Source of the DNA: Proteus vulgaris
Lineage (GTDB): Bacteria; Pseudomonadota; Gammaproteobacteria; Enterobacterales; Enterobacteriaceae
Reading direction: 5' to 3'
Assembly (NCBI RefSeq): GCF_023100685.1
Contig: NZ_CP090064.1
Location: 3,348,001-3,412,000, forward strand
DNA: 64,000 bases
Shown: positions 1 through 64,000 of the stretch, piece after piece
Numbering within the stretch: position 1 is the stretch's first letter
How the letters are laid out: every line of letters begins with the position of its first letter
Program-made: the position numbers and the translations under genes
Notes under the pieces: generated by a model
What the model was told of the DNA's origin: nothing
Databases searched by the model: none
What the model saw: only the letters and a program-made list of their open reading frames with translations

Positions 1-1
1 A

Positions 2-304
2 GCATTAGATTCAAAAAATGAACAAATAAGCAATGCAACAATATACGAATTTGATATAGACTCACTATCTCTAATATATGCAAACTCAACATCATCAAAC
101 CCAATAATATCTTTAAATTATTATTATTTATATGATTTTAGTTCAAAATCAAAAATAATGATTGACAATTTAATTATTAAAATAAAACAAAGAAATAGCA
201 AGCAAGACGCAACGGAGTTCTTAAACACAATAAATTTAGAAGACTCTCTATTATTCTTATCAGATATAGAGAATGACTTTAAATTATATTTCGACGAATT
301 ATAA
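2..304 (+). CDS. Unknown protein, 3' end only
   Basis: An open frame enters from the left edge and runs about 100 codons to a TAA stop; its start lies outside the window. The protein part is rich in Asn, Ile, Leu, Ser and Asp and ends in LYFDEL. I recognise no domain, signal peptide or membrane segment. The DNA is much more AT-rich than the backbone genes, as is common for island cargo or prophage accessory genes. It ends 46 bases before the methyltransferase remnant on the same strand. No function is proposed. Confidence 0.55.
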   Translation, partial: ALDSKNEQISNATIYEFDIDSLSLIYANSTSSNPIISLNYYYLYDFSSKSKIMIDNLIIKIKQRNSKQDATEFLNTINLEDSLLFLSDIENDFKLYFDEL

Positions 305-350
305 AACCTTACACTATCAGAGGATTTTATATTTAAGTCCAGAGGATATT

Positions 351-823
351 ATGAAACCGATACTTGATATGTGTTGTGGCTCTCGTATGTTTTATTTTGA
401 TAAACAAGATAACCGTGTTTTATTTAATGATATTAGAGCCGAAGAACATATTTTATGTGACGGGAGAATTTTAAATATAACACCAGATATTATTTCTGAT
501 TTTAAAAATCTTCCATTTCCTAATAATACATTTTATCAGGTGCTGTTTGACCTCCTCATTTAATTAGAGTAGGTAAAAATAGCTGGATGTTTAAAAAATA
601 CGGTTCGTTAAATAAAAATTCATGGAAAGAAGATTTAAAAAAAGGATTTACTGAAGCATTTCGTGTGTTAAAGCCAAATGGAACCTTATTGTTTAAGTGG
701 AATGAAACTCAAATACCCGTTAAACAAATATTAGCTTTAACTAATGAAAAACCAACTGCCGTTCAGCGTGTAGGGAAAAACGATAAAACACATTGGATGG
801 CGTTCTATAAAGGAAATCAGTAA
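351..823 (+). pseudogene. Phage-type SAM-dependent methyltransferase, frameshifted
   Basis: Two same-strand frames make one protein if a single base is restored near 550. The first half starts at ATG 351 behind an AGAGGA ribosome site and carries a motif-I-like DMCCGSRMF stretch. It reads FDLLI and stops. In the other frame the same bases read DPPHLIRVGKNSW and run on through RVLKPNGTLLFKW to a stop at 823. DPPH matches the catalytic motif IV of class I DNA methyltransferases. Loss of one C from a CCC run would explain the break. Intact it would be about 158 residues, the size of small phage methyltransferases. Sequencing error cannot be excluded. Confidence 0.75.
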
Positions 824-876
824 ATAATTACCACCAGCATTATTTAAACTGTGTACGGACAGTGTGGAGAGAAAAT

Positions 877-1065
877 ATGTCAGCACTAATAAAATATATA
901 AAAATGAAAGAAATGGTTCAATTGACAGGGAAAAGCAAAACTACGTTATGGAGAATGTATGCAAAGAGAAAGGAATTCCCAAAACCACAAAAAACAAAAG
1001 GTGGTACATTTTTAGGCTGGCCAGAACATGTCTATGAAGAGTGGGTTAGAAGTGAAAAACTGTAA
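877..1065 (+). CDS. AlpA-family phage/island transcriptional regulator
   Basis: A 62-residue DNA-binding protein with a MerR/AlpA-like helix-turn-helix: MVQLTGKSKTTLWRMYAKRK followed by FPKP and a GWPEHVYEEW tail. AlpA proteins activate excision or integrase genes of P4-like elements. ATG 877 is preferred over the in-frame GTG at 862 because GGAGA lies six bases upstream of it. It is the last island gene before the tRNA, 76 bases away. No integrase is visible between it and the tRNA, where P4-like elements often carry one, so the integrase may lie beyond the left edge or be lost. Confidence 0.8.
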   Translation: MSALIKYIKMKEMVQLTGKSKTTLWRMYAKRKEFPKPQKTKGGTFLGWPEHVYEEWVRSEKL

Positions 1066-1088
1066 TGCTAACTTGACCCGTTACTTGA

Positions 1089-1114
1089 CCCGCATCTCTT
1101 GCGGGTTTCTTTTT
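1089..1114 (+). terminator. Rho-independent terminator after the AlpA gene
   Basis: CCCGCA, a five-base loop and TGCGGG are followed by TTTCTTTTT. It lies just downstream of the AlpA-like gene and should end transcription leaving the island. Two copies of ACTTGACCCG (1071-1080 and 1083-1092) lead into the stem. Confidence 0.75.
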
Positions 1115-1141
1115 AAAACCTTGTAACTCATTGATTTTAAA

Positions 1142-1218
1142 TGGTACGCCCTACAGGATTCGAACCTGTGACCTACGGCTTAGAAGGCCGTTGCTCTATC
1201 CAACTGAGCTAAGGGCGC
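1142..1218 (-). tRNA. argU: tRNA-Arg (anticodon UCU)
   Basis: Read on the minus strand, a 77-base cloverleaf runs from GCGCCCTTAGCTCAG through an anticodon loop CTTCTAA (anticodon UCU, reading AGA/AGG) and GGTTCGAATCC to an encoded CCA. The acceptor stem pairs throughout with a G-U first pair. It is next to folD as argU is in E. coli, where its 3' end is the attachment site of prophage DLP12. Here too the 3' end faces the island-like genes at 1-1065. Confidence 0.97.
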
Positions 1219-1264
1219 CTAGAAGAAATTAGACGTCAGCAATCACTGCTGATAACGGGTGTGA

Positions 1265-1292
1265 ATTATACGTTCAACATTCTGAGAGTCAA
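1265..1292 (-). promoter_or_regulatory. Promoter of argU
   Basis: On the minus strand a TTGACT -35 box (1287-1292) and a perfect TATAAT -10 box (1265-1270) are separated by 16 bases. This gives a start about 40 bases upstream of the mature tRNA. Such a strong sigma-70 promoter fits a stable RNA gene. Confidence 0.8.
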
Positions 1293-1408
1293 CGATTTTT
1301 CAACGATATCAAACTATATGGTCAAAATATGGCAAGTATTCGACTGACAGATTGCTCTTGATCTGACAAAATAGAGCAATACCGTAATTGAATAATTTGG
1401 ATGTATAG

Positions 1409-2281
1409 ATGTCAGCAAGAATTATAGATGGGAAATCGATTGCGCAGACCATCAGAAGCGAAGTTGCCGAAAAAGTAAAACAACGTATTAATACAGGAAA
1501 ACGAGCGCCTGGTTTAGCTGTTATTTTAGTGGGTGATAACCCAGCATCACAGATTTATGTCGGAAGTAAACGCCGTGCTTGTGATGAAGTTGGTTTTATT
1601 TCTCGCTCTTATGACTTACCTGATACTACCAGTGAAGCTGATTTATTAAACCTGATCGACCAGCTTAATGAAGATAACACGATTGATGGTATTCTCGTTC
1701 AACTCCCCTTACCTGCCGGAATTGATAACGTTAAAGTACTAGAACGTATTCGCCCAGATAAAGACGTGGATGGTTTTCATCCTTACAATGTTGGTCGCCT
1801 ATGTCAACGTGCACCAAAATTACGCCCTTGTACGCCTCGCGGTATTGTCACACTGCTAGAACGTTGTGATATCCCTATGAATGGTTTAAACGCGGTTATT
1901 ATTGGTGCGTCAAATATTGTGGGTCGTCCAATGAGCCTAGAGCTCTTACTTGCAGGCTGTACAACAACGGTTACTCATCGTTTCACTAAAGATTTACGTT
2001 TTCATGTTGAACACGCTGATCTTGTGGTTGTCGCGGTAGGTAAACCTAACTTTATCCCCGGTGAATGGATTAAACCTGGTGCCATTGTCATTGATGTCGG
2101 TATTAACCGCCTTGAAAGTGGTAAAGTGGTGGGCGATGTTGAATTTGAAGTCGCTTCACAACGCGCAGGTTGGATTTCGCCAGTCCCAGGTGGTGTCGGT
2201 CCAATGACTGTTGCCACACTTATTCAAAACACTTTACAAGCATGTGAAGAGTATCACGATCCTGAAACAGGAAATAATTAA
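1409..2281 (+). CDS. folD: Bifunctional methylenetetrahydrofolate dehydrogenase/cyclohydrolase FolD
   Basis: FolD interconverts 5,10-methylene-, methenyl- and 10-formyl-tetrahydrofolate in the cytosol, supplying one-carbon units for purines and fMet. The 290-residue length is normal. Visible hallmarks are [11 protein letters not shown] with the catalytic lysine near residue 54, [26 protein letters not shown] and the NADP-binding [11 protein letters not shown]. The C-terminal [10 protein letters not shown] signature is intact. ybcJ follows after three bases, so the two are probably co-transcribed, as in E. coli. Confidence 0.97.
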
Positions 2282-2284
2282 TCA

Positions 2285-2497
2285 ATGGAAACATTTCAAT
2301 TAGATGGGCACGACTATGTCGAGCTTTGTGATTTATTAAAACTTCAAGGTTGGACAGAAAGCGGTGCTGCTGCTAAAAGTGTCATTGCTGAAGGCTTAGT
2401 TAGCGTTGATGGCATAGTTGAAACCCGTAAGCGTTGTAAAATCGTTGATGGAAAAATTGTCACCTTTGGTGAGTTCTCGGTCAGTGTCAGCAAATAA
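2285..2497 (+). CDS. ybcJ: S4-domain RNA-binding protein YbcJ
   Basis: A 70-residue protein that is almost entirely one S4 RNA-binding domain: FQLDGHDYVELCDLLK, GAAAKSVIAEGLVSVDG, ETRKRCKI. YbcJ of E. coli is a small S4 protein of the same size whose RNA target is unclear. The neighbour relation with folD is conserved. The ATG follows the folD stop within four bases and a terminator follows, so it is the last gene of a two-gene unit. Confidence 0.92.
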   Translation: METFQLDGHDYVELCDLLKLQGWTESGAAAKSVIAEGLVSVDGIVETRKRCKIVDGKIVTFGEFSVSVSK

Positions 2498-2517
2498 TCA
2501 GCAAGTCAGTTAAAATT

Positions 2518-2553
2518 AAAAAGTGCTGCTACCCTAAGTGGCACTTTTTTTCT
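2518..2553 (+). terminator. Terminator of folD-ybcJ
   Basis: AAAAAGTGC pairs with GCACTTTTT across a 14-base loop, with the T-run continuing as TTTTTTTC. It is 20 bases after the ybcJ stop. Confidence 0.8.
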
Positions 2554-2885
2554 TTTGAACACTTTTCTTCTTTTTTCCTCTGTTTTTCCTTATTTAATCA
2601 TCTTTAAAAAAAAGAGATAATCATAACTAATTGAATTAAAATCAAAATAACAAATTTAGTTTAATTTAATTAAATTCAAATCATTATTTTTAGGTATATC
2701 TCTTGGTATAATCTCTCCTAGATGTTCAGCACATTATACATTTCATCAAGAAATAGATAAAAAAAACTATGTAAGTTATTATTTTATATATAAATAATAC
2801 TTTTTAACCATTACTGTAAAACTTCAGCAACAAACCTTTTTGCTGACACTTTTTACTCATTTGTTCATGTTTAAATGCACTAAAA
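2554..2885. other. AT-rich spacer upstream of fruK
   Basis: No convincing gene is present. There is an isolated TATAAT at 2707-2712 and a small hairpin at 2824-2846 (TCAGCAA/TTGCTGA) followed by CACTTTTTAC. Together these could bound a short transcript of roughly 130 bases, but no -35 box or conserved RNA is recognised. Confidence 0.4.
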
Positions 2886-2901
2886 TGTGATTTAGATCTA
2901 A
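2886..2901 (+). promoter_or_regulatory. Possible CRP site upstream of fruK
   Basis: TGTGA, six bases, TCTAA is a good left half and partial right half of the CRP consensus. Its centre is about 73 bases upstream of the predicted start of the promoter at 2933-2960, a reasonable activator position. The imperfect right half keeps confidence low. Confidence 0.4.
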
Positions 2902-2932
2902 TTTATTTCTACTTTTATTAGGCAAAAGAACA

Positions 2933-2975
2933 TTGTTTGTACTAAATTACACGCTATAATTTGAAACGATTCAGC
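2933..2975 (+). promoter_or_regulatory. fruK promoter with Cra (FruR) operator
   Basis: TTGTTT (2933-2938), 16 bases and a perfect TATAAT (2955-2960) form a promoter. Immediately downstream at 2962-2975 is TGAAACGATTCAGC, the reverse complement of the Cra consensus GCTGAAtCGTTTCA. The operator covers the start site, so Cra would repress until fructose 1-phosphate accumulates, as at the E. coli fruBKA promoter. Site function is inferred from sequence only. Confidence 0.85.
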
Positions 2976-3047
2976 CCAATGATACAATCTTAGTTGTTAT
3001 TTTGTGATATTTAGATCTTTTTTGCCCTTCATCTAACAGGAGATTTT

Positions 3048-3137
3048 ATGCTCGGCCTACCCACTCAAGGTATCTCTATCATTGCTAAACAACAGCAAAA
3101 AATGATGCCTATTCTTTTATTTAAGGTAAGGAACTAG
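3048..3137 (+). CDS. 29-residue leader ORF, possible fruB remnant
   Basis: ATG 3048 stands behind AGGAGA with good spacing and reads 29 codons to a TAG one base before the fruK start. The first residues, MLGLPTQGISIIAKQQQK, align without gaps to the start of E. coli FruB as I recall it (M..L..Q.I....K...K, six of eighteen). FruB is normally encoded directly upstream of fruK. The simplest reading is an internally deleted fruB that keeps its ribosome site and couples translation into fruK. An unrelated leader peptide is the alternative. Confidence 0.45.
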   Translation: MLGLPTQGISIIAKQQQKMMPILLFKVRN

Positions 3138-3138
3138 C

Positions 3139-4080
3139 ATGAAACGCAGAGTTGCGACCATCACACTTAACCCTGCTTATGATCTTGTTGGTTTAAGTAA
3201 TCCTATTGAACTTGGTGAAGTTAATCGTGTTAAAACAGCAGGCTTTCATGCTGCTGGTAAAGGTATTAACGTTGCTAAAGTCTTAAAAAGTCTCGGCGTT
3301 GATGTCACTGTTGGTGGATTTTTAGGTAAAGAAAATCAAGATGGGTTTCAAAAAGAGTTTAGTGATTCAGGTATTGCAAACCGTTTTCAAATGGTTGAAG
3401 GCCGTACTCGCATAAATGTGAAACTTACTGAGCCTAATGGCAAAGTCACTGATTTTAATTTTTCTGGTTTTGAAATTACAAAACAAGATTGGACTCGTTT
3501 CGTGAATGACACACTAAGCTGGGCTGGTCAGTTTGATATGATCTGTGTCAGTGGTAGTGTACCTTCAAGTGTTGATCTTAATGATTTCACTGCATGGATG
3601 ACTCGTTTACGCAGTGAATGCATGTGTTTGATCTTTGACAGTAGTCGAGATGCTTTTGTCGCAGGATTAAAAGCCTCTCCTTGGCTTGTTAAACCTAATC
3701 ATCATGAATTAGAAATTTGGGCTGGCCGGCCTTTACCTGAACTTTCTGATGTTGTACAAGCAGCCCAAGCATTACGCCAACAAGGTATTGCTCACGTTGT
3801 TATTTCATTAGGTGAGCAAGGTGCAATGTGGGTAAATGCATCTGGCGCATGGATGGCAACGCCTCCTAAATGTAATGTTGTCAGCACTGTAGGTGCCGGT
3901 GATTCTATGGTTGGCGGCCTAATTTATGGACTGATGATGAGACAAACTAGTGAGCATACATTACGTCTTGCAACTGCCGTTTCTGCTCTTGCAGTAAGTC
4001 AGACCAATGTTGGTATTCGTGACCGTGAACAATTGGCAAAAATGATGGCAGAAGTAGAATTAACTCCTCTAAAATTATAA
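3139..4080 (+). CDS. fruK: 1-phosphofructokinase FruK
   Basis: FruK phosphorylates fructose 1-phosphate to fructose 1,6-bisphosphate with ATP in the cytosol. The 313 residues follow E. coli FruK closely from RRVATITLNPAYDLVG onward. They include the PfkB signatures GLHAAGKGINVAK-like (here GFHAAGKGINVAK) and the C-terminal VSTVGAGDSMVGG with the catalytic Asp. It is preceded by a short ORF rather than fruB and is not followed by fruA, so the usual fruBKA operon is reduced to fruK here. The Cra-type promoter at 2933 should control it. Confidence 0.95.
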   Translation: MKRRVATITLNPAYDLVGLSNPIELGEVNRVKTAGFHAAGKGINVAKVLKSLGVDVTVGGFLGKENQDGFQKEFSDSGIANRFQMVEGRTRINVKLTEPNGKVTDFNFSGFEITKQDWTRFVNDTLSWAGQFDMICVSGSVPSSVDLNDFTAWMTRLRSECMCLIFDSSRDAFVAGLKASPWLVKPNHHELEIWAGRPLPELSDVVQAAQALRQQGIAHVVISLGEQGAMWVNASGAWMATPPKCNVVSTVGAGDSMVGGLIYGLMMRQTSEHTLRLATAVSALAVSQTNVGIRDREQLAKMMAEVELTPLKL

Positions 4081-4316
4081 GTAATAATACCAGTGGTATA
4101 TCGAATGATATTAAATAGAGTTACCACTGTTCCAATTAAATATATTAATATCATATTTATAGAAACTCTAAAATAGAATCTCTTAAATTGATTAATATTT
4201 ACTTATTATTAAATCAAACTTTATTTTTTCTATTTATTCGATAAACTTCACTTTAATAAAAGTTAATAAAGATATTCTAAAGCTAATAAAAACTTATTTT
4301 GTTTTTAGGAGAAATT

Positions 4317-4760
4317 ATGGAAAGGCCCATAGTACTTTTATGGATCCAAGTTATTTCAGTACTATTTTTAGGTATAAGTTTGTTTATATTGGTTGCTGGA
4401 GCACCGATTTATTTATTAGCAATGGCGATGGGCGGTGGTCAAACGATGCTTCTAGGCCTATTTATTATGCTGTGCCTGATTATTACAATGATAATACAAG
4501 TTATTGCATGGATAAAACTCGCAAGAAACAGTAAAAATGCTTACTCTTTTCTAAAAATATCATGGGTATGCTTATCTATTTCGCTATTTTTTATACTAAG
4601 TGTTTCGATGTCATTAACCAATATGTCTGAATTTGGTTTTGTTGCTTTTTCTATTATAGTTATCTTAACTCATAGACTCTTTTTTTCTGAGAATGTCATA
4701 AATTATTTTAAAGACAAACAAAAAGATAATGAAAGAGAAACCAGTATTATTAGTCAATAA
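4317..4760 (+). CDS. Small multi-pass membrane protein of unknown function
   Basis: A 147-residue hydrophobic protein with about four predicted membrane helices (near residues 7-30, 38-62, 75-95 and 100-120) and a charged C-terminal tail KDKQKDNERE. ATG 4317 is chosen because AGGAG lies six bases upstream; an upstream TTG has no such support. No family is recognised. It stands alone between fruK and the convergent cysS, on very AT-rich DNA, and is not part of the E. coli arrangement, so it may be a lineage-specific insertion. Confidence 0.7.
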   Translation: MERPIVLLWIQVISVLFLGISLFILVAGAPIYLLAMAMGGGQTMLLGLFIMLCLIITMIIQVIAWIKLARNSKNAYSFLKISWVCLSISLFFILSVSMSLTNMSEFGFVAFSIIVILTHRLFFSENVINYFKDKQKDNERETSIISQ

Positions 4761-4784
4761 ATAAAATACTAAATAATAAATAGC

Positions 4785-4820
4785 AAAAAAATATCGGATA
4801 ATAAATATCCGATATTTTTT
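4785..4820. terminator. Bidirectional terminator between the membrane protein and cysS
   Basis: AAAAAATATCGGAT pairs with ATCCGATATTTTTT around a short AT loop. The A-run and T-run on the two sides let it serve both convergent genes. Confidence 0.85.
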
Positions 4821-4857
4821 AGAAACACGTATTAAGTGTAATGGTACGTTAATTATA

Positions 4858-6249
4858 TTAATTATTACGGCGCCAAGTTGTACCTTGAGGGCCATCTTCT
4901 AACACAATTCCCATCGCAGTTAATGCATCACGCGCGACATCGGCTGCAGCCCAATCTTTATTTTTACGTGCATCGTTACGTTGTTGAATTAAAGTTTCAA
5001 TTTTTTCAACTTCACCAGCATCGTCTGCTTTAGCACTACTTTGTAAAAAGGCTTCCGGATCTTGCTCTAACAGACCTAATACTTTAGCTAATTTGCGTAA
5101 CACCGCAGCTAAACCATTAGCTTTATTCATATCCACGCTTTTTAAGCGATTTACTTCCCGCGCTAAATCAAATAATACTGAATACGCTTCTGGTGTATTG
5201 AAGTCATCATTCATTGCTTCTATAAACAGTGCTTCAAACGCTTCGCCGCCAATAGGTTGTGCATTAGCATCAGTACCACGTAATGACGTATAGAGACGCT
5301 CTAAAGCGGTACGTGCTTGTTTTAGATTTTCTTCTGTGTAGTTAAGCTGGCTACGATAATGACCGGATAATAAGAAATAACGTACCGTTTCAGCATCGTA
5401 ATAAGCTAATACATCACGAATGGTGAAAAAGTTATTAAGTGACTTAGACATTTTTTCTTTGTCTACCATCACCATACCTGAATGCATCCAGTAATTTACA
5501 TACGGGCCATCATGAGCACAGGTTGATTGAGCAATTTCATTTTCATGGTGTGGGAACATTAAATCTGAACCACCACCATGAATATCAAAATGGTGTCCTA
5601 ACTCTTTACCGTTCATTGCAGAACATTCAATATGCCAACCAGGACGACCGGCTCCCCATGGAGACTCCCAGCTTGGCTCACCCGGCTTAGACATTTTCCA
5701 TAAAACGAAGTCCATAGGATTACGTTTCACATTAGCCACTTCAACACGAGCACCTGCTTGCAGTTGTTCTAAATCTTGACGAGAAAGCAACCCATAATCA
5801 GGATCGGTATCAATCGCAAACATAACGTCACCGTTTTCAGCAACATAAGCATGGTCACGTTTGATTAACGCTTCCGTTAATTCAATGATTTCAGCAATAT
5901 GATGTGTCGCACGAGGCTCTGAATCAGGGCGAGCAATATTTAATGCATCAAAATCTTTATGCATTTCAGCTAACATGCGAGTTGTTAATTGCTCACACGT
6001 TTCATTGTTCTCGATCGCACGTTTGATGATTTTATCATCCACATCCGTTACGTTACGCACATAATTAACGTCATAGCCTAAATAACGCAGATAACGGGTT
6101 ATGGCATCAAAAGCCACAAATGTACGTCCATGACCAATATGGCACAGGTCATAAATAGTGATGCCACACACGTACATACCTATTTTCCCTGCATGGATAG
6201 GTTTAAATTCTTCTTTTTGGCGAGTGAGAGTATTAAAAATCTTTAGCAT
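4858..6249 (-). CDS. cysS: Cysteinyl-tRNA synthetase CysS
   Basis: CysS is the class I synthetase that charges tRNA-Cys in the cytosol. The 463 residues show Cys28 in YVCGIT (a zinc ligand), the HIGH signature at 37-40, the second zinc region GWHIECSAM with HHENE downstream, and the KMSKSLNN loop. The start [15 protein letters not shown] matches E. coli CysS. It is divergent from ppiB across a 375-base spacer, as in E. coli. Confidence 0.97.
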
Positions 6250-6624
6250 CGGTGGACGTTCCCGTTTTCAACTGTACGTGTTTATTACGTTTTTATATAA
6301 AAGAAAATAACGACTACTATAGCACGATATTAATTAGGATATTGGATCTTGGAAACAAAGCAAACTCAAGATCTACGCTATTATATTACTCTGCTTAGCC
6401 CTTATTTTCACTGTTCAATCGTTGATAGTGAACAATCAAACTTATGTTATTAAGCTAAATTTTGGCGAAAAGTGTTTTTTCCCTATTTTATATGCCCGTT
6501 TAATTAGAAAAACCGCGCAAAAAAAAGATGAATACTGACTAAATAAGGCAACTGTGATATAAAAAACGGGACTATTGTTTATGCCCAAATCTGGGTAAAG
6601 CTAAAATTATATTAGGATCTGAAT
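6250..6624. other. Divergent spacer between cysS and ppiB
   Basis: This spacer must hold the promoters of both genes. A TATAAA-like element near 6558 is a candidate -10 for ppiB. I see no strong palindrome, small gene or RNA. Confidence 0.5.
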
Positions 6625-7119
6625 ATGGTTACTTTTCATACCAATTACGGCGATATCGTGATTAATACATTTGCAGACAAAGCGCCTGCAACCGTAGAAA
6701 ATTTTTTAGACTACTGTAAAGAAGGATTCTACGATAACACTATCTTCCACCGTGTCATCAATGGCTTTATGATCCAAGGTGGTGGTTTTGAACCTGGTAT
6801 GAACCAAAAAGCAACCAAAGCACCTGTTAGAAACGAAGCAAACAATGGACTTGCAAATAATCGTGGTACATTAGCAATGGCTCGTACTAACGATCCACAT
6901 TCCGCGACTGCACAATTTTTTATCAACGTTGCAGATAACGATTTCTTAAACTTCCGTGCTGAAAACGCAAATGGTTGGGGATATTGTGTCTTCGCTGAAG
7001 TTGTTGAAGGCATGGATGTTGTTGATAAAATTAAAGCTGTTTCCACAGGTCGTAGCGGTTTCCACCAAGATGTTCCTCGTGAAGATATCATCATTAAAAG
7101 TGTAACGGTTAGCGAATAA
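6625..7119 (+). CDS. ppiB: Cytosolic peptidyl-prolyl cis-trans isomerase PpiB
   Basis: A cyclophilin that catalyses prolyl isomerisation during folding. It has 164 residues, exactly the usual PpiB length, and no signal peptide, which separates it from periplasmic PpiA. Cyclophilin motifs are [14 protein letters not shown] (catalytic Arg in FHRV), [17 protein letters not shown] and the conserved Trp region [13 protein letters not shown]. lpxH starts 12 bases downstream, so the two are probably co-transcribed. Confidence 0.96.
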
Positions 7120-7131
7120 GCATTACTCTTT

Positions 7132-7854
7132 ATGTGTACGCTTTTTATTGCAGACCTGCATTTAAGTGAACATGAACCGGCAATCACTGCCGGTTTTCTT
7201 CGCTTTCTAAAAGAGCAAGCCATTCATGCTAAAGCGCTCTATATCTTAGGCGATTTTTTTGATTTTTGGATAGGTGACGATGATCCTAATCCATTACATC
7301 AACAAATTGCTCAAGCACTAATGACACTAAAAAATGCGGGTATTCCCTGTTATTTTATTCATGGAAATCGTGATTTTTTAATTGGCTCTCGTTTTGCAAA
7401 AGAGAGTGGTATCACTCTACTTCCTCAAGAAAAAGTGCTCGAAATAGAGAAACATCGCATCCTAGTTTTGCATGGTGATACACTTTGTACGGATGATGAA
7501 TCGTATCAACGTTACCGTAAAAAAGTGCATAATAAATTTATCCAGCGCCTATTCTTATTACTGCCTCTATTTATTAGACTGCGTATCGCTGACAAAATGC
7601 GATCACGTAGCCAGCACGAAAATCAGTACAAATCAGATGCCATTATGGATGTTAACCCTCAGGCTGTGATTGATACTTTTAAACACTTCAATACAGAATG
7701 GATGATCCACGGCCATACGCATCGTCCGGCAATTCATACCGTCAACATTGATGATAAAACACATTACCGTGGTGTATTAGGCGCTTGGCATACCGAAGGT
7801 TCTATGTTTAAAGTCACCGCTGAAAAAATAGAACTGATCCATTTTCCCTTTTAA
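7132..7854 (+). CDS. lpxH: UDP-2,3-diacylglucosamine diphosphatase LpxH
   Basis: LpxH hydrolyses UDP-2,3-diacylglucosamine to lipid X and UMP, an essential lipid A step at the inner membrane face. The 240-residue protein has all calcineurin-like metal motifs: ADLHLSE (Asp8, His10), [23 protein letters not shown] and HGHTHRP. The gene order ppiB-lpxH matches E. coli. Its ATG is 12 bases after the ppiB stop. Confidence 0.96.
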
Positions 7855-7897
7855 GTTGCTTCACTTATTTTCTCTATAAAAAGCCTTTTTTTTCTTT

Positions 7898-7913
7898 ACG
7901 CAAACGTTTTCCT
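7898..7913 (+). promoter_or_regulatory. PurR box upstream of purEK
   Basis: ACGCAAACGTTTTCCT matches 14 of 16 positions of the PurR consensus ACGCAAACGTTTGCGT. It is 76 bases upstream of the purE start. Purine repression of purEK is well known in E. coli. Confidence 0.85.
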
Positions 7914-7988
7914 TGGCGTGTTAGCGTGATACTATCATTCTCAATTTATTAGGCTATATCCGTTTATACTTACAGGAGCAGTTAAGTA

Positions 7989-8510
7989 ATGTCTTCTCAC
8001 GTTGGTCTAAATACCGCTATTCCTCGTATCGCCATTGTAATGGGATCTAAAAGTGACTGGGCAACCATGTCTCATGCCGCTGATGTATTAGATACACTAC
8101 ACATTCCTTACCATGTTGAGATTGTCTCTGCGCACCGTACCCCTGATAAGTTATTTAGTTTTGCTGAAAAAGCAAAAAGTAATGGCTTTGATGTCATTAT
8201 TGCTGGTGCTGGAGGAGCAGCTCATTTACCAGGAATGCTTGCAGCTAAAACATTAGTACCTGTATTCGGTGTCCCTGTTCAAAGTGCGGCATTAAGCGGT
8301 GTTGATAGCCTCTATTCAATCGTACAAATGCCAAAAGGTATTCCAGTAGGAACCTTAGCGATTGGTAAAGCAGGTGCTGCCAATGCGGCTTTATTAGCAG
8401 CCCAAGTTTTGGCGTTACATTCTCCTGCTATTTTAGATGCACTGACTACATGGCGCACAGCACAAACCGACGATGTATTAAATAACCCAGATCCAAGAGA
8501 GGCACTATGA
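7989..8510 (+). CDS. purE: N5-carboxyaminoimidazole ribonucleotide mutase PurE
   Basis: PurE moves the carboxylate of N5-CAIR to give CAIR in purine synthesis, working with PurK. The protein has 173 residues with the active-site GSKSDWATM loop, SAHRTPD and [11 protein letters not shown]. The start follows CAGGAG with normal spacing. Its TGA stop overlaps the ATG of purK by four bases, so translation is coupled. Confidence 0.97.
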
Positions 8511-9574
8511 AACCGGTTTGTGTCCTTGGAAATGGCCAATTAGGTAGAATGCTAAGACAAGCGGGTGAACCTTTAGGCATTGCAGTTTACCCTGTAGGAT
8601 TAGATGCAGAACCTGAAGCAGTTCCCTATCAAAAGAGCATTATTACTGCAGAAATTGAACGTTGGCCAGAAACAGCTTTAACAAAAGAGTTAGAACGTCA
8701 TACTAACTTTGTTAACCGTGATATTTTCCCTTTACTTGCAGATAGATTGCCTCAAAAACAACTTCTTGATGAACTAAGCCTAGCAACCGCACCTTGGCAA
8801 GCCTTAACATCTCCAGCACAATGGCCTGATATTTTTGCTCAGTTAGGTAATTTTATTATCGTGAAACGTCGTGTTGGTGGTTATGACGGTCGCGGACAAT
8901 GGCGAATTCACCCTGGTGAAGAGCAGCAATTACCCACTGAAATTTATGGTGAATGTATTGTAGAGCAAGGTATTCCGTTTTCTGGTGAAGTGTCCTTAGT
9001 TGGAGCCAGAGATAGAGACGGTCATTGTGTATTTTATCCTTTAACACATAACCTTCATCAAGATGGCATTTTGCGTATGAGTGTTGCATTACCAACACCA
9101 ACCCCAGAATTACAACAATCAGCAGAAAAAATGCTGACATCTATCCTTGATAAACTCAATTATGTCGGTGTAATGGCGATGGAGTGTTTTATTGTCGGCG
9201 ATAAATTACTTATCAACGAATTAGCACCCCGAGTTCATAACAGTGGGCACTGGACACAAAATGGTGCCTCAATTAGCCAATTTGAGTTACATTTACGTGC
9301 AATCTTAGATTTACCAATGCCAAAACCTGAAGTTTGCCAACCTGCGGTGATGGTTAATTTGATTGGTACTGATATAAATCCTCAATGGCTTTCATTGCCT
9401 TTAGTGCATTTACATTGGTATGAAAAAGAAGTTCGCCCCGTGCGTAAAGTGGGTCATCTTAATCTTGTTCATCGTGATAACCAACCGCTGAAAGAGACAC
9501 TTAAATCATTGAGTCTTATGCTTGATGATGACTATCAAAAACCCATCCAATGGGCTTTAGAAAAATTAAGCTAG
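8507..9574 (+). CDS. purK: N5-carboxyaminoimidazole ribonucleotide synthase PurK
   Basis: PurK carboxylates AIR with bicarbonate and ATP to N5-CAIR. It is an ATP-grasp enzyme of 355 residues: N-terminal [22 protein letters not shown]-grasp core [17 protein letters not shown], and [16 protein letters not shown] near the metal site. It overlaps purE by ATGA and shares its PurR-controlled promoter. The partners act in sequence on an unstable intermediate. Confidence 0.97.
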
Positions 9575-9615
9575 CAGTCCGACTCATAAAGTTAGAGAAT
9601 AATAGCCTTTAAACG

Positions 9616-9648
9616 AACAGACCTTGATTAAAGAGGTCTGTTATTCGC
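9616..9648 (+). terminator. Hairpin after purK
   Basis: AACAGACCT pairs with AGGTCTGTT over a 9-base loop, followed by a weak T-containing stretch. It is a probable terminator of purEK, though the T-tract is poor. Confidence 0.5.
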
Positions 9649-9697
9649 TATTTTCTCCTGATTATTCAGGTTACTGCACCCGTTTAATGGAGTCAGG

Positions 9698-10957
9698 ATG
9701 CAAGCCACACAACAGAGTTTTGGGCCCATTTATCAGTGGAGTATGCTGATATTACTGGGTTTGGTCTATTTTTTAGCTACCGCTACCACATTTACATCTT
9801 TGGGTGTTGTTCTTCCTAGCATGATAAATGAGCTAGAGTGGAATTGGACTCAAGCGGGCCTTGGTTTTACGTTATTAGGATTAACCTGTGGTCTTGCTAG
9901 CTTTTTACCCACCTTACTTATTCGTAAATTAAGTGTTCGCTTTACCCTTCTTATTGGACTGATGATTTTCGTCAGCGGTTTTTATTTTCTTTATGAAACC
10001 TACACCATTGCTCGATATTTCCTTGGTACTGCACTATTAGGTATTGGTTTTACCTTACTTGCAACAGTACCCGGAACTTACGTAATTTCTCGTTTATTTG
10101 AAAAACAATCTTTTGCCTTCGGTGTTTATTTCACTATTGGCGGATTAGGTGGTGTGGCGGGGCCTTGGATCTACTTTTTAGCCACGCATTTATGGCATAC
10201 ATGGCGTATGCATTGGCTTATTTCAGCGATCACTCTTACCGTTGTTACTCTTTTCACTATTCTCTTTTTACGTGAAGGAAGTAAAGAGCAAGAGCATGCC
10301 AAAAGAATTAGCCAACTCCAAAGCACAAAACGTATCTATCAAACTAAAGAAATTTGGACGGCACGCCATGCTTTGAGAACATGGCAATTTTATGTAATCG
10401 CTGCCACTTATACTGCTTTTTTATGGTGCGGTATTACCGTTAATAGCTTTGCAGTTGCTCATATTATTGAAAATGGCTTTGGCGAAACCATTGCCGCGAC
10501 CTTATTAAGTAGCATGGCATTTATCAACGCTTTCTCACGCTTAGCCGGTGGCGCGATTGGTGAATGGCTAGAGCCTAAAAAATTACTTATTGCTAGTTTA
10601 AGTATTATCATTATTGGGCTGTTAGCACTCAGCATGGCAAACTCTTGGGTTTATCTGATCCTGTTTACAGTTTGTGTCGGTATCGGTTATGGAATGACCT
10701 TTTTAGCATCAAGTATATTACTGGCTAACTACTTTGGTCGCTCTCCTTATCTCGAACTCTTTTCAGTCATGAATTTAATTTCGACGCTTGCTTGTTTAGC
10801 GCCGTTCTTTGCGGGTGCAATAAAAGACATCTCAGGGAGTTTCACGCCTGCATTCTTAATTTTAACTATACCTGTGCTATTGATCCTTGCGGTAACACTC
10901 TTTATGAAACCACCGACTTACCCTAAATTTCAGCATGCTAGTGAACAGAAAAAATAA
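9698..10957 (+). CDS. MFS transporter, substrate unknown
   Basis: A 419-residue, roughly 12-helix major facilitator protein. The overall look, with an N-terminal conserved block ending VVLPSMINELEWNW and a GGLGGVAGP region, resembles the monocarboxylate/oxalate-type branch. That assignment is loose. It is alone on the plus strand between purK and ynaI. In E. coli the allantoin cluster occupies the interval between purK and the ybb genes, so this is one of three genes replacing it here. Confidence 0.7.
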   Translation: MQATQQSFGPIYQWSMLILLGLVYFLATATTFTSLGVVLPSMINELEWNWTQAGLGFTLLGLTCGLASFLPTLLIRKLSVRFTLLIGLMIFVSGFYFLYETYTIARYFLGTALLGIGFTLLATVPGTYVISRLFEKQSFAFGVYFTIGGLGGVAGPWIYFLATHLWHTWRMHWLISAITLTVVTLFTILFLREGSKEQEHAKRISQLQSTKRIYQTKEIWTARHALRTWQFYVIAATYTAFLWCGITVNSFAVAHIIENGFGETIAATLLSSMAFINAFSRLAGGAIGEWLEPKKLLIASLSIIIIGLLALSMANSWVYLILFTVCVGIGYGMTFLASSILLANYFGRSPYLELFSVMNLISTLACLAPFFAGAIKDISGSFTPAFLILTIPVLLILAVTLFMKPPTYPKFQHASEQKK

Positions 10958-11024
10958 CGATTAAATAAACATGGTAATAGATCACGTATTATACAAACGC
11001 ATTTTCTAAGGAGATGTTAAGCTG

Positions 11025-12050
11025 ATGAATGATGCATTAATAATAAAATACTCAATAGGTGTAGGCATTGCTTTAGCCTGTTTTATTGGTTTTGTCGCCG
11101 TCTCTCTTTTTCATGACAAAAAGAAAAAACGTCGTAGAAATATTATTATTCATATTAGCCAAGCCATCTTCCTTTGTAGTTTAGTAATTATCTTAAGCCA
11201 ATACTGTGAAATGGCTGTTGTTGATTTTAATCTCCATTTTATCTCTTTTAGGATGATTAATTTCTTTACTTACGTTGGCATAGCCTTAGTTTTAATGCGT
11301 AAGTTTTTCTTACTTATTAATAGATTAGAGCAATCACAGATTAGAAAAGGTAGTGATCCCACTTCTGCCCGTATTATTTCTCGGATATTTAAAATTACCC
11401 TTTTTGTCATCATCATCTTATTGTTTGGTGAGCATTTTGGTATGAGCTTATCTGGCTTAATGACTTTTGGCGGATTAGGTGGTATTGCCATTGGTATGGC
11501 AAGTAAAGATGTACTCAGTAACCTTTTTTCTGGTGTTATGCTCTATTTCGATCGCCCTTTTAATATTGGTGACTGGGTGCGCTCACCTGATCGTAATATT
11601 GAAGGTACGGTAGTAGAAATTGGTTGGCGTATTACTAAAATTATTACTTTCGATCATCGACCACTTTATATCCCTAACTCAATTTTTTCCTCTATTAGTG
11701 TAGAAAATCCGGGCCGAATGACTAATCGACGTATTGAAACTGAACTCGGTTTACGTTACGAAGATTCAGATAAAATTGGTGTGATTGTTGAAGATATCCG
11801 CACCATGCTAATGCAAAATGACAAAATTGATACGCAACAAACCTTGTTAGTCTATTTTAATCAATTCGCAGACTCTTCACTCAATATCATGGTGTATTGT
11901 TTTACCAAAACAACTGTCTGGGCACAGTGGCTTGAAGCTCAGCAGGAAGTTTATTTGAAGATGATTGAGATTGTGCATAAACATGGCGCTGACTTTGCAT
12001 TTCCATCTCAAACAATTTATATCGAAAAATCGTCTTCTATCCCACAATAA
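11025..12050 (+). CDS. ynaI: Mechanosensitive channel YnaI
   Basis: A low-conductance MscS-family channel releasing solutes under hypo-osmotic stress. The 341 residues match E. coli YnaI in length and in long segments: [16 protein letters not shown] ([12 protein letters not shown]), the pore helix [18 protein letters not shown], and the beta-domain [20 protein letters not shown]. About five membrane helices precede the MscS core; the C-terminus ends with [13 protein letters not shown]. In E. coli ynaI lies elsewhere, so its presence here is a rearrangement. Confidence 0.92.
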
Positions 12051-12053
12051 TAG

Positions 12054-12091
12054 AAATGGATAAGTTTAGCCTCTTATAAACTTATCCATTT
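12054..12091. repeat. Inverted repeat after ynaI
   Basis: A perfect 15-base stem, AAATGGATAAGTTTA with its complement, closes an 8-base loop right after the ynaI stop. No T-run follows on the plus strand. It may act as a 3' stabiliser or weak terminator. Confidence 0.6.
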
Positions 12092-12226
12092 GCCAATCAC
12101 CAATAACGGTAAGTTATGCATTTATTATGCATAAAATTATCAATCTTATTGCTTTAATTTATTTCAATCATATTCACAACCAAGTATATTGTTCGCCAAT
12201 TCTCCGATTGATTAAACACGAGTGTA

Positions 12227-14389
12227 ATGAAAAAAATGAAGTTGGCGTGTCGCCCCTCGCTTTCACACTATTTTTCGTGTGAACGCCCTATTATTGATAT
12301 TGTTGATGCAAATTTAACGCAAGTATCAGCGGTGATATTGTCATTGCCAGATATTGAGTTAGGTGAATTAGTACGTATTCAACAAACAGGCTTTGAATTA
12401 CCTATCTTTATTGCTGTTGATCTTAACGATAGCATTGGTGCTGACTTACTTAATCAAGTTTCGGGTGTTGTCATTACAGATGAAAGCGCACATCAAAAGA
12501 ATAGTATTTTGATCAATAAAGCAGCTCATCAATATGAAGAAAATCTAACTACACCGTTTTTCTCACGCTTAGTTAATTATGTTGCTGAAAAAAATGTTGC
12601 TTTTGATTGCCCTGGGCATCAAGGTGGCGAGTTTTTCCGACGCCATCCTGCCGGTGAGCAATTTTATCAATATTTTGGTGAAAATCTATTTCGCTCTGAT
12701 CTTTGTAATGCTGATGTGGAAATGGGAGATTTACTTATTCATGAAGGTGCACCTTACGATGCACAAGCCTATGCAGCACAAGTATTTAATGCAGATAAAA
12801 CCTATTTTGTCTTAAATGGAACTTCCTCTTCCAATAAAGTTGCCTTAAATGCATTATTGGCACCAAATGATTTAGTGTTATTTGATAGAAATAATCATAA
12901 ATCTAATCACCATGGCGCACTTATTCAAGCGGGTGCAACCCCTATTTATTTAGAAACAGCTCGCAATCCTTTTGGTTTTATCGGTGGTATTGATGCACAT
13001 TGCTTTGAAGAAAGCTATTTACGCCAACAAATTGCAGAGATTACGCCTGAACGCCAATTCGATAAGCGTCCTTTTCGTTTGGCCGTTATTCAACTAGGCA
13101 CTTATGACGGTACTATTTACAATGCCAGACAAGTTGTTGATAAAATTGGTCATCTTTGTGATTACATTTTATTTGATTCTGCTTGGGTCGGTTATGAACA
13201 ATTTATCCCAATGATGAAACAGTGTTCGCCTTTGTTACTGACGCTCAATGAAAACGATCCTGGTATTCTCGTCACTCAATCTGTCCATAAGCAACTAGCT
13301 GGCTTCTCACAAACCTCGCAGATCCATAAAAAAGATGCGCATATCAAAGGACAATCTCGATATGTTAATCATAAGCGTATGAATAATGCCTTTATGATGC
13401 ATGCATCCACCAGCCCTTTTTACCCTCTTTTTGCAGCTCTAGATGTCAATGCAAAGATGCATTCGGGCAAAAGCGGTGAAGCTATGTGGATGAATTGTGT
13501 TAAGCAAGGCGTTGAGGCCCGTAAATCCTTACTTAGACAGTGCCAGTTTATTAAGCCATTTATTCCTGAAGTTATTGATGGTATTGCTTGGCAAGATCAC
13601 GACACAGATGAAATCGCTCACGATCAACGCTTTTTCAACTTTGTTCCTAATGATAATTGGCACTCATTTGAAGGTTATGCCACCAATCAATACTTTGTTG
13701 ATCCTTGCAAATTAATGCTTACAACGCCGGGGATCGATCCTCATACTGGAGAATATGAATCCTTTGGTGTGCCAGCATCTATTTTGGCAAACTATTTGCG
13801 GGAACATGGCGTTATTCCTGAAAAAAGTGATTTAAATTCTATTTTATTTTTACTCACCCCCGCAGAGCATAATGATAAATTTGAGCGCTTAATTTCATTA
13901 ATTATGGGATTTGAAAAACGGCTAATTGATGACTCCCCATTAGAACAGGTATTACCTTCTGTTTGTCGTCGTTATCCATCTCGTTATCAAGGTTATACCT
14001 TGCGTCAACTCTGTCAGGAAATGCATGATATTTGTATCAAATACAATATCAAATTACTGCAAAAACAGATGTTTAGAAAAAATCATTTTCCTAAGCGAGC
14101 GCTAACCCCTCAACAAGCTAATATTGAATTTGTACGTGGCAATGTAGAGTTTTTACCTTTAAGTCAATTAGACGGCAGAATTGCTGCAGAAGGCGCTTTA
14201 CCTTATCCGCCGGGTGTTTTATGTACAGTTCCTGGTGAAATTTGGGGAGGTGCGGTGTTGCGTTATTTTCAAGCCCTTGAAGTAACCATTAACCAGCTTC
14301 CGGGTTTTTCAACGGAACTTCAGGGTGTTTATATTTATAATGAAGATGATGGTAGTAAGCGTATTTATGCTTATGTTATAAAAGAATAA
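12227..14389 (+). CDS. speF: Ornithine decarboxylase, inducible type
   Basis: A PLP enzyme that converts ornithine to putrescine and CO2. The 720 residues include an N-terminal wing domain, the substrate region AFDCPGHQGGEFFRRHPAG, and LNGTSSSNKVALNALL. The PLP lysine is K355 in TQSVHKQ, and a C-terminal domain ends GEIWGGAVLRYFQALE. It is closest to E. coli SpeF. The usual partner antiporter gene potE does not follow: a strong terminator and ybbP come next. Ornithine decarboxylase activity is a classical trait of P. mirabilis. A second in-frame ATG three codons in is an equally possible start. Confidence 0.93.
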   Translation: MKKMKLACRPSLSHYFSCERPIIDIVDANLTQVSAVILSLPDIELGELVRIQQTGFELPIFIAVDLNDSIGADLLNQVSGVVITDESAHQKNSILINKAAHQYEENLTTPFFSRLVNYVAEKNVAFDCPGHQGGEFFRRHPAGEQFYQYFGENLFRSDLCNADVEMGDLLIHEGAPYDAQAYAAQVFNADKTYFVLNGTSSSNKVALNALLAPNDLVLFDRNNHKSNHHGALIQAGATPIYLETARNPFGFIGGIDAHCFEESYLRQQIAEITPERQFDKRPFRLAVIQLGTYDGTIYNARQVVDKIGHLCDYILFDSAWVGYEQFIPMMKQCSPLLLTLNENDPGILVTQSVHKQLAGFSQTSQIHKKDAHIKGQSRYVNHKRMNNAFMMHASTSPFYPLFAALDVNAKMHSGKSGEAMWMNCVKQGVEARKSLLRQCQFIKPFIPEVIDGIAWQDHDTDEIAHDQRFFNFVPNDNWHSFEGYATNQYFVDPCKLMLTTPGIDPHTGEYESFGVPASILANYLREHGVIPEKSDLNSILFLLTPAEHNDKFERLISLIMGFEKRLIDDSPLEQVLPSVCRRYPSRYQGYTLRQLCQEMHDICIKYNIKLLQKQMFRKNHFPKRALTPQQANIEFVRGNVEFLPLSQLDGRIAAEGALPYPPGVLCTVPGEIWGGAVLRYFQALEVTINQLPGFSTELQGVYIYNEDDGSKRIYAYVIKE

Positions 14390-14405
14390 TGCTTTATTTT
14401 TCCAT

Positions 14406-14440
14406 AAAAAATGCTGATGTTTGATGGCATCAGCATTTTT
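14406..14440. terminator. Bidirectional terminator between speF and ybbP
   Basis: AAAAATGCTGATG and CATCAGCATTTTT form a 13-base perfect stem with an 8-base loop, with A- and T-runs on either side, between convergent genes. Confidence 0.9.
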
Positions 14441-14474
14441 ATTTAACTTTATTTATAGCTCTTGTTTCTTTTCA

Positions 14475-16916
14475 CTACTCACCTTGGATCCGGCGGTATT
14501 GCCCTTTATCTTGCAACAGCCTTACACCTAAAATACTACCGCACAGAGACAATAGAAGTGCCGCGATAATAGGCACAGTAAGCCACATTCCCCATTGAGG
14601 CTGCCAAGAAAAATTAAATACAAATTTCTGCAATAGACCTAATGCCATCTCAGCGCCAATGGCTGCGGCTAAACCAGCCATTAAGCCTAATAAAGCAAAC
14701 TCCGCCCAAAGAGTGCGTCGTAATAATAATTTACCCGCACCCAGTGTGCGATAAACCACCAGCTCAATGCGTCGTTGTGTCATTCCTACCTGAATTTGAG
14801 CAATTAATAATAATGCACCACAAATCATCACCAACCCAACCATAATCTCTAATGCGCGACTGACTTGCTGTAAGATTTGTTGCACTTGCTGAATTAATGC
14901 GCCTGTATCTAACACGCTTACGGTTGGGAATTGCCGATTAAGCGCCGTAATTAACGCACCATCTCCATTATAATAAAAACTACTCATCCATTTTTCTGGT
15001 TGATTATTTAATCCTTCTTCAGAAAAAATAAAGAAGAAGTTAGGGCGCATATTTTCCCAATCGACATGGCGAATACTCGTCACAACTGACTTAAACTCTC
15101 GAGTATCTCCCACAAAAGTTAATTCATCGCCCAGTTTAATCTCAAGTTGTTTGGCAACACCTTGATCAAGAGAAACACCATTACCCACTGGTGGCCATGT
15201 TCCTTCTACAATCACGTTATCTTTTGGCAATTCGCTATGCCACGTTAGATTAAGTTCTCGGCGAACGGTGTTATTACCCGCATCATGTTTATCAGCCCAC
15301 TCTTTGGCATTATTCTCATTAATCTGCGTTAAGCGCGCTAATACTACAGGATAGGCGTCTGTAGGTTCGACGTTATATTGTGCCAATAAGGTGTTAATTT
15401 CTTGAACTTGAGGTGCGGACATATTAATCAGAAAATAATTAGGGCTATCTTCTGGCAACTGTTTTTGCCATTTATCTAATAAATCACCTTGGATCAGCAC
15501 CAATAGCGTTAACAGCATAAATGAAAGTGCAAAAGCAGCCAGTTGAGTCATGGTCTGAAAAGGCTGTCGCAACAAGCGAGTTACTGCCAACCGAGCACTG
15601 AGTTGGCGAAATTTAAACTGCTTTAATACCCACAACCCAAGCCAACCAATAATCCCCAGTAAAAAGGCGATAACAACGATACCAAATAGAATTGACCACA
15701 ATAAAACCCCTGTTCCAGCAAAAAGCGTTAAAGCACCAATGACAATTAACGCTACGAGTGGTAAATAGTAACGCAGAGGCCAGATAGGTGCTGTGGTATC
15801 ACTTCTTAATACACGAGAAGGTTGGGTTGCCATTAACTGATAGTAAGGCCTTAACCCTGTTAATAAGGCGATTAACAATAAAGAGCCTACTGACCAAAAC
15901 CACGGTAAAAAACTCGCTTCAGGCAAACTTTTAGGTAAAACAGGGGCTAAAATTTGTAACAGAATGCTTTCAAAGAGAAGCCCCGTCAATGAGCCAACAA
16001 TGACGGCTCCGATAAGAATAACGCCCCATTGCCCTACTATCCATTTTCGCAATGCGCGTTTATCTGCACCTAAAGTTTTTAGTACCGCAATTAAGGTATG
16101 ACGACTGCGGCAATAGTGTGCCATTGAAACCGCTACTGCCGATATTGCGAGTAGTAACGTTAATAGAGCTGAGAGTAAAAGAAAGTTTTTTGCTCTTTCC
16201 ATAGATTGTGAAAGCGCACCACTGTCTTGTTTTAAACTATTCCAACGTTGATCGGGCTTTAATAAAGGATCAAAGCGTTGTTGATAACTATCAATTACCG
16301 ACTCATTACCCGCTAACATATAGCGATAAGTTAGGCGACTACCAGGTTGTACTGCACCTGTTGATTCGACATCATCAAGATTAATTAAAATACGTGGCGC
16401 TATTTGGAAAGGGTTGAATCCGCTATCAGGCTCTTGAATTAATACGCCACTGATTGTAAATGTAGCGTCACCTACATCAATTTTATCACCGACTTTTATA
16501 TCCAATAGTTCCAGTAATCTGGCGTCAACAAGCGCAGTTCCTTTTTCTGGTTTCAAACCCGCTGGCTCTGTTTCTAATTCACCATAAAGTGGATACAAAT
16601 TATCAGCTGCTTTAACTAATGCAAGCTGTGGTGTATCTCCTTCTGGCGCATAAGACATTGTAGTAAATTGCATTTGGCGACTGAGGGTTAACCCCATTTT
16701 TTTCGCCTCAGTAAGCCAGTTTTCATCAACGGGATAAGATGCTCGTAGCACTAAATCGCCCGCAATTAAATCTCGACTTTGGGCATAAATACTTTTATCA
16801 ATACGATCACCTATACGCCCTAAAGCAAGCACACAGGCGACCGCAAGTGCTAAAGAAAGCCAAACAATTAATAATGCAGGAGAGCGCCATTCACGCCAGA
16901 ACCAACGCCAAATCAT
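14475..16916 (-). CDS. ybbP: ABC transporter permease YbbP
   Basis: A MacB/FtsX-like permease of 813 residues, close to the E. coli YbbP length. It starts with a membrane helix (IVWLSLALAVACVLALG), then a large periplasmic domain, and FtsX-type helices with SAVAVSMAHYCRSR and TLGADKRALRKW. A second core with QVGMTQRRIELVVYRTLGAG lies near the C-terminus. It overlaps ybbA by four bases and must form its membrane partner. Work in E. coli proposes that YbbAP cooperates with TesA in handling hydrophobic molecules. The conserved tesA neighbour supports the link by context only. Confidence 0.93.
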   Translation of the reverse strand: MIWRWFWREWRSPALLIVWLSLALAVACVLALGRIGDRIDKSIYAQSRDLIAGDLVLRASYPVDENWLTEAKKMGLTLSRQMQFTTMSYAPEGDTPQLALVKAADNLYPLYGELETEPAGLKPEKGTALVDARLLELLDIKVGDKIDVGDATFTISGVLIQEPDSGFNPFQIAPRILINLDDVESTGAVQPGSRLTYRYMLAGNESVIDSYQQRFDPLLKPDQRWNSLKQDSGALSQSMERAKNFLLLSALLTLLLAISAVAVSMAHYCRSRHTLIAVLKTLGADKRALRKWIVGQWGVILIGAVIVGSLTGLLFESILLQILAPVLPKSLPEASFLPWFWSVGSLLLIALLTGLRPYYQLMATQPSRVLRSDTTAPIWPLRYYLPLVALIVIGALTLFAGTGVLLWSILFGIVVIAFLLGIIGWLGLWVLKQFKFRQLSARLAVTRLLRQPFQTMTQLAAFALSFMLLTLLVLIQGDLLDKWQKQLPEDSPNYFLINMSAPQVQEINTLLAQYNVEPTDAYPVVLARLTQINENNAKEWADKHDAGNNTVRRELNLTWHSELPKDNVIVEGTWPPVGNGVSLDQGVAKQLEIKLGDELTFVGDTREFKSVVTSIRHVDWENMRPNFFFIFSEEGLNNQPEKWMSSFYYNGDGALITALNRQFPTVSVLDTGALIQQVQQILQQVSRALEIMVGLVMICGALLLIAQIQVGMTQRRIELVVYRTLGAGKLLLRRTLWAEFALLGLMAGLAAAIGAEMALGLLQKFVFNFSWQPQWGMWLTVPIIAALLLSLCGSILGVRLLQDKGQYRRIQGE

Positions 16917-17599
16917 GACTCCTCCTTAAGTTGTCCATCAACTAATCGTAAACGCCGCTGACAACGAGCAGCAAGCTCATTGTCATGAGTAACTAAAATC
17001 AATGTTGTTGCATAATCTCGATTGAGAGAAAACAGCAAATCAGCAATTTTATCTCCAGTTTTACGATCCAAATTTCCTGTTGGTTCATCAGCAAAAAGAA
17101 TAGCAGGCTGAGTACAAAACGCTCTAGCCAATGCCACACGTTGTTGTTCACCACCCGAAAGCTGTGCTGGCATATGGTGCAAGCGTTCCCCTAATCCTAA
17201 CAGCTTAAGTAAATCTACCGCACGAGCATAACTGTGTTTTTCGGACTCACCTTTTAATAATGCGGGCAACTGCACATTTTCGAGTGCATTCAATGTCGGA
17301 ATTAACATAAATGATTGAAAAACAAAGCCAACATGTTGAGCACGTAATTTAGCACGCTCTTCTTCATTCATTTTTGTGAGATCTTGTCCCATTAATTTCA
17401 CACTGCCAGCGCTTCCATCATCAAGTCCGGCAATAATTCCTAACAACGTCGATTTACCCGATCCTGATTCACCAATTAACGCAATTGTTTGTGCAGGCTC
17501 GACAACTAACTCAACACCCTGCAATATAGAGATCTGACTATCACCTTGTCCTACTTGTTTGGTTAACTGATGAACTTCAAGAACCTTTTCCGTCGACAT
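16913..17599 (-). CDS. ybbA: ABC transporter ATP-binding protein YbbA
   Basis: The ATPase of the YbbAP exporter-like complex. The 228 residues include Walker A GESGSGKST, the Q-loop FVFQSFMLIP, signature LSGGEQQRVALARA, Walker B ILFADEPTGNLD and the switch His in LVTHD. These place it in the LolD/MacB class. Its start codon lies inside the divergent tesA gene: the two 5' ends overlap by 30 bases, an arrangement I recall from E. coli as well. Confidence 0.95.
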   Translation of the reverse strand: MSTEKVLEVHQLTKQVGQGDSQISILQGVELVVEPAQTIALIGESGSGKSTLLGIIAGLDDGSAGSVKLMGQDLTKMNEEERAKLRAQHVGFVFQSFMLIPTLNALENVQLPALLKGESEKHSYARAVDLLKLLGLGERLHHMPAQLSGGEQQRVALARAFCTQPAILFADEPTGNLDRKTGDKIADLLFSLNRDYATTLILVTHDNELAARCQRRLRLVDGQLKEES

Positions 17600-18199
17600 A
17601 CATTTTTCCTTATCGTTATGATGATGTTTAGCTTTAAGGCGATTGCTGCTGATACCTTTTTAATCTTTGGTGACAGCTTGAGTGCAGGCTATCGTCTTCC
17701 TCTTGAGAGTGCATGGCCACAGCGCCTTGCCGATAATTGGAAAACGACCCACCCTGAAATTAACGTGGTTAATGCAAGTATTAGTGGTGAAACTGCATTT
17801 CAGGGGCAAAATCGACTTCCTGATTTATTAAAACAGCATCAACCACGCTGGGTTTTAATTGAATTAGGTGCAAATGATGGCTTACAGGGATACCCTGTTG
17901 CACAAACAAAAGACGCGCTACAAAACATCATTGCACAAGTTAAAGCGTCGGGCGCAACTCCACTTTTTATGCAAATTATGATTTCACCTAATTACGGGAA
18001 ACGCTATACACAATCATTTTCAGCGATTTATCCTAAACTTGCAGAAGATAATGCGATCCCTCTGCTTCCTTTTTATATGGAGCAAATCGCAGATAAGCCT
18101 GAGTGGATGCAAAACGACAGTATACATCCCAATGAAGATGCTCAGCCTTTTATTGCGCAATGGATGGATAAAACATTATCCCCTTACTTAACACGTTAG
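17570..18199 (+). CDS. tesA: Periplasmic thioesterase/lysophospholipase TesA
   Basis: An SGNH hydrolase acting on acyl-CoA, lysophospholipids and esters in the periplasm. The 209-residue precursor begins with a signal peptide (RRHTFFLIVMMMFSFKAIAA), giving a mature start at DTFLIFGDSLS. The catalytic Ser sits in GDSLSAG, with ELGANDG block III and the Asp/His pair in NDSIHPN. The start MNFKNLFRRH matches E. coli MNFNNVFR, so the overlap with ybbA is genuine. ybbO follows 50 bases later. Confidence 0.95.
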   Translation: MNFKNLFRRHTFFLIVMMMFSFKAIAADTFLIFGDSLSAGYRLPLESAWPQRLADNWKTTHPEINVVNASISGETAFQGQNRLPDLLKQHQPRWVLIELGANDGLQGYPVAQTKDALQNIIAQVKASGATPLFMQIMISPNYGKRYTQSFSAIYPKLAEDNAIPLLPFYMEQIADKPEWMQNDSIHPNEDAQPFIAQWMDKTLSPYLTR

Positions 18200-18249
18200 A
18201 CTATTCTGACAGTAGTTAACGTAGATTAAACGAGATTAATTGTAAAATT

Positions 18250-19035
18250 ATGCAAAAAACGGTATTGATTACAGGAAGTTCTAGTGGAATAGGGCTTTGT
18301 GCAGCTAAAGCGCTTAAGAAAAGAGGTTATCGAGTCCTTGCCGCTTGCCGTAAAGATGAAGATCTTAAACGCATGGAAACACTAGGATTAGAGCCTATTT
18401 ATCTTGATCTCGATGATGCGCAAAGTGTTGAAAAAGCGGCATTAGAGGTTATTCATCTAACAAATGGTCGTTTATATGGATTATTTAATAATGGTGGGTT
18501 TGGTGTATACGGCCCACTAGATGCGATTAGTCGCCAACAAATGGAAAAGCAATTTTCCACAAATTTTTTTGGTTTGCATCAATTAACTACCTTACTATTA
18601 CCAGCTATGTTGCCCCATGGTGAAGGACGAATTATTCAAACCAGTTCAGTGATGGGCGTTATCTCAACACCTGGCAGAGGCGCTTACGCAGCTAGTAAAT
18701 ATGCCGTAGAAGCATGGTCTGATGCCTTAAGAATGGAATTAATACATACCGGTGTTAAAGTGAGTTTAATAGAGCCAGGTCCAATACGAACTTGTTTCAC
18801 TGAAAATGTTGCTCAAGCTGAGAAAGATAAACCCGTAAAAAATCCGGGGATTGCGAGTCGTTTCACATTAACACCTGAAGATGTCGTGAAAAAGCTTGTA
18901 CACGCTTTAGAAAGTCCAAAACCTAAGATACGTTATCCCGTGACGCTATTAACTTATGCTGTCAGAATATTAAAGCGTTTTCTACCTGATACCTTGATGG
19001 ATGCAATTTTAAGTCGCCAAAGTGGCAAGGCTTGA
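18250..19035 (+). CDS. ybbO: SDR-family aldehyde reductase YbbO
   Basis: A classical short-chain dehydrogenase of 261 residues. It has TGSSSGIGLCAA for NADP(H) binding, NNGGFGVYG in place of NNAG, and the catalytic Ser in TSSVMGVIS. YAASK carries Tyr and Lys, and PGPIRT follows. The E. coli homologue reduces medium- and long-chain aldehydes with NADPH. Placement right after tesA is conserved and hints at shared handling of acyl chains, which is inference. Confidence 0.9.
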   Translation: MQKTVLITGSSSGIGLCAAKALKKRGYRVLAACRKDEDLKRMETLGLEPIYLDLDDAQSVEKAALEVIHLTNGRLYGLFNNGGFGVYGPLDAISRQQMEKQFSTNFFGLHQLTTLLLPAMLPHGEGRIIQTSSVMGVISTPGRGAYAASKYAVEAWSDALRMELIHTGVKVSLIEPGPIRTCFTENVAQAEKDKPVKNPGIASRFTLTPEDVVKKLVHALESPKPKIRYPVTLLTYAVRILKRFLPDTLMDAILSRQSGKA

Positions 19036-19119
19036 TTTTTTTGGTTTCACCCTTACTTATTAATGAAATAGCGTTATAAATCGCATCTATATTTAAAACT
19101 CTCAAAAAGGGACAAGTTA

Positions 19120-19977
19120 ATGTTAGCAACTGCACATATTGTTGATGTAAATGAATCAAATATTCAACAAGTTATAGAACAATCCATGACCAAACCCGTC
19201 ATGATGTATTTCTATTCAGAACATAGCCCTCATTGTGCAGAGCTTGGTGCAACATTGAATAAACTGGCAGCCGAATTTGCCGATCAATTTATTTTGGCAA
19301 AATTGGATTGCGATGCAGAACAAATGATCGCCTCACAATTTGGTCTACGTGCGATCCCAACTGTTTATATTTTACAAGAAGGTCGCCCTGTCGATGGTTT
19401 CCAAGGTCCTCAACCTGAAGAAGCAGTCCGCCAAGTTTTAGCCAATGTATTGCCAAAACCTGAAGAGCTAAAAGCAGCACAAGCAGCGCAACTTCTTTCA
19501 GAAGGAAAAGCGGATGAAGCTTTACCTCTATTAAAAGAAGCACATCAACTCGCGCCTAAAAATAGTGAAATTACACTAGCTTTAGCTGGTGCTCTTGTTT
19601 CTTTAAATAAAAATGAAGAAGCACAAACACTGTTAATCACTATCCCATTACAAGATCAAGATAGTTATTATCATAGCTTACTGTCACAAATTGAATTACA
19701 AAAACAAGCGGCTGATACCCCAGAAATTCAGCAATTACAAAATGATTTTAGTCAACAACCTGCAAATACTGATATTGCCATTCAACTTGCACTAAAATTA
19801 CATGAAGTCGCCCGTAATGAAGAAGCATTAGAATTGCTATTTAGCTTTATCAAAAAAGACTTAAATGCAGGTGATGGCCAAGTTAAGAAAACACTGATGG
19901 ATATTTTATCTGCCTTAGGCACTAATGATAATTTAGCGTCTAAATATCGCCGTATGGTGTATTCTTTACTTTATTAG
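19120..19977 (+). CDS. cnoX: Chaperedoxin CnoX (YbbN)
   Basis: CnoX holds unfolded proteins under hypochlorite stress and passes them to GroEL/ES. The 285-residue protein has an N-terminal thioredoxin fold (residues 1-110) in which the CXXC is reduced to SPHC at EHSPHCAEL, with AIPTVY as the cis-Pro loop. A C-terminal TPR-like region ends [11 protein letters not shown], as in E. coli. Loss of the first Cys is typical of the family and means it is not an oxidoreductase. Confidence 0.94.
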
Positions 19978-20014
19978 TTTTATTTTCTTATAAAAGCAGA
20001 CTTAGGACAGATAT

Positions 20015-20938
20015 ATGGAAATAGTCATTGGTATTATCATCTTATTCGCTATTATTTTAGTTTTAAGCGGTGTTAAAACCGTTCCACAGGGTTATCAGTG
20101 GACTGTCGAACGTTTTGGTCGTTACACACGAACACTCACTCCAGGACTTCAAATTCTTATTCCTTTCATCGATCGTGTTGGTCGCCGTATTAATATGATG
20201 GAACAAGTACTTGATATTCCTTCTCAGGAAGTCATTTCTCGTGATAACGCCAACGTCAGCATCGATGCAGTCTGCTTTATTCAAGTAATTGACCCAGTAA
20301 AAGCTGCGTATGAAGTTAATAATCTTGAACTTGCGATTATCAACTTAACACTAACGAATATCCGTACAGTATTAGGCTCAATGGAACTTGATGAAATTCT
20401 TTCTCAACGTGACCAAATCAATAGTCGTCTTTTACTGATTGTAGATGATGCAACAAACCCTTGGGGTATCAAAATTACCCGTATTGAAATTCGTGATGTA
20501 CGCCCTCCAAAAGAATTGATTTCTGCAATGAACGCTCAGATGAAAGCTGAACGTACTAAACGTGCAGATATCCTTGAAGCTGAAGGTATTCGTCAAGCCG
20601 CTATTTTAAAAGCAGAAGGTGAGAAACAAGGACAAATTCTGAAGGCTGAAGGTGAGCGTCAATCAGCATTCTTACAAGCAGAAGCCCGTGAACGTGCCGC
20701 AGAAGCTGAAGCTAAAGCAACACAAATGGTCTCTGAAGCTATTGCTAAAGGGGATATGCAGGCTGTTAATTACTTTATTGCTCAAAAATATACTGATGCA
20801 CTCGCACAAATTGGCTCAGCCAACAACAGTAAAGTTGTCATGATGCCACTAGAAGCCAGTAATTTAATGGGCGCAATCGGTGGTATTTCAGAGCTCCTTA
20901 ATACCAAAAAAAATGACTCTGGTAACAAGAGTAATTAA
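20015..20938 (+). CDS. qmcA: SPFH/band-7 membrane protein QmcA
   Basis: A stomatin-like protein anchored by one N-terminal helix (residues 3-20, [17 protein letters not shown]) that assembles into large rings linked to FtsH quality control. It has 307 residues: SPFH domain with [16 protein letters not shown], then an Ala/Glu-rich coiled coil with repeats of ILKAEGE. The stop overlaps the ybbJ start (TAATG), the usual pairing of SPFH with an NfeD-like partner. Confidence 0.95.
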
Positions 20939-21429
20939 TGATGATTGAATGGATTAGTGCTCACCCCGCACTTTTCTGGCTTTGTCTTGGTGGCTTGCTG
21001 TTAATTGCAGAAATGCTTGGAACAGCAGGATACCTTTTATGGTCAGGAATGGCAGCACTGTGCGTTTCTTTACTCGCATGGATGCTACCTATTAACTGGC
21101 CTACTCAAGGTGTGTTATTTGCGATATTAACAGTTATTAGTGCTGTTCTTTGGCACCTTTGGCTTAAACGCAGAAAACAATCAAAAGAAGCTGAGAACTT
21201 AAATCAGAAAAGTCATCAACTGATTGGTGTTCACGCTGTTCTGTCATCAGATACAGAAAATGGGTTTAGCCGCATAAAACTAGCCGATGGTAGTTGGCGT
21301 GTTTACTCAGACACGCCATTACAAGCGGGTGATAAAGTCGAAGTCATTGCTATTGATGGCATTACTTTACACGTTATTCCACTTAAACCGACTGCTTCTG
21401 ATGGTGGCAACACCCTGACAAATGATTGA
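20938..21429 (+). CDS. ybbJ: NfeD-like membrane protein YbbJ
   Basis: A 163-residue partner of QmcA with two or three N-terminal helices ([18 protein letters not shown] and following) and a C-terminal OB-fold containing [12 protein letters not shown] and [18 protein letters not shown]. NfeD proteins cap or support SPFH assemblies. An ATG three bases later is also possible. Its last 47 bases overlap the convergent cueR gene, an unusually deep 3' overlap. Confidence 0.92.
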
Positions 21430-21796
21430 TAATGGGGCAATCAGCACCATCATCGCCAGGACATTCACTGGCTAACAAGAGAAGACGTTGACGAATTGCA
21501 TTAAGTTCGTTAATAGTCTTCTCAATTTCAGCCACCTTTTTTAACGTCGCTTCTTTCACATCAGCGCTATGTCGTGATGGATTTCTTAATAGCATTAACA
21601 ATGCACGACACTCTTCTAGGTTAAAACCAACCTCTCTAGCTTGTCGCAATAATGTTAACTCTTCAATATGTTGTGCCTGATAATAACGATAGCCGTTTTC
21701 ACCTCTTCCTGGGGGTGTAATCAAGTCTTTTTCTTCATAAAACCGAATGGCTTTAGCTGTTAATCCTGTTTTGTTTGCGATTTCACTAATATTCAA
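21383..21796 (-). CDS. cueR: Copper-responsive MerR-family activator CueR
   Basis: CueR senses Cu(I) and activates copA by twisting an over-long promoter spacer. The 137 residues have the MerR helix-turn-helix ([20 protein letters not shown]), a dimerisation helix, and the metal loop [12 protein letters not shown] with two Cys eight residues apart. It ends CCHHQ, as in CueR proteins. It is divergent from copA and its target operator lies at 21806-21836. Convergent overlap with ybbJ is 47 bases. Confidence 0.96.
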
Positions 21797-21805
21797 AATT
21801 CCCCC

Positions 21806-21836
21806 TTGACCTTCCCCTTGCGGAAAGGTTTAGCCT
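21806..21836 (+). promoter_or_regulatory. copA promoter and CueR operator
   Basis: TTGACC (21806-21811) and TAGCCT (21831-21836) are 19 bases apart. Within the spacer the dyad ACCTTCC...GGAAAGGT is the CueR box, almost identical to the E. coli copA promoter as I remember it. The long spacer is what MerR-type activators correct on metal binding. Confidence 0.93.
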
Positions 21837-21930
21837 TTATCTCTGATAAGAAAAAACCTTTAAAGAAAGCAAGTTACCGGATATTGCGCAATAATAGAGG
21901 TAACGCTTTTTATTTCGGAGATAAACTAAC

Positions 21931-24873
21931 ATGGCAAAAACTACGCTACTCGCATTACAAGGACTTTCATGCTCCCACTGTGTTAACAGTGTAAAAAAAG
22001 CACTTGATGCTCGCAATGATATAGAACAGTCAAATGTGACTATTCAATACGCTAAAATTGACAGTGATGCAACTGCTGAAAGTTTAATCAAAACGATTGA
22101 AGACGCGGGTTATGAAGCTAAAATTGCAACTCAGCCTGATGTAAAATTAAGCCTAAGTGGCCTTAACTGCATGAAGTGTGTAGGTAAAACCGAAAAAGCA
22201 TTATTAGCCGTTGAAGGTGTGGCTGCGGTTAATGTGACAAAGGAGTCTGCTGAAGTTTTTGGCGATGCTACTGCAGATACCTTAATTGCAGCAATTACGG
22301 CTGAAGGTTTTCAAGCCAGTTTAGCCCCCACAGATAACACAATTTATTTAACCCTTTCAGGCTTAAATTGTGGCCATTGTGTCGGCTCAGTCAAAAAAGC
22401 ACTTGAAGCGACAACAGGCGTTGATAGTGCTGAAGTTGAATTAACTCATGCAAAAGTAATCGGATCTGCTACCACAGAGACATTAATAACAGCTATTAAA
22501 GATGCTGGTTTTGAAGCACAACTAGCAGGTACTGATTTCCCAAAAACTGAGCCGCTGACGCAAATGCATGAACAACTGGAAGCATCGTCAGCGGCTGTTT
22601 GTGACATTCCAGTTGAAAATGCAGACATTGAAAATAGCTCAGAAATAGACATTGATGATGACAGCAGTGTTCAGCTTTTAATTGATGGCATGACCTGTGC
22701 AAGTTGCGTAAACAAGGTTCACAAAGCATTACAATCCGTTGATGGCGTTGAGAATGTACGTGTAAACCTTGCTGAACGTAGCGCATTAGTGACAGGTGAA
22801 ATTGATCATGATGCACTAGTGACTGCCATTGAAAAAGCAGGTTATGGCGCTGAAATTATTCAAGATGATGTAAAACGTAGAGAGCGCCAGCAAGAAGTCG
22901 CTGTTGCTAATATGAAGCGTTTTCGCTGGCAAGCTGCATTGGCCTTAGTTGTTGGTATCCCTGTCATGATTTGGGGAATGATTGGCGACAATATGATGTT
23001 AACCGAAGCTAACCACAGTATTTGGTTAGGTATTGGTATTGCAACATTGTTTGTTATGGTTATTGCTGGTGGTCATTTCTATCGTAGTGCATGGCAAAGT
23101 TTAAAAAACCGCAGTGCGACAATGGATACCCTCGTTGCGTTAGGAACAGGAACAGCATGGCTCTATTCCATTACCGTGAATTTATGGCCAGAAGTGTTCC
23201 CTGCTCAAGCTCGACATCTCTATTATGAAGCCAGTGCGATGATTATTGGTTTAATCAATCTAGGTCATATGCTTGAGCAAAGAGCGCGTCAGCGTTCATC
23301 TAAAGCACTAGAGCGCCTATTAGATTTAACGCCACCTACAGCAAGGGTCATCACTGAAAACGGTGAAGTTGAAATGCCATTAGCTGATGTTAAACAAGGA
23401 ATGACATTACGTTTAGCAACAGGTGATAAAGTACCGGTTGATGGTGAAATTATTCAAGGTGAAGTGTGGATGGATGAAGCCATGTTGACTGGTGAACCCA
23501 TCCCACAGCAAAAAACAGTGGGCGATACTATTCATGCCGGAACCACAGTTCAAGATGGTTCAGTTTTATTTAAAGCGGCGGCTGTGGGAAGCAAAACAAC
23601 ACTGGCACGTATCATTAAATTAGTTCGCCAAGCACAAAGTAGTAAACCTGAAATTGGTCAGCTAGCGGATAAAATTTCAAGTGTTTTTGTGCCTATTGTT
23701 GTCATTATTGCCTTAATTGCAGGTGCTATTTGGTATTTCTTTGGCCCTTCGCCACAAATTACCTATGCACTCGTAATTATCACAACGGTTCTTATCATCG
23801 CTTGCCCTTGTGCCTTAGGCTTAGCGACACCAATGTCCATTATTTCAGGTGTAGGCCGTGCGGCTGAATATGGTGTGTTAGTCCGTGATGCGGATGCGCT
23901 ACAACAAGCCAGTAAGCTAGATACTTTAGTCTTTGATAAAACAGGAACATTGACAGAAGGTATGCCTCAAGTCACTGAAATTCATACTTTCAATCAAGTA
24001 GATGAAATTCAAGCACTTGCATTGGCAGCATCACTGGAAAATGGCTCTAATCATCCATTGGCTAAGGCAATTTTAACACGCGCTGAAGGCATTGATTTAC
24101 CCGAAGTAAATAAGTTTCGTACATTAGCAGGTATGGGATTAAGTGGTGAAATTAAGGGTAAAATAGTGCTTTTAGGTAACCCCAAATTGATGGTTGACTC
24201 TGGTGTTGATATTAGTGAAGTTAATTCGCTAATTGACTCTCAGGCAGCCAAAGGGGTTACTCCGGTTTTATTAGCACAAGACGGCAAAATTGCGGCACTA
24301 CTTTCTATTCGCGATCCTCTTAGAGAAGATACTGTAAGTGCGTTACAACGTTTACATAATCAAGGTTATCGACTCGTGATGTTAACGGGAGATAACCCAA
24401 TTACAGCGAATGCAATTGCAAAAGAAGCAGGCATTGATCAGGTTATTGCGGGTGTGATGCCAGAAGGTAAAGCACAAGCTATTACTGAGCTTCAAGCTGA
24501 AGGACGTCGTGTTGCAATGATCGGAGATGGTATTAACGATGCCCCTGCATTAGCCAAAGCTGATGTCGGTATTGCAATGGGGGGTGGTAGTGATATCGCT
24601 ATTGAAACAGCCGCTATCACGTTAATGCGTCATAGTTTGCATGGTGTTGCTGATGCCGTTGAGATCTCAAAGGGTACGCTACGTAATATGAAGCAGAATT
24701 TATTCGGTGCCTTTATCTATAACAGCTTAGGTATTCCTATCGCAGCCGGTATTTTATACCCATTTACAGGCACGTTATTAAACCCTGTTGTTGCTGGTGC
24801 AGCAATGGCATTGTCTTCAATCACTGTAGTAAGTAACGCAAACCGTCTATTGCGTTTTAAACCCAAACAATAA
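21931..24873 (+). CDS. copA: Cu(I)-exporting P1B-type ATPase CopA with four metal-binding domains
   Basis: CopA pumps Cu(I) from cytosol to periplasm. At 980 residues it is longer than E. coli CopA (834) because there are four N-terminal HMA domains, with CxxC at 14/17, 80/83, 147/150 and 256/259. An acidic linker (about 206-248) separates the third from the fourth. The pump has TGEP, CPC in IIACPCALG, the phosphorylated Asp in DKTGT, SNHPLA and [11 protein letters not shown]. Codons 204-205 form a slippery heptamer with a downstream pseudoknot (see 22539-22615), so a 206-residue three-domain protein is probably made too. Confidence 0.96.
22539..22615 (+). promoter_or_regulatory. Programmed -1 frameshift signal inside copA
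   Basis: In the copA frame the heptamer C CCA AAA (22539-22545) allows both tRNAs to slip back one base; the -1 frame then reads AAC and TGA (22548-22550). Four bases after the heptamer an 11-bp perfect stem pairs 22550-22560 with 22586-22596. Its loop (22573-22581) pairs perfectly for 9 bp with 22607-22615, giving an H-type pseudoknot. E. coli copA is known to use CCCAAAG plus a structure in the same way to make CopA(Z). Slippage would release domains 1-3 as a 206-residue protein. Confidence 0.88.
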
Positions 24874-24894
24874 TACTTAATAAAGTATTTTCCT

Positions 24895-24931
24895 AAAACC
24901 TCTTTTACTTATCTGTAAAAGGGGTTTTTTA
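24895..24931 (+). terminator. Terminator of copA
   Basis: AAAACCTCTTTTAC pairs with GTAAAAGGGGTTTT (one wobble) around a six-base loop and is followed by TTTT. It is 21 bases beyond the copA stop. Confidence 0.85.
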
Positions 24932-24982
24932 TTATCTTATTTTTTGTTTTCTATTAATCATTATTAGCATTTTCAAAAGGTT

Positions 24983-25074
24983 AAAAAAAAGCCGATATTT
25001 CTATCGGCCAGTCAAAGAGGAATTTCTCATTATACAAGAGAGTCATTACTCCGCCCTCTTAACGCTAGGATAGC
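24983..25074 (-). ncRNA. chiX: ChiX (MicM/SroB) small regulatory RNA homologue
   Basis: Read on the minus strand, GAAATTCCTCTTTGAC is identical to the conserved seed of E. coli ChiX. It is followed by the terminator GCCGATA/TATCGGC and eight U's (24983-25008). ChiX is an Hfq-dependent sRNA that silences chitoporin mRNA. Location supports the call: in E. coli chiX lies between copA/ybaQ and ybaP, on the strand opposite ybaP, exactly as here. A TATAAT at 25080-25085 places the 5' end near 25071-25074, giving about 90 nt (84 in E. coli). The 5' portion is less conserved. Confidence 0.85.
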
Positions 25075-25242
25075 AATATATTATAAGTTTTTCATTAAAA
25101 TTTAGTGGCACAATAAACTTAAATTATAGTTTTAAAAAAAGAACAAGTTTTCATTTAATTTCTATTTATTATTGTAGAAAACCATTATTTAAATAAAATA
25201 AAGAATCTCACACAAAAATGATGTTTTTAAAAGGATTTAAAA

Positions 25243-26649
25243 ATGAATTTAAATAAGACTATTATTATAATCTTACCTTTAATTTATTCATCTCATGTAT
25301 TTTCAGATGAAACATATTATATAACACCAGATAAAACTCCATTTATCGCTATTGAACCAGATACGATAATCACATCCCCCTCATCTTTTGATCAAAAAAT
25401 AAGTAACCATTATGTTAAGTTAGAAAAAAATAAAATATCATTAACTGATGAGATAATAGAAAAGCTCAACAAACACATTGGGAATATAAAAACAACATTC
25501 GGAGAAAGTATTACAAAAGAAAATATTAAAATAAAAAATAGTTTAATTATTTCACCGAAAGATATAGAGATAAGATCAAAAATTGCTTCTTTTTTTTATA
25601 ATAAAATAAAAGATAATCTACTAGAATCAAACGATGCCCCACATATTTCATTTAATAAAAAAGCCGTTCTTCACTTTCTAGCCGAACATACAAATGATGA
25701 TATACAGATTGCACAAACGACATTACCTAACCTCACCATTAAACAATATGATGATATTGTTCATGGAGAAAATAACAATGAAATAAACCAAGGAGATTTA
25801 TTTTCAATTGAAAATGAATTCAATAAAAAGATCATTACGTTAATCAAAAAGAACAATATTGAACTGAGTAAGTTTGATAATCAAATTAAGCTTAATAAAA
25901 TGATGAGCAAAGTTAATCAATCTGGTCACGCAATGAATTTAGAAAGAATATTAGCAAATGAAGACAATTTTGGTGCTAATAAAAAAGACATTGATACCAA
26001 TAAAAAAGACATTGATACCAATAAAAAAGGCATTGATGCCAATAAAAAAGATATTGATAACAATAAAGAAAGTATTGATGCCAATAAAAAAGACATTGAT
26101 ACCAATAAAAAAGGCATTGATGCCAATAAAAAAGATATTGATAACAATAAAAAAGGCATTGATGCCAATAAAAAAGATATTGATACCAATAGAATAGGCA
26201 TTGATACCAATAGAAAAGATATTGATATAAATAAAGAAGACATAGATAATATTAAAGATAACTATATCGATAATCTAAATATTAATGGAAACAATATTTC
26301 ATTAAAAAACCATTTTGCTACTCTTTATATGGAACAATCAATCTCAAGAAGCGAAGTTAAAACGCTAAAAAATGATTTTGAACATTTTAAATCTGATACT
26401 CAAAATCGCTTTTATAAAGTTGAAAAACGCGCCAACCAAGGTATTGCTTCTGTGGCAGCAATGAGTAATTTACCTTTTACCGATTCTGCTACATTTAGTA
26501 CCGCTATCGGCATAGGTAATTATCGTAATGCCACTGCTCTTGCTTGGGGTATGCAATATCGTATTAATGAAAATATTAAAATAAGAGCCTCTACTGCATG
26601 GAATGAATCAAGCTGGGTCTCTGCTGGCGGTGTTGGGGTAAGCTGGTAA
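25243..26649 (+). CDS. Trimeric autotransporter adhesin (YadA-like)
   Basis: A 468-residue outer-membrane adhesin. It has a signal peptide (KTIIIILPLIYSSHVFS), a head/stalk of unrecognised sequence to about residue 245, and thirteen heptads of the NKKDIDT type (246-336). A coiled-coil neck (FEHFKSDTQNRFYKVEKRANQGIASVAAM) leads to a YadA anchor ending in GVGVSW with terminal Trp. In the heptads Ile is at a and Asn at d, the N@d register known to bind anions in these stalks. P. mirabilis has several such adhesins (AipA, TaaP); I cannot say whether this is one of them. The gene sits between chiX and ybaP and is more AT-rich than its neighbours. Confidence 0.9.
   Translation: MNLNKTIIIILPLIYSSHVFSDETYYITPDKTPFIAIEPDTIITSPSSFDQKISNHYVKLEKNKISLTDEIIEKLNKHIGNIKTTFGESITKENIKIKNSLIISPKDIEIRSKIASFFYNKIKDNLLESNDAPHISFNKKAVLHFLAEHTNDDIQIAQTTLPNLTIKQYDDIVHGENNNEINQGDLFSIENEFNKKIITLIKKNNIELSKFDNQIKLNKMMSKVNQSGHAMNLERILANEDNFGANKKDIDTNKKDIDTNKKGIDANKKDIDNNKESIDANKKDIDTNKKGIDANKKDIDNNKKGIDANKKDIDTNRIGIDTNRKDIDINKEDIDNIKDNYIDNLNINGNNISLKNHFATLYMEQSISRSEVKTLKNDFEHFKSDTQNRFYKVEKRANQGIASVAAMSNLPFTDSATFSTAIGIGNYRNATALAWGMQYRINENIKIRASTAWNESSWVSAGGVGVSW
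25978..26250 (+). repeat. Tandem 21-bp repeats encoding stalk heptads
   Basis: Thirteen consecutive 21-base units encode NKKDIDT, NKKGIDA, NKKDIDN and variants. Several units are near-identical at DNA level, and a higher-order pair (KGIDA then KDIDN or KDIDT) recurs. Units stay in frame, so slippage or recombination would change stalk length without breaking the gene. Confidence 0.92.
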
Positions 26650-26759
26650 AATAACATAAAAACAACGAAAGCTAAGTAAAGCTTGGCTTTCGTTGTTTCA
26701 TTCCATTACAAATCCGTTATGCTAAAACCTTGTGATTTTATATTCAAAGGAGCATATCA

Positions 26760-27569
26760 ATGACGGGTATTTTTCAGAAAATCAAACACTGGGTTGGGAT
26801 AAAAAATACTCCCCATTACCCTTATCCCGCTGTCGATATTATGCTACCTAATAATGTCTCTTTGCACCTTGTGGGTAGTATCCATATGGGTGTTCCAACA
26901 ATGACACCGCTATCTAATGTACTTATAAGCGAAATAAAAAAAGCAGATGCTGTTATTGTTGAAGCCGACATTTCAACTGATGTACAACCTTTTGATCAAT
27001 CGTCTCTTTTTAGAGGCTCATTAGAGACGCGCTTAAATAGCTCTCTTTTTTCTCAAATAACACAGCATTGTGAAGATCTTTCCCTTTCTCTTTATCAGCT
27101 CGACAATAAGCCACTTTGGCAAATCGCCTTAATTTTACAATCTACACAAGCGATGCAACTTGGATTACAACCTCAATATGGTATTGATTATCAAGTTATC
27201 CAACATGCTAATGAATATGAAAGAAGTATTATTGAACTCGAAGGTATTGAGAGTCAGGTCGCATTGTTATTAGATTTCCCTGAAGATGGCCAGCAATTAC
27301 TCGAAGATACACTAAAAAATTGGCACGAGAACGCACGTACATTGCAAATCATGATCAATTGGTGGTTAAATTATAATAGTAGAGAGAAGCAGCCACCGTT
27401 ACCAAATACTTTTAGTAAAGCTGTATTTGATATTTTAATGCAAAGCCGTAACCAAAAATGGGTAGGTATATTATCTAAATTACCGGCAGGCCGCTACGTA
27501 GTGACTGTAGGTGCCCTTCATTTATTTGGTGAAGAGAATTTGATCGATTTATTAACGCACCAAGCATAA
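26760..27569 (+). CDS. ybaP: TraB/GumN-family protein YbaP
   Basis: A 269-residue TraB/GumN (Tiki-like) protein with the two GxxH-type motifs: LVGSIHMG near residue 38 and VGALHLFGEENL near the C-terminus, plus Glu residues in VIVEADIS. Tiki relatives are metalloproteases; the role of YbaP is not established. There is no clear signal peptide. The E. coli protein has nearly the same length and the same neighbour, ybaK. ybaK follows 34 bases later on the same strand. Confidence 0.9.
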   Translation: MTGIFQKIKHWVGIKNTPHYPYPAVDIMLPNNVSLHLVGSIHMGVPTMTPLSNVLISEIKKADAVIVEADISTDVQPFDQSSLFRGSLETRLNSSLFSQITQHCEDLSLSLYQLDNKPLWQIALILQSTQAMQLGLQPQYGIDYQVIQHANEYERSIIELEGIESQVALLLDFPEDGQQLLEDTLKNWHENARTLQIMINWWLNYNSREKQPPLPNTFSKAVFDILMQSRNQKWVGILSKLPAGRYVVTVGALHLFGEENLIDLLTHQA

Positions 27570-27603
27570 ACATATTGTTCTAACCTTGTAAGTAGGAATA
27601 ACT

Positions 27604-28083
27604 ATGACTCCCGCTGTAAACTTATTAGAAAAACAGAAAATTAAATTTATCCTCCATCCTTATGAGCATGATGCTAATGTTCATAATTTTGGTGATGAAG
27701 CCGTTGAAAAACTGGGTTTGAATAATCGTCAAGTCTTTAAAACATTGTTAGTTTCTTTAAATGGTGATGCTAAAAATCTTGCTGTTGCAGTCACTCCTGT
27801 TTCTGGTCAGTTAGATTTAAAACTTGTCGCTAAGTGCTTTAAAGCGAAAAAAGCAGATATGGCAGATCCACAAATTGCACAAAAAGTGACTGGTTATTTA
27901 GTGGGTGGAATAAGTCCATTAGGTCAGAAAAAACGGTTACCCACTGTAATTGATGAACAAGCCCTTGAATTTAACACCATTTTTGTTTCTGGCGGTAAAC
28001 GTGGCTTAGATATTGAATTATCAGCAAAAGATTTAGGTTCTGTATTAGGTGCTCAGTTTGCACTAATCCGTAAAGAATCATAA
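27604..28083 (+). CDS. ybaK: Cys-tRNA(Pro)/Cys-tRNA(Cys) deacylase YbaK
   Basis: A trans-editing enzyme that hydrolyses cysteine mischarged onto tRNA-Pro by ProRS. The 159-residue YbaK/EbsC fold shows VFKTLLVSL with the catalytic Lys, [28 protein letters not shown] and the final [14 protein letters not shown]. It forms a two-gene unit with ybaP and is convergent with ushA, sharing the terminator between them. Confidence 0.95.
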
Positions 28084-28151
28084 TCATTAATGATTTTTTA
28101 TTTTAAGGCACATCCTCAAAATAAAAAATTAACGTGACTTAAATCAAAAAT

Positions 28152-28177
28152 AAAAGGCGACATTAATGTCGCCTTTT
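28152..28177. terminator. Bidirectional terminator between ybaK and ushA
   Basis: AAAAGGCGACATTAATGTCGCCTTTT is a perfect palindromic stem with flanking A- and T-runs between convergent genes. Confidence 0.9.
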
Positions 28178-28203
28178 GTCTATATAAGCGTTATTGATAA
28201 GAC

Positions 28204-29868
28204 TTATTTTTTGTAAACAATTTCGCCTTTAGGTTCGAAATCAGCAGCTTTCAATGGAGAGTGTGATTCGATATAGCCTTTTAATACTTCAGCATCAACA
28301 AAACCGGTATTCACATAACCAGGGTGTGAATCAATCTTAGGATATCCATCACCACCAATACCGTTAAAGTTTAATGTCGCCATACGATAAGATTTGGTTT
28401 TATCTAATGGTTTACCTGCAATTTTAACATCGCTGACTTTACAATCGGCATCAACTGTTAAGCTAACATTGTAGAATTGTGCGTAAGCACCGGAGTCTAC
28501 TTTCATGCAAGCAACGGCTGACAAATAAGGCTCTACCTCTTCACCTTTAAAATCAACATAAACCAGTTCATTTGCAAATGGTTGAACTTTCAATACATCT
28601 TTGTAAGTGATATCACCAGATTCAATTGAATCACGCACACCACCACCACTCATAATGGCAAAGTCTGCATTAGCACGTTCAGCTTGAGCTGATAGTAATA
28701 AACGCGCCATATTGGTTTGAACAAAGCGAACTTTACTACGATCACCTTCTAATTTACCAACAACCTCACCAACTTTAACATTCAGTTGCTCGCCACCTTT
28801 TTCTTGGTAAGGGGTTAGCAATTTCATCATATCTGGGTTATGAGGAATTTCTTCTGTGTAGTAGACAAGTTCAGTAGTACCGTCGTCTTTCTTCACTTTT
28901 TGATTTAAGTTGATTGGGATGAGTTGATAATGCTTTAACGTGAATTCACCATTACGGAATTCGAAATCTGCACGACCAACATATTTGCCCCATTCATGAG
29001 CCTGAACAATCCATGTACCATTTTGATTATCAGGCGCACAAGGCGTTCCTGGTACATAATCAGCTTGTTTGTAGTTTTTGTTCTCTTGAGACATACAAAC
29101 AGGATCTTGTGAGTGACCACCCACAATCATATCAAGGTAGCCTTTTGGTAAGGCACGCGCCATTTCCACATCACCTGGTGCGTTAGAACCGTGATTACCA
29201 TCATCATAGTGACCCATATGGGTTGCTGCGATAATAATGTCTGGCTTTTCTGTTGTACGCAGTTCTTCTACAACTTTTTTAGCCTCATCAGAAGGCTTAC
29301 GGAATTCAGTATCAGGGAAGTTTGCTGGGTTACCGATACGCACAGTATCATCAGTCGTTAAGCCCAACACTGCAATTTTCACACCTTGCTTATCAAAAAT
29401 GGTGTAAGGCTTAAATAAACGCTCACCTGTACTTTTCTGATAAATATTTGCAGACAAGAACGGGAATGTTGCCCATTTCTCTTGTTGACGTAAAACATCT
29501 AACGGATTGTCGAATTCATGGTTACCCAGTGCCATTGCATCGTAACCCACAAGATTCATACCTTTAAAATCAGGCTCTGCATCTTGTAAGTCAGATTCTG
29601 GAACACCTGTATTGATATCGCCACCTGATAACAGCAGTACGCTACCACCTTTTTTAGCCACTTCATCACGGATATTATCAACAACGGTTTTTTGAGCTGC
29701 TAAGCCGTACTCACCACGATCGTTATGCCAGAAATGGCCATGATGATCATTGGTGTGCAAAATAGTAATTTCGTACGTTTTATCCTTTTCCCATGCCTGA
29801 GACAACGCCGGCGCCATAGCTAAAGAAACGGTCAAAGCGCATGCCGATAATTTAAAAGATAAGCTCAT
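28204..29868 (-). CDS. ushA: Periplasmic UDP-sugar hydrolase/5'-nucleotidase UshA
   Basis: UshA degrades UDP-sugars and nucleotides in the periplasm for salvage. The 554-residue precursor has a signal peptide (LSACALTVSLAMAPALSQA). Its N-terminal metallophosphatase domain shows HTNDHHGHF, SGGDINTG, GNHEFD and GGHSQD. The C-terminal nucleotide-binding domain has MSGGGVRDS and NFNGIGGDGYP. It is divergent from fsr, as in E. coli. Confidence 0.96.
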   Translation of the reverse strand: MSLSFKLSACALTVSLAMAPALSQAWEKDKTYEITILHTNDHHGHFWHNDRGEYGLAAQKTVVDNIRDEVAKKGGSVLLLSGGDINTGVPESDLQDAEPDFKGMNLVGYDAMALGNHEFDNPLDVLRQQEKWATFPFLSANIYQKSTGERLFKPYTIFDKQGVKIAVLGLTTDDTVRIGNPANFPDTEFRKPSDEAKKVVEELRTTEKPDIIIAATHMGHYDDGNHGSNAPGDVEMARALPKGYLDMIVGGHSQDPVCMSQENKNYKQADYVPGTPCAPDNQNGTWIVQAHEWGKYVGRADFEFRNGEFTLKHYQLIPINLNQKVKKDDGTTELVYYTEEIPHNPDMMKLLTPYQEKGGEQLNVKVGEVVGKLEGDRSKVRFVQTNMARLLLSAQAERANADFAIMSGGGVRDSIESGDITYKDVLKVQPFANELVYVDFKGEEVEPYLSAVACMKVDSGAYAQFYNVSLTVDADCKVSDVKIAGKPLDKTKSYRMATLNFNGIGGDGYPKIDSHPGYVNTGFVDAEVLKGYIESHSPLKAADFEPKGEIVYKK

Positions 29869-30129
29869 GGTATATCCCCATGTATATTATTTATTGAGAA
29901 GGTTCTGCCATGCATCTACTGTAGAAAAAAAAGACAGAAGTTAAATACTTTTGCTGTATTTTATGACGTAGGTTATATAATTTTTTAATTATTTCATTGA
30001 TCCAATAGTTTTTTTGAGACATGAATCAAACTCTATTTCTCACAAAAGCACTCAACTCCAAATAGATGTAAACTAGACTAATAAAAATAGAAACAATTCA
30101 TTAACAAAATAATATGACAGGGAATTAAA

Positions 30130-31368
30130 ATGAGTAATGCTGACCCAACGCTTCCCATAGAAGAAACTGATGTTTTACAACGAAAAGCCAACAAGCGTAA
30201 TACGGTTTTTAGTATTTTAACTGCCATCAGTTTTTCACATCTTCTCAATGATATGATCCAATCATTGATATTAGCTATTTACCCTATGTTGCAATCTGAA
30301 TTTTCTCTCAGTTTTGTGCAAATAGGGATGATAACGTTGACTTATCAAATTACAGCATCCTTATTACAGCCATTTATTGGCCTCTATACTGATAAATATC
30401 CTAAGCCTTACTCATTACCTATTGGTATGGGTTTTACTCTAACAGGGCTTATTCTCCTTGCCTTTGCTGATACATTCCCAATGTTATTATTTGCTGCTGG
30501 GTTAGTGGGTACTGGCTCATCTGTTTTCCATCCTGAATCATCCCGTGTTGCTAGAATGGCATCAGGTGGAAGGCACGGACTTGCACAATCGCTCTTCCAA
30601 GTAGGCGGGAATCTCGGTAGCTCATTAGGCCCTCTTTTGGCTGCATTACTGATAGCACCTTATGGCAAAGGAAATGTCGGTTGGTTCTCCCTTGCTGCAT
30701 TGCTGGCTATTGTCGTGTTATTACAAGTTAGCCGTTGGTATAAAATTCAACAAGAAGCTCAGAAAAAACAACCTAAAAGACTCAGCAATAAAGCAATATT
30801 GCCACGCAAAGCCCTTTTGGGATCTTTAGCCATTTTACTTATTCTGATTTTTTCTAAGTATTTTTATCTTGCAAGCATCAGTAGCTACTATACTTTCTAT
30901 TTAATACATAAATTTGGCGTTTCAGTACAAAATGCACAAATTCACCTATTTGTTTTTCTCTTTGCTGTTGCTGCTGGCACCATGATTGGTGGCCCTGTAG
31001 GCGATAAAATTGGTAGAAAATACGTTATTTGGGGATCTATTCTAGGTGTTGCACCTTTTACACTGATACTCCCTTATGCCAGCTTGTACTGGACTGGCGT
31101 ACTTACTGTATTCATTGGTGTAATTTTAGCTTCAGCATTTTCTGCTATCTTGGTTTATGCTCAAGAGTTAATTCCGGGTAAAACAGGTATGGTTTCAGGG
31201 CTTTTCTTTGGACTTGCTTTTGGAATGGGAGGGATTGGTGCTGCAGTCTTAGGGTATATTGCAGATCAGAAGAGTATTGAATATGTCTATCATATTTGTG
31301 CTTATCTCCCACTGTTAGGTATTTTCACCATTTTTCTTCCTAATATTGGGGTAGATAAAACTGAATAA
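30130..31368 (+). CDS. fsr: MFS efflux protein Fsr (fosmidomycin resistance)
   Basis: A 412-residue, 12-helix drug exporter. The E. coli homologue confers fosmidomycin resistance when over-expressed. Visible MFS features are FSHLLNDMIQSLILAIYP in helix 1, the DKYPKPY loop, GGPVGDKIGRKYV between helices 8 and 9, and FHPESSRVARMASGGRHGLAQS, typical of Fsr. Start ATG 30130 follows CAGGG. Order ushA-fsr-ybaL is as in E. coli. Confidence 0.92.
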   Translation: MSNADPTLPIEETDVLQRKANKRNTVFSILTAISFSHLLNDMIQSLILAIYPMLQSEFSLSFVQIGMITLTYQITASLLQPFIGLYTDKYPKPYSLPIGMGFTLTGLILLAFADTFPMLLFAAGLVGTGSSVFHPESSRVARMASGGRHGLAQSLFQVGGNLGSSLGPLLAALLIAPYGKGNVGWFSLAALLAIVVLLQVSRWYKIQQEAQKKQPKRLSNKAILPRKALLGSLAILLILIFSKYFYLASISSYYTFYLIHKFGVSVQNAQIHLFVFLFAVAAGTMIGGPVGDKIGRKYVIWGSILGVAPFTLILPYASLYWTGVLTVFIGVILASAFSAILVYAQELIPGKTGMVSGLFFGLAFGMGGIGAAVLGYIADQKSIEYVYHICAYLPLLGIFTIFLPNIGVDKTE

Positions 31369-31607
31369 GCTGTAATTAACCCTGTTATTTAAATGAACCA
31401 ATAACAGGGTAACTCTTACCTTAAAAGACAAGACTTATTAAAATAACATAAAAAAACGCATTTGCGTCATAAAACTCAATCAACTTGCTATTTTTATAAA
31501 TAATCGATAATTTTTAGCGAATTTATTGCATAAATACGTTAAACTATCCGCCTGCTATATACTCGCCCCCCCCGATACATGTAGTTTTATAAAAAGAAGG
31601 AGAATTG

Positions 31608-33368
31608 ATGCCGCATTCAACACCCCTCATTACCACCATTGTTGGTGGGTTAGCACTTGCTTACATTTTAGGCATGATCGCTCAACGGCTAAAAATCTCA
31701 CCTTTAGTAGGATATCTTGCTGCGGGTGTACTCGCTGGCCCATTTACCCCAGGCTTTGTCGCTGATACCTCTCTCGCCCCTGAACTCGCTGAAATCGGCG
31801 TCATTCTGCTAATGTTTGGCGTGGGTTTACATTTTTCTTTAAAAGATCTTATGGCGGTAAAAGCTATCGCTATTCCGGGTGCTATTGCGCAAATTGCAGT
31901 CGCAACACTATTAGGATTGGGATTATCGGCATTTTTTGGCTGGGGTTTATTTAGTGGCATTGTATTCGGTTTATGTCTATCAACGGCAAGTACCGTTGTT
32001 CTTTTACGAGCACTTGAAGAAAGAGGCCTGATTGATAGCCAACGAGGCCAAATTGCTATTGGTTGGCTGATAGTTGAAGACCTAGCAATGGTATTAGCCC
32101 TTGTGCTACTACCCGCTGCCGCCAATATGCTGGAAAGTAGCGACCAAACCAGTGTTTCTCAACTGATGATTAATTTAGGGATCACTATCGGTAAAGTCGT
32201 TGCCTTTATCTTAATCATGATGGTTGTCGGCCGTAAGCTTATTCCTTGGATTTTAGCCAAAACCGCAGCAACGGGCTCTCGTGAACTCTTTACGTTATGT
32301 GTGTTAGCTCTAGCCTTAGGTATCGCTTATGCCGCTGTAACCTTATTTGATGCTTCTTTCGCATTAGGCGCATTCTTTGCCGGTATGGTACTCAATGAGT
32401 CTGATTTAAGCCACAGAGCTGCTCAAGATACTTTGCCACTGCGTGATGCCTTTGCAGTACTGTTCTTTGTGTCTGTAGGTATGCTGTTTGATCCTATGGT
32501 CTTAATTGAACACCCACTCGGCATCTTAGCAACGTTGGCTATCATTATTATTGGTAAATCAGCAGCAGCGCTGGTACTTGTACGAATGTTTGGGCATTCT
32601 AGACGAACAGCCCTAACTATTTCTGCTAGTCTTGCTCAAATTGGTGAATTTGCCTTTATTCTTGCTGGTCTTGGTGTTGCTCTAAACGTTTTAGAGCCAG
32701 ATGCACGTAATCTTGTTTTAGCCGGCGCTTTAGTTTCTATTATGCTAAACCCAGTATTGTTCTCTTTATTAGACCGTTATCTGGCAAAAACAGAGACAAA
32801 AGAAGAAGTGGAACAACTACAACAAGAAGAGCTGGAAGAAGAGATGCCAGTTCCTGTTGATATCTGTGGCCACGCTATTATCGTTGGCTATGGACGCGCG
32901 GGAAGTATGCTTTCTGAAAAATTATTAGCTAAATCTATTCCATTGGTTATTATCGAAAATAGCCGTAATAAATTCACGGAATTAAAAGAGAAAAGCTTAA
33001 ATACGGTACTGGGTAATGCTTCAACAAAAGAATCACTTGCTTTAGCCCGTATTGATTGTGCTAAATCTTTACTACTGACTATCCCTAATGGTTATGAAGC
33101 CGCTGATATTGCCGAAACAGCAAGAAGTATGAACCCTGATTTAAATATCATTGTTCGTGCTCATTTCGACGATATTATTGTTCGGGCTAACTACGATGAA
33201 GAAGCATCTTTTATCCTTGAAAAAGGTGCAAATCACGTCATTATCGATGAAGATCAAACTGCATCTGCAATGGCTGATATGTTAGTGAAGGAAGTAGAGT
33301 TTGGTTGTGCTATTGATGATACTCCTGAAAATGGTCAGCAAATTATTGCTCCAAGTGCAGCACAATAA
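31608..33368 (+). CDS. ybaL: CPA2-type cation/proton antiporter YbaL
   Basis: A KefB/C-related antiporter of 586 residues: about 12 helices (VGYLAAGVLAGPFTPGF, SASLAQIGEFAFILAGLG) followed by a cytosolic RCK/TrkA-N domain. The nucleotide loop is HAIIVGYGRAGS. ATG 31608 is selected because AAGGAG is six bases upstream; the preceding in-frame TTG is less likely. Its physiological ion is not settled. It stands between fsr and gsk in the conserved order. Confidence 0.93.
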   Translation: MPHSTPLITTIVGGLALAYILGMIAQRLKISPLVGYLAAGVLAGPFTPGFVADTSLAPELAEIGVILLMFGVGLHFSLKDLMAVKAIAIPGAIAQIAVATLLGLGLSAFFGWGLFSGIVFGLCLSTASTVVLLRALEERGLIDSQRGQIAIGWLIVEDLAMVLALVLLPAAANMLESSDQTSVSQLMINLGITIGKVVAFILIMMVVGRKLIPWILAKTAATGSRELFTLCVLALALGIAYAAVTLFDASFALGAFFAGMVLNESDLSHRAAQDTLPLRDAFAVLFFVSVGMLFDPMVLIEHPLGILATLAIIIIGKSAAALVLVRMFGHSRRTALTISASLAQIGEFAFILAGLGVALNVLEPDARNLVLAGALVSIMLNPVLFSLLDRYLAKTETKEEVEQLQQEELEEEMPVPVDICGHAIIVGYGRAGSMLSEKLLAKSIPLVIIENSRNKFTELKEKSLNTVLGNASTKESLALARIDCAKSLLLTIPNGYEAADIAETARSMNPDLNIIVRAHFDDIIVRANYDEEASFILEKGANHVIIDEDQTASAMADMLVKEVEFGCAIDDTPENGQQIIAPSAAQ

Positions 33369-33410
33369 CCAAATATAGATAACCTGTTAACGCTACAAAT
33401 TTAAGTCAAT

Positions 33411-33440
33411 AAAAAACCTATCAAAATTGATAGGTTTTTT
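33411..33440. terminator. Bidirectional terminator between ybaL and gsk
   Basis: AAAAAACCTATCAA and TTGATAGGTTTTTT pair nearly completely between the convergent genes. Confidence 0.9.
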
Positions 33441-33480
33441 ATTTCACTCTGATAAAACAAAACTGAGAAACAATATAAAC

Positions 33481-34791
33481 TTAACGTTCCCAATAGGCTT
33501 CTTCTAAGCTGTCTTCTTTTTCAGGTAAACCACGCGTTAAACGAGGTGAATGCTGACTTAACACTTGATAACTCACTCGATTAGCATATTTACACACTTG
33601 TGCTAATGATGAGTAGGTTAAATAAGTTCGAGGATGCTTACTCGAATTCGGCACATTAATTCGATGGTAACTATTTGCTGTAATATCATGCAGTAATGCC
33701 GATAATGCTGCATCACCCGCACCATTTGTATTCATGATTTTCTCAGGGCCACCCATATAAGGCTCAATATGGGAATAAACTTTTTCTGGCTCTTCACAAT
33801 CTTTGTAGCGCATTGCACGGCTAAATTCATAACGGTTAAATTCAGCAATTGCACCAGGTAATAAAGGATGCGTTGTTTGACGTTTAAAGCTTTGTTCCGT
33901 ATACCCCCCCATATAAAGCCCTGCGGGGCCTGCGGTACAAAGAACTAAGTCAACCCATTCTAATGCGACATCAGAGGCAAGGAGAGGATCAGAATGCCCT
34001 GTTAACTCAAATGCTTCATCTTCATTCATTGCCACAACAGATACATGCTCTTTTAGGAAATCACGCCACCATTGTGGATCATCTGCAATAACATATTTAG
34101 TACCTAATGTAAGCACTACGGGTACGTCATACTTTTTCGCATATTCAATCGCTTTCATGGTAGCCAAAGGCATTGGCTCACCAGGTTTACAACGCACTAA
34201 ATAAGCGGTTAAAACCAATGCAGAAGCTTCTGCAATCACCTCTTCTGGAATACTCTCAGGCTGAAGTTGGTTCATTTGGCCTGGGCTAATTGCAAAAGTA
34301 CGTTCACCATTTTCTGTGATCAGCGTAAAACAGCGCCCAATAGCACCATCAACACCTTGAAGATAATTCAAATCAGTGCGGCTAGACGTGTTACATAAAT
34401 AGCGATAAGCATAGCTACCAATCTGAATGTTATTACACATAGTACCTAATAACACAGAACGGTCATCAGCCAATACAGAGTAATTATGCAGTGTATTACC
34501 AATAGTGCCACCCGCAAATTCGTGAGTGATTAAGTTATTATCTGTTAATTCACGATAAAGCGCTTCTGCGACATCATCTTCAATAACTAGAGAGTGTCCC
34601 TGACTCAAGTTATAACGGGTAATAAATGCCTCATCAACTTTCGCTTCGATATCCACCAATGTTTGGTCAATGCCGACAATATAGGCGCGCGAAGATTCGC
34701 TCTCCGTCATATTGATGATGGGTTGTAGTAAAGGATCTCGTAAACTAACGGGAAAATAGTGTTTGGATTTTCGTTTGCCAGGGAATTTCAT
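33481..34791 (-). CDS. gsk: Inosine-guanosine kinase Gsk
   Basis: Gsk salvages guanosine and inosine to GMP and IMP. It is a PfkB-family kinase of 436 residues, with GGTIGNTLHNYSVL early and the catalytic NTNGAGDAALSALLHD near the C-terminus. The start is set at MKFPGKRKSKHYFPV because E. coli Gsk begins with the same sequence. An upstream ATG would add 15 residues that look non-coding. The C-terminal EEAYWER is also conserved. Confidence 0.95.
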   Translation of the reverse strand: MKFPGKRKSKHYFPVSLRDPLLQPIINMTESESSRAYIVGIDQTLVDIEAKVDEAFITRYNLSQGHSLVIEDDVAEALYRELTDNNLITHEFAGGTIGNTLHNYSVLADDRSVLLGTMCNNIQIGSYAYRYLCNTSSRTDLNYLQGVDGAIGRCFTLITENGERTFAISPGQMNQLQPESIPEEVIAEASALVLTAYLVRCKPGEPMPLATMKAIEYAKKYDVPVVLTLGTKYVIADDPQWWRDFLKEHVSVVAMNEDEAFELTGHSDPLLASDVALEWVDLVLCTAGPAGLYMGGYTEQSFKRQTTHPLLPGAIAEFNRYEFSRAMRYKDCEEPEKVYSHIEPYMGGPEKIMNTNGAGDAALSALLHDITANSYHRINVPNSSKHPRTYLTYSSLAQVCKYANRVSYQVLSQHSPRLTRGLPEKEDSLEEAYWER

Positions 34792-34853
34792 TGTGAACGA
34801 TGCTACACAGCTAAAAAAGATGCGCAATGTTAACACAATATTATGGGAGAGAC

Positions 34854-34879
34854 AGTAGGTGTACGTCTGTACACCTACT
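34854..34879. repeat. Inverted repeat between gsk and wzz
   Basis: AGTAGGTGTAC pairs perfectly with GTACACCTACT over a four-base loop. It is 15 bases beyond the wzz stop codon and 62 bases upstream of gsk. No T-run follows on the minus strand, so it may be a weak terminator of wzz or a processing stem. Confidence 0.55.
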
Positions 34880-34894
34880 TATTTGGCGATATTT

Positions 34895-36013
34895 TTATGC
34901 GGTTTTACGACGGCTTCTTGCCATATAGCTCAGTAAAACACCCATTACAGAAAGGATAAAACCAACAAAAGCAGCACCGACTAAAATCAGAGCACGTTTA
35001 GGCGCATCTTTTTTAGTGGGTTCATAAGGCTTCAACATATATTTGAATGGTACAAATTGAAGCTCATCTAATTTCACTTTTTCTAACTGCTTCATGTTAT
35101 ATAAACGGTTTTTCAGATCAGCACTCACTGTTGTTGGATCAGTGATAGCTTCTGTGATAGCCAATTTACTACTTAACGCATCAGAACCCATGGCAATAGA
35201 GTAATCAGGGTCATCTTTAATTTGTGCGCCTTCACTTGAAATTGGTTTTTTTACTCCTGCCGCATTAGCAATCTCTAACGCATATTTTAAGCGTTGAACA
35301 TTTACATTACGTGCATTAGCAATACGTTCTAAATCCATTTCATACGCTTTTTGAGCAAAGCTTAATTTACGTTCAATTTGATCATCAATCTCGTCTTTCA
35401 CTTCCATACGTACTTTGGTGGAAATAAAACGAATATAGCCTGAAAGTAAATCGTAAGCCTCTTCTGAGGTTGGTGCCGTAAAGCTTAGATTAATTTCGCC
35501 ACTAAACTCTTCTTCACTGTTTTTATCATCTGAAGCTTTTAAATTAATATCTTTCGTTACGATTTCTTCAATTAATTTACGTTTATCGAGTGGCGTTGGC
35601 TCTTCCATTTTAGCCAACAAGCTTTTGTAATAATCTGTGCTTATCAAATACTCTTCACGCAAAACACGAGAGTTATAGTTATTGATAAATTTTTGATAAA
35701 CAGAAGAACCATTAACACCCGTATCAACATCCACTAGGCTTAGTTCAGTCAATGTCGCTCTTAATTGCTTCATTTCATCGAGCATTGGCTTGGTAATTGC
35801 AGCTTGGCTTGTCCATTTTTGGGGTAAAAAACTTGCAACAGTAAAGCCAACGATAGCAAATAATAACGTGATACCAATAATGACAAATTTTGATTTATAA
35901 ATAACAGAAAATAATTCAAAAAGATCGATTTCATCGTTCTGTTTTAGATAAAAGTCATCAAAATTCCCTTTATCAATTTCTGAAGATTGTGGTTTTGAAA
36001 GCTTACTATTCAT
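34895..36013 (-). CDS. Wzz/FepE-type O-antigen chain-length regulator
   Basis: A polysaccharide co-polymerase of 372 residues. Two membrane helices flank a periplasmic coiled-coil domain: helix 1 near residues 45-65 (FVIIGITLLFAIVGFTVASF) followed by LPQKWTSQA, and helix 2 near 345-365 (ILVGAAFVGFILSVMGVLLSY). The Pro-rich KPYEPTKKDAPKR before helix 2 is typical. Length is nearer FepE (about 377) than WzzB (about 326), suggesting very long O-chains. It sits between gsk and hemH, where E. coli has aes, and away from any O-antigen cluster. Confidence 0.88.
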   Translation of the reverse strand: MNSKLSKPQSSEIDKGNFDDFYLKQNDEIDLFELFSVIYKSKFVIIGITLLFAIVGFTVASFLPQKWTSQAAITKPMLDEMKQLRATLTELSLVDVDTGVNGSSVYQKFINNYNSRVLREEYLISTDYYKSLLAKMEEPTPLDKRKLIEEIVTKDINLKASDDKNSEEEFSGEINLSFTAPTSEEAYDLLSGYIRFISTKVRMEVKDEIDDQIERKLSFAQKAYEMDLERIANARNVNVQRLKYALEIANAAGVKKPISSEGAQIKDDPDYSIAMGSDALSSKLAITEAITDPTTVSADLKNRLYNMKQLEKVKLDELQFVPFKYMLKPYEPTKKDAPKRALILVGAAFVGFILSVMGVLLSYMARSRRKTA

Positions 36014-36175
36014 TTTCCTGCCTAAATTTATGTAATGCAGTGTCCGTTTATCAGCATTTTAGTGATTAACACTAAAACACTTAAAAAATGAGAAAAGATA
36101 AGTTTATATATAACTGAAATATGATCAAATTAATATATCATCAAATCCGATAATTTTATTTATAGAATTCAGTAA

Positions 36176-37156
36176 TTATTTTTTGCATATCTCACGGATC
36201 ATCACCTCTAGCAAGTCAATATGCCCAGGTTCATCATTTAATGCAGGGATATATTCATACTGTTTTCCCCCTCCATGAATAAAGAATTCACGGTTCTGTT
36301 CGTTAATTTCTTCTAATGTTTCCAAACAATCAGATGAAAAGCCCGGGCATACAACTTGAACGTGTTTAACACCTTCACTTCCCAACTTTTCCATTGTTTT
36401 ATCAGTATAAGGTGATAACCAAGGCTCACGTCCGAAACGTGATTGGAATGTCAACATGACCTGCTTTTTAGGGTAGCCTAATTGTATTTCTAATTGTTCT
36501 TTAAGCTTTTCAGTTGTAAGGCAACATTCATCATAATAAATATCCCCTGTTTTAATAAATCGCTCTGGAATACCATGGAAAGAGAGAATTAAACGATCAG
36601 GTTTTCCATATTGCTGAAAGCTCTTCTCAATAGAGGTAACAAGTGCTTTGATATAAAGCGGATGTTCAGGGTAGCTACGAATAAAATTTAAGGATGGAAT
36701 AGTGCGCATCCCTTTCAATATTTTGCTTACACCATCAAATACCGCGGCAGAGGTAGAACAAGAGTATTGAGGATAAAGTGGTAACAAAATAAGGTTCTCA
36801 ACACCTTGTTGTAACAGTTTTTCAATCCCTTCATTTAGCGATGGATTGCCATAACACATCCCTAATTCCACAGGTATATTAGGTAATCGCTGAGCAAGCG
36901 CGCGTTGTTGGGCGCGACTATAAACTAACAGAGGGGAACCTTCTTTCATCCATATTTGTTGATAAAGTTTTGCTACTTTAGGAGAACGAAACGGCAATAT
37001 CGCGCCCTGTAATATTGGTTTCCAAATTAAAGGAGAAACATCAACAACACGAGGATCGCTAAGAAATTGTGCTAAATAACGTCGGACAGCACCCGTTGTC
37101 GGCGCATCAGGTGTACCAAGATTAACGAGAAGAACGCCATACTTAGCATGATTCAT
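36176..37156 (-). CDS. hemH: Ferrochelatase HemH
   Basis: HemH inserts Fe2+ into protoporphyrin IX, the last haem step. The 326-residue protein has [32 protein letters not shown], the active-site His in [13 protein letters not shown], and [14 protein letters not shown] with the conserved Glu/Trp. I place the start at MNHAKYG, preceded by AAGGAGT at good spacing. The longer reading adds 27 residues unlike any ferrochelatase. It is downstream of adk, with a terminator between them. Confidence 0.95.
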
Positions 37157-37285
37157 ACCATGACTCCTTAGAGTTATTTTTATTAGGATAACCAAAGGGT
37201 AGAAGAATAAAGGAAAATAATGAATTGTGCTTGTCAATTTATTGGATCGAATTTTTTAACTTATTTTATACCGGTTAAATAAGGT

Positions 37286-37312
37286 AAAAAAAATCCCGGC
37301 TCAACCGGGATT
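37286..37312 (-). terminator. Terminator of adk
   Basis: On the minus strand AATCCCGG and CCGGGATT form a GC-rich stem followed by a run of U's, 20 bases beyond the adk stop. Confidence 0.88.
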
Positions 37313-37330
37313 AATCATAGCGATGACAAA

Positions 37331-38002
<672 letters not shown>

Positions 38003-38098
38003 TTATATTTAAACTCGAAAACGCATTACCATACCATTTTGTGAGGTCATCGCTCAAGAAATCACGGTAGCGATTGCATTTTATTTTTGTCGAAAAAG

Positions 38099-38136
38099 AA
38101 AAAACCACGCTCTCTTTTCAGAGAAACGTGGTTTAA
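38099..38136 (-). terminator. Terminator of htpG
   Basis: On the minus strand AACCACG and CGTGGTT enclose an inner TTTCTCT/AGAGAG hairpin, followed by TTTTTTC. It lies 20 bases past the htpG stop. Confidence 0.85.
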
Positions 38137-38156
38137 ATGTTTGAAAACGAAAACAG

Positions 38157-40040
38157 TTACGCTTTTTGAACTAAAAGTTGATTCACTAAGCGAATAAACT
38201 GGTTTGGATCTTCCAAAGAGCCTCTTTCAGCAAATAATGCCTGATCGAGTAATAAATTAACCCAATCAGCAAATAAAGCGTCATCCGTTAACTCGGCTGT
38301 TTGTTTCACTAATGGATGATTTGGATTTAGCTCAAAGTTATATTTTACTTCTGGCACTTCTTGTCCTGCTGCTGCAAACAATTTCGCCATTTGTGTGGTC
38401 ATTTCATCCGCACTGGTTGTCACAATCGCAGGGGTATCTGTCAAGCGGTGTGTTAATTTCACCTCTTTAACTCTGTCGCCCAACAAAGTTTTAATGCGCT
38501 CAACGAAAGGTGCTAATTGTTTATCTGTTTCTTCTTGTTCAGCTTGTTTTTCTTCATCAGCCAGTTTATCAAGAGATTCATCTGCTTTACTGACAGATTG
38601 GAATGACTTGCCATCAAACTCTGTCAGATAATTCATCATCCATTCATCAATACGATCTGATAACAGTAATACTTCGATACCTTTTTTGCGGAACAGCTCT
38701 AAATGAGGGCTATTTTTCGCAGCAGCGTAGCTATCAGCGGTGATGTAATAGATTTTTTCCTGACCTTCCACCATGCGGCTAACATAATCTTCCAATGAAA
38801 CCGTTTGAGCATCACTGTCGTTATGCGTTGATGCAAAACGCAGTAACTTAGCAATAGTTTCAATGTTAGATGAGTCTTCTGCTGGACCTTCTTTTAAGAC
38901 TAAACCAAACTCTTTCCAGAATGCTTGATACTCTTCAGGCTTATTCTCAGCCAGTTTTTGTAACATTTGTAATGCACGTTTAGTTAATGCACTACGTAAG
39001 TTACGTGTAACAGAGCTGTCTTGTAGAATTTCTCGCGAAACGTTTAGTGGTAAATCATTAGAATCAACTAACCCACGAATAAAACGTAGGTAATTAGGCA
39101 TAAACTGCTCAGCTTCATCCATAATAAAAACACGCTGTACATACAGTTTTAAACCATGGCGCTGTTCACGATTCCATAAATCCCAAGGCGCTTTTGAAGG
39201 CACATATAATAAACTTGTGTATTCTTGTTTACCTTCAACGCGGTTGTGTACCCAGCTTAATGGATCAGCAAAGTCATGAGAGATATGCTTATAAAACTCT
39301 TTATACTCATCATCACTTACTTCAGCTTTATTACGAGTCCACAGCGCTTGCGCCTTATTAATTTTTTCCCACGTTACTGTGCCGTCTTCTTCATTTTTCG
39401 TTTCAATTTCAACAGGCAAAGAAATATGGTCAGAATATTTACTAATAATGCTACGTAGACGCCAATCATCTAAATACTCATCTTCGCCTTCACGCAAATG
39501 AAGCGTTATTTCAGTACCGCGATCCGCTTTTTCAATATCAGCAACGGTGTAATCACCTTCACCTTCAGACTCCCAGAAAACGCCTTTATCGGCTGTTTCA
39601 CCTGCAGCACGAGTGCGCACAGTCACTTTATCTGCAACGATAAAAGCTGAATAGAATCCCACACCAAACTGACCAATTAACTGGCTATCTTTAGCTTGAT
39701 CTTGTCCGATAGATTCTAAGAATGATTTGGTACCTGATTTTGCGATAGTACCTAGATTATCAATGACTTCATCACGAGTCATACCAATACCATTATCACT
39801 GATAGTCAGAGTTCGGTTCTCTTTATCAGTGGAAATGCGCACATGCAATTCACCGTTATTTTCATAAAGTGCTGCATCTGATAATGCACGGAAACGCAAT
39901 TTATCAGCCGCATCTGATGCGTTCGAAATCAATTCGCGAAGGAAAATTTCTTTATTGGAGTAAAGAGAATGGATCATTAATTGAAGAAGTTGTTTAACTT
40001 CTGACTGAAATCCTCTTGTTTCCTGACCTTTCATACTCAT
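38157..40040 (-). CDS. htpG: Hsp90 chaperone HtpG
   Basis: Cytosolic ATP-dependent chaperone of 627 residues. The GHKL ATPase domain shows [16 protein letters not shown] (catalytic Glu), SDNGIGMT and [11 protein letters not shown]. The middle domain has the catalytic Arg region [13 protein letters not shown], and a dimerisation domain follows. GAGGT lies five bases upstream of ATG 40040; a second ATG two codons in matches the E. coli start MKGQETRG. A sigma-32 promoter lies upstream. Confidence 0.97.
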
Positions 40041-40090
40041 TTTTACCTCAATTAATCCTAATTTGGCGAAAAAAAATCAATATGAGTAAA

Positions 40091-40120
40091 AAGTGGGGAT
40101 AGATAAGCAAGTTTCAAGGG
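40091..40120 (-). promoter_or_regulatory. Sigma-32 heat-shock promoter of htpG
   Basis: On the minus strand CTTGAAA (40112-40118), a 13-base spacer and CCCCACTT (40091-40098) match the sigma-32 consensus CTTGAAA-N11-16-CCCCATnT. It lies about 50 bases upstream of the htpG start. Confidence 0.88.
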
Positions 40121-40193
40121 TTGAGTAAAAAATTAAGCTTATAAAATTAATTAACTACCTTATATGATTAAAGTTTGAGCAAAAATAATACTT

Positions 40194-40221
40194 GCTGTAT
40201 ATTTTTAGCTGTATATTTTAT
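40194..40221 (+). repeat. Tandem direct repeat upstream of the binding-protein gene
   Basis: GCTGTATATTTT occurs twice head-to-tail with a 14-base period, ending 31 bases before the ATG at 40253. It overlaps the likely promoter area and could be a regulator site; no known operator is matched. Confidence 0.5.
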
Positions 40222-40252
40222 TATATAGCGATATTAACTTAGGTTTATGACT

Positions 40253-41305
40253 ATGAAAGCTTTATTACAGCACTGTTTATTAGGTATTGGCATACTCTCC
40301 CTTTCTTCCTTCTCTTACGCAGACAGACAAATCGTAGACCAAATTGGTCGCACCGTGACCATTCCAGATAAAATAGAAAGAACGGTGGTTTTACAACATC
40401 AAACACTGAATTTACTAGTTCAACTTGATGCTACAGATAAAGTTGTTGGTGTAATGTCTAACTGGAAACAACAATTAGGTGATGGCTATGCACAATTAGC
40501 GCCCTCACTGGAAAATACCCCAAAAGTGGGCGATCTCACCAGTTTTGATGCTGAAAGCTTAGTAAAGCTACAACCTCAAGTTGTTTTTGTAACCAATTAC
40601 GCCCCAAAAGAGATGATCGATAAGATCTCTGCTCTTGGTATTCCTGTTGTGGCGATTTCATTACGCAAAGAAGCTAATGAAGATAAATCAACACTCAATC
40701 CAACATTACAAAACGAAGAACAAGCCTATAACGAAGGGCTAAAAGAAGGCATTTTGTTGATTGGGGATATCGTCAATAAATCAGAAAATGCAAAAACCTT
40801 AGTAAATGATACTTTTAAACAACGTGAGCAAGTAAGTCAGCGCTTACAAGATATTCCTAAAGAGCAACGAGTGCGGGCTTACATGGCAAACCCAGACTTA
40901 ACTACTTATGGTTCAGGTAAGTATACAGGCTTGATGATGGAGCACGCTGGCGCATTCAATGTTGCGGCATCAACCGTCAAAGGATATAAACAAGTTTCTC
41001 TTGAACAAGTTATTGCATGGGATCCTGAAGTTATCTTTGTTCAAGACAGATACCCACAAGTTGTGGATGAAATAAAACAAGATACACGTTGGCAAGTCAT
41101 TAATGCTGTTAAAAATAATCGCATTTATTTAATGCCTGAATATGCAAAAGCATGGGGATACCCAATGCCAGAAGCCATGGCAATTGGTGAGTTGTGGATG
41201 GCAAAAAAACTATATCCTGAAAAATTTAGCGATATTGATATGCAAAAAGCGGCTAATGATTGGTATCAAAAATTCTATCGTACTCAATATCAAGGGAAAG
41301 AGTAG
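40253..41305 (+). CDS. Periplasmic metal/chelate-type ABC substrate-binding protein
   Basis: A 350-residue class III (BtuF/FecB-like) binding protein. It has a signal peptide LLQHCLLGIGILSLSSFSYA, then RQIVDQIGRTVTIP, VVLQHQTLNLL, the helical linker, and EQVIAWDPEVIFVQD in the C-lobe. ATG 40253 is preferred for spacing to AGG; ATG 40247 is also open. Ligands in this class include haem, cobalamin, iron chelates and, for MolA of Haemophilus, molybdate. Size and the adjacent ModA-like gene make an oxyanion possible, but this is inference. No permease or ATPase gene is nearby. Confidence 0.75.
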   Translation: MKALLQHCLLGIGILSLSSFSYADRQIVDQIGRTVTIPDKIERTVVLQHQTLNLLVQLDATDKVVGVMSNWKQQLGDGYAQLAPSLENTPKVGDLTSFDAESLVKLQPQVVFVTNYAPKEMIDKISALGIPVVAISLRKEANEDKSTLNPTLQNEEQAYNEGLKEGILLIGDIVNKSENAKTLVNDTFKQREQVSQRLQDIPKEQRVRAYMANPDLTTYGSGKYTGLMMEHAGAFNVAASTVKGYKQVSLEQVIAWDPEVIFVQDRYPQVVDEIKQDTRWQVINAVKNNRIYLMPEYAKAWGYPMPEAMAIGELWMAKKLYPEKFSDIDMQKAANDWYQKFYRTQYQGKE

Positions 41306-41316
41306 GATATAACACA

Positions 41317-42036
41317 ATGACATTTTCCCTTTTTGCAGCAGGTAGCTTAAAAGCAACGCTACCTGCTTTTATTGAGCATTATCAGCAAAAAACTGGTGAA
41401 AAGTGGGCACTTACATTTGGGCCTGCAGGATTATTACGCCAACGTATTGAACAAGGAGAAGTTTGTCATTTATTTCTTTCTGCTGATAAAAATAATCCAC
41501 AGCAATTAATCGATAAAGGTTTAGCACTACAATATGCCCCTTTTATTGCAAATCAACTTTGCATTACAACTCGTCGTAATGATATTAATGAGCTGGATAC
41601 TTGGCTTACTGTATTATCAAATACCGCATTAAAATTAGCGATATCCACACCAAAATCTGATCCATCAGGTGATTATAGTTGGCAGCTTTTTGATAATATT
41701 GCACAAATTGATCCTGATTTAAGCCAGACATTAAAAATAAGAGCGCTCTCTTTAGTTGGCGGTGAACATTCACTTACTATTCCTAAAGGTAGAATGGCAG
41801 CCCATTACTTAATTACAACTCATCAAGCCGATGCCTTTATTGGTTACCAGCACTATCAAACACAATTAAGTGAATTTCCTGAACTAAAAACATTCACTAT
41901 TCCAAAACCTTTTAATGTCACAGCACACTATTGTGCAACACTCATCCATTCACAAGCTTATAGTTTATATCAGGAAATTTTATCCCCTTATGCAAAAGAC
42001 TATTTTATTAAAGCCGGATTTTTACCGCTAAGCTGA
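41317..42036 (+). CDS. ModA-like solute-binding protein without signal peptide
   Basis: A 239-residue type 2 periplasmic-binding-protein fold resembling molybdate-binding ModA: FSLFAAGSLKATLPAFIEHY at the N-terminus and LRQRIEQGEVCHLFLSAD after it. ModA normally has a signal peptide; here the mature-like sequence starts at residue 2, so it should stay in the cytosol unless the start is wrong. An upstream extension lies inside the preceding gene and is not signal-like. It starts 11 bases after that gene and is probably co-transcribed. A cytosolic sensor or carrier role is conceivable but unproven. Confidence 0.7.
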   Translation: MTFSLFAAGSLKATLPAFIEHYQQKTGEKWALTFGPAGLLRQRIEQGEVCHLFLSADKNNPQQLIDKGLALQYAPFIANQLCITTRRNDINELDTWLTVLSNTALKLAISTPKSDPSGDYSWQLFDNIAQIDPDLSQTLKIRALSLVGGEHSLTIPKGRMAAHYLITTHQADAFIGYQHYQTQLSEFPELKTFTIPKPFNVTAHYCATLIHSQAYSLYQEILSPYAKDYFIKAGFLPLS

Positions 42037-42079
42037 TAGTGTTCACTTAGCAGTAAAATGGATAACTAATGATATAAAA

Positions 42080-43264
42080 TTATTTAGCATCACCCACAAC
42101 AATGGCTTGAGCGCCTTCTTTGGCTTCATCAAGCGCGTGTTTTATTGTATCAGCATGGGCAAGTACAACACCTAAACGGCGAGAGCCTGCGATTTCAGGC
42201 TTGGCGAAAAGGCGAATTTGACGATCCGCCTTCAACGCTTTTTCAATACCAGAATACACAATATTCGTACTATAAAGCTCTGGTAAAATAACCGCTGATG
42301 CACAAGGGCCTAATTGGCGAATTCCACCAATGGGATAGCCTAAAAAAGCACGAACATGAAGCGCAAACTCTGATAAATCTTGAGAAATTAGTGTCACCAA
42401 TCCCGTATCATGAGGGCGAGGTGAGACTTCATTAAAGAATACCTCATCACCTTGAACAAACAACTCAACACCAAATAAACCATACCCCCCTAAGTTCTCA
42501 ACCACTTTACTCGCAATATGGTGTGCTTTAGCAAGTGCGATGTCACTCATCTTTTGAGGTTGCCATGATTCACGATAATCCCCTTTTTCTTGCCGATGAC
42601 CAATGGGAGCACAAAAATGGATACCATCAACAGCGTGAATAGTCAGTAACGTGATCTCAAAATCAAACGGGATCATTTTTTCAACGATAACGCGTCCTTT
42701 TCCTGCTCTCCCGCCCTCTTGTGAGTAAATCCAAGCTTGAGCTAAATCGTTTTCATTACGAATAACACTTTGCCCTTTCCCCGATGAACTCATGACAGGT
42801 TTGACAATACAAGGGAAACCGATATCTAAAGCGGCTTTTTTAAAATTCACTTCATCATCAACAAATTGATAATTTGATGTTGGTAAAAGTAATGTTTCAG
42901 AAGCTAAACGACGGATACCCTCTCTATCCATTGTGAGCTTTACAGCGCGGGCACAAGGAACAACTTTTTGCCCTTTTTGTTCTAATTCAACCAATAACGA
43001 GGTTGCTATCGCCTCAATTTCAGGAACAATAAAATCAGGTTGCTCTTGTTCAATAATGAGCTTTAATGCATTGCTATCAAGCATATTCACCACATGATGG
43101 CGATGTGCAATATGCATCGCGGGTGCATTGAGATAGCGATCAACGGCAATCACTTCAATTCCCAAGCGTTGGCATTCTATCGCGACTTCTTTGCCTAATT
43201 CACCTGCACCTAATAGCATTACCTTTGTTGCATTAGCTGTAAGAGCCGTACCCAACACAGTCAT
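42080..43264 (-). CDS. purT: Formate-dependent GAR transformylase PurT
   Basis: PurT makes formyl-GAR from GAR, formate and ATP, a folate-free alternative to PurN. It is an ATP-grasp enzyme of 394 residues with [29 protein letters not shown] and [17 protein letters not shown]. It is a stand-alone gene. A PurR-type box lies 34 bases upstream of the start, linking it to purEK regulation. Confidence 0.96.
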
Positions 43265-43297
43265 TCTTCATCCTCACTATTTATAAAAAATACAATG

Positions 43298-43313
43298 ACG
43301 CAAACGATTGCCT
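43298..43313 (-). promoter_or_regulatory. PurR box upstream of purT
   Basis: ACGCAAACGATTGCCT (plus-strand reading) matches the PurR consensus at 14 of 16 positions and sits just upstream of purT. Confidence 0.75.
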
Positions 43314-43386
43314 TTGAGTAGCATAACGGATTTTACTTGATAGAAAAATAGGCAGGCAAAAATAATCACTCAAAGAAAGAAAACCA

Positions 43387-44298
43387 TTACAAAATTTGGC
43401 TGCGTTTTCCTTTTTGGATTTTTAGATAATTAAGACGTTTTCGAATAAGTGCCAAGATACAGCATAAAAGCCCCAGCCAAATTAGAGAAAAACTGACACC
43501 TTTAACTTCATCAAAAGCTTCATGAAATAAGAAAACAGCCAGTAAAAATTGAATAGTAGGTTCTATATATTGCGCTAGTCCAATAACTGTTAGCGTAGTT
43601 CGTTTCACGGCTGCCGTAAAAAACAATAATGGCAAGATGGTAACAGGTGCAGTTAAAACATAATAAAAACGAGTCAGATTATCTGCAGAAGGTAACGCGC
43701 TTTTATCTGTCATAAACAACCAAATGGTCGCGCCTATTGCTAATGGCATTAGCCAAAGAGTTTCCATAAATAAAGAGGTTATGACATCAAAACGAATAAA
43801 TTTACGAATTAATCCATATACAGCAAATGCGCCTCCCATCATAATAGCCAGCACTGGTAATTCCCCGTACATCCACAGCTGGTATCCCACCCCCGCACAA
43901 ATTAAAGTAACCGCCCACTTTTCTGCAGGATTAAGCTTTTCTTTCAGAAAAATGACACCTAATAAAATCGAGAAAAGTGGATTAATAAAATACCCTAAGC
44001 TCGCTTCTAATACTTGTTGATGCGTTAATGCATAGGTAAAGGTACACCAAGAAACCGCCATTGCCATTGAGCTAAATAAACACATAAAAACAGAACGTTT
44101 ATCTTGGAAAACCGCACACCATTGAGTTCTATTCTTGATAAAAAGCCACACTAGCAATAATAAAGGAATAGACCAAATTAGACGCTGGGCTAACATTTCT
44201 AATGGTTGGGCACCCGGTAAAAGCCGATAAAACAGAGGAGTGATACCCCAAAGAATATAAGAAAAAATGGCTAATACTGCGCCCGATTGAGCCCACAT
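43387..44298 (-). CDS. rarD: EamA-family transporter RarD
   Basis: A ten-helix drug/metabolite-type permease of 303 residues. It has the typical RarD opening (FSYILWGITPLFYRLLPGA, then EMLAQRLIWSIPLL), ALTHQQVLEASLGYFINPL in helix 4, and IGLAQYIEPTIQFLLAVFLF. RarD proteins were named for chloramphenicol sensitivity in Pseudomonas; the substrate is not known. It is a single gene between purT and cscK. Confidence 0.88.
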   Translation of the reverse strand: MWAQSGAVLAIFSYILWGITPLFYRLLPGAQPLEMLAQRLIWSIPLLLLVWLFIKNRTQWCAVFQDKRSVFMCLFSSMAMAVSWCTFTYALTHQQVLEASLGYFINPLFSILLGVIFLKEKLNPAEKWAVTLICAGVGYQLWMYGELPVLAIMMGGAFAVYGLIRKFIRFDVITSLFMETLWLMPLAIGATIWLFMTDKSALPSADNLTRFYYVLTAPVTILPLLFFTAAVKRTTLTVIGLAQYIEPTIQFLLAVFLFHEAFDEVKGVSFSLIWLGLLCCILALIRKRLNYLKIQKGKRSQIL

Positions 44299-44532
44299 TT
44301 AATGTTCCATCAATAAAAGTTGATATGTTTTAATATCATACGCTTAAAACAGACAGAACAATATGATCAACATCGCTGATTGATTGATAAAAAATAGAAG
44401 CGTCTAATCGAAAAGATAAAAAAATCTCCACTAATAATGGCTTCGAGAAAAACCAGTATTAATGGAGGGTAAGGAAATACCATTAAGAGAAAAGCGTGGT
44501 AAAAACCACAACCAGAAAAAATCAGTGAGCTA

Positions 44533-45480
44533 TCAGAAAATCTCCCGAACATGCAAAGGAGGTTGTTGTTGAACAAAATCATGTAATTTTTTACGACTTG
44601 GTGCCGCTGCTATCGCCCCTTTTTGAGTTGTGGCCAAAGCACCACAAGCAGCCGCTTGCGTCACTATTCTTGATAAGTATTGTTCATCTTCAGCAAAACC
44701 ATATTCTGCAAGTGCCGCCAACAAACCAGACATAAAGGCATCCCCTGCTCCCGTAGTATCAATACACTCAACGGTAAAAGCACTAAATGCAACTTGAGTA
44801 TTTGGTGTTAACACTAAACATCCTTTAGAGCCTTGAGTGATCACTTTTAAACGCGCGGGATAACCTTCTAATTTTTTAAGGGCATTATTCAATGTCACTT
44901 CTTGTGTCATCCACGTAAGTTCATCTTCTGATAATTTTAATATGTCGGCTTTATGCGCATAATTATCGATAACTTCGCGCATTTCTTCGTGATCACGCCA
45001 CATTTGAGGGCGTAAGTTAATATCAAAACTCAGCAATGAATCCGTCTCTTTAATACTCTTAATAGCTGTATCCAAAGTTGAGCGACAAATGGGATTCACT
45101 AATGCTAAAGAGCAAAAATGCAAAATATCTTTTTCGAACGCTGGTAAAGATTTTTCTGTTAAAAATTGATCTGCAGATTCAGCGACTAAGAAAGTAAAAT
45201 CACGTTCACCATTTTCTTGTAAAGAGACAAGAACTGTACTGGTACGGTGAAACTCATCAAATTCCATTGCTCGAGTATCAACCCCCAGATCAAACAATGT
45301 TTTTTGCATAAAATGGCCGAACGCATCTTCACCCACACGCCCAATAAAACCACTTTGTTGACCAAGTTTAGCAACACCCGCAGCAACATTGACAGGCGCG
45401 CCACCAGCACATGCTTCATATTGCATATTTTGCAATGGGATCAGGTCAACAACAGCATCACCTAAAGACCAGACTTTCAT
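44533..45480 (-). CDS. cscK: Fructokinase CscK
   Basis: Phosphorylates the fructose released from sucrose. A PfkB-family kinase of 315 residues with WSLGDAVVDLIP, CAGGAPVNVAAGVAKLG, GFIGRVGEDAFG and the catalytic DTTGAGDAFMSGLL. The start MKVWSLGD is preceded by AGGAGAG; a longer reading would add 12 residues. It is divergent from cscA over a region with two LacI-type operators. No sucrose permease (cscB) or PTS gene follows. Confidence 0.92.
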   Translation of the reverse strand: MKVWSLGDAVVDLIPLQNMQYEACAGGAPVNVAAGVAKLGQQSGFIGRVGEDAFGHFMQKTLFDLGVDTRAMEFDEFHRTSTVLVSLQENGERDFTFLVAESADQFLTEKSLPAFEKDILHFCSLALVNPICRSTLDTAIKSIKETDSLLSFDINLRPQMWRDHEEMREVIDNYAHKADILKLSEDELTWMTQEVTLNNALKKLEGYPARLKVITQGSKGCLVLTPNTQVAFSAFTVECIDTTGAGDAFMSGLLAALAEYGFAEDEQYLSRIVTQAAACGALATTQKGAIAAAPSRKKLHDFVQQQPPLHVREIF

Positions 45481-45578
45481 AATCTCTCCTGAAGATAAGC
45501 AATTATTTTTCTTCACTATATTCTGTTTTTATAACTATTCATAACGATTAAAGGAAGATATTGCTCGTAAATCCACTC

Positions 45579-45592
45579 TGATAACGTTAACA
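45579..45592. promoter_or_regulatory. CscR-type operator 1
   Basis: TGATAACGTTAACA is a LacI-family dyad (reverse complement TGTTAACGTTATCA), about 100 bases upstream of cscK and 165 upstream of cscA. It shares its core with the second dyad at 45648. Confidence 0.65.
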
Positions 45593-45647
45593 TAATGAGA
45601 TATTATGATAAAGTCAATCTTATGAAAAGTGTTTTTTTGCCCTCTAA

Positions 45648-45661
45648 TGTTATCGTTAACA
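45648..45661. promoter_or_regulatory. CscR-type operator 2
   Basis: TGTTATCGTTAACA matches operator 1 in the GTTAAC half with a CG centre. The 69-base spacing between the dyad starts would allow looping by a LacI-family repressor, with CscR encoded just downstream of cscA. Confidence 0.65.
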
Positions 45662-45755
45662 AGGAAGGGAAACGTATAGTTTAATCTGTTTTTTTATTCT
45701 TTTATAACCTAAAAACGTGGGCTAACGACACTGAAAATATAATAAGGATAATGAT

Positions 45756-47222
45756 ATGAAACACCGTTTAGAACAATCAACAAATGCCTTAAATACCTTG
45801 ATTGAAAAGCGAGGTAATACTTTTTATCCCCAATTTCATTTAGCTGCACCTGCGGGGTGGTTAAATGATCCTAATGGTCTTATTTATCATGATGGTTTAT
45901 ATCATGCTTTTTATCAGCACCATCCTTATTCTCAAGATTGGGGTCCAATGCATTGGGGACATGCCACAAGCACCGATATGATCCACTGGCAACATCAGCC
46001 GATTGCGTTAGCTCCTGGTGATGATTACGATAAAAGTGGTTGTTTTTCAGGTTCAGCTATTAGTCATGACGGTAAACTCTACCTTTTTTATACTGGTCAT
46101 AATTGGTTAGGCGAAGAAGGTGATGATAGCCAAATTTATGAAGCACAATGTGTGGCTATCAGTGAAGACGGTATTCATTTTGAGAAAAAAGGGATCGTTT
46201 TAGAACCTCCTAAAGGTTATATGCATTTTCGTGATCCTAAAGTGTGGTATCAAGACGGGAAATGGTGGATGGTTGTCGGTGCCAGAGATGAAAAAGATCA
46301 AGGGCAAGTTTTACTTTTTTCTAGTGAAACCTTATTTGAAGAAGGAAAACAGTGGAGCAACGATTACACTATTTTGGGAAAAACTGACGATAAAAACGTC
46401 TATATGTGGGAGTGCCCTGACTTCTTCCCGATCAGCCAAGACAATCAATTCGCGATTGTCTTTTCGCCCCAAGGAAAACGCGCAGAAGGTTATCAATACC
46501 GGAACCTCTTTCAAGCTGGCGCATTAATCGGTCAATGGTCACCAAGCCAACCTTTTAAACCACAAGGTCACTTTGTTGAGTTAGATAATGGCCATGATTA
46601 TTATGCCCCCCAATCATTTATGACTCCTGATGGTCGTCGTGTTTCTATGGGCTGGATGGATATGTGGAATTCACCCATGCCATCAAAAGCGGAGTTTTGG
46701 TCTGGTTGCTTCACATTACCTCGCGAAATTACCTTTGATAAGAGCAAAAACCGTTTACGTATGGTGCCAGTCAAAGAAGTTGAATCATTACGCCAAGAAA
46801 AAAACACCATTAAACCTCTTACATTAAGCCATCAATCTATAGAGTTAATTGATAACACATCAGCTATCGAACTCGATTTAACATGGTCTTTAGACAGCCA
46901 AGCCGAAAAATTTGGCTTATGGCTAGGTGAAGGGCTTGAGCTTTTTGTAGATAATCAATCAAATCGTTTAGTGCTTAATCGTCATTATCCTCAATACAAT
47001 ATCAGTGGTGCTCGCAGTATTCCATTACCTGAAGGCTGTCAATTAAACTTGCGCATATTCATTGATCGTTCATCAATAGAAGTCTTTGTTAATCAAGGTG
47101 AATATACATTAAGTAGTCGATATTATGCGCCACAAGACGCACGCTCTTTACGCCTTTTTGCAATGAGTGGTGAAGCAATATTGTTATCAGGTGAATATTG
47201 GCGATTAAATCATATCGGCTAA
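45756..47222 (+). CDS. cscA: Sucrose hydrolase (GH32 invertase) CscA
   Basis: Cleaves sucrose to glucose and fructose in the cytosol. The 488-residue GH32 enzyme has the nucleophile motif WLNDPNGL, the FRDPKVW triad and MWECPDFF carrying the acid/base Glu. A C-terminal beta-sandwich has RIFIDRSSIEVFVNQGE. It is closest to CscA (about 477 residues), including RGNTFYPQFHLA at the start. There is no signal peptide, so sucrose must be imported by a carrier that is not encoded here. Confidence 0.94.
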   Translation: MKHRLEQSTNALNTLIEKRGNTFYPQFHLAAPAGWLNDPNGLIYHDGLYHAFYQHHPYSQDWGPMHWGHATSTDMIHWQHQPIALAPGDDYDKSGCFSGSAISHDGKLYLFYTGHNWLGEEGDDSQIYEAQCVAISEDGIHFEKKGIVLEPPKGYMHFRDPKVWYQDGKWWMVVGARDEKDQGQVLLFSSETLFEEGKQWSNDYTILGKTDDKNVYMWECPDFFPISQDNQFAIVFSPQGKRAEGYQYRNLFQAGALIGQWSPSQPFKPQGHFVELDNGHDYYAPQSFMTPDGRRVSMGWMDMWNSPMPSKAEFWSGCFTLPREITFDKSKNRLRMVPVKEVESLRQEKNTIKPLTLSHQSIELIDNTSAIELDLTWSLDSQAEKFGLWLGEGLELFVDNQSNRLVLNRHYPQYNISGARSIPLPEGCQLNLRIFIDRSSIEVFVNQGEYTLSSRYYAPQDARSLRLFAMSGEAILLSGEYWRLNHIG

Positions 47223-47247
47223 TTTTAAAAACATTCATTCTATTTGA

Positions 47248-47285
47248 ATGATGATAAAACGTGAGTCCTTATAACGACTCACGTT
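47248..47285 (-). terminator. cscR terminator overlapping its last codons
   Basis: AACGTGAGTC and GACTCACGTT form a 10-bp perfect stem; on the minus strand it is followed by TTTTAT. The upstream arm lies inside the final codons of cscR, whose stop is in the loop. Confidence 0.75.
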
Positions 47286-48264
47286 CAACTAATTGGCAAG
47301 GTACGTGTACTGTATTTTGATGATTTCGTTCTTGAATAATATGTAATGTTGCTTCTTTACCTAATTCATAATGAGGTAGTTGAACCGTTGTTAATGGAGG
47401 ATAAAACAGATCTCCTGTACCAATCATATTGTCATATCCTAAAACAGCAACCTGATCTGGAATACGCAATCCCATAGACAACAAGACTTGATAAGCCAAA
47501 AAAGCAATACGGTCATTACCACAAATCAGAATATCAAAATCTGCTTTTTGATGAGTGCAATGCTTTTTCAATATTTCAATCACATCACGATAATGCTCAT
47601 CACCAAACATCATCGTATATTGGCGTAAATGCGCTAATGGTAGTCCAGCTTCTTGCCAAGCATCTTCAACCGCTTTACGGCGAATAGGCCCCGCAACCGA
47701 TTCTTCAGGTATATAGAAGCACAAAGGATGACGATATCCCTTTTCAATGACTTTTTTCATTGCATAATATTGCCCATGATAATCATCTGGAATATAAGTT
47801 GGAAAAGAGCGTGCCTTATCCAAACAGTTCGCTAACACTAGATTCTTATCATGCAATTTTTCATGCACAGAAATTTCACGTAATCCCATTGTCGTGTAGA
47901 TGATCCCATCTGGGCGCTGGGCTAAAAGCTGCCAAATAGCATTTTCATAACAATCTTGTGCAGTCAAATTGACCACAAATGAACTCCATCCAAATTCTCT
48001 TGCTGTTTGTTCAATAGATAAAATCATTTCAACAGAAAATGGTGTCGTTGCGGTATCAATTGCTAAAACGCCAATTGAGGAAACTTTTGTTCCTTGTCCA
48101 CGGATTTTTCGTGCAGAATAATCTGGAACATAGTTAAGTTGATCAATAGCACTTTGGACTTGTTTCAGTGTTTCTGGTTTTAATAACTCAGGGTTATTAA
48201 TCGCTCTTGAGACTGTCATCAAAGAAACGGATGCAAGTCGAGCTACATCTTTCAGTGACGCCAT
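47269..48264 (-). CDS. cscR: LacI-family sucrose repressor CscR
   Basis: A 331-residue LacI/GalR regulator. Its helix-turn-helix is ASLKDVARLASVSLMTVSRA followed by the hinge YVPDYSARKIRGQG, then a sugar-binding core with RPDGIIYTTMGLR and DFDILICGNDRIAFLAYQVL. These blocks match E. coli CscR. It is convergent with cscA, unlike the operators it probably uses at 45579 and 45648 on the far side of cscA. Confidence 0.92.
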   Translation of the reverse strand: MASLKDVARLASVSLMTVSRAINNPELLKPETLKQVQSAIDQLNYVPDYSARKIRGQGTKVSSIGVLAIDTATTPFSVEMILSIEQTAREFGWSSFVVNLTAQDCYENAIWQLLAQRPDGIIYTTMGLREISVHEKLHDKNLVLANCLDKARSFPTYIPDDYHGQYYAMKKVIEKGYRHPLCFYIPEESVAGPIRRKAVEDAWQEAGLPLAHLRQYTMMFGDEHYRDVIEILKKHCTHQKADFDILICGNDRIAFLAYQVLLSMGLRIPDQVAVLGYDNMIGTGDLFYPPLTTVQLPHYELGKEATLHIIQERNHQNTVHVPCQLVERESL

Positions 48265-48731
48265 AGTATTGGCTCGATTGGTTTATTAAAAGGAATAGGT
48301 ATAAATAAAGTGCTATTTTACAAGAAGTAAAGTCAAAAAGCCACAAAGGGAATTTTATTGTAACTAAATATAACTATTAATTTCCTCGCTAATAGACACC
48401 TAGATATATTATTTTTTTTACTTATTGAGTGTGTTTAATATAGTTAAAATCACTTACGGTAAAAAACTTAGTTACAATTAATAATAGTTATTCGAACATC
48501 CATTATAGAAATAAATTATTCTTATCTTTAAAATACAAATATTGAAACAAAACAAAGTTCTGATATTTTATCTATAATATAATACAGAAGTATTAATCAT
48601 TTTTAATTTGATATATTCTGAATATGGCTCCGTTACGTGAATGTTACCCTACATAAAAAACTTATAAATTAGTCAAATTTCGTTACTCATTCACTTTTAG
48701 TGAACGAGCTGAGTAAAACCAGGAGCAACAT
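48265..48731. other. AT-rich spacer between cscR and the LuxR-type gene
   Basis: Divergent spacer holding promoters for both genes. A small dyad TTCACTTTTAGTGAA is at 48690-48704, close upstream of the regulator gene, with GTGAATG also at 48638 on the same strand. I see no coding region. Confidence 0.5.
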
Positions 48732-49367
48732 ATGGAATCAATAATCCACTTAATCACATTTGAAGATGACAGTACAAAAGTTCAACTTAAAGCTGTTCTT
48801 TCTTCTTTAGCTGCTAATGTGAAAACCTATTCAAATGAACAGGCTTTCTTGAAATACTATTTTTCTTCAACAAAAGGAGCACATAAAGAGTGCATCATCA
48901 TTAATACAAAAAGCAGTGCGGCACCATCAATTGCACTGATTAAAGAACTCAACAAATTGAAAAACATCATCCCGGTTATTATTATTTCTGGGGATAGTTC
49001 TATTGAGAGTTGTCGTAGTGCATTTAAATCAGGTGCTTTTGAATATTTAACTCGCCCTTTAAATGTAAATGAACTTCTTAATATTGTCTCAGAATCATTC
49101 CTTCATTATGAAAGTGAAGTTGAGCAATTCCGAACATATATATCTTTAAAAGATAAGTTTGGTAAGTTATCAAATAGAGAAAAAGAAGTTATGGAAATGA
49201 TCCTTGAGGGAAATACGAGCAAAGAAGCGGCAGAAAAACTTTCGCTATCACCTCGTACAGTTGAAGTACATCGCTCAAATATGTATACAAAATTGAAAAT
49301 AAGATCACTACCACAATTAGTACAAGAGTATGATTTCTTTAAGAAATATGACTTAAGAATAAACTAA
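48732..49367 (+). CDS. Orphan response-regulator-like LuxR protein with degenerate receiver
   Basis: A 211-residue FixJ-like architecture: receiver domain (1-125) and LuxR helix-turn-helix (about 148-200, LSNREKEVMEMILEGNTSKEAAEKLSLSPRTVEVHRSNMYTKL in sections). At the phospho-acceptor position, by alignment with FixJ CVVTDVRMP, it reads CIIINTKSS, so Asp is replaced by Asn58. The conserved Lys is Arg108 in LTRPLN. The acidic pair EDD at 11-13 is kept. No histidine kinase is nearby. It probably acts without phosphorylation; target genes are unknown. Confidence 0.85.
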   Translation: MESIIHLITFEDDSTKVQLKAVLSSLAANVKTYSNEQAFLKYYFSSTKGAHKECIIINTKSSAAPSIALIKELNKLKNIIPVIIISGDSSIESCRSAFKSGAFEYLTRPLNVNELLNIVSESFLHYESEVEQFRTYISLKDKFGKLSNREKEVMEMILEGNTSKEAAEKLSLSPRTVEVHRSNMYTKLKIRSLPQLVQEYDFFKKYDLRIN

Positions 49368-50311
49368 TTCCCTCAAGTGATTTTTATTTATCAATAGGTT
49401 GTATTATCTAAAGATATAACGATATGACCTGTTTAATTTTCATTATCTATTATTAATGAGAGAAACCTATACTTCTAAAATATTCTATTTGGGATGATTT
49501 GCACCTAATATGGGAATAATTAATACGTTAGACTCCATTCTACGATAGAAGGGGCGGCAACTTATTTTGATGCCACCCTTTCATTATGGTTCGTTTAATT
49601 TCGATTTAAAACATTCGTATATTTTATTTTCATAATCGCTATTATTAATCACTATAATGACTATTTTTTATTAACCATGCAATATAAGAATACATGAAGC
49701 ATTTCATTTGATATAAATCATTTTTTACTTTTTATAAATATGAACATTCTCATTTTAAATTTCCATTTTCTTTTATTCTTATTTTACGATAGAAATTATT
49801 AATGATTAAAAAATAATACAAAATGGATCCTGGTCTCTTTTTCTTATGTTCATTTAGAGATTGTTTTTGCGATTTAACTTTCGATTTAAACGAAATTTTA
49901 TTAATAAGAATATTCTAATTAACGTATTTAAATTGTCGTAAATTTAGTCGTAAAATAAGAAAGAATAATAAGTATTATCCTTTATACTCCCTTTTACTTA
50001 AGAAATTTATTCTTTTTATAGTTTAATTAATGTAATACATTATTTATCATTTCTACTCAATAACGCTCCAATAAAGATAATCATTAAATGAACATAGCAA
50101 GTAAGTATAATGCACTACCATCAAATAAGTATTAACCCCTAGAAAAGTAAATATTTATTGATACTTATTTATAGTCTTGATTTGAGCATCATAAGATGGG
50201 ATAAATATTCACTTTTGAAATATAAGATAAACTTATACGTTTATTCTTATTCTCACCTTGACCAAATAGCCTTATGCTATCCCCTCCTAACTCGCTTTTT
50301 TACAAAGAAAA
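49368..50311. other. 944-base AT-rich intergenic region
   Basis: The longest gap in the window. A GC-containing hairpin at 49549-49583 (AAGGGGCGGCA with an imperfect complement) may terminate the LuxR-type gene. An inverted repeat AAATAAGTAT / ATACTTATTT lies at 50123-50132 and 50161-50170, upstream of the lipid genes, and GTAAGTATAATGC near 50101 is promoter-like. No ORF of useful length or known RNA is recognised. Confidence 0.5.
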
Positions 50312-50974
50312 ATGAATAATCAAGATAAAAATCGCCGTCCTATAAAAGCAAGACAAACAAACTGGGCAACAAAGTCAAGTCGCTATTTACAGCAAAAAGG
50401 GGCTACGCCCAACGGTATTTCGGTGTTTAGCATTGTATTTGCATTGCTTGCTGCCCTATCACTCTTTTTTGCCCTTTCTTATTCTCATGGCTTATTACGC
50501 TCGTTCTTATTGATCCTTGGTGCTTTAATGATCCAAGGTCGCCTTATTTGTAACTTATTAGATGGCATGGTTGCGGTTGAAGGCGGAATGAAAAGCCCTG
50601 TTGGAGCGGTTTATAATGAATTACCAGACAGAATTGCAGATACACTGATCATTTTAGGTATCGGTTATGGTTTATCCAACGACTTTTCAATGGCTATTAC
50701 TTTAGGTTGGGTAGGTGCTTTTTTTGCAGTAATGACTGCTTATGTTCGTGTGTTAGGTGGGAGTTGTGGATTAGAACAACACTTTACAGGCCCTATGGCT
50801 AAACAACACCGAATGGCTTTACTCACTTCAATTGCTGTAATTGCTGCTTTTATTCCTAACCTTTGGGGAGTATGGCTCTTTTTTATCGCATTATGGATTA
50901 TTATTTTAGGTTCAACGCTAACCACAATTTTCAGAACCCGTCGAATTTTACGGGATTTAGCACAAGGTGTCTGA
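50312..50974 (+). CDS. CDP-alcohol phosphatidyltransferase family protein
   Basis: A 220-residue membrane enzyme of the family that joins CDP-diacylglycerol to an alcohol. The signature is LLDGMVAVEGGMKSPVGAVYNELPDRIAD: DG, then G and two Asp. The usual Ala-Arg of DGxxAR reads AV, so one conserved Arg is missing. Around six helices are visible. The next genes are an acyltransferase and a CdsA-like enzyme, which would supply its lipid substrate. The alcohol substrate is not known. E. coli ynbA and ynbB are a loosely similar pair. Confidence 0.82.
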   Translation: MNNQDKNRRPIKARQTNWATKSSRYLQQKGATPNGISVFSIVFALLAALSLFFALSYSHGLLRSFLLILGALMIQGRLICNLLDGMVAVEGGMKSPVGAVYNELPDRIADTLIILGIGYGLSNDFSMAITLGWVGAFFAVMTAYVRVLGGSCGLEQHFTGPMAKQHRMALLTSIAVIAAFIPNLWGVWLFFIALWIIILGSTLTTIFRTRRILRDLAQGV

Positions 50975-50977
50975 TTA

Positions 50978-51700
50978 ATGAAAAATGGAAAACTTGCTTT
51001 AGACGCAAAAGTGGTGTCATCCGTATTAGTCTCTATCTGTCGTTTTCTAACGGGAATTCGGGCCAAACAAACGTCTCCGATAGCGAAAGATACACCTTGT
51101 ATTTATTACGCTAACCACTCTAGCCATTTAGATGGTTTGGTAATTTGGTCTTGCCTTGCGCCTGATATTCGTCCTTATGTACATCCCGTTGCCGCTGAGG
51201 ATTACTGGAATAAAAATCGCCTACGTCGTTATTTATCTCGCCGTATTTTTAGGGCAATCCTTATCCCTCGCCATGCTGCTAAAATGAATATTACTGAAGA
51301 AAGTCACCTATGCGAAAAAATACTTGAACAATCAACGGACGAAACTGCATCATCAACATCGAATAAAGTAAATGCACTAGCTATCATGCAAGATATTTTA
51401 GACCAAGGTGAATCTCTAATTATTTTCCCAGAGGGCACTAGAGGCAATGGCGAATCTATTCAAGATTTTAAAGCGGGGCTTTGGCATCTTTCTCGTAAAA
51501 ATCCGAATGTTCAATTAGTCCCTATTTATCTTGAAAACTTAAATCGGGTACTCCCTAAAGGCTCTCGCTTAGTTGTTCCCGTTATTTGTAGTGCAATTTT
51601 TGGCGCTCCCATAGTGCCTACTCATGAAAATGAAAGTAAACAAGAGTTTCTGATAAGAGCCAAAAGTGCGTTAGAGGAGTTACACAATGGAACGTATTAA
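50978..51700 (+). CDS. PlsC-type 1-acyl-glycerol-3-phosphate acyltransferase
   Basis: A 240-residue lysophospholipid acyltransferase. It contains the catalytic HX4D motif in NHSSHLDG, the FPEGTRGNGE substrate motif, and LVPIYLENLNRVLPKG further on. It starts three bases after the preceding stop and overlaps the next gene by 14 bases, so the three form one operon. It differs from housekeeping PlsC in gene context and is probably a paralogue. It should make phosphatidic acid for the CdsA-like enzyme next to it. Confidence 0.88.
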   Translation: MKNGKLALDAKVVSSVLVSICRFLTGIRAKQTSPIAKDTPCIYYANHSSHLDGLVIWSCLAPDIRPYVHPVAAEDYWNKNRLRRYLSRRIFRAILIPRHAAKMNITEESHLCEKILEQSTDETASSTSNKVNALAIMQDILDQGESLIIFPEGTRGNGESIQDFKAGLWHLSRKNPNVQLVPIYLENLNRVLPKGSRLVVPVICSAIFGAPIVPTHENESKQEFLIRAKSALEELHNGTY

Positions 51701-52622
51701 TAATGAAGTCCTCTGGATATTTATCGGACTCTTCTCTTTCTTAATTGTTGCCAGCATTATTGGCGCTATTCTTGCAGCAATTAAAGGCCCTACATCAACA
51801 ATTACTAACCTTAACTCAAGGATCAATGCTTGGTGGGTAATGTGCATTATTGCGGGTGTTGCAATCGGTATTGGTGCAATTGGCTCAGTGGTACTGTTTA
51901 CTATTATTTCATGGCTTGCTCTTCGTGAACTCATTACATTAACCCCAACACATCGAGGCGATCATGAAGCCTTGTTTTGGTGTTTCTTCGTGATCTTGCC
52001 TATCCAATACATTCTCGTTGGTGTGCAGTGGTATAATTTAATGGCAGTATTCATTCCTGTTTACGCCTTTTTATTAATCCCAACACGCATGGCACTTTCA
52101 GGTGATACCCGTCATTTCTTAGAGCGTATGGCAAAAGTACAATGGAGTGTGATGATAGCCATTTATTGTCTAAGTTATGCGCCTGCACTATTAATGTTAC
52201 CTATTGAAGGTTTTGAAGGCCGTAATATCAACTTACTGCTCTTTTTAATGATTGTGGTACAAGTTTCTGACGTACTCCAATATGTCTTTGGTAAATTATT
52301 TGGCAAACATCCTATCGTGCCTAAATTAAGCCCAAATAAAACAGTCGAAGGATTTTTTGGTGGCATTATTTCTGCCAGCCTGATTGGTATGATGTTGTGG
52401 TGGGCAACTCCTTTCTCATGGTGGGCAGCCTTTTTACTCTCTTTAGTCATTACATTGGCGGGTTTTGCCGGTGGTCTATGTATGTCAGCGATAAAAAGAG
52501 ACAGTGGTGTAAAAGACTTTGGCACAATGATAGAAGGCCATGGTGGCATGATGGATAGAATGGATTCACTCTGTTTTGCGGCCCCTATTTTCTTTCATGT
52601 TATTCGCTATTTTTACGTTTAA
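51687..52622 (+). CDS. CdsA-like phosphatidate cytidylyltransferase
   Basis: A 311-residue membrane enzyme that makes CDP-diacylglycerol from phosphatidate and CTP. The C-terminal CDS signature is clear: SAIKRDSGVKDFGTMIEGHGG followed by MMDRMDS; LSPNKTVEGFFGG precedes it. About eight helices. ATG 51687 follows GAGGAG at good spacing, inside the acyltransferase gene. E. coli YnbB is a comparable CdsA paralogue. Confidence 0.9.
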   Translation: MERINNEVLWIFIGLFSFLIVASIIGAILAAIKGPTSTITNLNSRINAWWVMCIIAGVAIGIGAIGSVVLFTIISWLALRELITLTPTHRGDHEALFWCFFVILPIQYILVGVQWYNLMAVFIPVYAFLLIPTRMALSGDTRHFLERMAKVQWSVMIAIYCLSYAPALLMLPIEGFEGRNINLLLFLMIVVQVSDVLQYVFGKLFGKHPIVPKLSPNKTVEGFFGGIISASLIGMMLWWATPFSWWAAFLLSLVITLAGFAGGLCMSAIKRDSGVKDFGTMIEGHGGMMDRMDSLCFAAPIFFHVIRYFYV

Positions 52623-52669
52623 TTTTTACACTATTTAGTCAAAAATAAGCGAATTCAAGACAAACAAAC

Positions 52670-52699
52670 ATGCCGATATCCACATTATCGGCATTTTTA
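52670..52699 (+). terminator. Terminator of the phospholipid operon
   Basis: ATGCCGATA and TATCGGCAT pair over a seven-base loop, followed by TTTTTAT. The rest of the 326-base gap to the next gene (to 52948) is AT-rich and shows nothing else. Confidence 0.85.
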
Positions 52700-52948
52700 T
52701 ATATTCACTTTTATCCGATTACTCATACTAATTTAATATCAGATATTGATTATCAACATAATAATTAAACAATTGTTTTGGTTTTAGACTAAAAGTAAAT
52801 TTTATTATTTTCATAATAAAATCAAGTTATTAATTAATAACATTCTTAATCAAGAGGTCTGATTTCTGTATTTTTTATTCATTATGATAGCCTAAATGGA
52901 AGCTATCTTTTACCCTAACGCCCCTTTTCATTCTGAATATCTATAATT

Positions 52949-53770
52949 ATGATCACTTGGCTACTTCTCGCTGCTTCTTTATTATTTTTAGGTTTTAATC
53001 GCATACTTGCACTTATTACACTTGCAGTCACCGCACTTAGCGCATTTATAACAGGCATTATTACATGGCAAGCCTTGCCGATTATCTTTAGTATTCTGTT
53101 ATTAACGTTTGCTTATTCCCGTTATAAAACACAACCACTGCTTCGGGCAATTATCATTCTTGCTCTTATTATCATTGCTAGTGGCTTAGCCTTTCATCTT
53201 ATTCCTGGCTTTAACAATTTACGTTACCTTTCACACACCTCTATAGGAGTAAAAAGCGTCCCTTTTACGTTTTATTTCAATGCGGATAAAGCATTGATAC
53301 CCTTTATTTTTCTCATTTTCATTCCCACCCTTTTTGTCTGTCCTCCATTAAAAAAAGCGAATAAATTACAATGGATAATGTTGATTATCGCTATTCCTGC
53401 ATTGTTACTTATTGCCGTAAAATTAGGGGGATTAGCCATTGAGCTTCATTTACCACATTGGTTACCTGCATTTATTTTGGCAAATATCTTTTTTGTCTCT
53501 CTTGCTGAAGAAGCTTTATTTAGAGGTGTTATTCAACAAACCTTATCACGTTATCTTCCTCCTTATGTTGCACTATTAATTGCGGCCATAATTTTTGGCC
53601 TTGCGCATATTGCAGGAGGAATATTGTTAGTTGTTTTCGCTTCGTTGGCAGGGATTATTTATGGTTTGGCTTGGATGTGGAGTGGTCGGCTTTGGGTTTC
53701 GACCGCGTTTCATTTTGCGCTTAATTTAACTCATCTACTCTTTTTTACTTACCCATTTAAAATAGCCTGA
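52949..53770 (+). CDS. CPBP-family intramembrane metalloprotease
   Basis: A 273-residue, about eight-helix protein with the three CAAX/Abi motifs near the C-terminus: AEEALFRGVIQQTL (EExxxR), FGLAHIAGG (FxxxH) and HFALNLTH (HxxxN). Such proteases have been linked to bacteriocin immunity, prenyl-protein processing and signalling. The substrate here is unknown. It is a single gene between the phospholipid operon and allS. Confidence 0.87.
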   Translation: MITWLLLAASLLFLGFNRILALITLAVTALSAFITGIITWQALPIIFSILLLTFAYSRYKTQPLLRAIIILALIIIASGLAFHLIPGFNNLRYLSHTSIGVKSVPFTFYFNADKALIPFIFLIFIPTLFVCPPLKKANKLQWIMLIIAIPALLLIAVKLGGLAIELHLPHWLPAFILANIFFVSLAEEALFRGVIQQTLSRYLPPYVALLIAAIIFGLAHIAGGILLVVFASLAGIIYGLAWMWSGRLWVSTAFHFALNLTHLLFFTYPFKIA

Positions 53771-53808
53771 TCTCTTTTTTACCTCTTATTGAAGATTTTT
53801 TATCCTGA

Positions 53809-53870
53809 CTTTCACCACCTTTTACTGATATCTTAACTTCATCGGTAAAAGGATGAGTGAAACGTGAAAG
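53809..53870. repeat. Nested inverted repeats downstream of the CPBP gene
   Basis: An inner 12-base stem (CCTTTTACTGAT, 53818-53829, with ATCGGTAAAAGG, 53841-53852, one wobble) is enclosed by an outer 7-base stem (CTTTCAC, 53809-53815, with GTGAAAG, 53864-53870). No T-run follows. It could be a terminator-like or structured element. The remaining gap to 54143 has no gene. Confidence 0.55.
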
Positions 53871-54143
53871 CAATCACACAAATGGAATATAGATATTCTT
53901 ATTTGCGCCCATCATCCGATGAAATTTTTGTTAGTATGCTTTATCGCTTATCTATAAATAATCAAAACTTCATACGGTACACAGTATCAAGCCAATAATA
54001 ATAACATCCATTAACACGATAAGAAGTTGTCTTACTTTGCAGTATAGACCTTAGAAAAAATAGGTAAGCTTTGCTTTGTTTGCTTTTTTTAGTTCAGCAT
54101 TATCTGCTGAAATTTTGCCTCTCTTATTACCAGGACAAAAGAT

Positions 54144-55058
54144 ATGTTAGACCAAGAAATGATCCGTACTTTTATACAGGTCGCCGATTGCCAAAGTTTT
54201 ACCAAAGCAGCTGATATGCTTCATAAAACATCCGCAGCCATTAGTTATCGAATTAAAACATTAGAAGAAAATATCGGCACTCAACTTTTTAATCGTACAA
54301 CCAGAACCGTAACGTTAACCCCGGCTGGTGAATATTTATTAGAAAAATGCCGCCAATGGATTGTATGGTTAGAATCAATGCCGGTGGAACTTCAGCAAAT
54401 GAATGCAGGTGTCGAACATCAAGTGAATATTGTCATAAATAATCTTCTTTATGATCGCACTGCGGTTGCCAGTATGCTGGCTTGCCTTCATCAACGTTTT
54501 CCTTCAACACAATTTCATATTACTCGCCAAGTTTATATGGGTGTTTGGGATGCACTTATTAACGAAGATTATCATTTTGCTATTGGCGTTACGGGGAATG
54601 AATCCCTTAAGAATAATATTAACATTTGTGCGATGGGTGAAATTCAATGGCAATTTGTTGTCGCACCTAATCATCCTTTAGCCAATATCAGTGGCGTATT
54701 AAGTGATGACCAAATGCGCATGTATTCTGCGGTTAACGTCGAAGATACGTCTCGCCATCTTTCTAAACGCACTGCATGGCGCTTATCGGGTCAGCACGAA
54801 ATTCGCGTACCTGATTTACACACCAAATTAGCCTGTCATTTAAAAGGCGTCGGTATCGGATTTTTACCATTAAGTTTATGCAAACCTCTTATTGATAGTG
54901 GGCAACTAATTGCCAAGGAAGTAAGGAATCGTCGTCATAATTCACCACTTTCTTTAGCGTGGTGTGAAGATAAAAAAGGTGCGGTAGTCAGTTATTTAGT
55001 GGAATTATTTAAGCAAAATCATCCCAGCGTGCAATCGTTTTATGATCCTTTAAATTAA
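54144..55058 (+). CDS. allS: LysR-family regulator, AllS-like
   Basis: A 304-residue LysR activator. Its helix-turn-helix is FIQVADCQSFTKAADMLHKT and is followed by AAISYRIKTLEENIGTQLF. The effector domain closely follows E. coli AllS: SMPVELQQMNAGVEHQVNIV, FHITRQVYMGVWD and GVGIGFLPLSLC. AllS activates the anaerobic allantoin genes allDCE in E. coli. Here it is convergent with the oxalurate operon, which lacks allDCE, so its target is probably that operon. Confidence 0.88.
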   Translation: MLDQEMIRTFIQVADCQSFTKAADMLHKTSAAISYRIKTLEENIGTQLFNRTTRTVTLTPAGEYLLEKCRQWIVWLESMPVELQQMNAGVEHQVNIVINNLLYDRTAVASMLACLHQRFPSTQFHITRQVYMGVWDALINEDYHFAIGVTGNESLKNNINICAMGEIQWQFVVAPNHPLANISGVLSDDQMRMYSAVNVEDTSRHLSKRTAWRLSGQHEIRVPDLHTKLACHLKGVGIGFLPLSLCKPLIDSGQLIAKEVRNRRHNSPLSLAWCEDKKGAVVSYLVELFKQNHPSVQSFYDPLN

Positions 55059-55084
55059 AAGGGCAAACCGAAGTTTGCCCTTTT
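55057..55084. terminator. Bidirectional terminator between allS and the MFS gene
   Basis: AAAAGGGCAAAC, CGAA loop, GTTTGCCCTTTT: a perfect 12-bp stem with tetraloop between convergent genes. Confidence 0.93.
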
Positions 55085-55116
55085 GCTGCTAATTCAGTAA
55101 CTATCTGAATAGATAA

Positions 55117-56361
55117 TTATGCTTTTGCTTCTTCATTATTATTGTTGCTTTCTTTAATAAAGAGGCTTGCCACAATACCAATACAAATCAGAATAGCGGC
55201 AAAGTAGAAACCTGAGTCCATACTTCCTGTTTTATCTGATAAGAAACCCGTTAGTGTTGGCGCAAAAACAGAACCTAACATACCAATACAGTTATAAACA
55301 CCAAACGATGTACCTAACGCATGACGCGGTGAGTTATCAGCAACTACAGCAACTAATACTGGGTTTGTACTGATTTTACCTACAATACCGTAAAGGATCA
55401 GTGCACCAATTAACACAGGCATTGATTCTGACATTGGTACAGCCAAAATAGCGACTAATGACAACGGTAACATGATCAGTAATACAGGTTTACGACGACC
55501 AATTTTATCTGAAACCCAGCTAAAAATAAGTGAACCAGGAATAGCAAACCATGGCATTAATGATGCAATAGTTGAAATTTGTGTCCCTGTAATTCCACGT
55601 TCAGTTTCTAAATAGTACGGTAACCAAGTAACTAGTACAAAGAAACCATAGATTGAACAGAAGATAGTGACATACGCAAGGTTGATATTGCGATTACCAA
55701 ATAAATCTTTAAATGTCAGTTTAACTTTCTGTTTTGGTGCTCCAGCTTCTGTCGCAGATTGTGCTTTTGGTTTATCTTTAATGATCCATAACATCACCAA
55801 ACCAATGATGATAATAGGGACACCAATAATATAGAACGGCGCACGCCAGCTCATTCCCATCTCACCAACAGAAATACTTGAGATGTAATAACCAATAGAC
55901 AGACCAAATGCCATACCACTATTGATAATCGCACTACCTAGCGTAATACGATGTTTCGGTATCGCTTCTGAAGATAAGCCATACTGAGGGCCATAATAGA
56001 AGCCTTGGAAGATCCCCACCATGACCCATGCAAACATAAAGGTCACGTAAGTTGGCATCATCCCCGCAATAATGGTGAATCCACCAAAGAGCACAACCCC
56101 AGTTACTAATACTTTTTTCTTACCTAAATAGTCACCAATCATGCCTGATGGAATATTGAGTGCAGTATATCCGATAAAGAAAATACTCATGATAGAACCA
56201 AGTTGAGCTTTAGTAAGATCAAACTCAGCACCAATATTTACCATTAATGGGCCGACAATGGCGCGGCTACCATAAAGTGCAATCCAACCAAAGAAGAAGA
56301 TAATGGTCAGTTTGACCCAATAAGGGACTTTGCCTTTCTCATTCACTTGTGCATCGTTCAT
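55117..56361 (-). CDS. MFS transporter of the oxalurate/oxamate operon
   Basis: A 414-residue, 12-helix major facilitator, of the anion:cation symporter type judging by GSRAIVGPLMVNIGAEFDL in helix 1 and the GDYLGKKKVL loop. It is the last gene of the fdrA-ylbE-ylbF-allK unit, 25 bases after allK. It most likely imports the operon's substrate (oxalurate, allantoin or a related anion) or exports oxamate. E. coli has no such gene at this place in its all cluster. Confidence 0.82.
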   Translation of the reverse strand: MNDAQVNEKGKVPYWVKLTIIFFFGWIALYGSRAIVGPLMVNIGAEFDLTKAQLGSIMSIFFIGYTALNIPSGMIGDYLGKKKVLVTGVVLFGGFTIIAGMMPTYVTFMFAWVMVGIFQGFYYGPQYGLSSEAIPKHRITLGSAIINSGMAFGLSIGYYISSISVGEMGMSWRAPFYIIGVPIIIIGLVMLWIIKDKPKAQSATEAGAPKQKVKLTFKDLFGNRNINLAYVTIFCSIYGFFVLVTWLPYYLETERGITGTQISTIASLMPWFAIPGSLIFSWVSDKIGRRKPVLLIMLPLSLVAILAVPMSESMPVLIGALILYGIVGKISTNPVLVAVVADNSPRHALGTSFGVYNCIGMLGSVFAPTLTGFLSDKTGSMDSGFYFAAILICIGIVASLFIKESNNNNEEAKA

Positions 56362-56386
56362 AATGACGCTCCTGAAAGAATTTTTA

Positions 56387-57292
56387 TTAAGACTTATAAA
56401 TTAAAGTGCCAGACTGACCTTCAATAACTTGTTGAATATTTTGTAATGCACCAATATGTGCTTGTTGCCCAGTTGCATTAACAAAATCACTCACCGCCAT
56501 AATTTTTGGTCCCATTGCGCCATCAGCGACAGCCATTGGTGCAAGTTCTTCTGGTGTTGCTTCACGAATTGCGGCTTGTTCTGGTGTACCCCAATTTTTA
56601 TAAATAGCATCAGCCTCTGTTAAAATAACAAAGTGTTCTGCATTTAATTCACGAGAAATTAAAGCCGCTGTTAAATCTTTATCAATAACCGCTTCACTAC
56701 CAATAAATTCATTATTTGTGTTGTTAACTGGAATACCGCCACCACCACCACAAATAACAACATGACCTTTATCTAATAAAAGTCTTACCGCTTCGATATC
56801 AATAATCTTTTTCGGTGTTGGTGATGGCACAACACGGCGATAATGTTTACCATCTTGCTTAAATGTCCATTGATACTTCGCAATTAATTCTTCTTTATCA
56901 GCTTCATCATAAATAGGGCCAATAAATTTACTTGGGTCGTTAAATGCTTCATCATTAATATCAACAGAAACTCGCGTCATTACCGTTGTAATAGCTTGAT
57001 CTGGGTTATTTTGATTAATTTTTTGCATCATCATATAACCAATCATACCTTGGCTTTCAGCCACTAGAATATCCAACGGATATGCAGGAACATCTTGATA
57101 TGCCAGGTTTTGTAGTGCAAGCAATCCAACTTGAGGCCCATTGCCGTGTACTAATACAACACGGTACTCTTTTGCTAATTTATTAATTGTCTCTGACATT
57201 AATTCAATATTTTTATATTGATTCTCAGCAGACAAAACTTCTCCGCGTTGCAATAATGCATTTCCGCCTAAAGCAATAACAATTGTTTTCAT
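56387..57292 (-). CDS. allK: Catabolic carbamate kinase (AllK/YbcF type)
   Basis: Converts carbamoyl phosphate and ADP to ATP and carbamate, which decays to NH3 and CO2. The 301 residues carry IALGGNALLQRGE, VHGNGPQVGLL, VICGGGGGIPV and the late AMGPKIMAV. In E. coli the homologue (ybcF, renamed allK) follows ylbF and works with the oxamic transcarbamylase. ArcC of arginine fermentation is similar, but no arcA or arcB is present, so the oxalurate role is favoured. Confidence 0.9.
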   Translation of the reverse strand: MKTIVIALGGNALLQRGEVLSAENQYKNIELMSETINKLAKEYRVVLVHGNGPQVGLLALQNLAYQDVPAYPLDILVAESQGMIGYMMMQKINQNNPDQAITTVMTRVSVDINDEAFNDPSKFIGPIYDEADKEELIAKYQWTFKQDGKHYRRVVPSPTPKKIIDIEAVRLLLDKGHVVICGGGGGIPVNNTNNEFIGSEAVIDKDLTAALISRELNAEHFVILTEADAIYKNWGTPEQAAIREATPEELAPMAVADGAMGPKIMAVSDFVNATGQQAHIGALQNIQQVIEGQSGTLIYKS

Positions 57293-57339
57293 AATTATCC
57301 GTATCCGAATGTTTATATAAATTCTTTTATTAAAGAAAT

Positions 57340-58167
57340 TTAATCAATATGCTGTTGTTGTTTTTTAGTTTGGTAACCAATCCATAATCCCAGTAATGTA
57401 TCTGCACCGGAATGATGACCAATAGAGAGTATTTCCAACATATCCTTAAAAATAATCTCTTTATTCTTTATTTTTTTACCTAGTTGAATGAGATAGGTAG
57501 AAAATATTCCCTGGGTGGCATATTCCAAATAATGCTTACTGACAACGGTGGTCAATTCAGATAAAGGAGGTGTGTTATTAAAAAAATAATTAAGTTTTTT
57601 TTCTGGCTCTGCTAAATAATGTGCAAATAACATTCCCACTAGCATATCATCTGAACTTGGCGTTAATCCTGGACCTTTCCCTGTAAAAATGGCCCAGTTA
57701 ACAGCATTGCCCACTAACTGATTATGAAATAGCTTAATTAATAACTTAATTTCACTGAGTTGCGCGATTTGGCGATAATTTTTTAATGGTCCATATAACC
57801 CTGTTGCAATTGAGGGTGAGAGTAGAGAAAAAAAACTTTCTAACCAACGCAAATCTAGTTCCGCTTTATCTTGTAAACGTAAATTTTCACTCTGACCTGC
57901 GAGTAGAGTGAGTTTATTTGCAAGTATTGCTTGATGATCTTTTAGACTCATCATGACCGAGGGATGGCACTGTTTAGCAAAATAATCGAAATCATCTTGT
58001 TTCAATAACCATCCCATCGGGCTTAATCCTCTCCCTTCGCGATGAAAAGTGATTAAGCGTTGTTGAGGGCAAATGAAATTCAAAGCATGGTCATAAATGC
58101 CCACACATTTAATTTCACCTTCAAAATCAGTGATATGCTGGCTGGTTTGAAGTGCTTGAATTTGCAT
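57340..58167 (-). CDS. ylbF: DUF2877 protein, AllH/YlbF subunit of oxamic transcarbamylase
   Basis: A 275-residue DUF2877 protein with GKGPGLTPSSDDMLVGMLFAH in sections and the C-terminal GHHSGADTLLGLWIG. In E. coli allF, allG and allH (fdrA, ylbE, ylbF) are together needed for oxamic transcarbamylase, which splits oxalurate with phosphate into oxamate and carbamoyl phosphate. Gene order here matches E. coli. It follows ylbE after 42 bases. Confidence 0.88.
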   Translation of the reverse strand: MQIQALQTSQHITDFEGEIKCVGIYDHALNFICPQQRLITFHREGRGLSPMGWLLKQDDFDYFAKQCHPSVMMSLKDHQAILANKLTLLAGQSENLRLQDKAELDLRWLESFFSLLSPSIATGLYGPLKNYRQIAQLSEIKLLIKLFHNQLVGNAVNWAIFTGKGPGLTPSSDDMLVGMLFAHYLAEPEKKLNYFFNNTPPLSELTTVVSKHYLEYATQGIFSTYLIQLGKKIKNKEIIFKDMLEILSIGHHSGADTLLGLWIGYQTKKQQQHID

Positions 58168-58209
58168 AATGCCCCCTTTATTGCTGTGATTAATCGTTAC
58201 AAAGCACGA

Positions 58210-59475
58210 TTAAGCGTCGATGCCTAATTCTTCTGCCAATGCAACAATCGCTTTTTCAAAGCAACCTAAAGGTGCGCGTACAGTACCTGCACCAATCTGG
58301 CCAACACCCGGCTCTTTATGTGCAATACCCGTGTTAATCAGCGGGGTAATGCCCGTTTCAACAACGCGACGAGCATCTAATCCTAAACATGCACCTTGGA
58401 AATCCCAAGTTGGAATTTGCAACATCATGTTACGAGCAAGGTAGATCTCAGCCATTTCTTCAGTCACTTCACGTGCTGCATCCATACCACCTGATGCACC
58501 AACAAAGCGTGTTACACCCGGAGCTGCAACCATTGCTGCGCCACCAATACCGAAAGTTTCAGTAATCGCACTGTCACCGATATCTGGATTTGCATCTGCT
58601 TGACTAAAACCAGAGAAGAACAGACCTTGTGGTGTATTTACTGGGGCAGTAAACCATTGGTCGCCCATTCCACTGATTTTGATACCAAAGTTGCTACCAT
58701 TACGGGTCATAACGGTAACGATAGTGCCTTGTTTGATTTGAGCACCTGCATCCATCGCAGCTTTACAGTAAGCCATTGCTAAGTTCAGGAAGAACTGATC
58801 TGTAATGCTCAGGAATTTAGTCACTTTTGTGATTTCAGCATCTTCAAAATCTAATGTACTTAATACTGGAGCTAATTGACGCAGTAACAGGGCTGAAGCT
58901 GCGATATTACGTTGGTGGAATTCATCACCCATAGTAATTGCCTGCCCCATAATTGCAGTCAGATCGATACCATCTTCAAACGTTGCTATTGCGGCTTTTA
59001 ATACTGGCGCTAAGCTATTTTGCATCCAATGTAGACGCTCTTGCACATCTGGGCCGTAAGCACCAAAACGCATCACTTTGCCGATGCCTTCGTTCATGTT
59101 GCAGTAAGCGTAGTTACCGTGAATGTGGTTTTTAATCACCAACATTGGCATATGAGCAGAAGTAATACCGCCCATTGGGCCTACTGCATTTACGTTGTGG
59201 CAAGGAATAAACTCAATTTCACCCGCTTCTAACATCGCTAATGCTTGTTCTTCAGTTTCTGCCCAGCCTTCAAATAAAGAAGCACCGATACATGCACCGC
59301 GAACAGGACCACTCATTTCACCCCAAGTTACAGGAGGACCTGCATGAAGTAATTTTTTGCCTGTTTCTAAAGCCGGTACAACTTCTTTTGCTAAGTTAAC
59401 ATCACACCAGTGAGGACGGGCTTCACGGATACGTTCGATAACTGCTTCATTCGCTTGTTCGATAGTTGAATACAT
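58210..59475 (-). CDS. ylbE: DUF1116 protein, AllG/YlbE subunit of oxamic transcarbamylase
   Basis: A 421-residue DUF1116 protein, the length of E. coli YlbE (about 419). Conserved glycine-rich segments include PVTWGEMSGPVRGACIGASL in part, CHNVNAVGPMGGITSAHMP, MTRNGSNFGIKISGMGD and GIAHKEPGVGQIGAGTV. It starts 12 bases after fdrA. The family is the presumed transferase core with FdrA, though individual catalytic residues are not established to my knowledge. Confidence 0.9.
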   Translation of the reverse strand: MYSTIEQANEAVIERIREARPHWCDVNLAKEVVPALETGKKLLHAGPPVTWGEMSGPVRGACIGASLFEGWAETEEQALAMLEAGEIEFIPCHNVNAVGPMGGITSAHMPMLVIKNHIHGNYAYCNMNEGIGKVMRFGAYGPDVQERLHWMQNSLAPVLKAAIATFEDGIDLTAIMGQAITMGDEFHQRNIAASALLLRQLAPVLSTLDFEDAEITKVTKFLSITDQFFLNLAMAYCKAAMDAGAQIKQGTIVTVMTRNGSNFGIKISGMGDQWFTAPVNTPQGLFFSGFSQADANPDIGDSAITETFGIGGAAMVAAPGVTRFVGASGGMDAAREVTEEMAEIYLARNMMLQIPTWDFQGACLGLDARRVVETGITPLINTGIAHKEPGVGQIGAGTVRAPLGCFEKAIVALAEELGIDA

Positions 59476-59487
59476 ATCTGCAATTCC

Positions 59488-61155
59488 TTATTTCAATTTC
59501 TTTAATATTTCAGCCAGTTTTTTATTACCACCTGCGACAGGTGCCCACTGATAATGCACAACAGGAGTCCCACTTGATTGCAGATCATCTGCAAAACTAC
59601 GTAGACCGGCGTTGATCACGGAGATCCCGTTAAGCAGTGGTGACACTTCAGCATGTGCTTCTGCTGGATGTGGCTGGATTAATTCTTTTGCTAATAAAAC
59701 CGCTTCTGGCAACGTATCCATGACAATAATGCCCGCTTCTTTTAGCTGTTTTTGCTGTTCGCTACGGTTTTGCGGATCGTCTTCAGTACCAGTAATGGTT
59801 GCGATGGTGATTAATGGATTGGCTTCGCCACGTTTTTCATTCAGTTTTTTGATTTCTTGAATTAACGCACCGGCAGGATCTTGAGTTGCACCATAACCAA
59901 TAACAAAATCAACCAGTAACACGCCAGCTTCTGTTTTATTGCTTAGCTCACTGATAAATTTGTTACGTGTAGATGGGTCAATCATTGGGTGTGGTTTACC
60001 CTGTGTATAAAAATCATCACCCATATCGATGATTTTGTGACCATCAGCATCTAGCATTGTGCCTTGTTTATGCTCGTTATCGACTTCAACATTAAGTTTT
60101 TCAGATAACAACATGGCGCATTCAGCCGCTAGCGTACCACCGGCATAAAGACCAATGATTTTCTTACCTGTAACTTTTGGTAATTCCGCTGCGATATCTT
60201 CAACACGCGCTAGTTCAGCCGCAATGCGCGCCGTTTCATCTAACGTGCGAGTAAAATAGATATTGTCGTCTTGGAATTTCTCAGGTGTTGTTCCTAAGAA
60301 TTGCGCCACAATCGGTTTATTATGGCGTTTCATTTCAGCAATAATTTTTTGGCGAACCGCTGGCGCTGGTGGCTTAGAAACAAAAGCAATAACACGCGTA
60401 TTAGGATCTGCCGCTAGCATATTGATAGCAGTAATTGCACTGATACCACCAATTTGCTCTGTTAAATCACGACCACCTAGGCCAATTGAATGAGAAATAC
60501 CTTGGCGTTGTAAAACGATTTGAGAGGTAATTTCTTGAATACCCGTACCTGATGCGCCAACAATACCAATAGAGCCTTTAGGTGCAATGTTAGCGAAAGC
60601 AAGAGGTGCACCTGCAATATTTGCAGTACCACAGTCAGGCCCCATCACAATCAGACCTTTTGCTGCTGCTTTTTCTTTTAGTGCTTTTTCATCTGCAATA
60701 GAGACATTGTCAGAGAACAGCATGACGTTACAACCATCTTCTAAGCCCGTGTCAGCCAATTCCGCGGCATATTCACCAGCAATAGAGATAAGTAACATAT
60801 TGGCATTAGTGCTTTTTTGTTTAGCGGTACGCCAGCTACGTACTGTCGTTAATTTGTTACCGCCTTTCTGGCCACTTGCAATTTCAGCTAATGCTTCTTC
60901 TAAAGCAGTAGAAATCATATCGATAATGGCAGGATCGTCTGATTCTGCTTTAATCGAAACACAAATGTCATTCGGCGTTGCTTCGTTAAACATGTCATGC
61001 CAAAAGCCGGTGACATCAAGAAGAGATTTATTCGCTGGTGTTCCCATCATGACGGAAATTTCTTCCACCTCTGGGGCTTCACTTAATTTTCGGGAAATAA
61101 TCATCAGGCTAACTGAATCCTGAAAGCTCCCTTTTTTAATAAAAGCATGGATCAT
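59488..61155 (-). CDS. fdrA: FdrA (AllF) subunit of oxamic transcarbamylase
   Basis: A 555-residue protein, exactly the size of E. coli FdrA. It is built like a succinyl-CoA synthetase alpha chain: an acyl-CoA-synthetase-like Rossmann part with GPDCGTANIAG and GIVGASGTGIQEITS, then a second ligase-like domain (LLVDFVIGYG). It is the first gene of the operon, behind AAGGATATC, and its spacer holds a palindrome and a CRP-type site. The original FdrA name (suppression of an ftsH phenotype) says nothing about the enzyme role. Confidence 0.92.
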   Translation of the reverse strand: MIHAFIKKGSFQDSVSLMIISRKLSEAPEVEEISVMMGTPANKSLLDVTGFWHDMFNEATPNDICVSIKAESDDPAIIDMISTALEEALAEIASGQKGGNKLTTVRSWRTAKQKSTNANMLLISIAGEYAAELADTGLEDGCNVMLFSDNVSIADEKALKEKAAAKGLIVMGPDCGTANIAGAPLAFANIAPKGSIGIVGASGTGIQEITSQIVLQRQGISHSIGLGGRDLTEQIGGISAITAINMLAADPNTRVIAFVSKPPAPAVRQKIIAEMKRHNKPIVAQFLGTTPEKFQDDNIYFTRTLDETARIAAELARVEDIAAELPKVTGKKIIGLYAGGTLAAECAMLLSEKLNVEVDNEHKQGTMLDADGHKIIDMGDDFYTQGKPHPMIDPSTRNKFISELSNKTEAGVLLVDFVIGYGATQDPAGALIQEIKKLNEKRGEANPLITIATITGTEDDPQNRSEQQKQLKEAGIIVMDTLPEAVLLAKELIQPHPAEAHAEVSPLLNGISVINAGLRSFADDLQSSGTPVVHYQWAPVAGGNKKLAEILKKLK

Positions 61156-61235
61156 TATGATATCCTTAACGCATTTAATATATGTAACAGCACATATCTA
61201 TTTGCATTTCGTTTTTTTGATAATAAGAAGCCTAT

Positions 61236-61255
61236 TTGCTTAAACTGTTAAGCAA
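61236..61255. promoter_or_regulatory. 20-base palindrome upstream of fdrA
   Basis: TTGCTTAA ACTG TTAAGCAA has perfect 8-base arms, about 80 bases upstream of the fdrA start. It is a likely operator for the operon's regulator, perhaps the AllS-like protein, though its target motif is not known to me. Confidence 0.6.
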
Positions 61256-61327
61256 TATAAATAAATGTCTGATTTATTAATTTTGAATCTCTGCGTATAA
61301 ACATACTGAAGAAATATCGAAATGTAG

Positions 61328-61343
61328 AGTGATTGAAGTCACA
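61328..61343 (-). promoter_or_regulatory. CRP site upstream of fdrA
   Basis: Read toward fdrA it is TGTGA-N6-TCACT, nine of ten consensus positions. Its distance of about 180 bases from the start codon would suit a promoter starting near 61270. The rest of the spacer (61156-61640) is AT-rich and without a gene. Confidence 0.7.
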
Positions 61344-61643
61344 CTTATTTATTGTAAAAAATTTTTATTTAATCGGATGATATTTATTAAATAAATTATG
61401 ATGAGGAAAGTTTATTAATTCAGAGATAAAACCAAAAATAGAAAGGTAAAATTTAACGGATAATAAACAAAACAATAGTGATAAAAATCATATAAAACAA
61501 TAGGAAATAAAAGTAAAGCAACATTTCGATAACATACAACATTAAATCATTATTATCAACGATTAAAAATAAACTCTCTTTTAACTCTATTTTTAGAATT
61601 TAACGCCTAACTTAAATTATATTTATTATTATATAAAAACAGG

Positions 61644-61670
61644 AAAGGCCTCATATTTAATAAGGCCTTT
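61644..61670. terminator. Hairpin downstream of the YceI-family gene
   Basis: AAAGGCCT and AGGCCTTT pair across an 11-base AT loop. On the minus strand a CC separates the stem from TGTTTTTAT; on the plus strand TTCTATAAAAT follows. It is the likely terminator of the yceI-like gene. Confidence 0.6.
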
Positions 61671-61701
61671 TCTATAAAATAAAAATAAAATATGACTTAA
61701 T

Positions 61702-62268
61702 TTATTGCTTAATAGCTTCAACTTGAATTTTTAATGTCATATTATCCGCCATCCCTTCTTTGACCAAAAAATCCACCCCCCAATCTGAACGTTTAATGGT
61801 TGTTTTAAAATCACCACCACAGACTGGCGCATTAAACACAGGGCTTTCATAACAATTAAACTTGGTTGTTGTTAATTTAACTGGCAATGTTTTTCCTTTC
61901 ATCGTTAATAGCCCTTCAATGGATGTGGGTTTATTATCAGAGAAATACCATTTTGTTGAAGAAAACTGAATTGTTGGGTATTTATCTGCATCTAAGATAT
62001 CTGCACTTTTCACATGATTATCAAATGCCGTTAATCCCGTATTTAGTATTTTAACTGGAATAGAAACGTTTATTTTTCCTATATTCTTTTCTGGTGAGTA
62101 TGTTAAATCACCTTCAATTTCATAGAAACCACCACTGTTAGTTGAAGTCCCAAAATGATCAATGTAAAACATTGCCTTAGTATGCGTTGGTTCAAGTTTA
62201 TATTCATTAGCTTGTACTGCTGGCACAAGTAATAATGAAGATAATACGGTAGATAAAATAAATTTCAT
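61702..62268 (-). CDS. Periplasmic YceI-family lipid-binding protein
   Basis: A 188-residue secreted protein of the YceI family, a lipocalin-like barrel that binds polyisoprenoids. Signal peptide FILSTVLSSLLLVPAVQA; mature sequence with YKLEPTHTKAMFYIDHFG, HVKSADILDADKYPTIQF, TMKGKTLPVKL and KRSDWGVDFLVKEGMAD, all family blocks. It is a single gene with terminator. Members respond to base or osmotic stress in E. coli; the role here is not known. Confidence 0.9.
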   Translation of the reverse strand: MKFILSTVLSSLLLVPAVQANEYKLEPTHTKAMFYIDHFGTSTNSGGFYEIEGDLTYSPEKNIGKINVSIPVKILNTGLTAFDNHVKSADILDADKYPTIQFSSTKWYFSDNKPTSIEGLLTMKGKTLPVKLTTTKFNCYESPVFNAPVCGGDFKTTIKRSDWGVDFLVKEGMADNMTLKIQVEAIKQ

Positions 62269-62374
62269 TATAATTTCCTAATCTATTTTTTATAAAATAA
62301 TGCCCATAAAGAAAATACTTTATAGGCATTTTTAAATACAGATAATATAAAGTACAAAGAGAGTTGAGAATTAA

Positions 62375-63052
62375 TTAACGCTGAGAATCTAATATCTCGT
62401 TATTTTTTAATACATCTTGAGCTTTGCTATAGCTTTCAATTAATAATTGATAAGCTGGGAAAATTTGGGTGTATGCTTGCGCCCATTGTGCTGCATCATC
62501 ACGATTCCATGTCTTCTGAATTTCAGAAGCAACTGCTGCGGTATCCATTGGTACAACCCCAGCTTGAACGATACGAGCTAAAGTAATTTCTTCCGCCATT
62601 TTACTGTAAGTTCCTGAAGCATCAATAACTGCAAAGACTTGATAGCCCTCAGCAACAGCACTAATAGCAGGGAATGCCATACAGACACTCGTAATAGTAC
62701 CAGCAATAATTAATTGCTTTTTGCCTGTCGCTTTAACAGCCTCAACAAACTCAGGGTTATCCCATGCATTTATTTCACCTTTACGTGCAACATATTTAGC
62801 ATGTGGTGCATTTTGATGAATTTCAGGAATTAATGGGCCATTCGGACCTTGCGGTACAGAAGCTGTTGTAATAACAGGCATGTTAGCTAATGTTGCCATT
62901 TTCGCTAATACTGAAGCACGTGCTCGTAATTCAGTCATAGGCATATCACCAACCGTTTGGAATAAACCACTTTGGTGATCGATTAATAACATAACAGCAT
63001 CTTCTGGATTAATAACAGGACGTTGTCCATTAAAATTTGCTGGAGCATTCAT
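62375..63052 (-). CDS. Isochorismatase-fold (YcaC-like) hydrolase
   Basis: A 225-residue cysteine hydrolase. Visible triad regions are VMLLIDHQSGLFQ (Asp), VARKGEINAW (Lys region) and GTITSVCMAFPAISA with the nucleophile Cys. It resembles E. coli YcaC (about 208 residues), whose substrate is undefined, with an extended C-terminus. It is divergent from a pirin gene; isochorismatase-fold and pirin genes are often neighbours under a LysR regulator, though none is seen here. Confidence 0.85.
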   Translation of the reverse strand: MNAPANFNGQRPVINPEDAVMLLIDHQSGLFQTVGDMPMTELRARASVLAKMATLANMPVITTASVPQGPNGPLIPEIHQNAPHAKYVARKGEINAWDNPEFVEAVKATGKKQLIIAGTITSVCMAFPAISAVAEGYQVFAVIDASGTYSKMAEEITLARIVQAGVVPMDTAAVASEIQKTWNRDDAAQWAQAYTQIFPAYQLLIESYSKAQDVLKNNEILDSQR

Positions 63053-63210
63053 TTATTTATTCCTTTTAATTAATAAATATTGATTATTAACTAAGTTAAG
63101 GAGAAATATTAAAAAATGATATCTTTATATCGATTTCCCTCGTTGTAATAAACAATAGTCAATTAATTAAAATATCGATAGAGTCAATTATGATAAACAC
63201 TATTCCAAAA

Positions 63211-63243
63211 ATAGAACACTGAAACATATTATTATTGTTCTAT
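63211..63243. repeat. Inverted repeat between the hydrolase and pirin genes
   Basis: ATAGAAC and GTTCTAT form 7-base perfect arms separated by 19 bases in the divergent spacer. They could be half-sites for a regulator shared by both genes. Confidence 0.35.
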
Positions 63244-63329
63244 ATTCAGAATAATGAAATCTATTTTTAATACTACTTAAATATATTAATCACTTTAAAA
63301 TACACCTATAGAAATTTTATAGGAACATT

Positions 63330-64000
63330 ATGATGAAAAAGATTATTGGTATTTATAAAGCACCTCGTCAACATTGGGTTGGTGATGGCTTTCATGTTCG
63401 TTCACTCTTTAGTTATAGCAACCATGGTAAATATTTAAATCCATTTTTACTATTAGACCGAGCTGGGCCTACTGATTTTCCTGCATCTCAAGGCCATAAC
63501 CGAGGGGTAGGTGAACATCCTCACCGTGGATTTGAAACAGTGACCATCGTTTACAAAGGTGAGGTTGCACATCATGATTCAACGGGTGAAGGCGGTGTTA
63601 TTGGTCCCGGAGATGTCCAATGGATGACTGCGGCATCGGGTATTTTGCATCAAGAATACCATTCTGATGCTTTTACCAAAGAAGGTGGTGTATTAGATAT
63701 GGTGCAATTATGGGTTAATCTCCCATCAGATGCCAAATCAGCACCTGCTGGTTATCAATTACTGAAAGAAAGTGCGATCCCTGTATTGCCTTTATCTGAT
63801 AATGCAGGGCTGCTTCGCGTTATTGCAGGGGATTATCACGATACGAAAGGCGCAGCAAAAACCTTTTCGCCTGTTGATGTATGGGATATTCAATTAAAGA
63901 GTGCAAAATCGACCACATTACTAACGAAAAAAGATCGTTATGTTGGTTTAGTGGTTTTACATGGCAGTGTTTATCTTGATAATCAAACCCAATTACAAAC
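63330..64000 (+). CDS. Pirin-family protein, truncated by the window end
   Basis: An open frame of 223 codons runs off the right edge. The start is ATG 63330 or the adjacent ATG 63333, behind AGGAA. The pirin cupin motifs are present: GEHPHRGFETVTIVYKGEV and ILHQEYH, which hold the metal-binding His-His-His-Glu set. PGDVQWMTAASG lies between them. Several pirins have quercetinase activity; the substrate here is unknown. Usual length is 230-290 residues, so most of the gene is seen. Confidence 0.88.
   Translation, partial: MMKKIIGIYKAPRQHWVGDGFHVRSLFSYSNHGKYLNPFLLLDRAGPTDFPASQGHNRGVGEHPHRGFETVTIVYKGEVAHHDSTGEGGVIGPGDVQWMTAASGILHQEYHSDAFTKEGGVLDMVQLWVNLPSDAKSAPAGYQLLKESAIPVLPLSDNAGLLRVIAGDYHDTKGAAKTFSPVDVWDIQLKSAKSTTLLTKKDRYVGLVVLHGSVYLDNQTQLQ

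Follow-up and report, generated by a model that had tools for sequence, protein, structure and literature searches.

A putative -1 frameshift element in Proteus vulgaris copA and its place between released and retained HMA domains among relatives

The copA gene of Proteus vulgaris (21931..24873, plus strand, in the 64,000-nucleotide stretch of DNA analysed here, called the window) codes for a copper-exporting P-type ATPase of 980 amino acids with four HMA domains, and the question it raises is whether its mRNA also yields a shorter, copper-binding protein and, if so, how many of these domains such a protein would carry. The gene scores 1694.8 bits against the NF007952 CopA equivalog model (cut-off 1316), and its closest named relative is copA of Proteus vulgaris PR00166, with 97% amino-acid identity. 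It is divergent from cueR (21383..21796, minus strand), coding for the Cu(I)-responsive regulator, which scores 179.1 bits against TIGR02044 CueR (cut-off 147.4) and 217.2 bits against NF007590, under the 244 of that model. The HMA domains, located with an HMA profile on the plus strand, are domain 1 with the motif GLSCSHC (21952..22116), domain 2 with GLNCMKC (22147..22311), domain 3 with GLNCGHC (22351..22515), and domain 4 with GMTCASC (22678..22845). The match to the E. coli-length CopA model begins at residue 136, at domain 3.

Between domains 3 and 4 lies a slippery heptamer, C CCA AAA (22539..22545), in register with CCA as codon 204, so that three HMA domains, all with an intact CxxC, are 5' of it and one, on the pump side, is 3' of it. 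Reading in the -1 frame past the heptamer gives one codon (AAC) and then TGA (22548..22550), which ends a 206-residue product with the C-terminus FPKN. Four nucleotides past the heptamer begins stem 1 (S1) of 11 bp, with its 5' arm at 22550..22560 and its 3' arm at 22586..22596, and the S1 loop contains the 5' arm (22573..22581) of stem 2 (S2) of 9 bp, whose 3' arm lies at 22607..22615. Both stems, supported by pairing and covariation, are on the plus strand, have no mismatches and together form an H-type pseudoknot. The heptamer, stop, stem and loop pairing described in the first-pass annotation are therefore all present where it had placed them, and its count of three HMA domains (206 residues) on the released side holds as a sequence fact.

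Frameshifting in E. coli copA is established (PMC9548414, PMC5009743, PMC7558416, PMC6747150); of the four papers describing it, one reports a contribution of the nascent chain (PMC7558416) and another disputes the frameshift claim made for human ATP7B (PMC9548414). A selection of slippery motifs for E. coli includes both C_CC.A_AA.A and C_CC.A_AA.G, the latter giving 54% with the IS3 pseudoknot (PMC4066793). The E. coli K-12 copA, placed in the same alignment as the window gene, is annotated with a short soluble carrier, CopA(Z). The two genes share the heptamer class, the -1 stop one codon on, the core stems, and the location of the signal just before the last HMA domain. They differ in that Proteus would release three HMA domains (206 aa) and E. 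coli one (70 aa), in the last base of the heptamer, A in Proteus and G in E. coli, and in the greater length of stem 1 in Proteus.

The heptamer by itself is not rare, and the main proof of the element is comparative. Among 4000 random synonymous recodings (same residues, local codon usage), the heptamer appeared in 344 (8.6%) and the heptamer with the stop in 97, while none matched or exceeded the actual sequence in stem score or in pseudoknot score, both by a simple purpose-made measure. CCCAAA[AG] occurs 15 times on the two strands of the window, with a comparable structure at one of the 15, the copA site. Taken alone, the nested fold stands out only to a moderate degree (z -2.07; among 200 dinucleotide shuffles, 8 do as well or better), as computed by a program unable to represent a pseudoknot.

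For the comparison, 238 genomes of the family had a CopA match at 1e-280, and copA was taken from 103 of them, spread over genera. The first-pass annotation had named synonymous drift destroying the signal in close relatives as evidence that would count against it; the opposite was found. Synonymous change, measured as the fraction of differing codons among same-residue codon pairs in stretches of 26 codons, is 0.318 over the whole gene in 17 distinct Proteus copA genes and falls to 0.027 in the lowest stretches, which overlap the element; for the stretch that opens with CCA the value is 0.054 (rank 6 of 956). The corresponding gene-wide and lowest values are 0.484 and 0.168 in the Providencia group (n=10), 0.449 and 0.076 in the Yersinia group (n=12), and 0.547 and 0.271 in the named genes including E. 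coli (n=81). The lowest stretches overlap the element in every set, and those that open precisely with CCA hold ranks 5 to 10.

Covariation, proposed earlier as a check on both stems, is present in both. The alignment comprised 117 distinct segments of 84 nt that differ from one another at more than 4 positions, drawn from 168 distinct ones after removal of a false positive (L114), and it includes E. coli copA (L117), to whose pseudoknot that of the window gene is homologous. In this alignment 81.0% of the cells of the pseudoknot are paired, as compared with 74.3% in column shuffles and 18-48% when the structure is slid by 1-3 columns. Both-side changes occur in 17 of the 22 pairs, and the covariation score is 0.200 versus 0.110 in shuffles (reached in 0 of 500) and at most 0.076 when slid; the column shuffles take no account of relatedness. 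The core of S1 (6 pairs) is intact in all 117 segments; outer pairs are frequently broken, e.g., 20-74 in 77 of the 117. Stems rebuilt with other bases occur in L214 and L217 (CCACTG/CAGTGG) and in L215 (CCGTTG/CAACGG). Conservation at the protein level, of a PK-x-E-P-L linker with the RNA pairing as a by-product, would account for PK and PL being conserved there, but synonymous sites in this place are the most conserved of the gene, the stems covary, and the third base of the codon preceding CCA is C in 115 of the 117 segments although the residue changes; this explanation is hardly credible. The RNA element is evidently under selection.

A second explanation places the action of the stem in transcription, where it would serve as a terminator or attenuator and the short product would come from a short mRNA. 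The stem is strong, and the title of Drees 2017 pairs differential transcript formation with frameshifting. Nevertheless, no terminator-like site was found on the plus strand at 21700-22900, in a scan covering loops of 3-8 nt (the S1 loop has 25 nt), no T run follows the stem, and the heptamer together with the -1 stop would be left unexplained, which makes a transcriptional role very unlikely. Transcriptional slippage on the A run was considered as well and rejected: runs of 3-5 A should be too short for it, and there are 5 A in the window gene and 3 A in the CCCAAAG genes.

The number of HMA domains was counted in 179 of 181 distinct CopA-like genes, with L265, of another family, and the paralogue L281 set aside. 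CCCAAA[AG] is found in register in 172 of them, as CCCAAAA in 109, the window gene's version, and as CCCAAAG in 63, and in every one of the 172 it lies between the penultimate and the last HMA domain, so that a single HMA domain is left on its 3' side. One codon separates the heptamer from the -1 stop in 171 of these genes; in L181 the distance is 18 codons. The distance from the heptamer to CCGCTG is 6 nt in 162 of the 168 segments and 5 nt in three frame-swapped ones, discussed below; the remaining three are one decayed, one A-run and one false site. By a profile built from these same genes, released and retained domains number 1+1 in 81 genes, 2+1 in 64 and 3+1 in 27, the 81 including L037 of Morganella, placed there owing to an indel that interrupts its first domain. 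Released domains are of the GL/DL-x-CxxC type and the retained one of the G-M-[TS]-CASC type; L037 shows RLNCMKC. Among named records, release of three domains is predicted for Proteus, part of Providencia, Leminorella, Pragia and Enterobacillus, and of two domains for Yersinia, Serratia, Hafnia, Photorhabdus, Morganella, part of Providencia and most Xenorhabdus.

On a rough FastTree of 88 ATPase cores, in which 27 of the 85 inner branches are drawn open, at least 12 changes of domain number are needed, a figure that includes the outside rows L260 and L265 and in which gain and loss are indistinguishable. The element thus stays at the border of released and retained domains while their number varies, as the first-pass annotation had proposed. 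Its contrast of three released domains with one needs an amendment: the three-domain product stands, but release of two domains is common too, and one and three are therefore the ends of a series. The RNA element is apparently a fixed boundary, with one HMA domain staying with the pump and those upstream of it releasable.

Taking the element as functional is based on the heptamer, the stop, the stems, the low synonymous change, the covariation and the unvarying position in all 172 genes with the heptamer. With a probability that we put at about 0.88, the element in the window copA is a -1 programmed ribosomal frameshift signal like that of E. coli copA, which would release a carrier with three HMA domains. 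The pseudoknot would hold up ribosomes that have finished HMA domains 1-3, at a point where CCA occupies the P site and AAA the A site; the two tRNAs would re-pair with CCC and AAA, AAC would be read, and TGA would terminate the chain, while ribosomes that do not slip would go on to make the four-HMA pump. The 206-residue protein may then serve as a soluble Cu(I) carrier translated from the same mRNA as the pump, and HMA domains would be gained or lost on the released side of the element. Slippage in Proteus, its frequency and the function as a carrier are all inferred from sequence.

Signals of this class are known in bacteria from dnaX, and to our knowledge only a small number of bacterial genes outside mobile elements have a conserved frameshift. 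The copA element resembles the -1 signals of dnaX and of insertion sequences in having a slippery heptamer and a downstream structure, but it belongs to another gene and product, and it marks a boundary between protein domains. An upstream Shine-Dalgarno-like stimulator is part of some bacterial -1 signals (PMC4066793). In the window gene there is a tentative, weak candidate, AGGT (22527..22530, plus strand), 12 nt before the heptamer, and anti-SD pairing is weak (-4.6 vs -4.0 kcal/mol in shuffles). Among 112 sequences, the pairing at -16 to -4 has a mean of -4.56 vs -3.03 kcal/mol in synonymous shuffles, beats the shuffle mean in 74% and reaches p < 0.1 in 23, in statistics that ignore relatedness among the sequences. 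E. coli K-12 copA is without anti-SD pairing upstream of its heptamer.

The seven genes without CCCAAA[AG] in register are L020 of Moellerella, L161, L214, and the four frame-swapped genes. In Moellerella wisconsensis the gene L020 codes for four HMA domains but lacks the heptamer, and L118 (G146) is alike. L161 has TCA AAA in place of CCA AAA, with the stems retained, and L214 an A AAA AAA heptamer with a stop one codon on. The signal is thus dispensable, since Moellerella (L020, and also L118) does without it and L161 has lost CCC. It is worth mentioning that HMA domains 2 and 3 of L020 and L118 are nearly identical, indicating a recent duplication.

Altered elements and broken genes were also observed in Morganella and Proteus. 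In Morganella L029, L035 and L036 the second stem is seemingly lost and a long hairpin replaces the pseudoknot (in L036 as judged by the aligned sequence alone); the hairpin has about -30 kcal/mol in L035 and L029, and a UUCG loop in L035. In L036, L037 and L120 of this genus an indel breaks the first HMA domain. One Proteus copA (L106 in G011, about 1501-2124) is cut after HMA domain 3, leaving a three-HMA frame; the ATPase is gone, an adhesin-like frame lies next to it, and no CopA match at 1e-220 was found in the G011 genome. In two other Proteus genomes (G015 and G017; L104, L105, L107, L108) copA is split, through either error or decay, in two frames within the ATPase part, the three-HMA part being open.

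The frame-swapped genes are L170 (G133) and L227 (G407), of one genus, L219 (G023, Sodalis praecaptivus), and L218 (G125, a genome related to the latter). They have 5 nt, not 6, between the heptamer and CCGCTG, with the heptamer and stems retained. The frame of HMA1 continues past CCA AAA as far as a TGA within S1, preceded by PKLSR, PKLRR or PKPRR. The other HMA domain and the ATPase occupy the -1 frame, reachable by slippage at the same heptamer. A search of 392 genomes for the pattern with 4-5 nt spacing matched 12 (a reversed-pattern control gave 6 hits), of which four carry the copA element (G133, G125, G023 and G122) and the others are unlike it by eye.

A missing base of this kind might be a sequencing error or a sign of recent gene decay. 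Two observations agree with this: the copA of G122, which contains the swapped element, is broken in many places, and L170 and L227 are close relatives sharing an identical 100-nt segment. Against it, four otherwise open cases from three genera keep the heptamer and stems, and the ATPase frame is open for ~780 codons, with dN/dS of 0.072 for L170-L227 and 0.148 for L218-L219 versus 0.076 and 0.098 for two classic pairs. The HMA1 values are 0.231 for L218-L219 and 0.64 for L170-L227, the latter from just 3 differences. Moreover, the swapped genes are on two separate branches of the ATPase tree, with local support of 100. Error or decay is accordingly an unlikely origin, and the pump frame of the swapped genes is by all indications under purifying selection. 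Since four of the six genomes of G133's genus have the classic arrangement and the branches are separate, the tree implies that the swap arose at least twice.

It may also be that the pump of the swapped genes is translated from a separate start in its own frame. The search for starts covered the pump frame downstream of the heptamer, and it gave an ATG immediately ahead of the final HMA domain in L170, a GTG in the linker of L219 and a TTG in the linker of L218. No good Shine-Dalgarno sequence was seen by eye before these starts, however, the first pump-frame ATG past the heptamer in L218 and L219 codes for the M of GMSCASC itself, and the heptamer and stems would have no need to persist, so a separate start is rather doubtful. 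The swapped genes are on balance better read as slippage at the retained heptamer, and it is fairly probable that the element is a boundary marker of flippable polarity: the pump would be the default product in most Enterobacterales copA examined, while swapped lineages, of at least two independent origins, would make the carrier by default and the pump by slippage.

Beyond the family, a covariance model built for the element was run against 394 genomes of the order, with stricter filters and 11 candidates scored per genome. It found 32 genomes at E <= 0.01, 29 in the family of the window (E <= 4.5e-9) and 3 outside it (0.003-0.008), in which no CopA was found at 1e-150. Among 42 genomes of other families of the order, 20 had a match, giving 24 P-type ATPase loci, and a slippery heptamer with a near -1 stop between the penultimate and last HMA domains is absent from these loci except L260. 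This gene (G418) is a four-HMA copA with A AAA AAG after HMA domain 3 and a -1 TGA one codon on; its stem differs from that of the copA element.

CopZ copper chaperones resemble the predicted carrier in their HMA domains with CxxC, and the CopZ-family model NF047957 matches CopA HMA domains above its cut-off, but CopZ is encoded by a separate single-domain gene. HMA matches in the source genome are confined to copA, a ZntA-like frame of 821 aa, and a 21-residue piece in a 47-aa frame, and no full-length separate single-HMA gene was found in this search. A separate carrier gene compensating for a lost signal was rejected on a PF00403 scan of 17 genomes, in which the matches in frames below 600 aa were only the swapped HMA1 frames, 77-103 aa long, and the copA genes of G011, G015 and G017, which are cut or broken. 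A protein search with the released part gave 7 matches, none annotated as a three-HMA carrier; two have names, one being a 'copper exporting ATPase' of 349 aa and the other a partial protein of 357 aa. CopA copies occur on plasmid records too.

The frameshift in E. coli copA is already known (Meydan 2017, Drees 2017), and Meydan 2017 is said to describe similar elements in copA of other bacteria; the newest point here is the putative swapped polarity. Neither multi-domain release nor swapped frames in copA was found among the titles and abstracts searched, and Meydan 2017 and Drees 2017 may mention them. copA would be a natural series in which one fixed RNA element releases a protein of one to three copper-binding domains, with the default product seemingly swapped in some lineages. 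It makes testable what use a multi-domain soluble copper carrier has and what ratio of carrier to pump is needed; in the swapped genes the pump should depend on slippage, so the efficiency of the latter could be judged by the amount of pump. Annotation may wrongly record such genes as broken or as a pair of genes.

Two further features of the window deserve mention. An A7 heptamer lies in register at codon 22 of copA, within HMA domain 1, and the -1 frame reaches a stop 2 to 6 codons later; this heptamer is common to the listed Proteus copA and absent from the listed named loci outside Proteus. Downstream of copA, 25243-26649 codes for a trimeric-autotransporter-like protein with weak model scores below the cut-off and with repeats of the DIDTNKK type.
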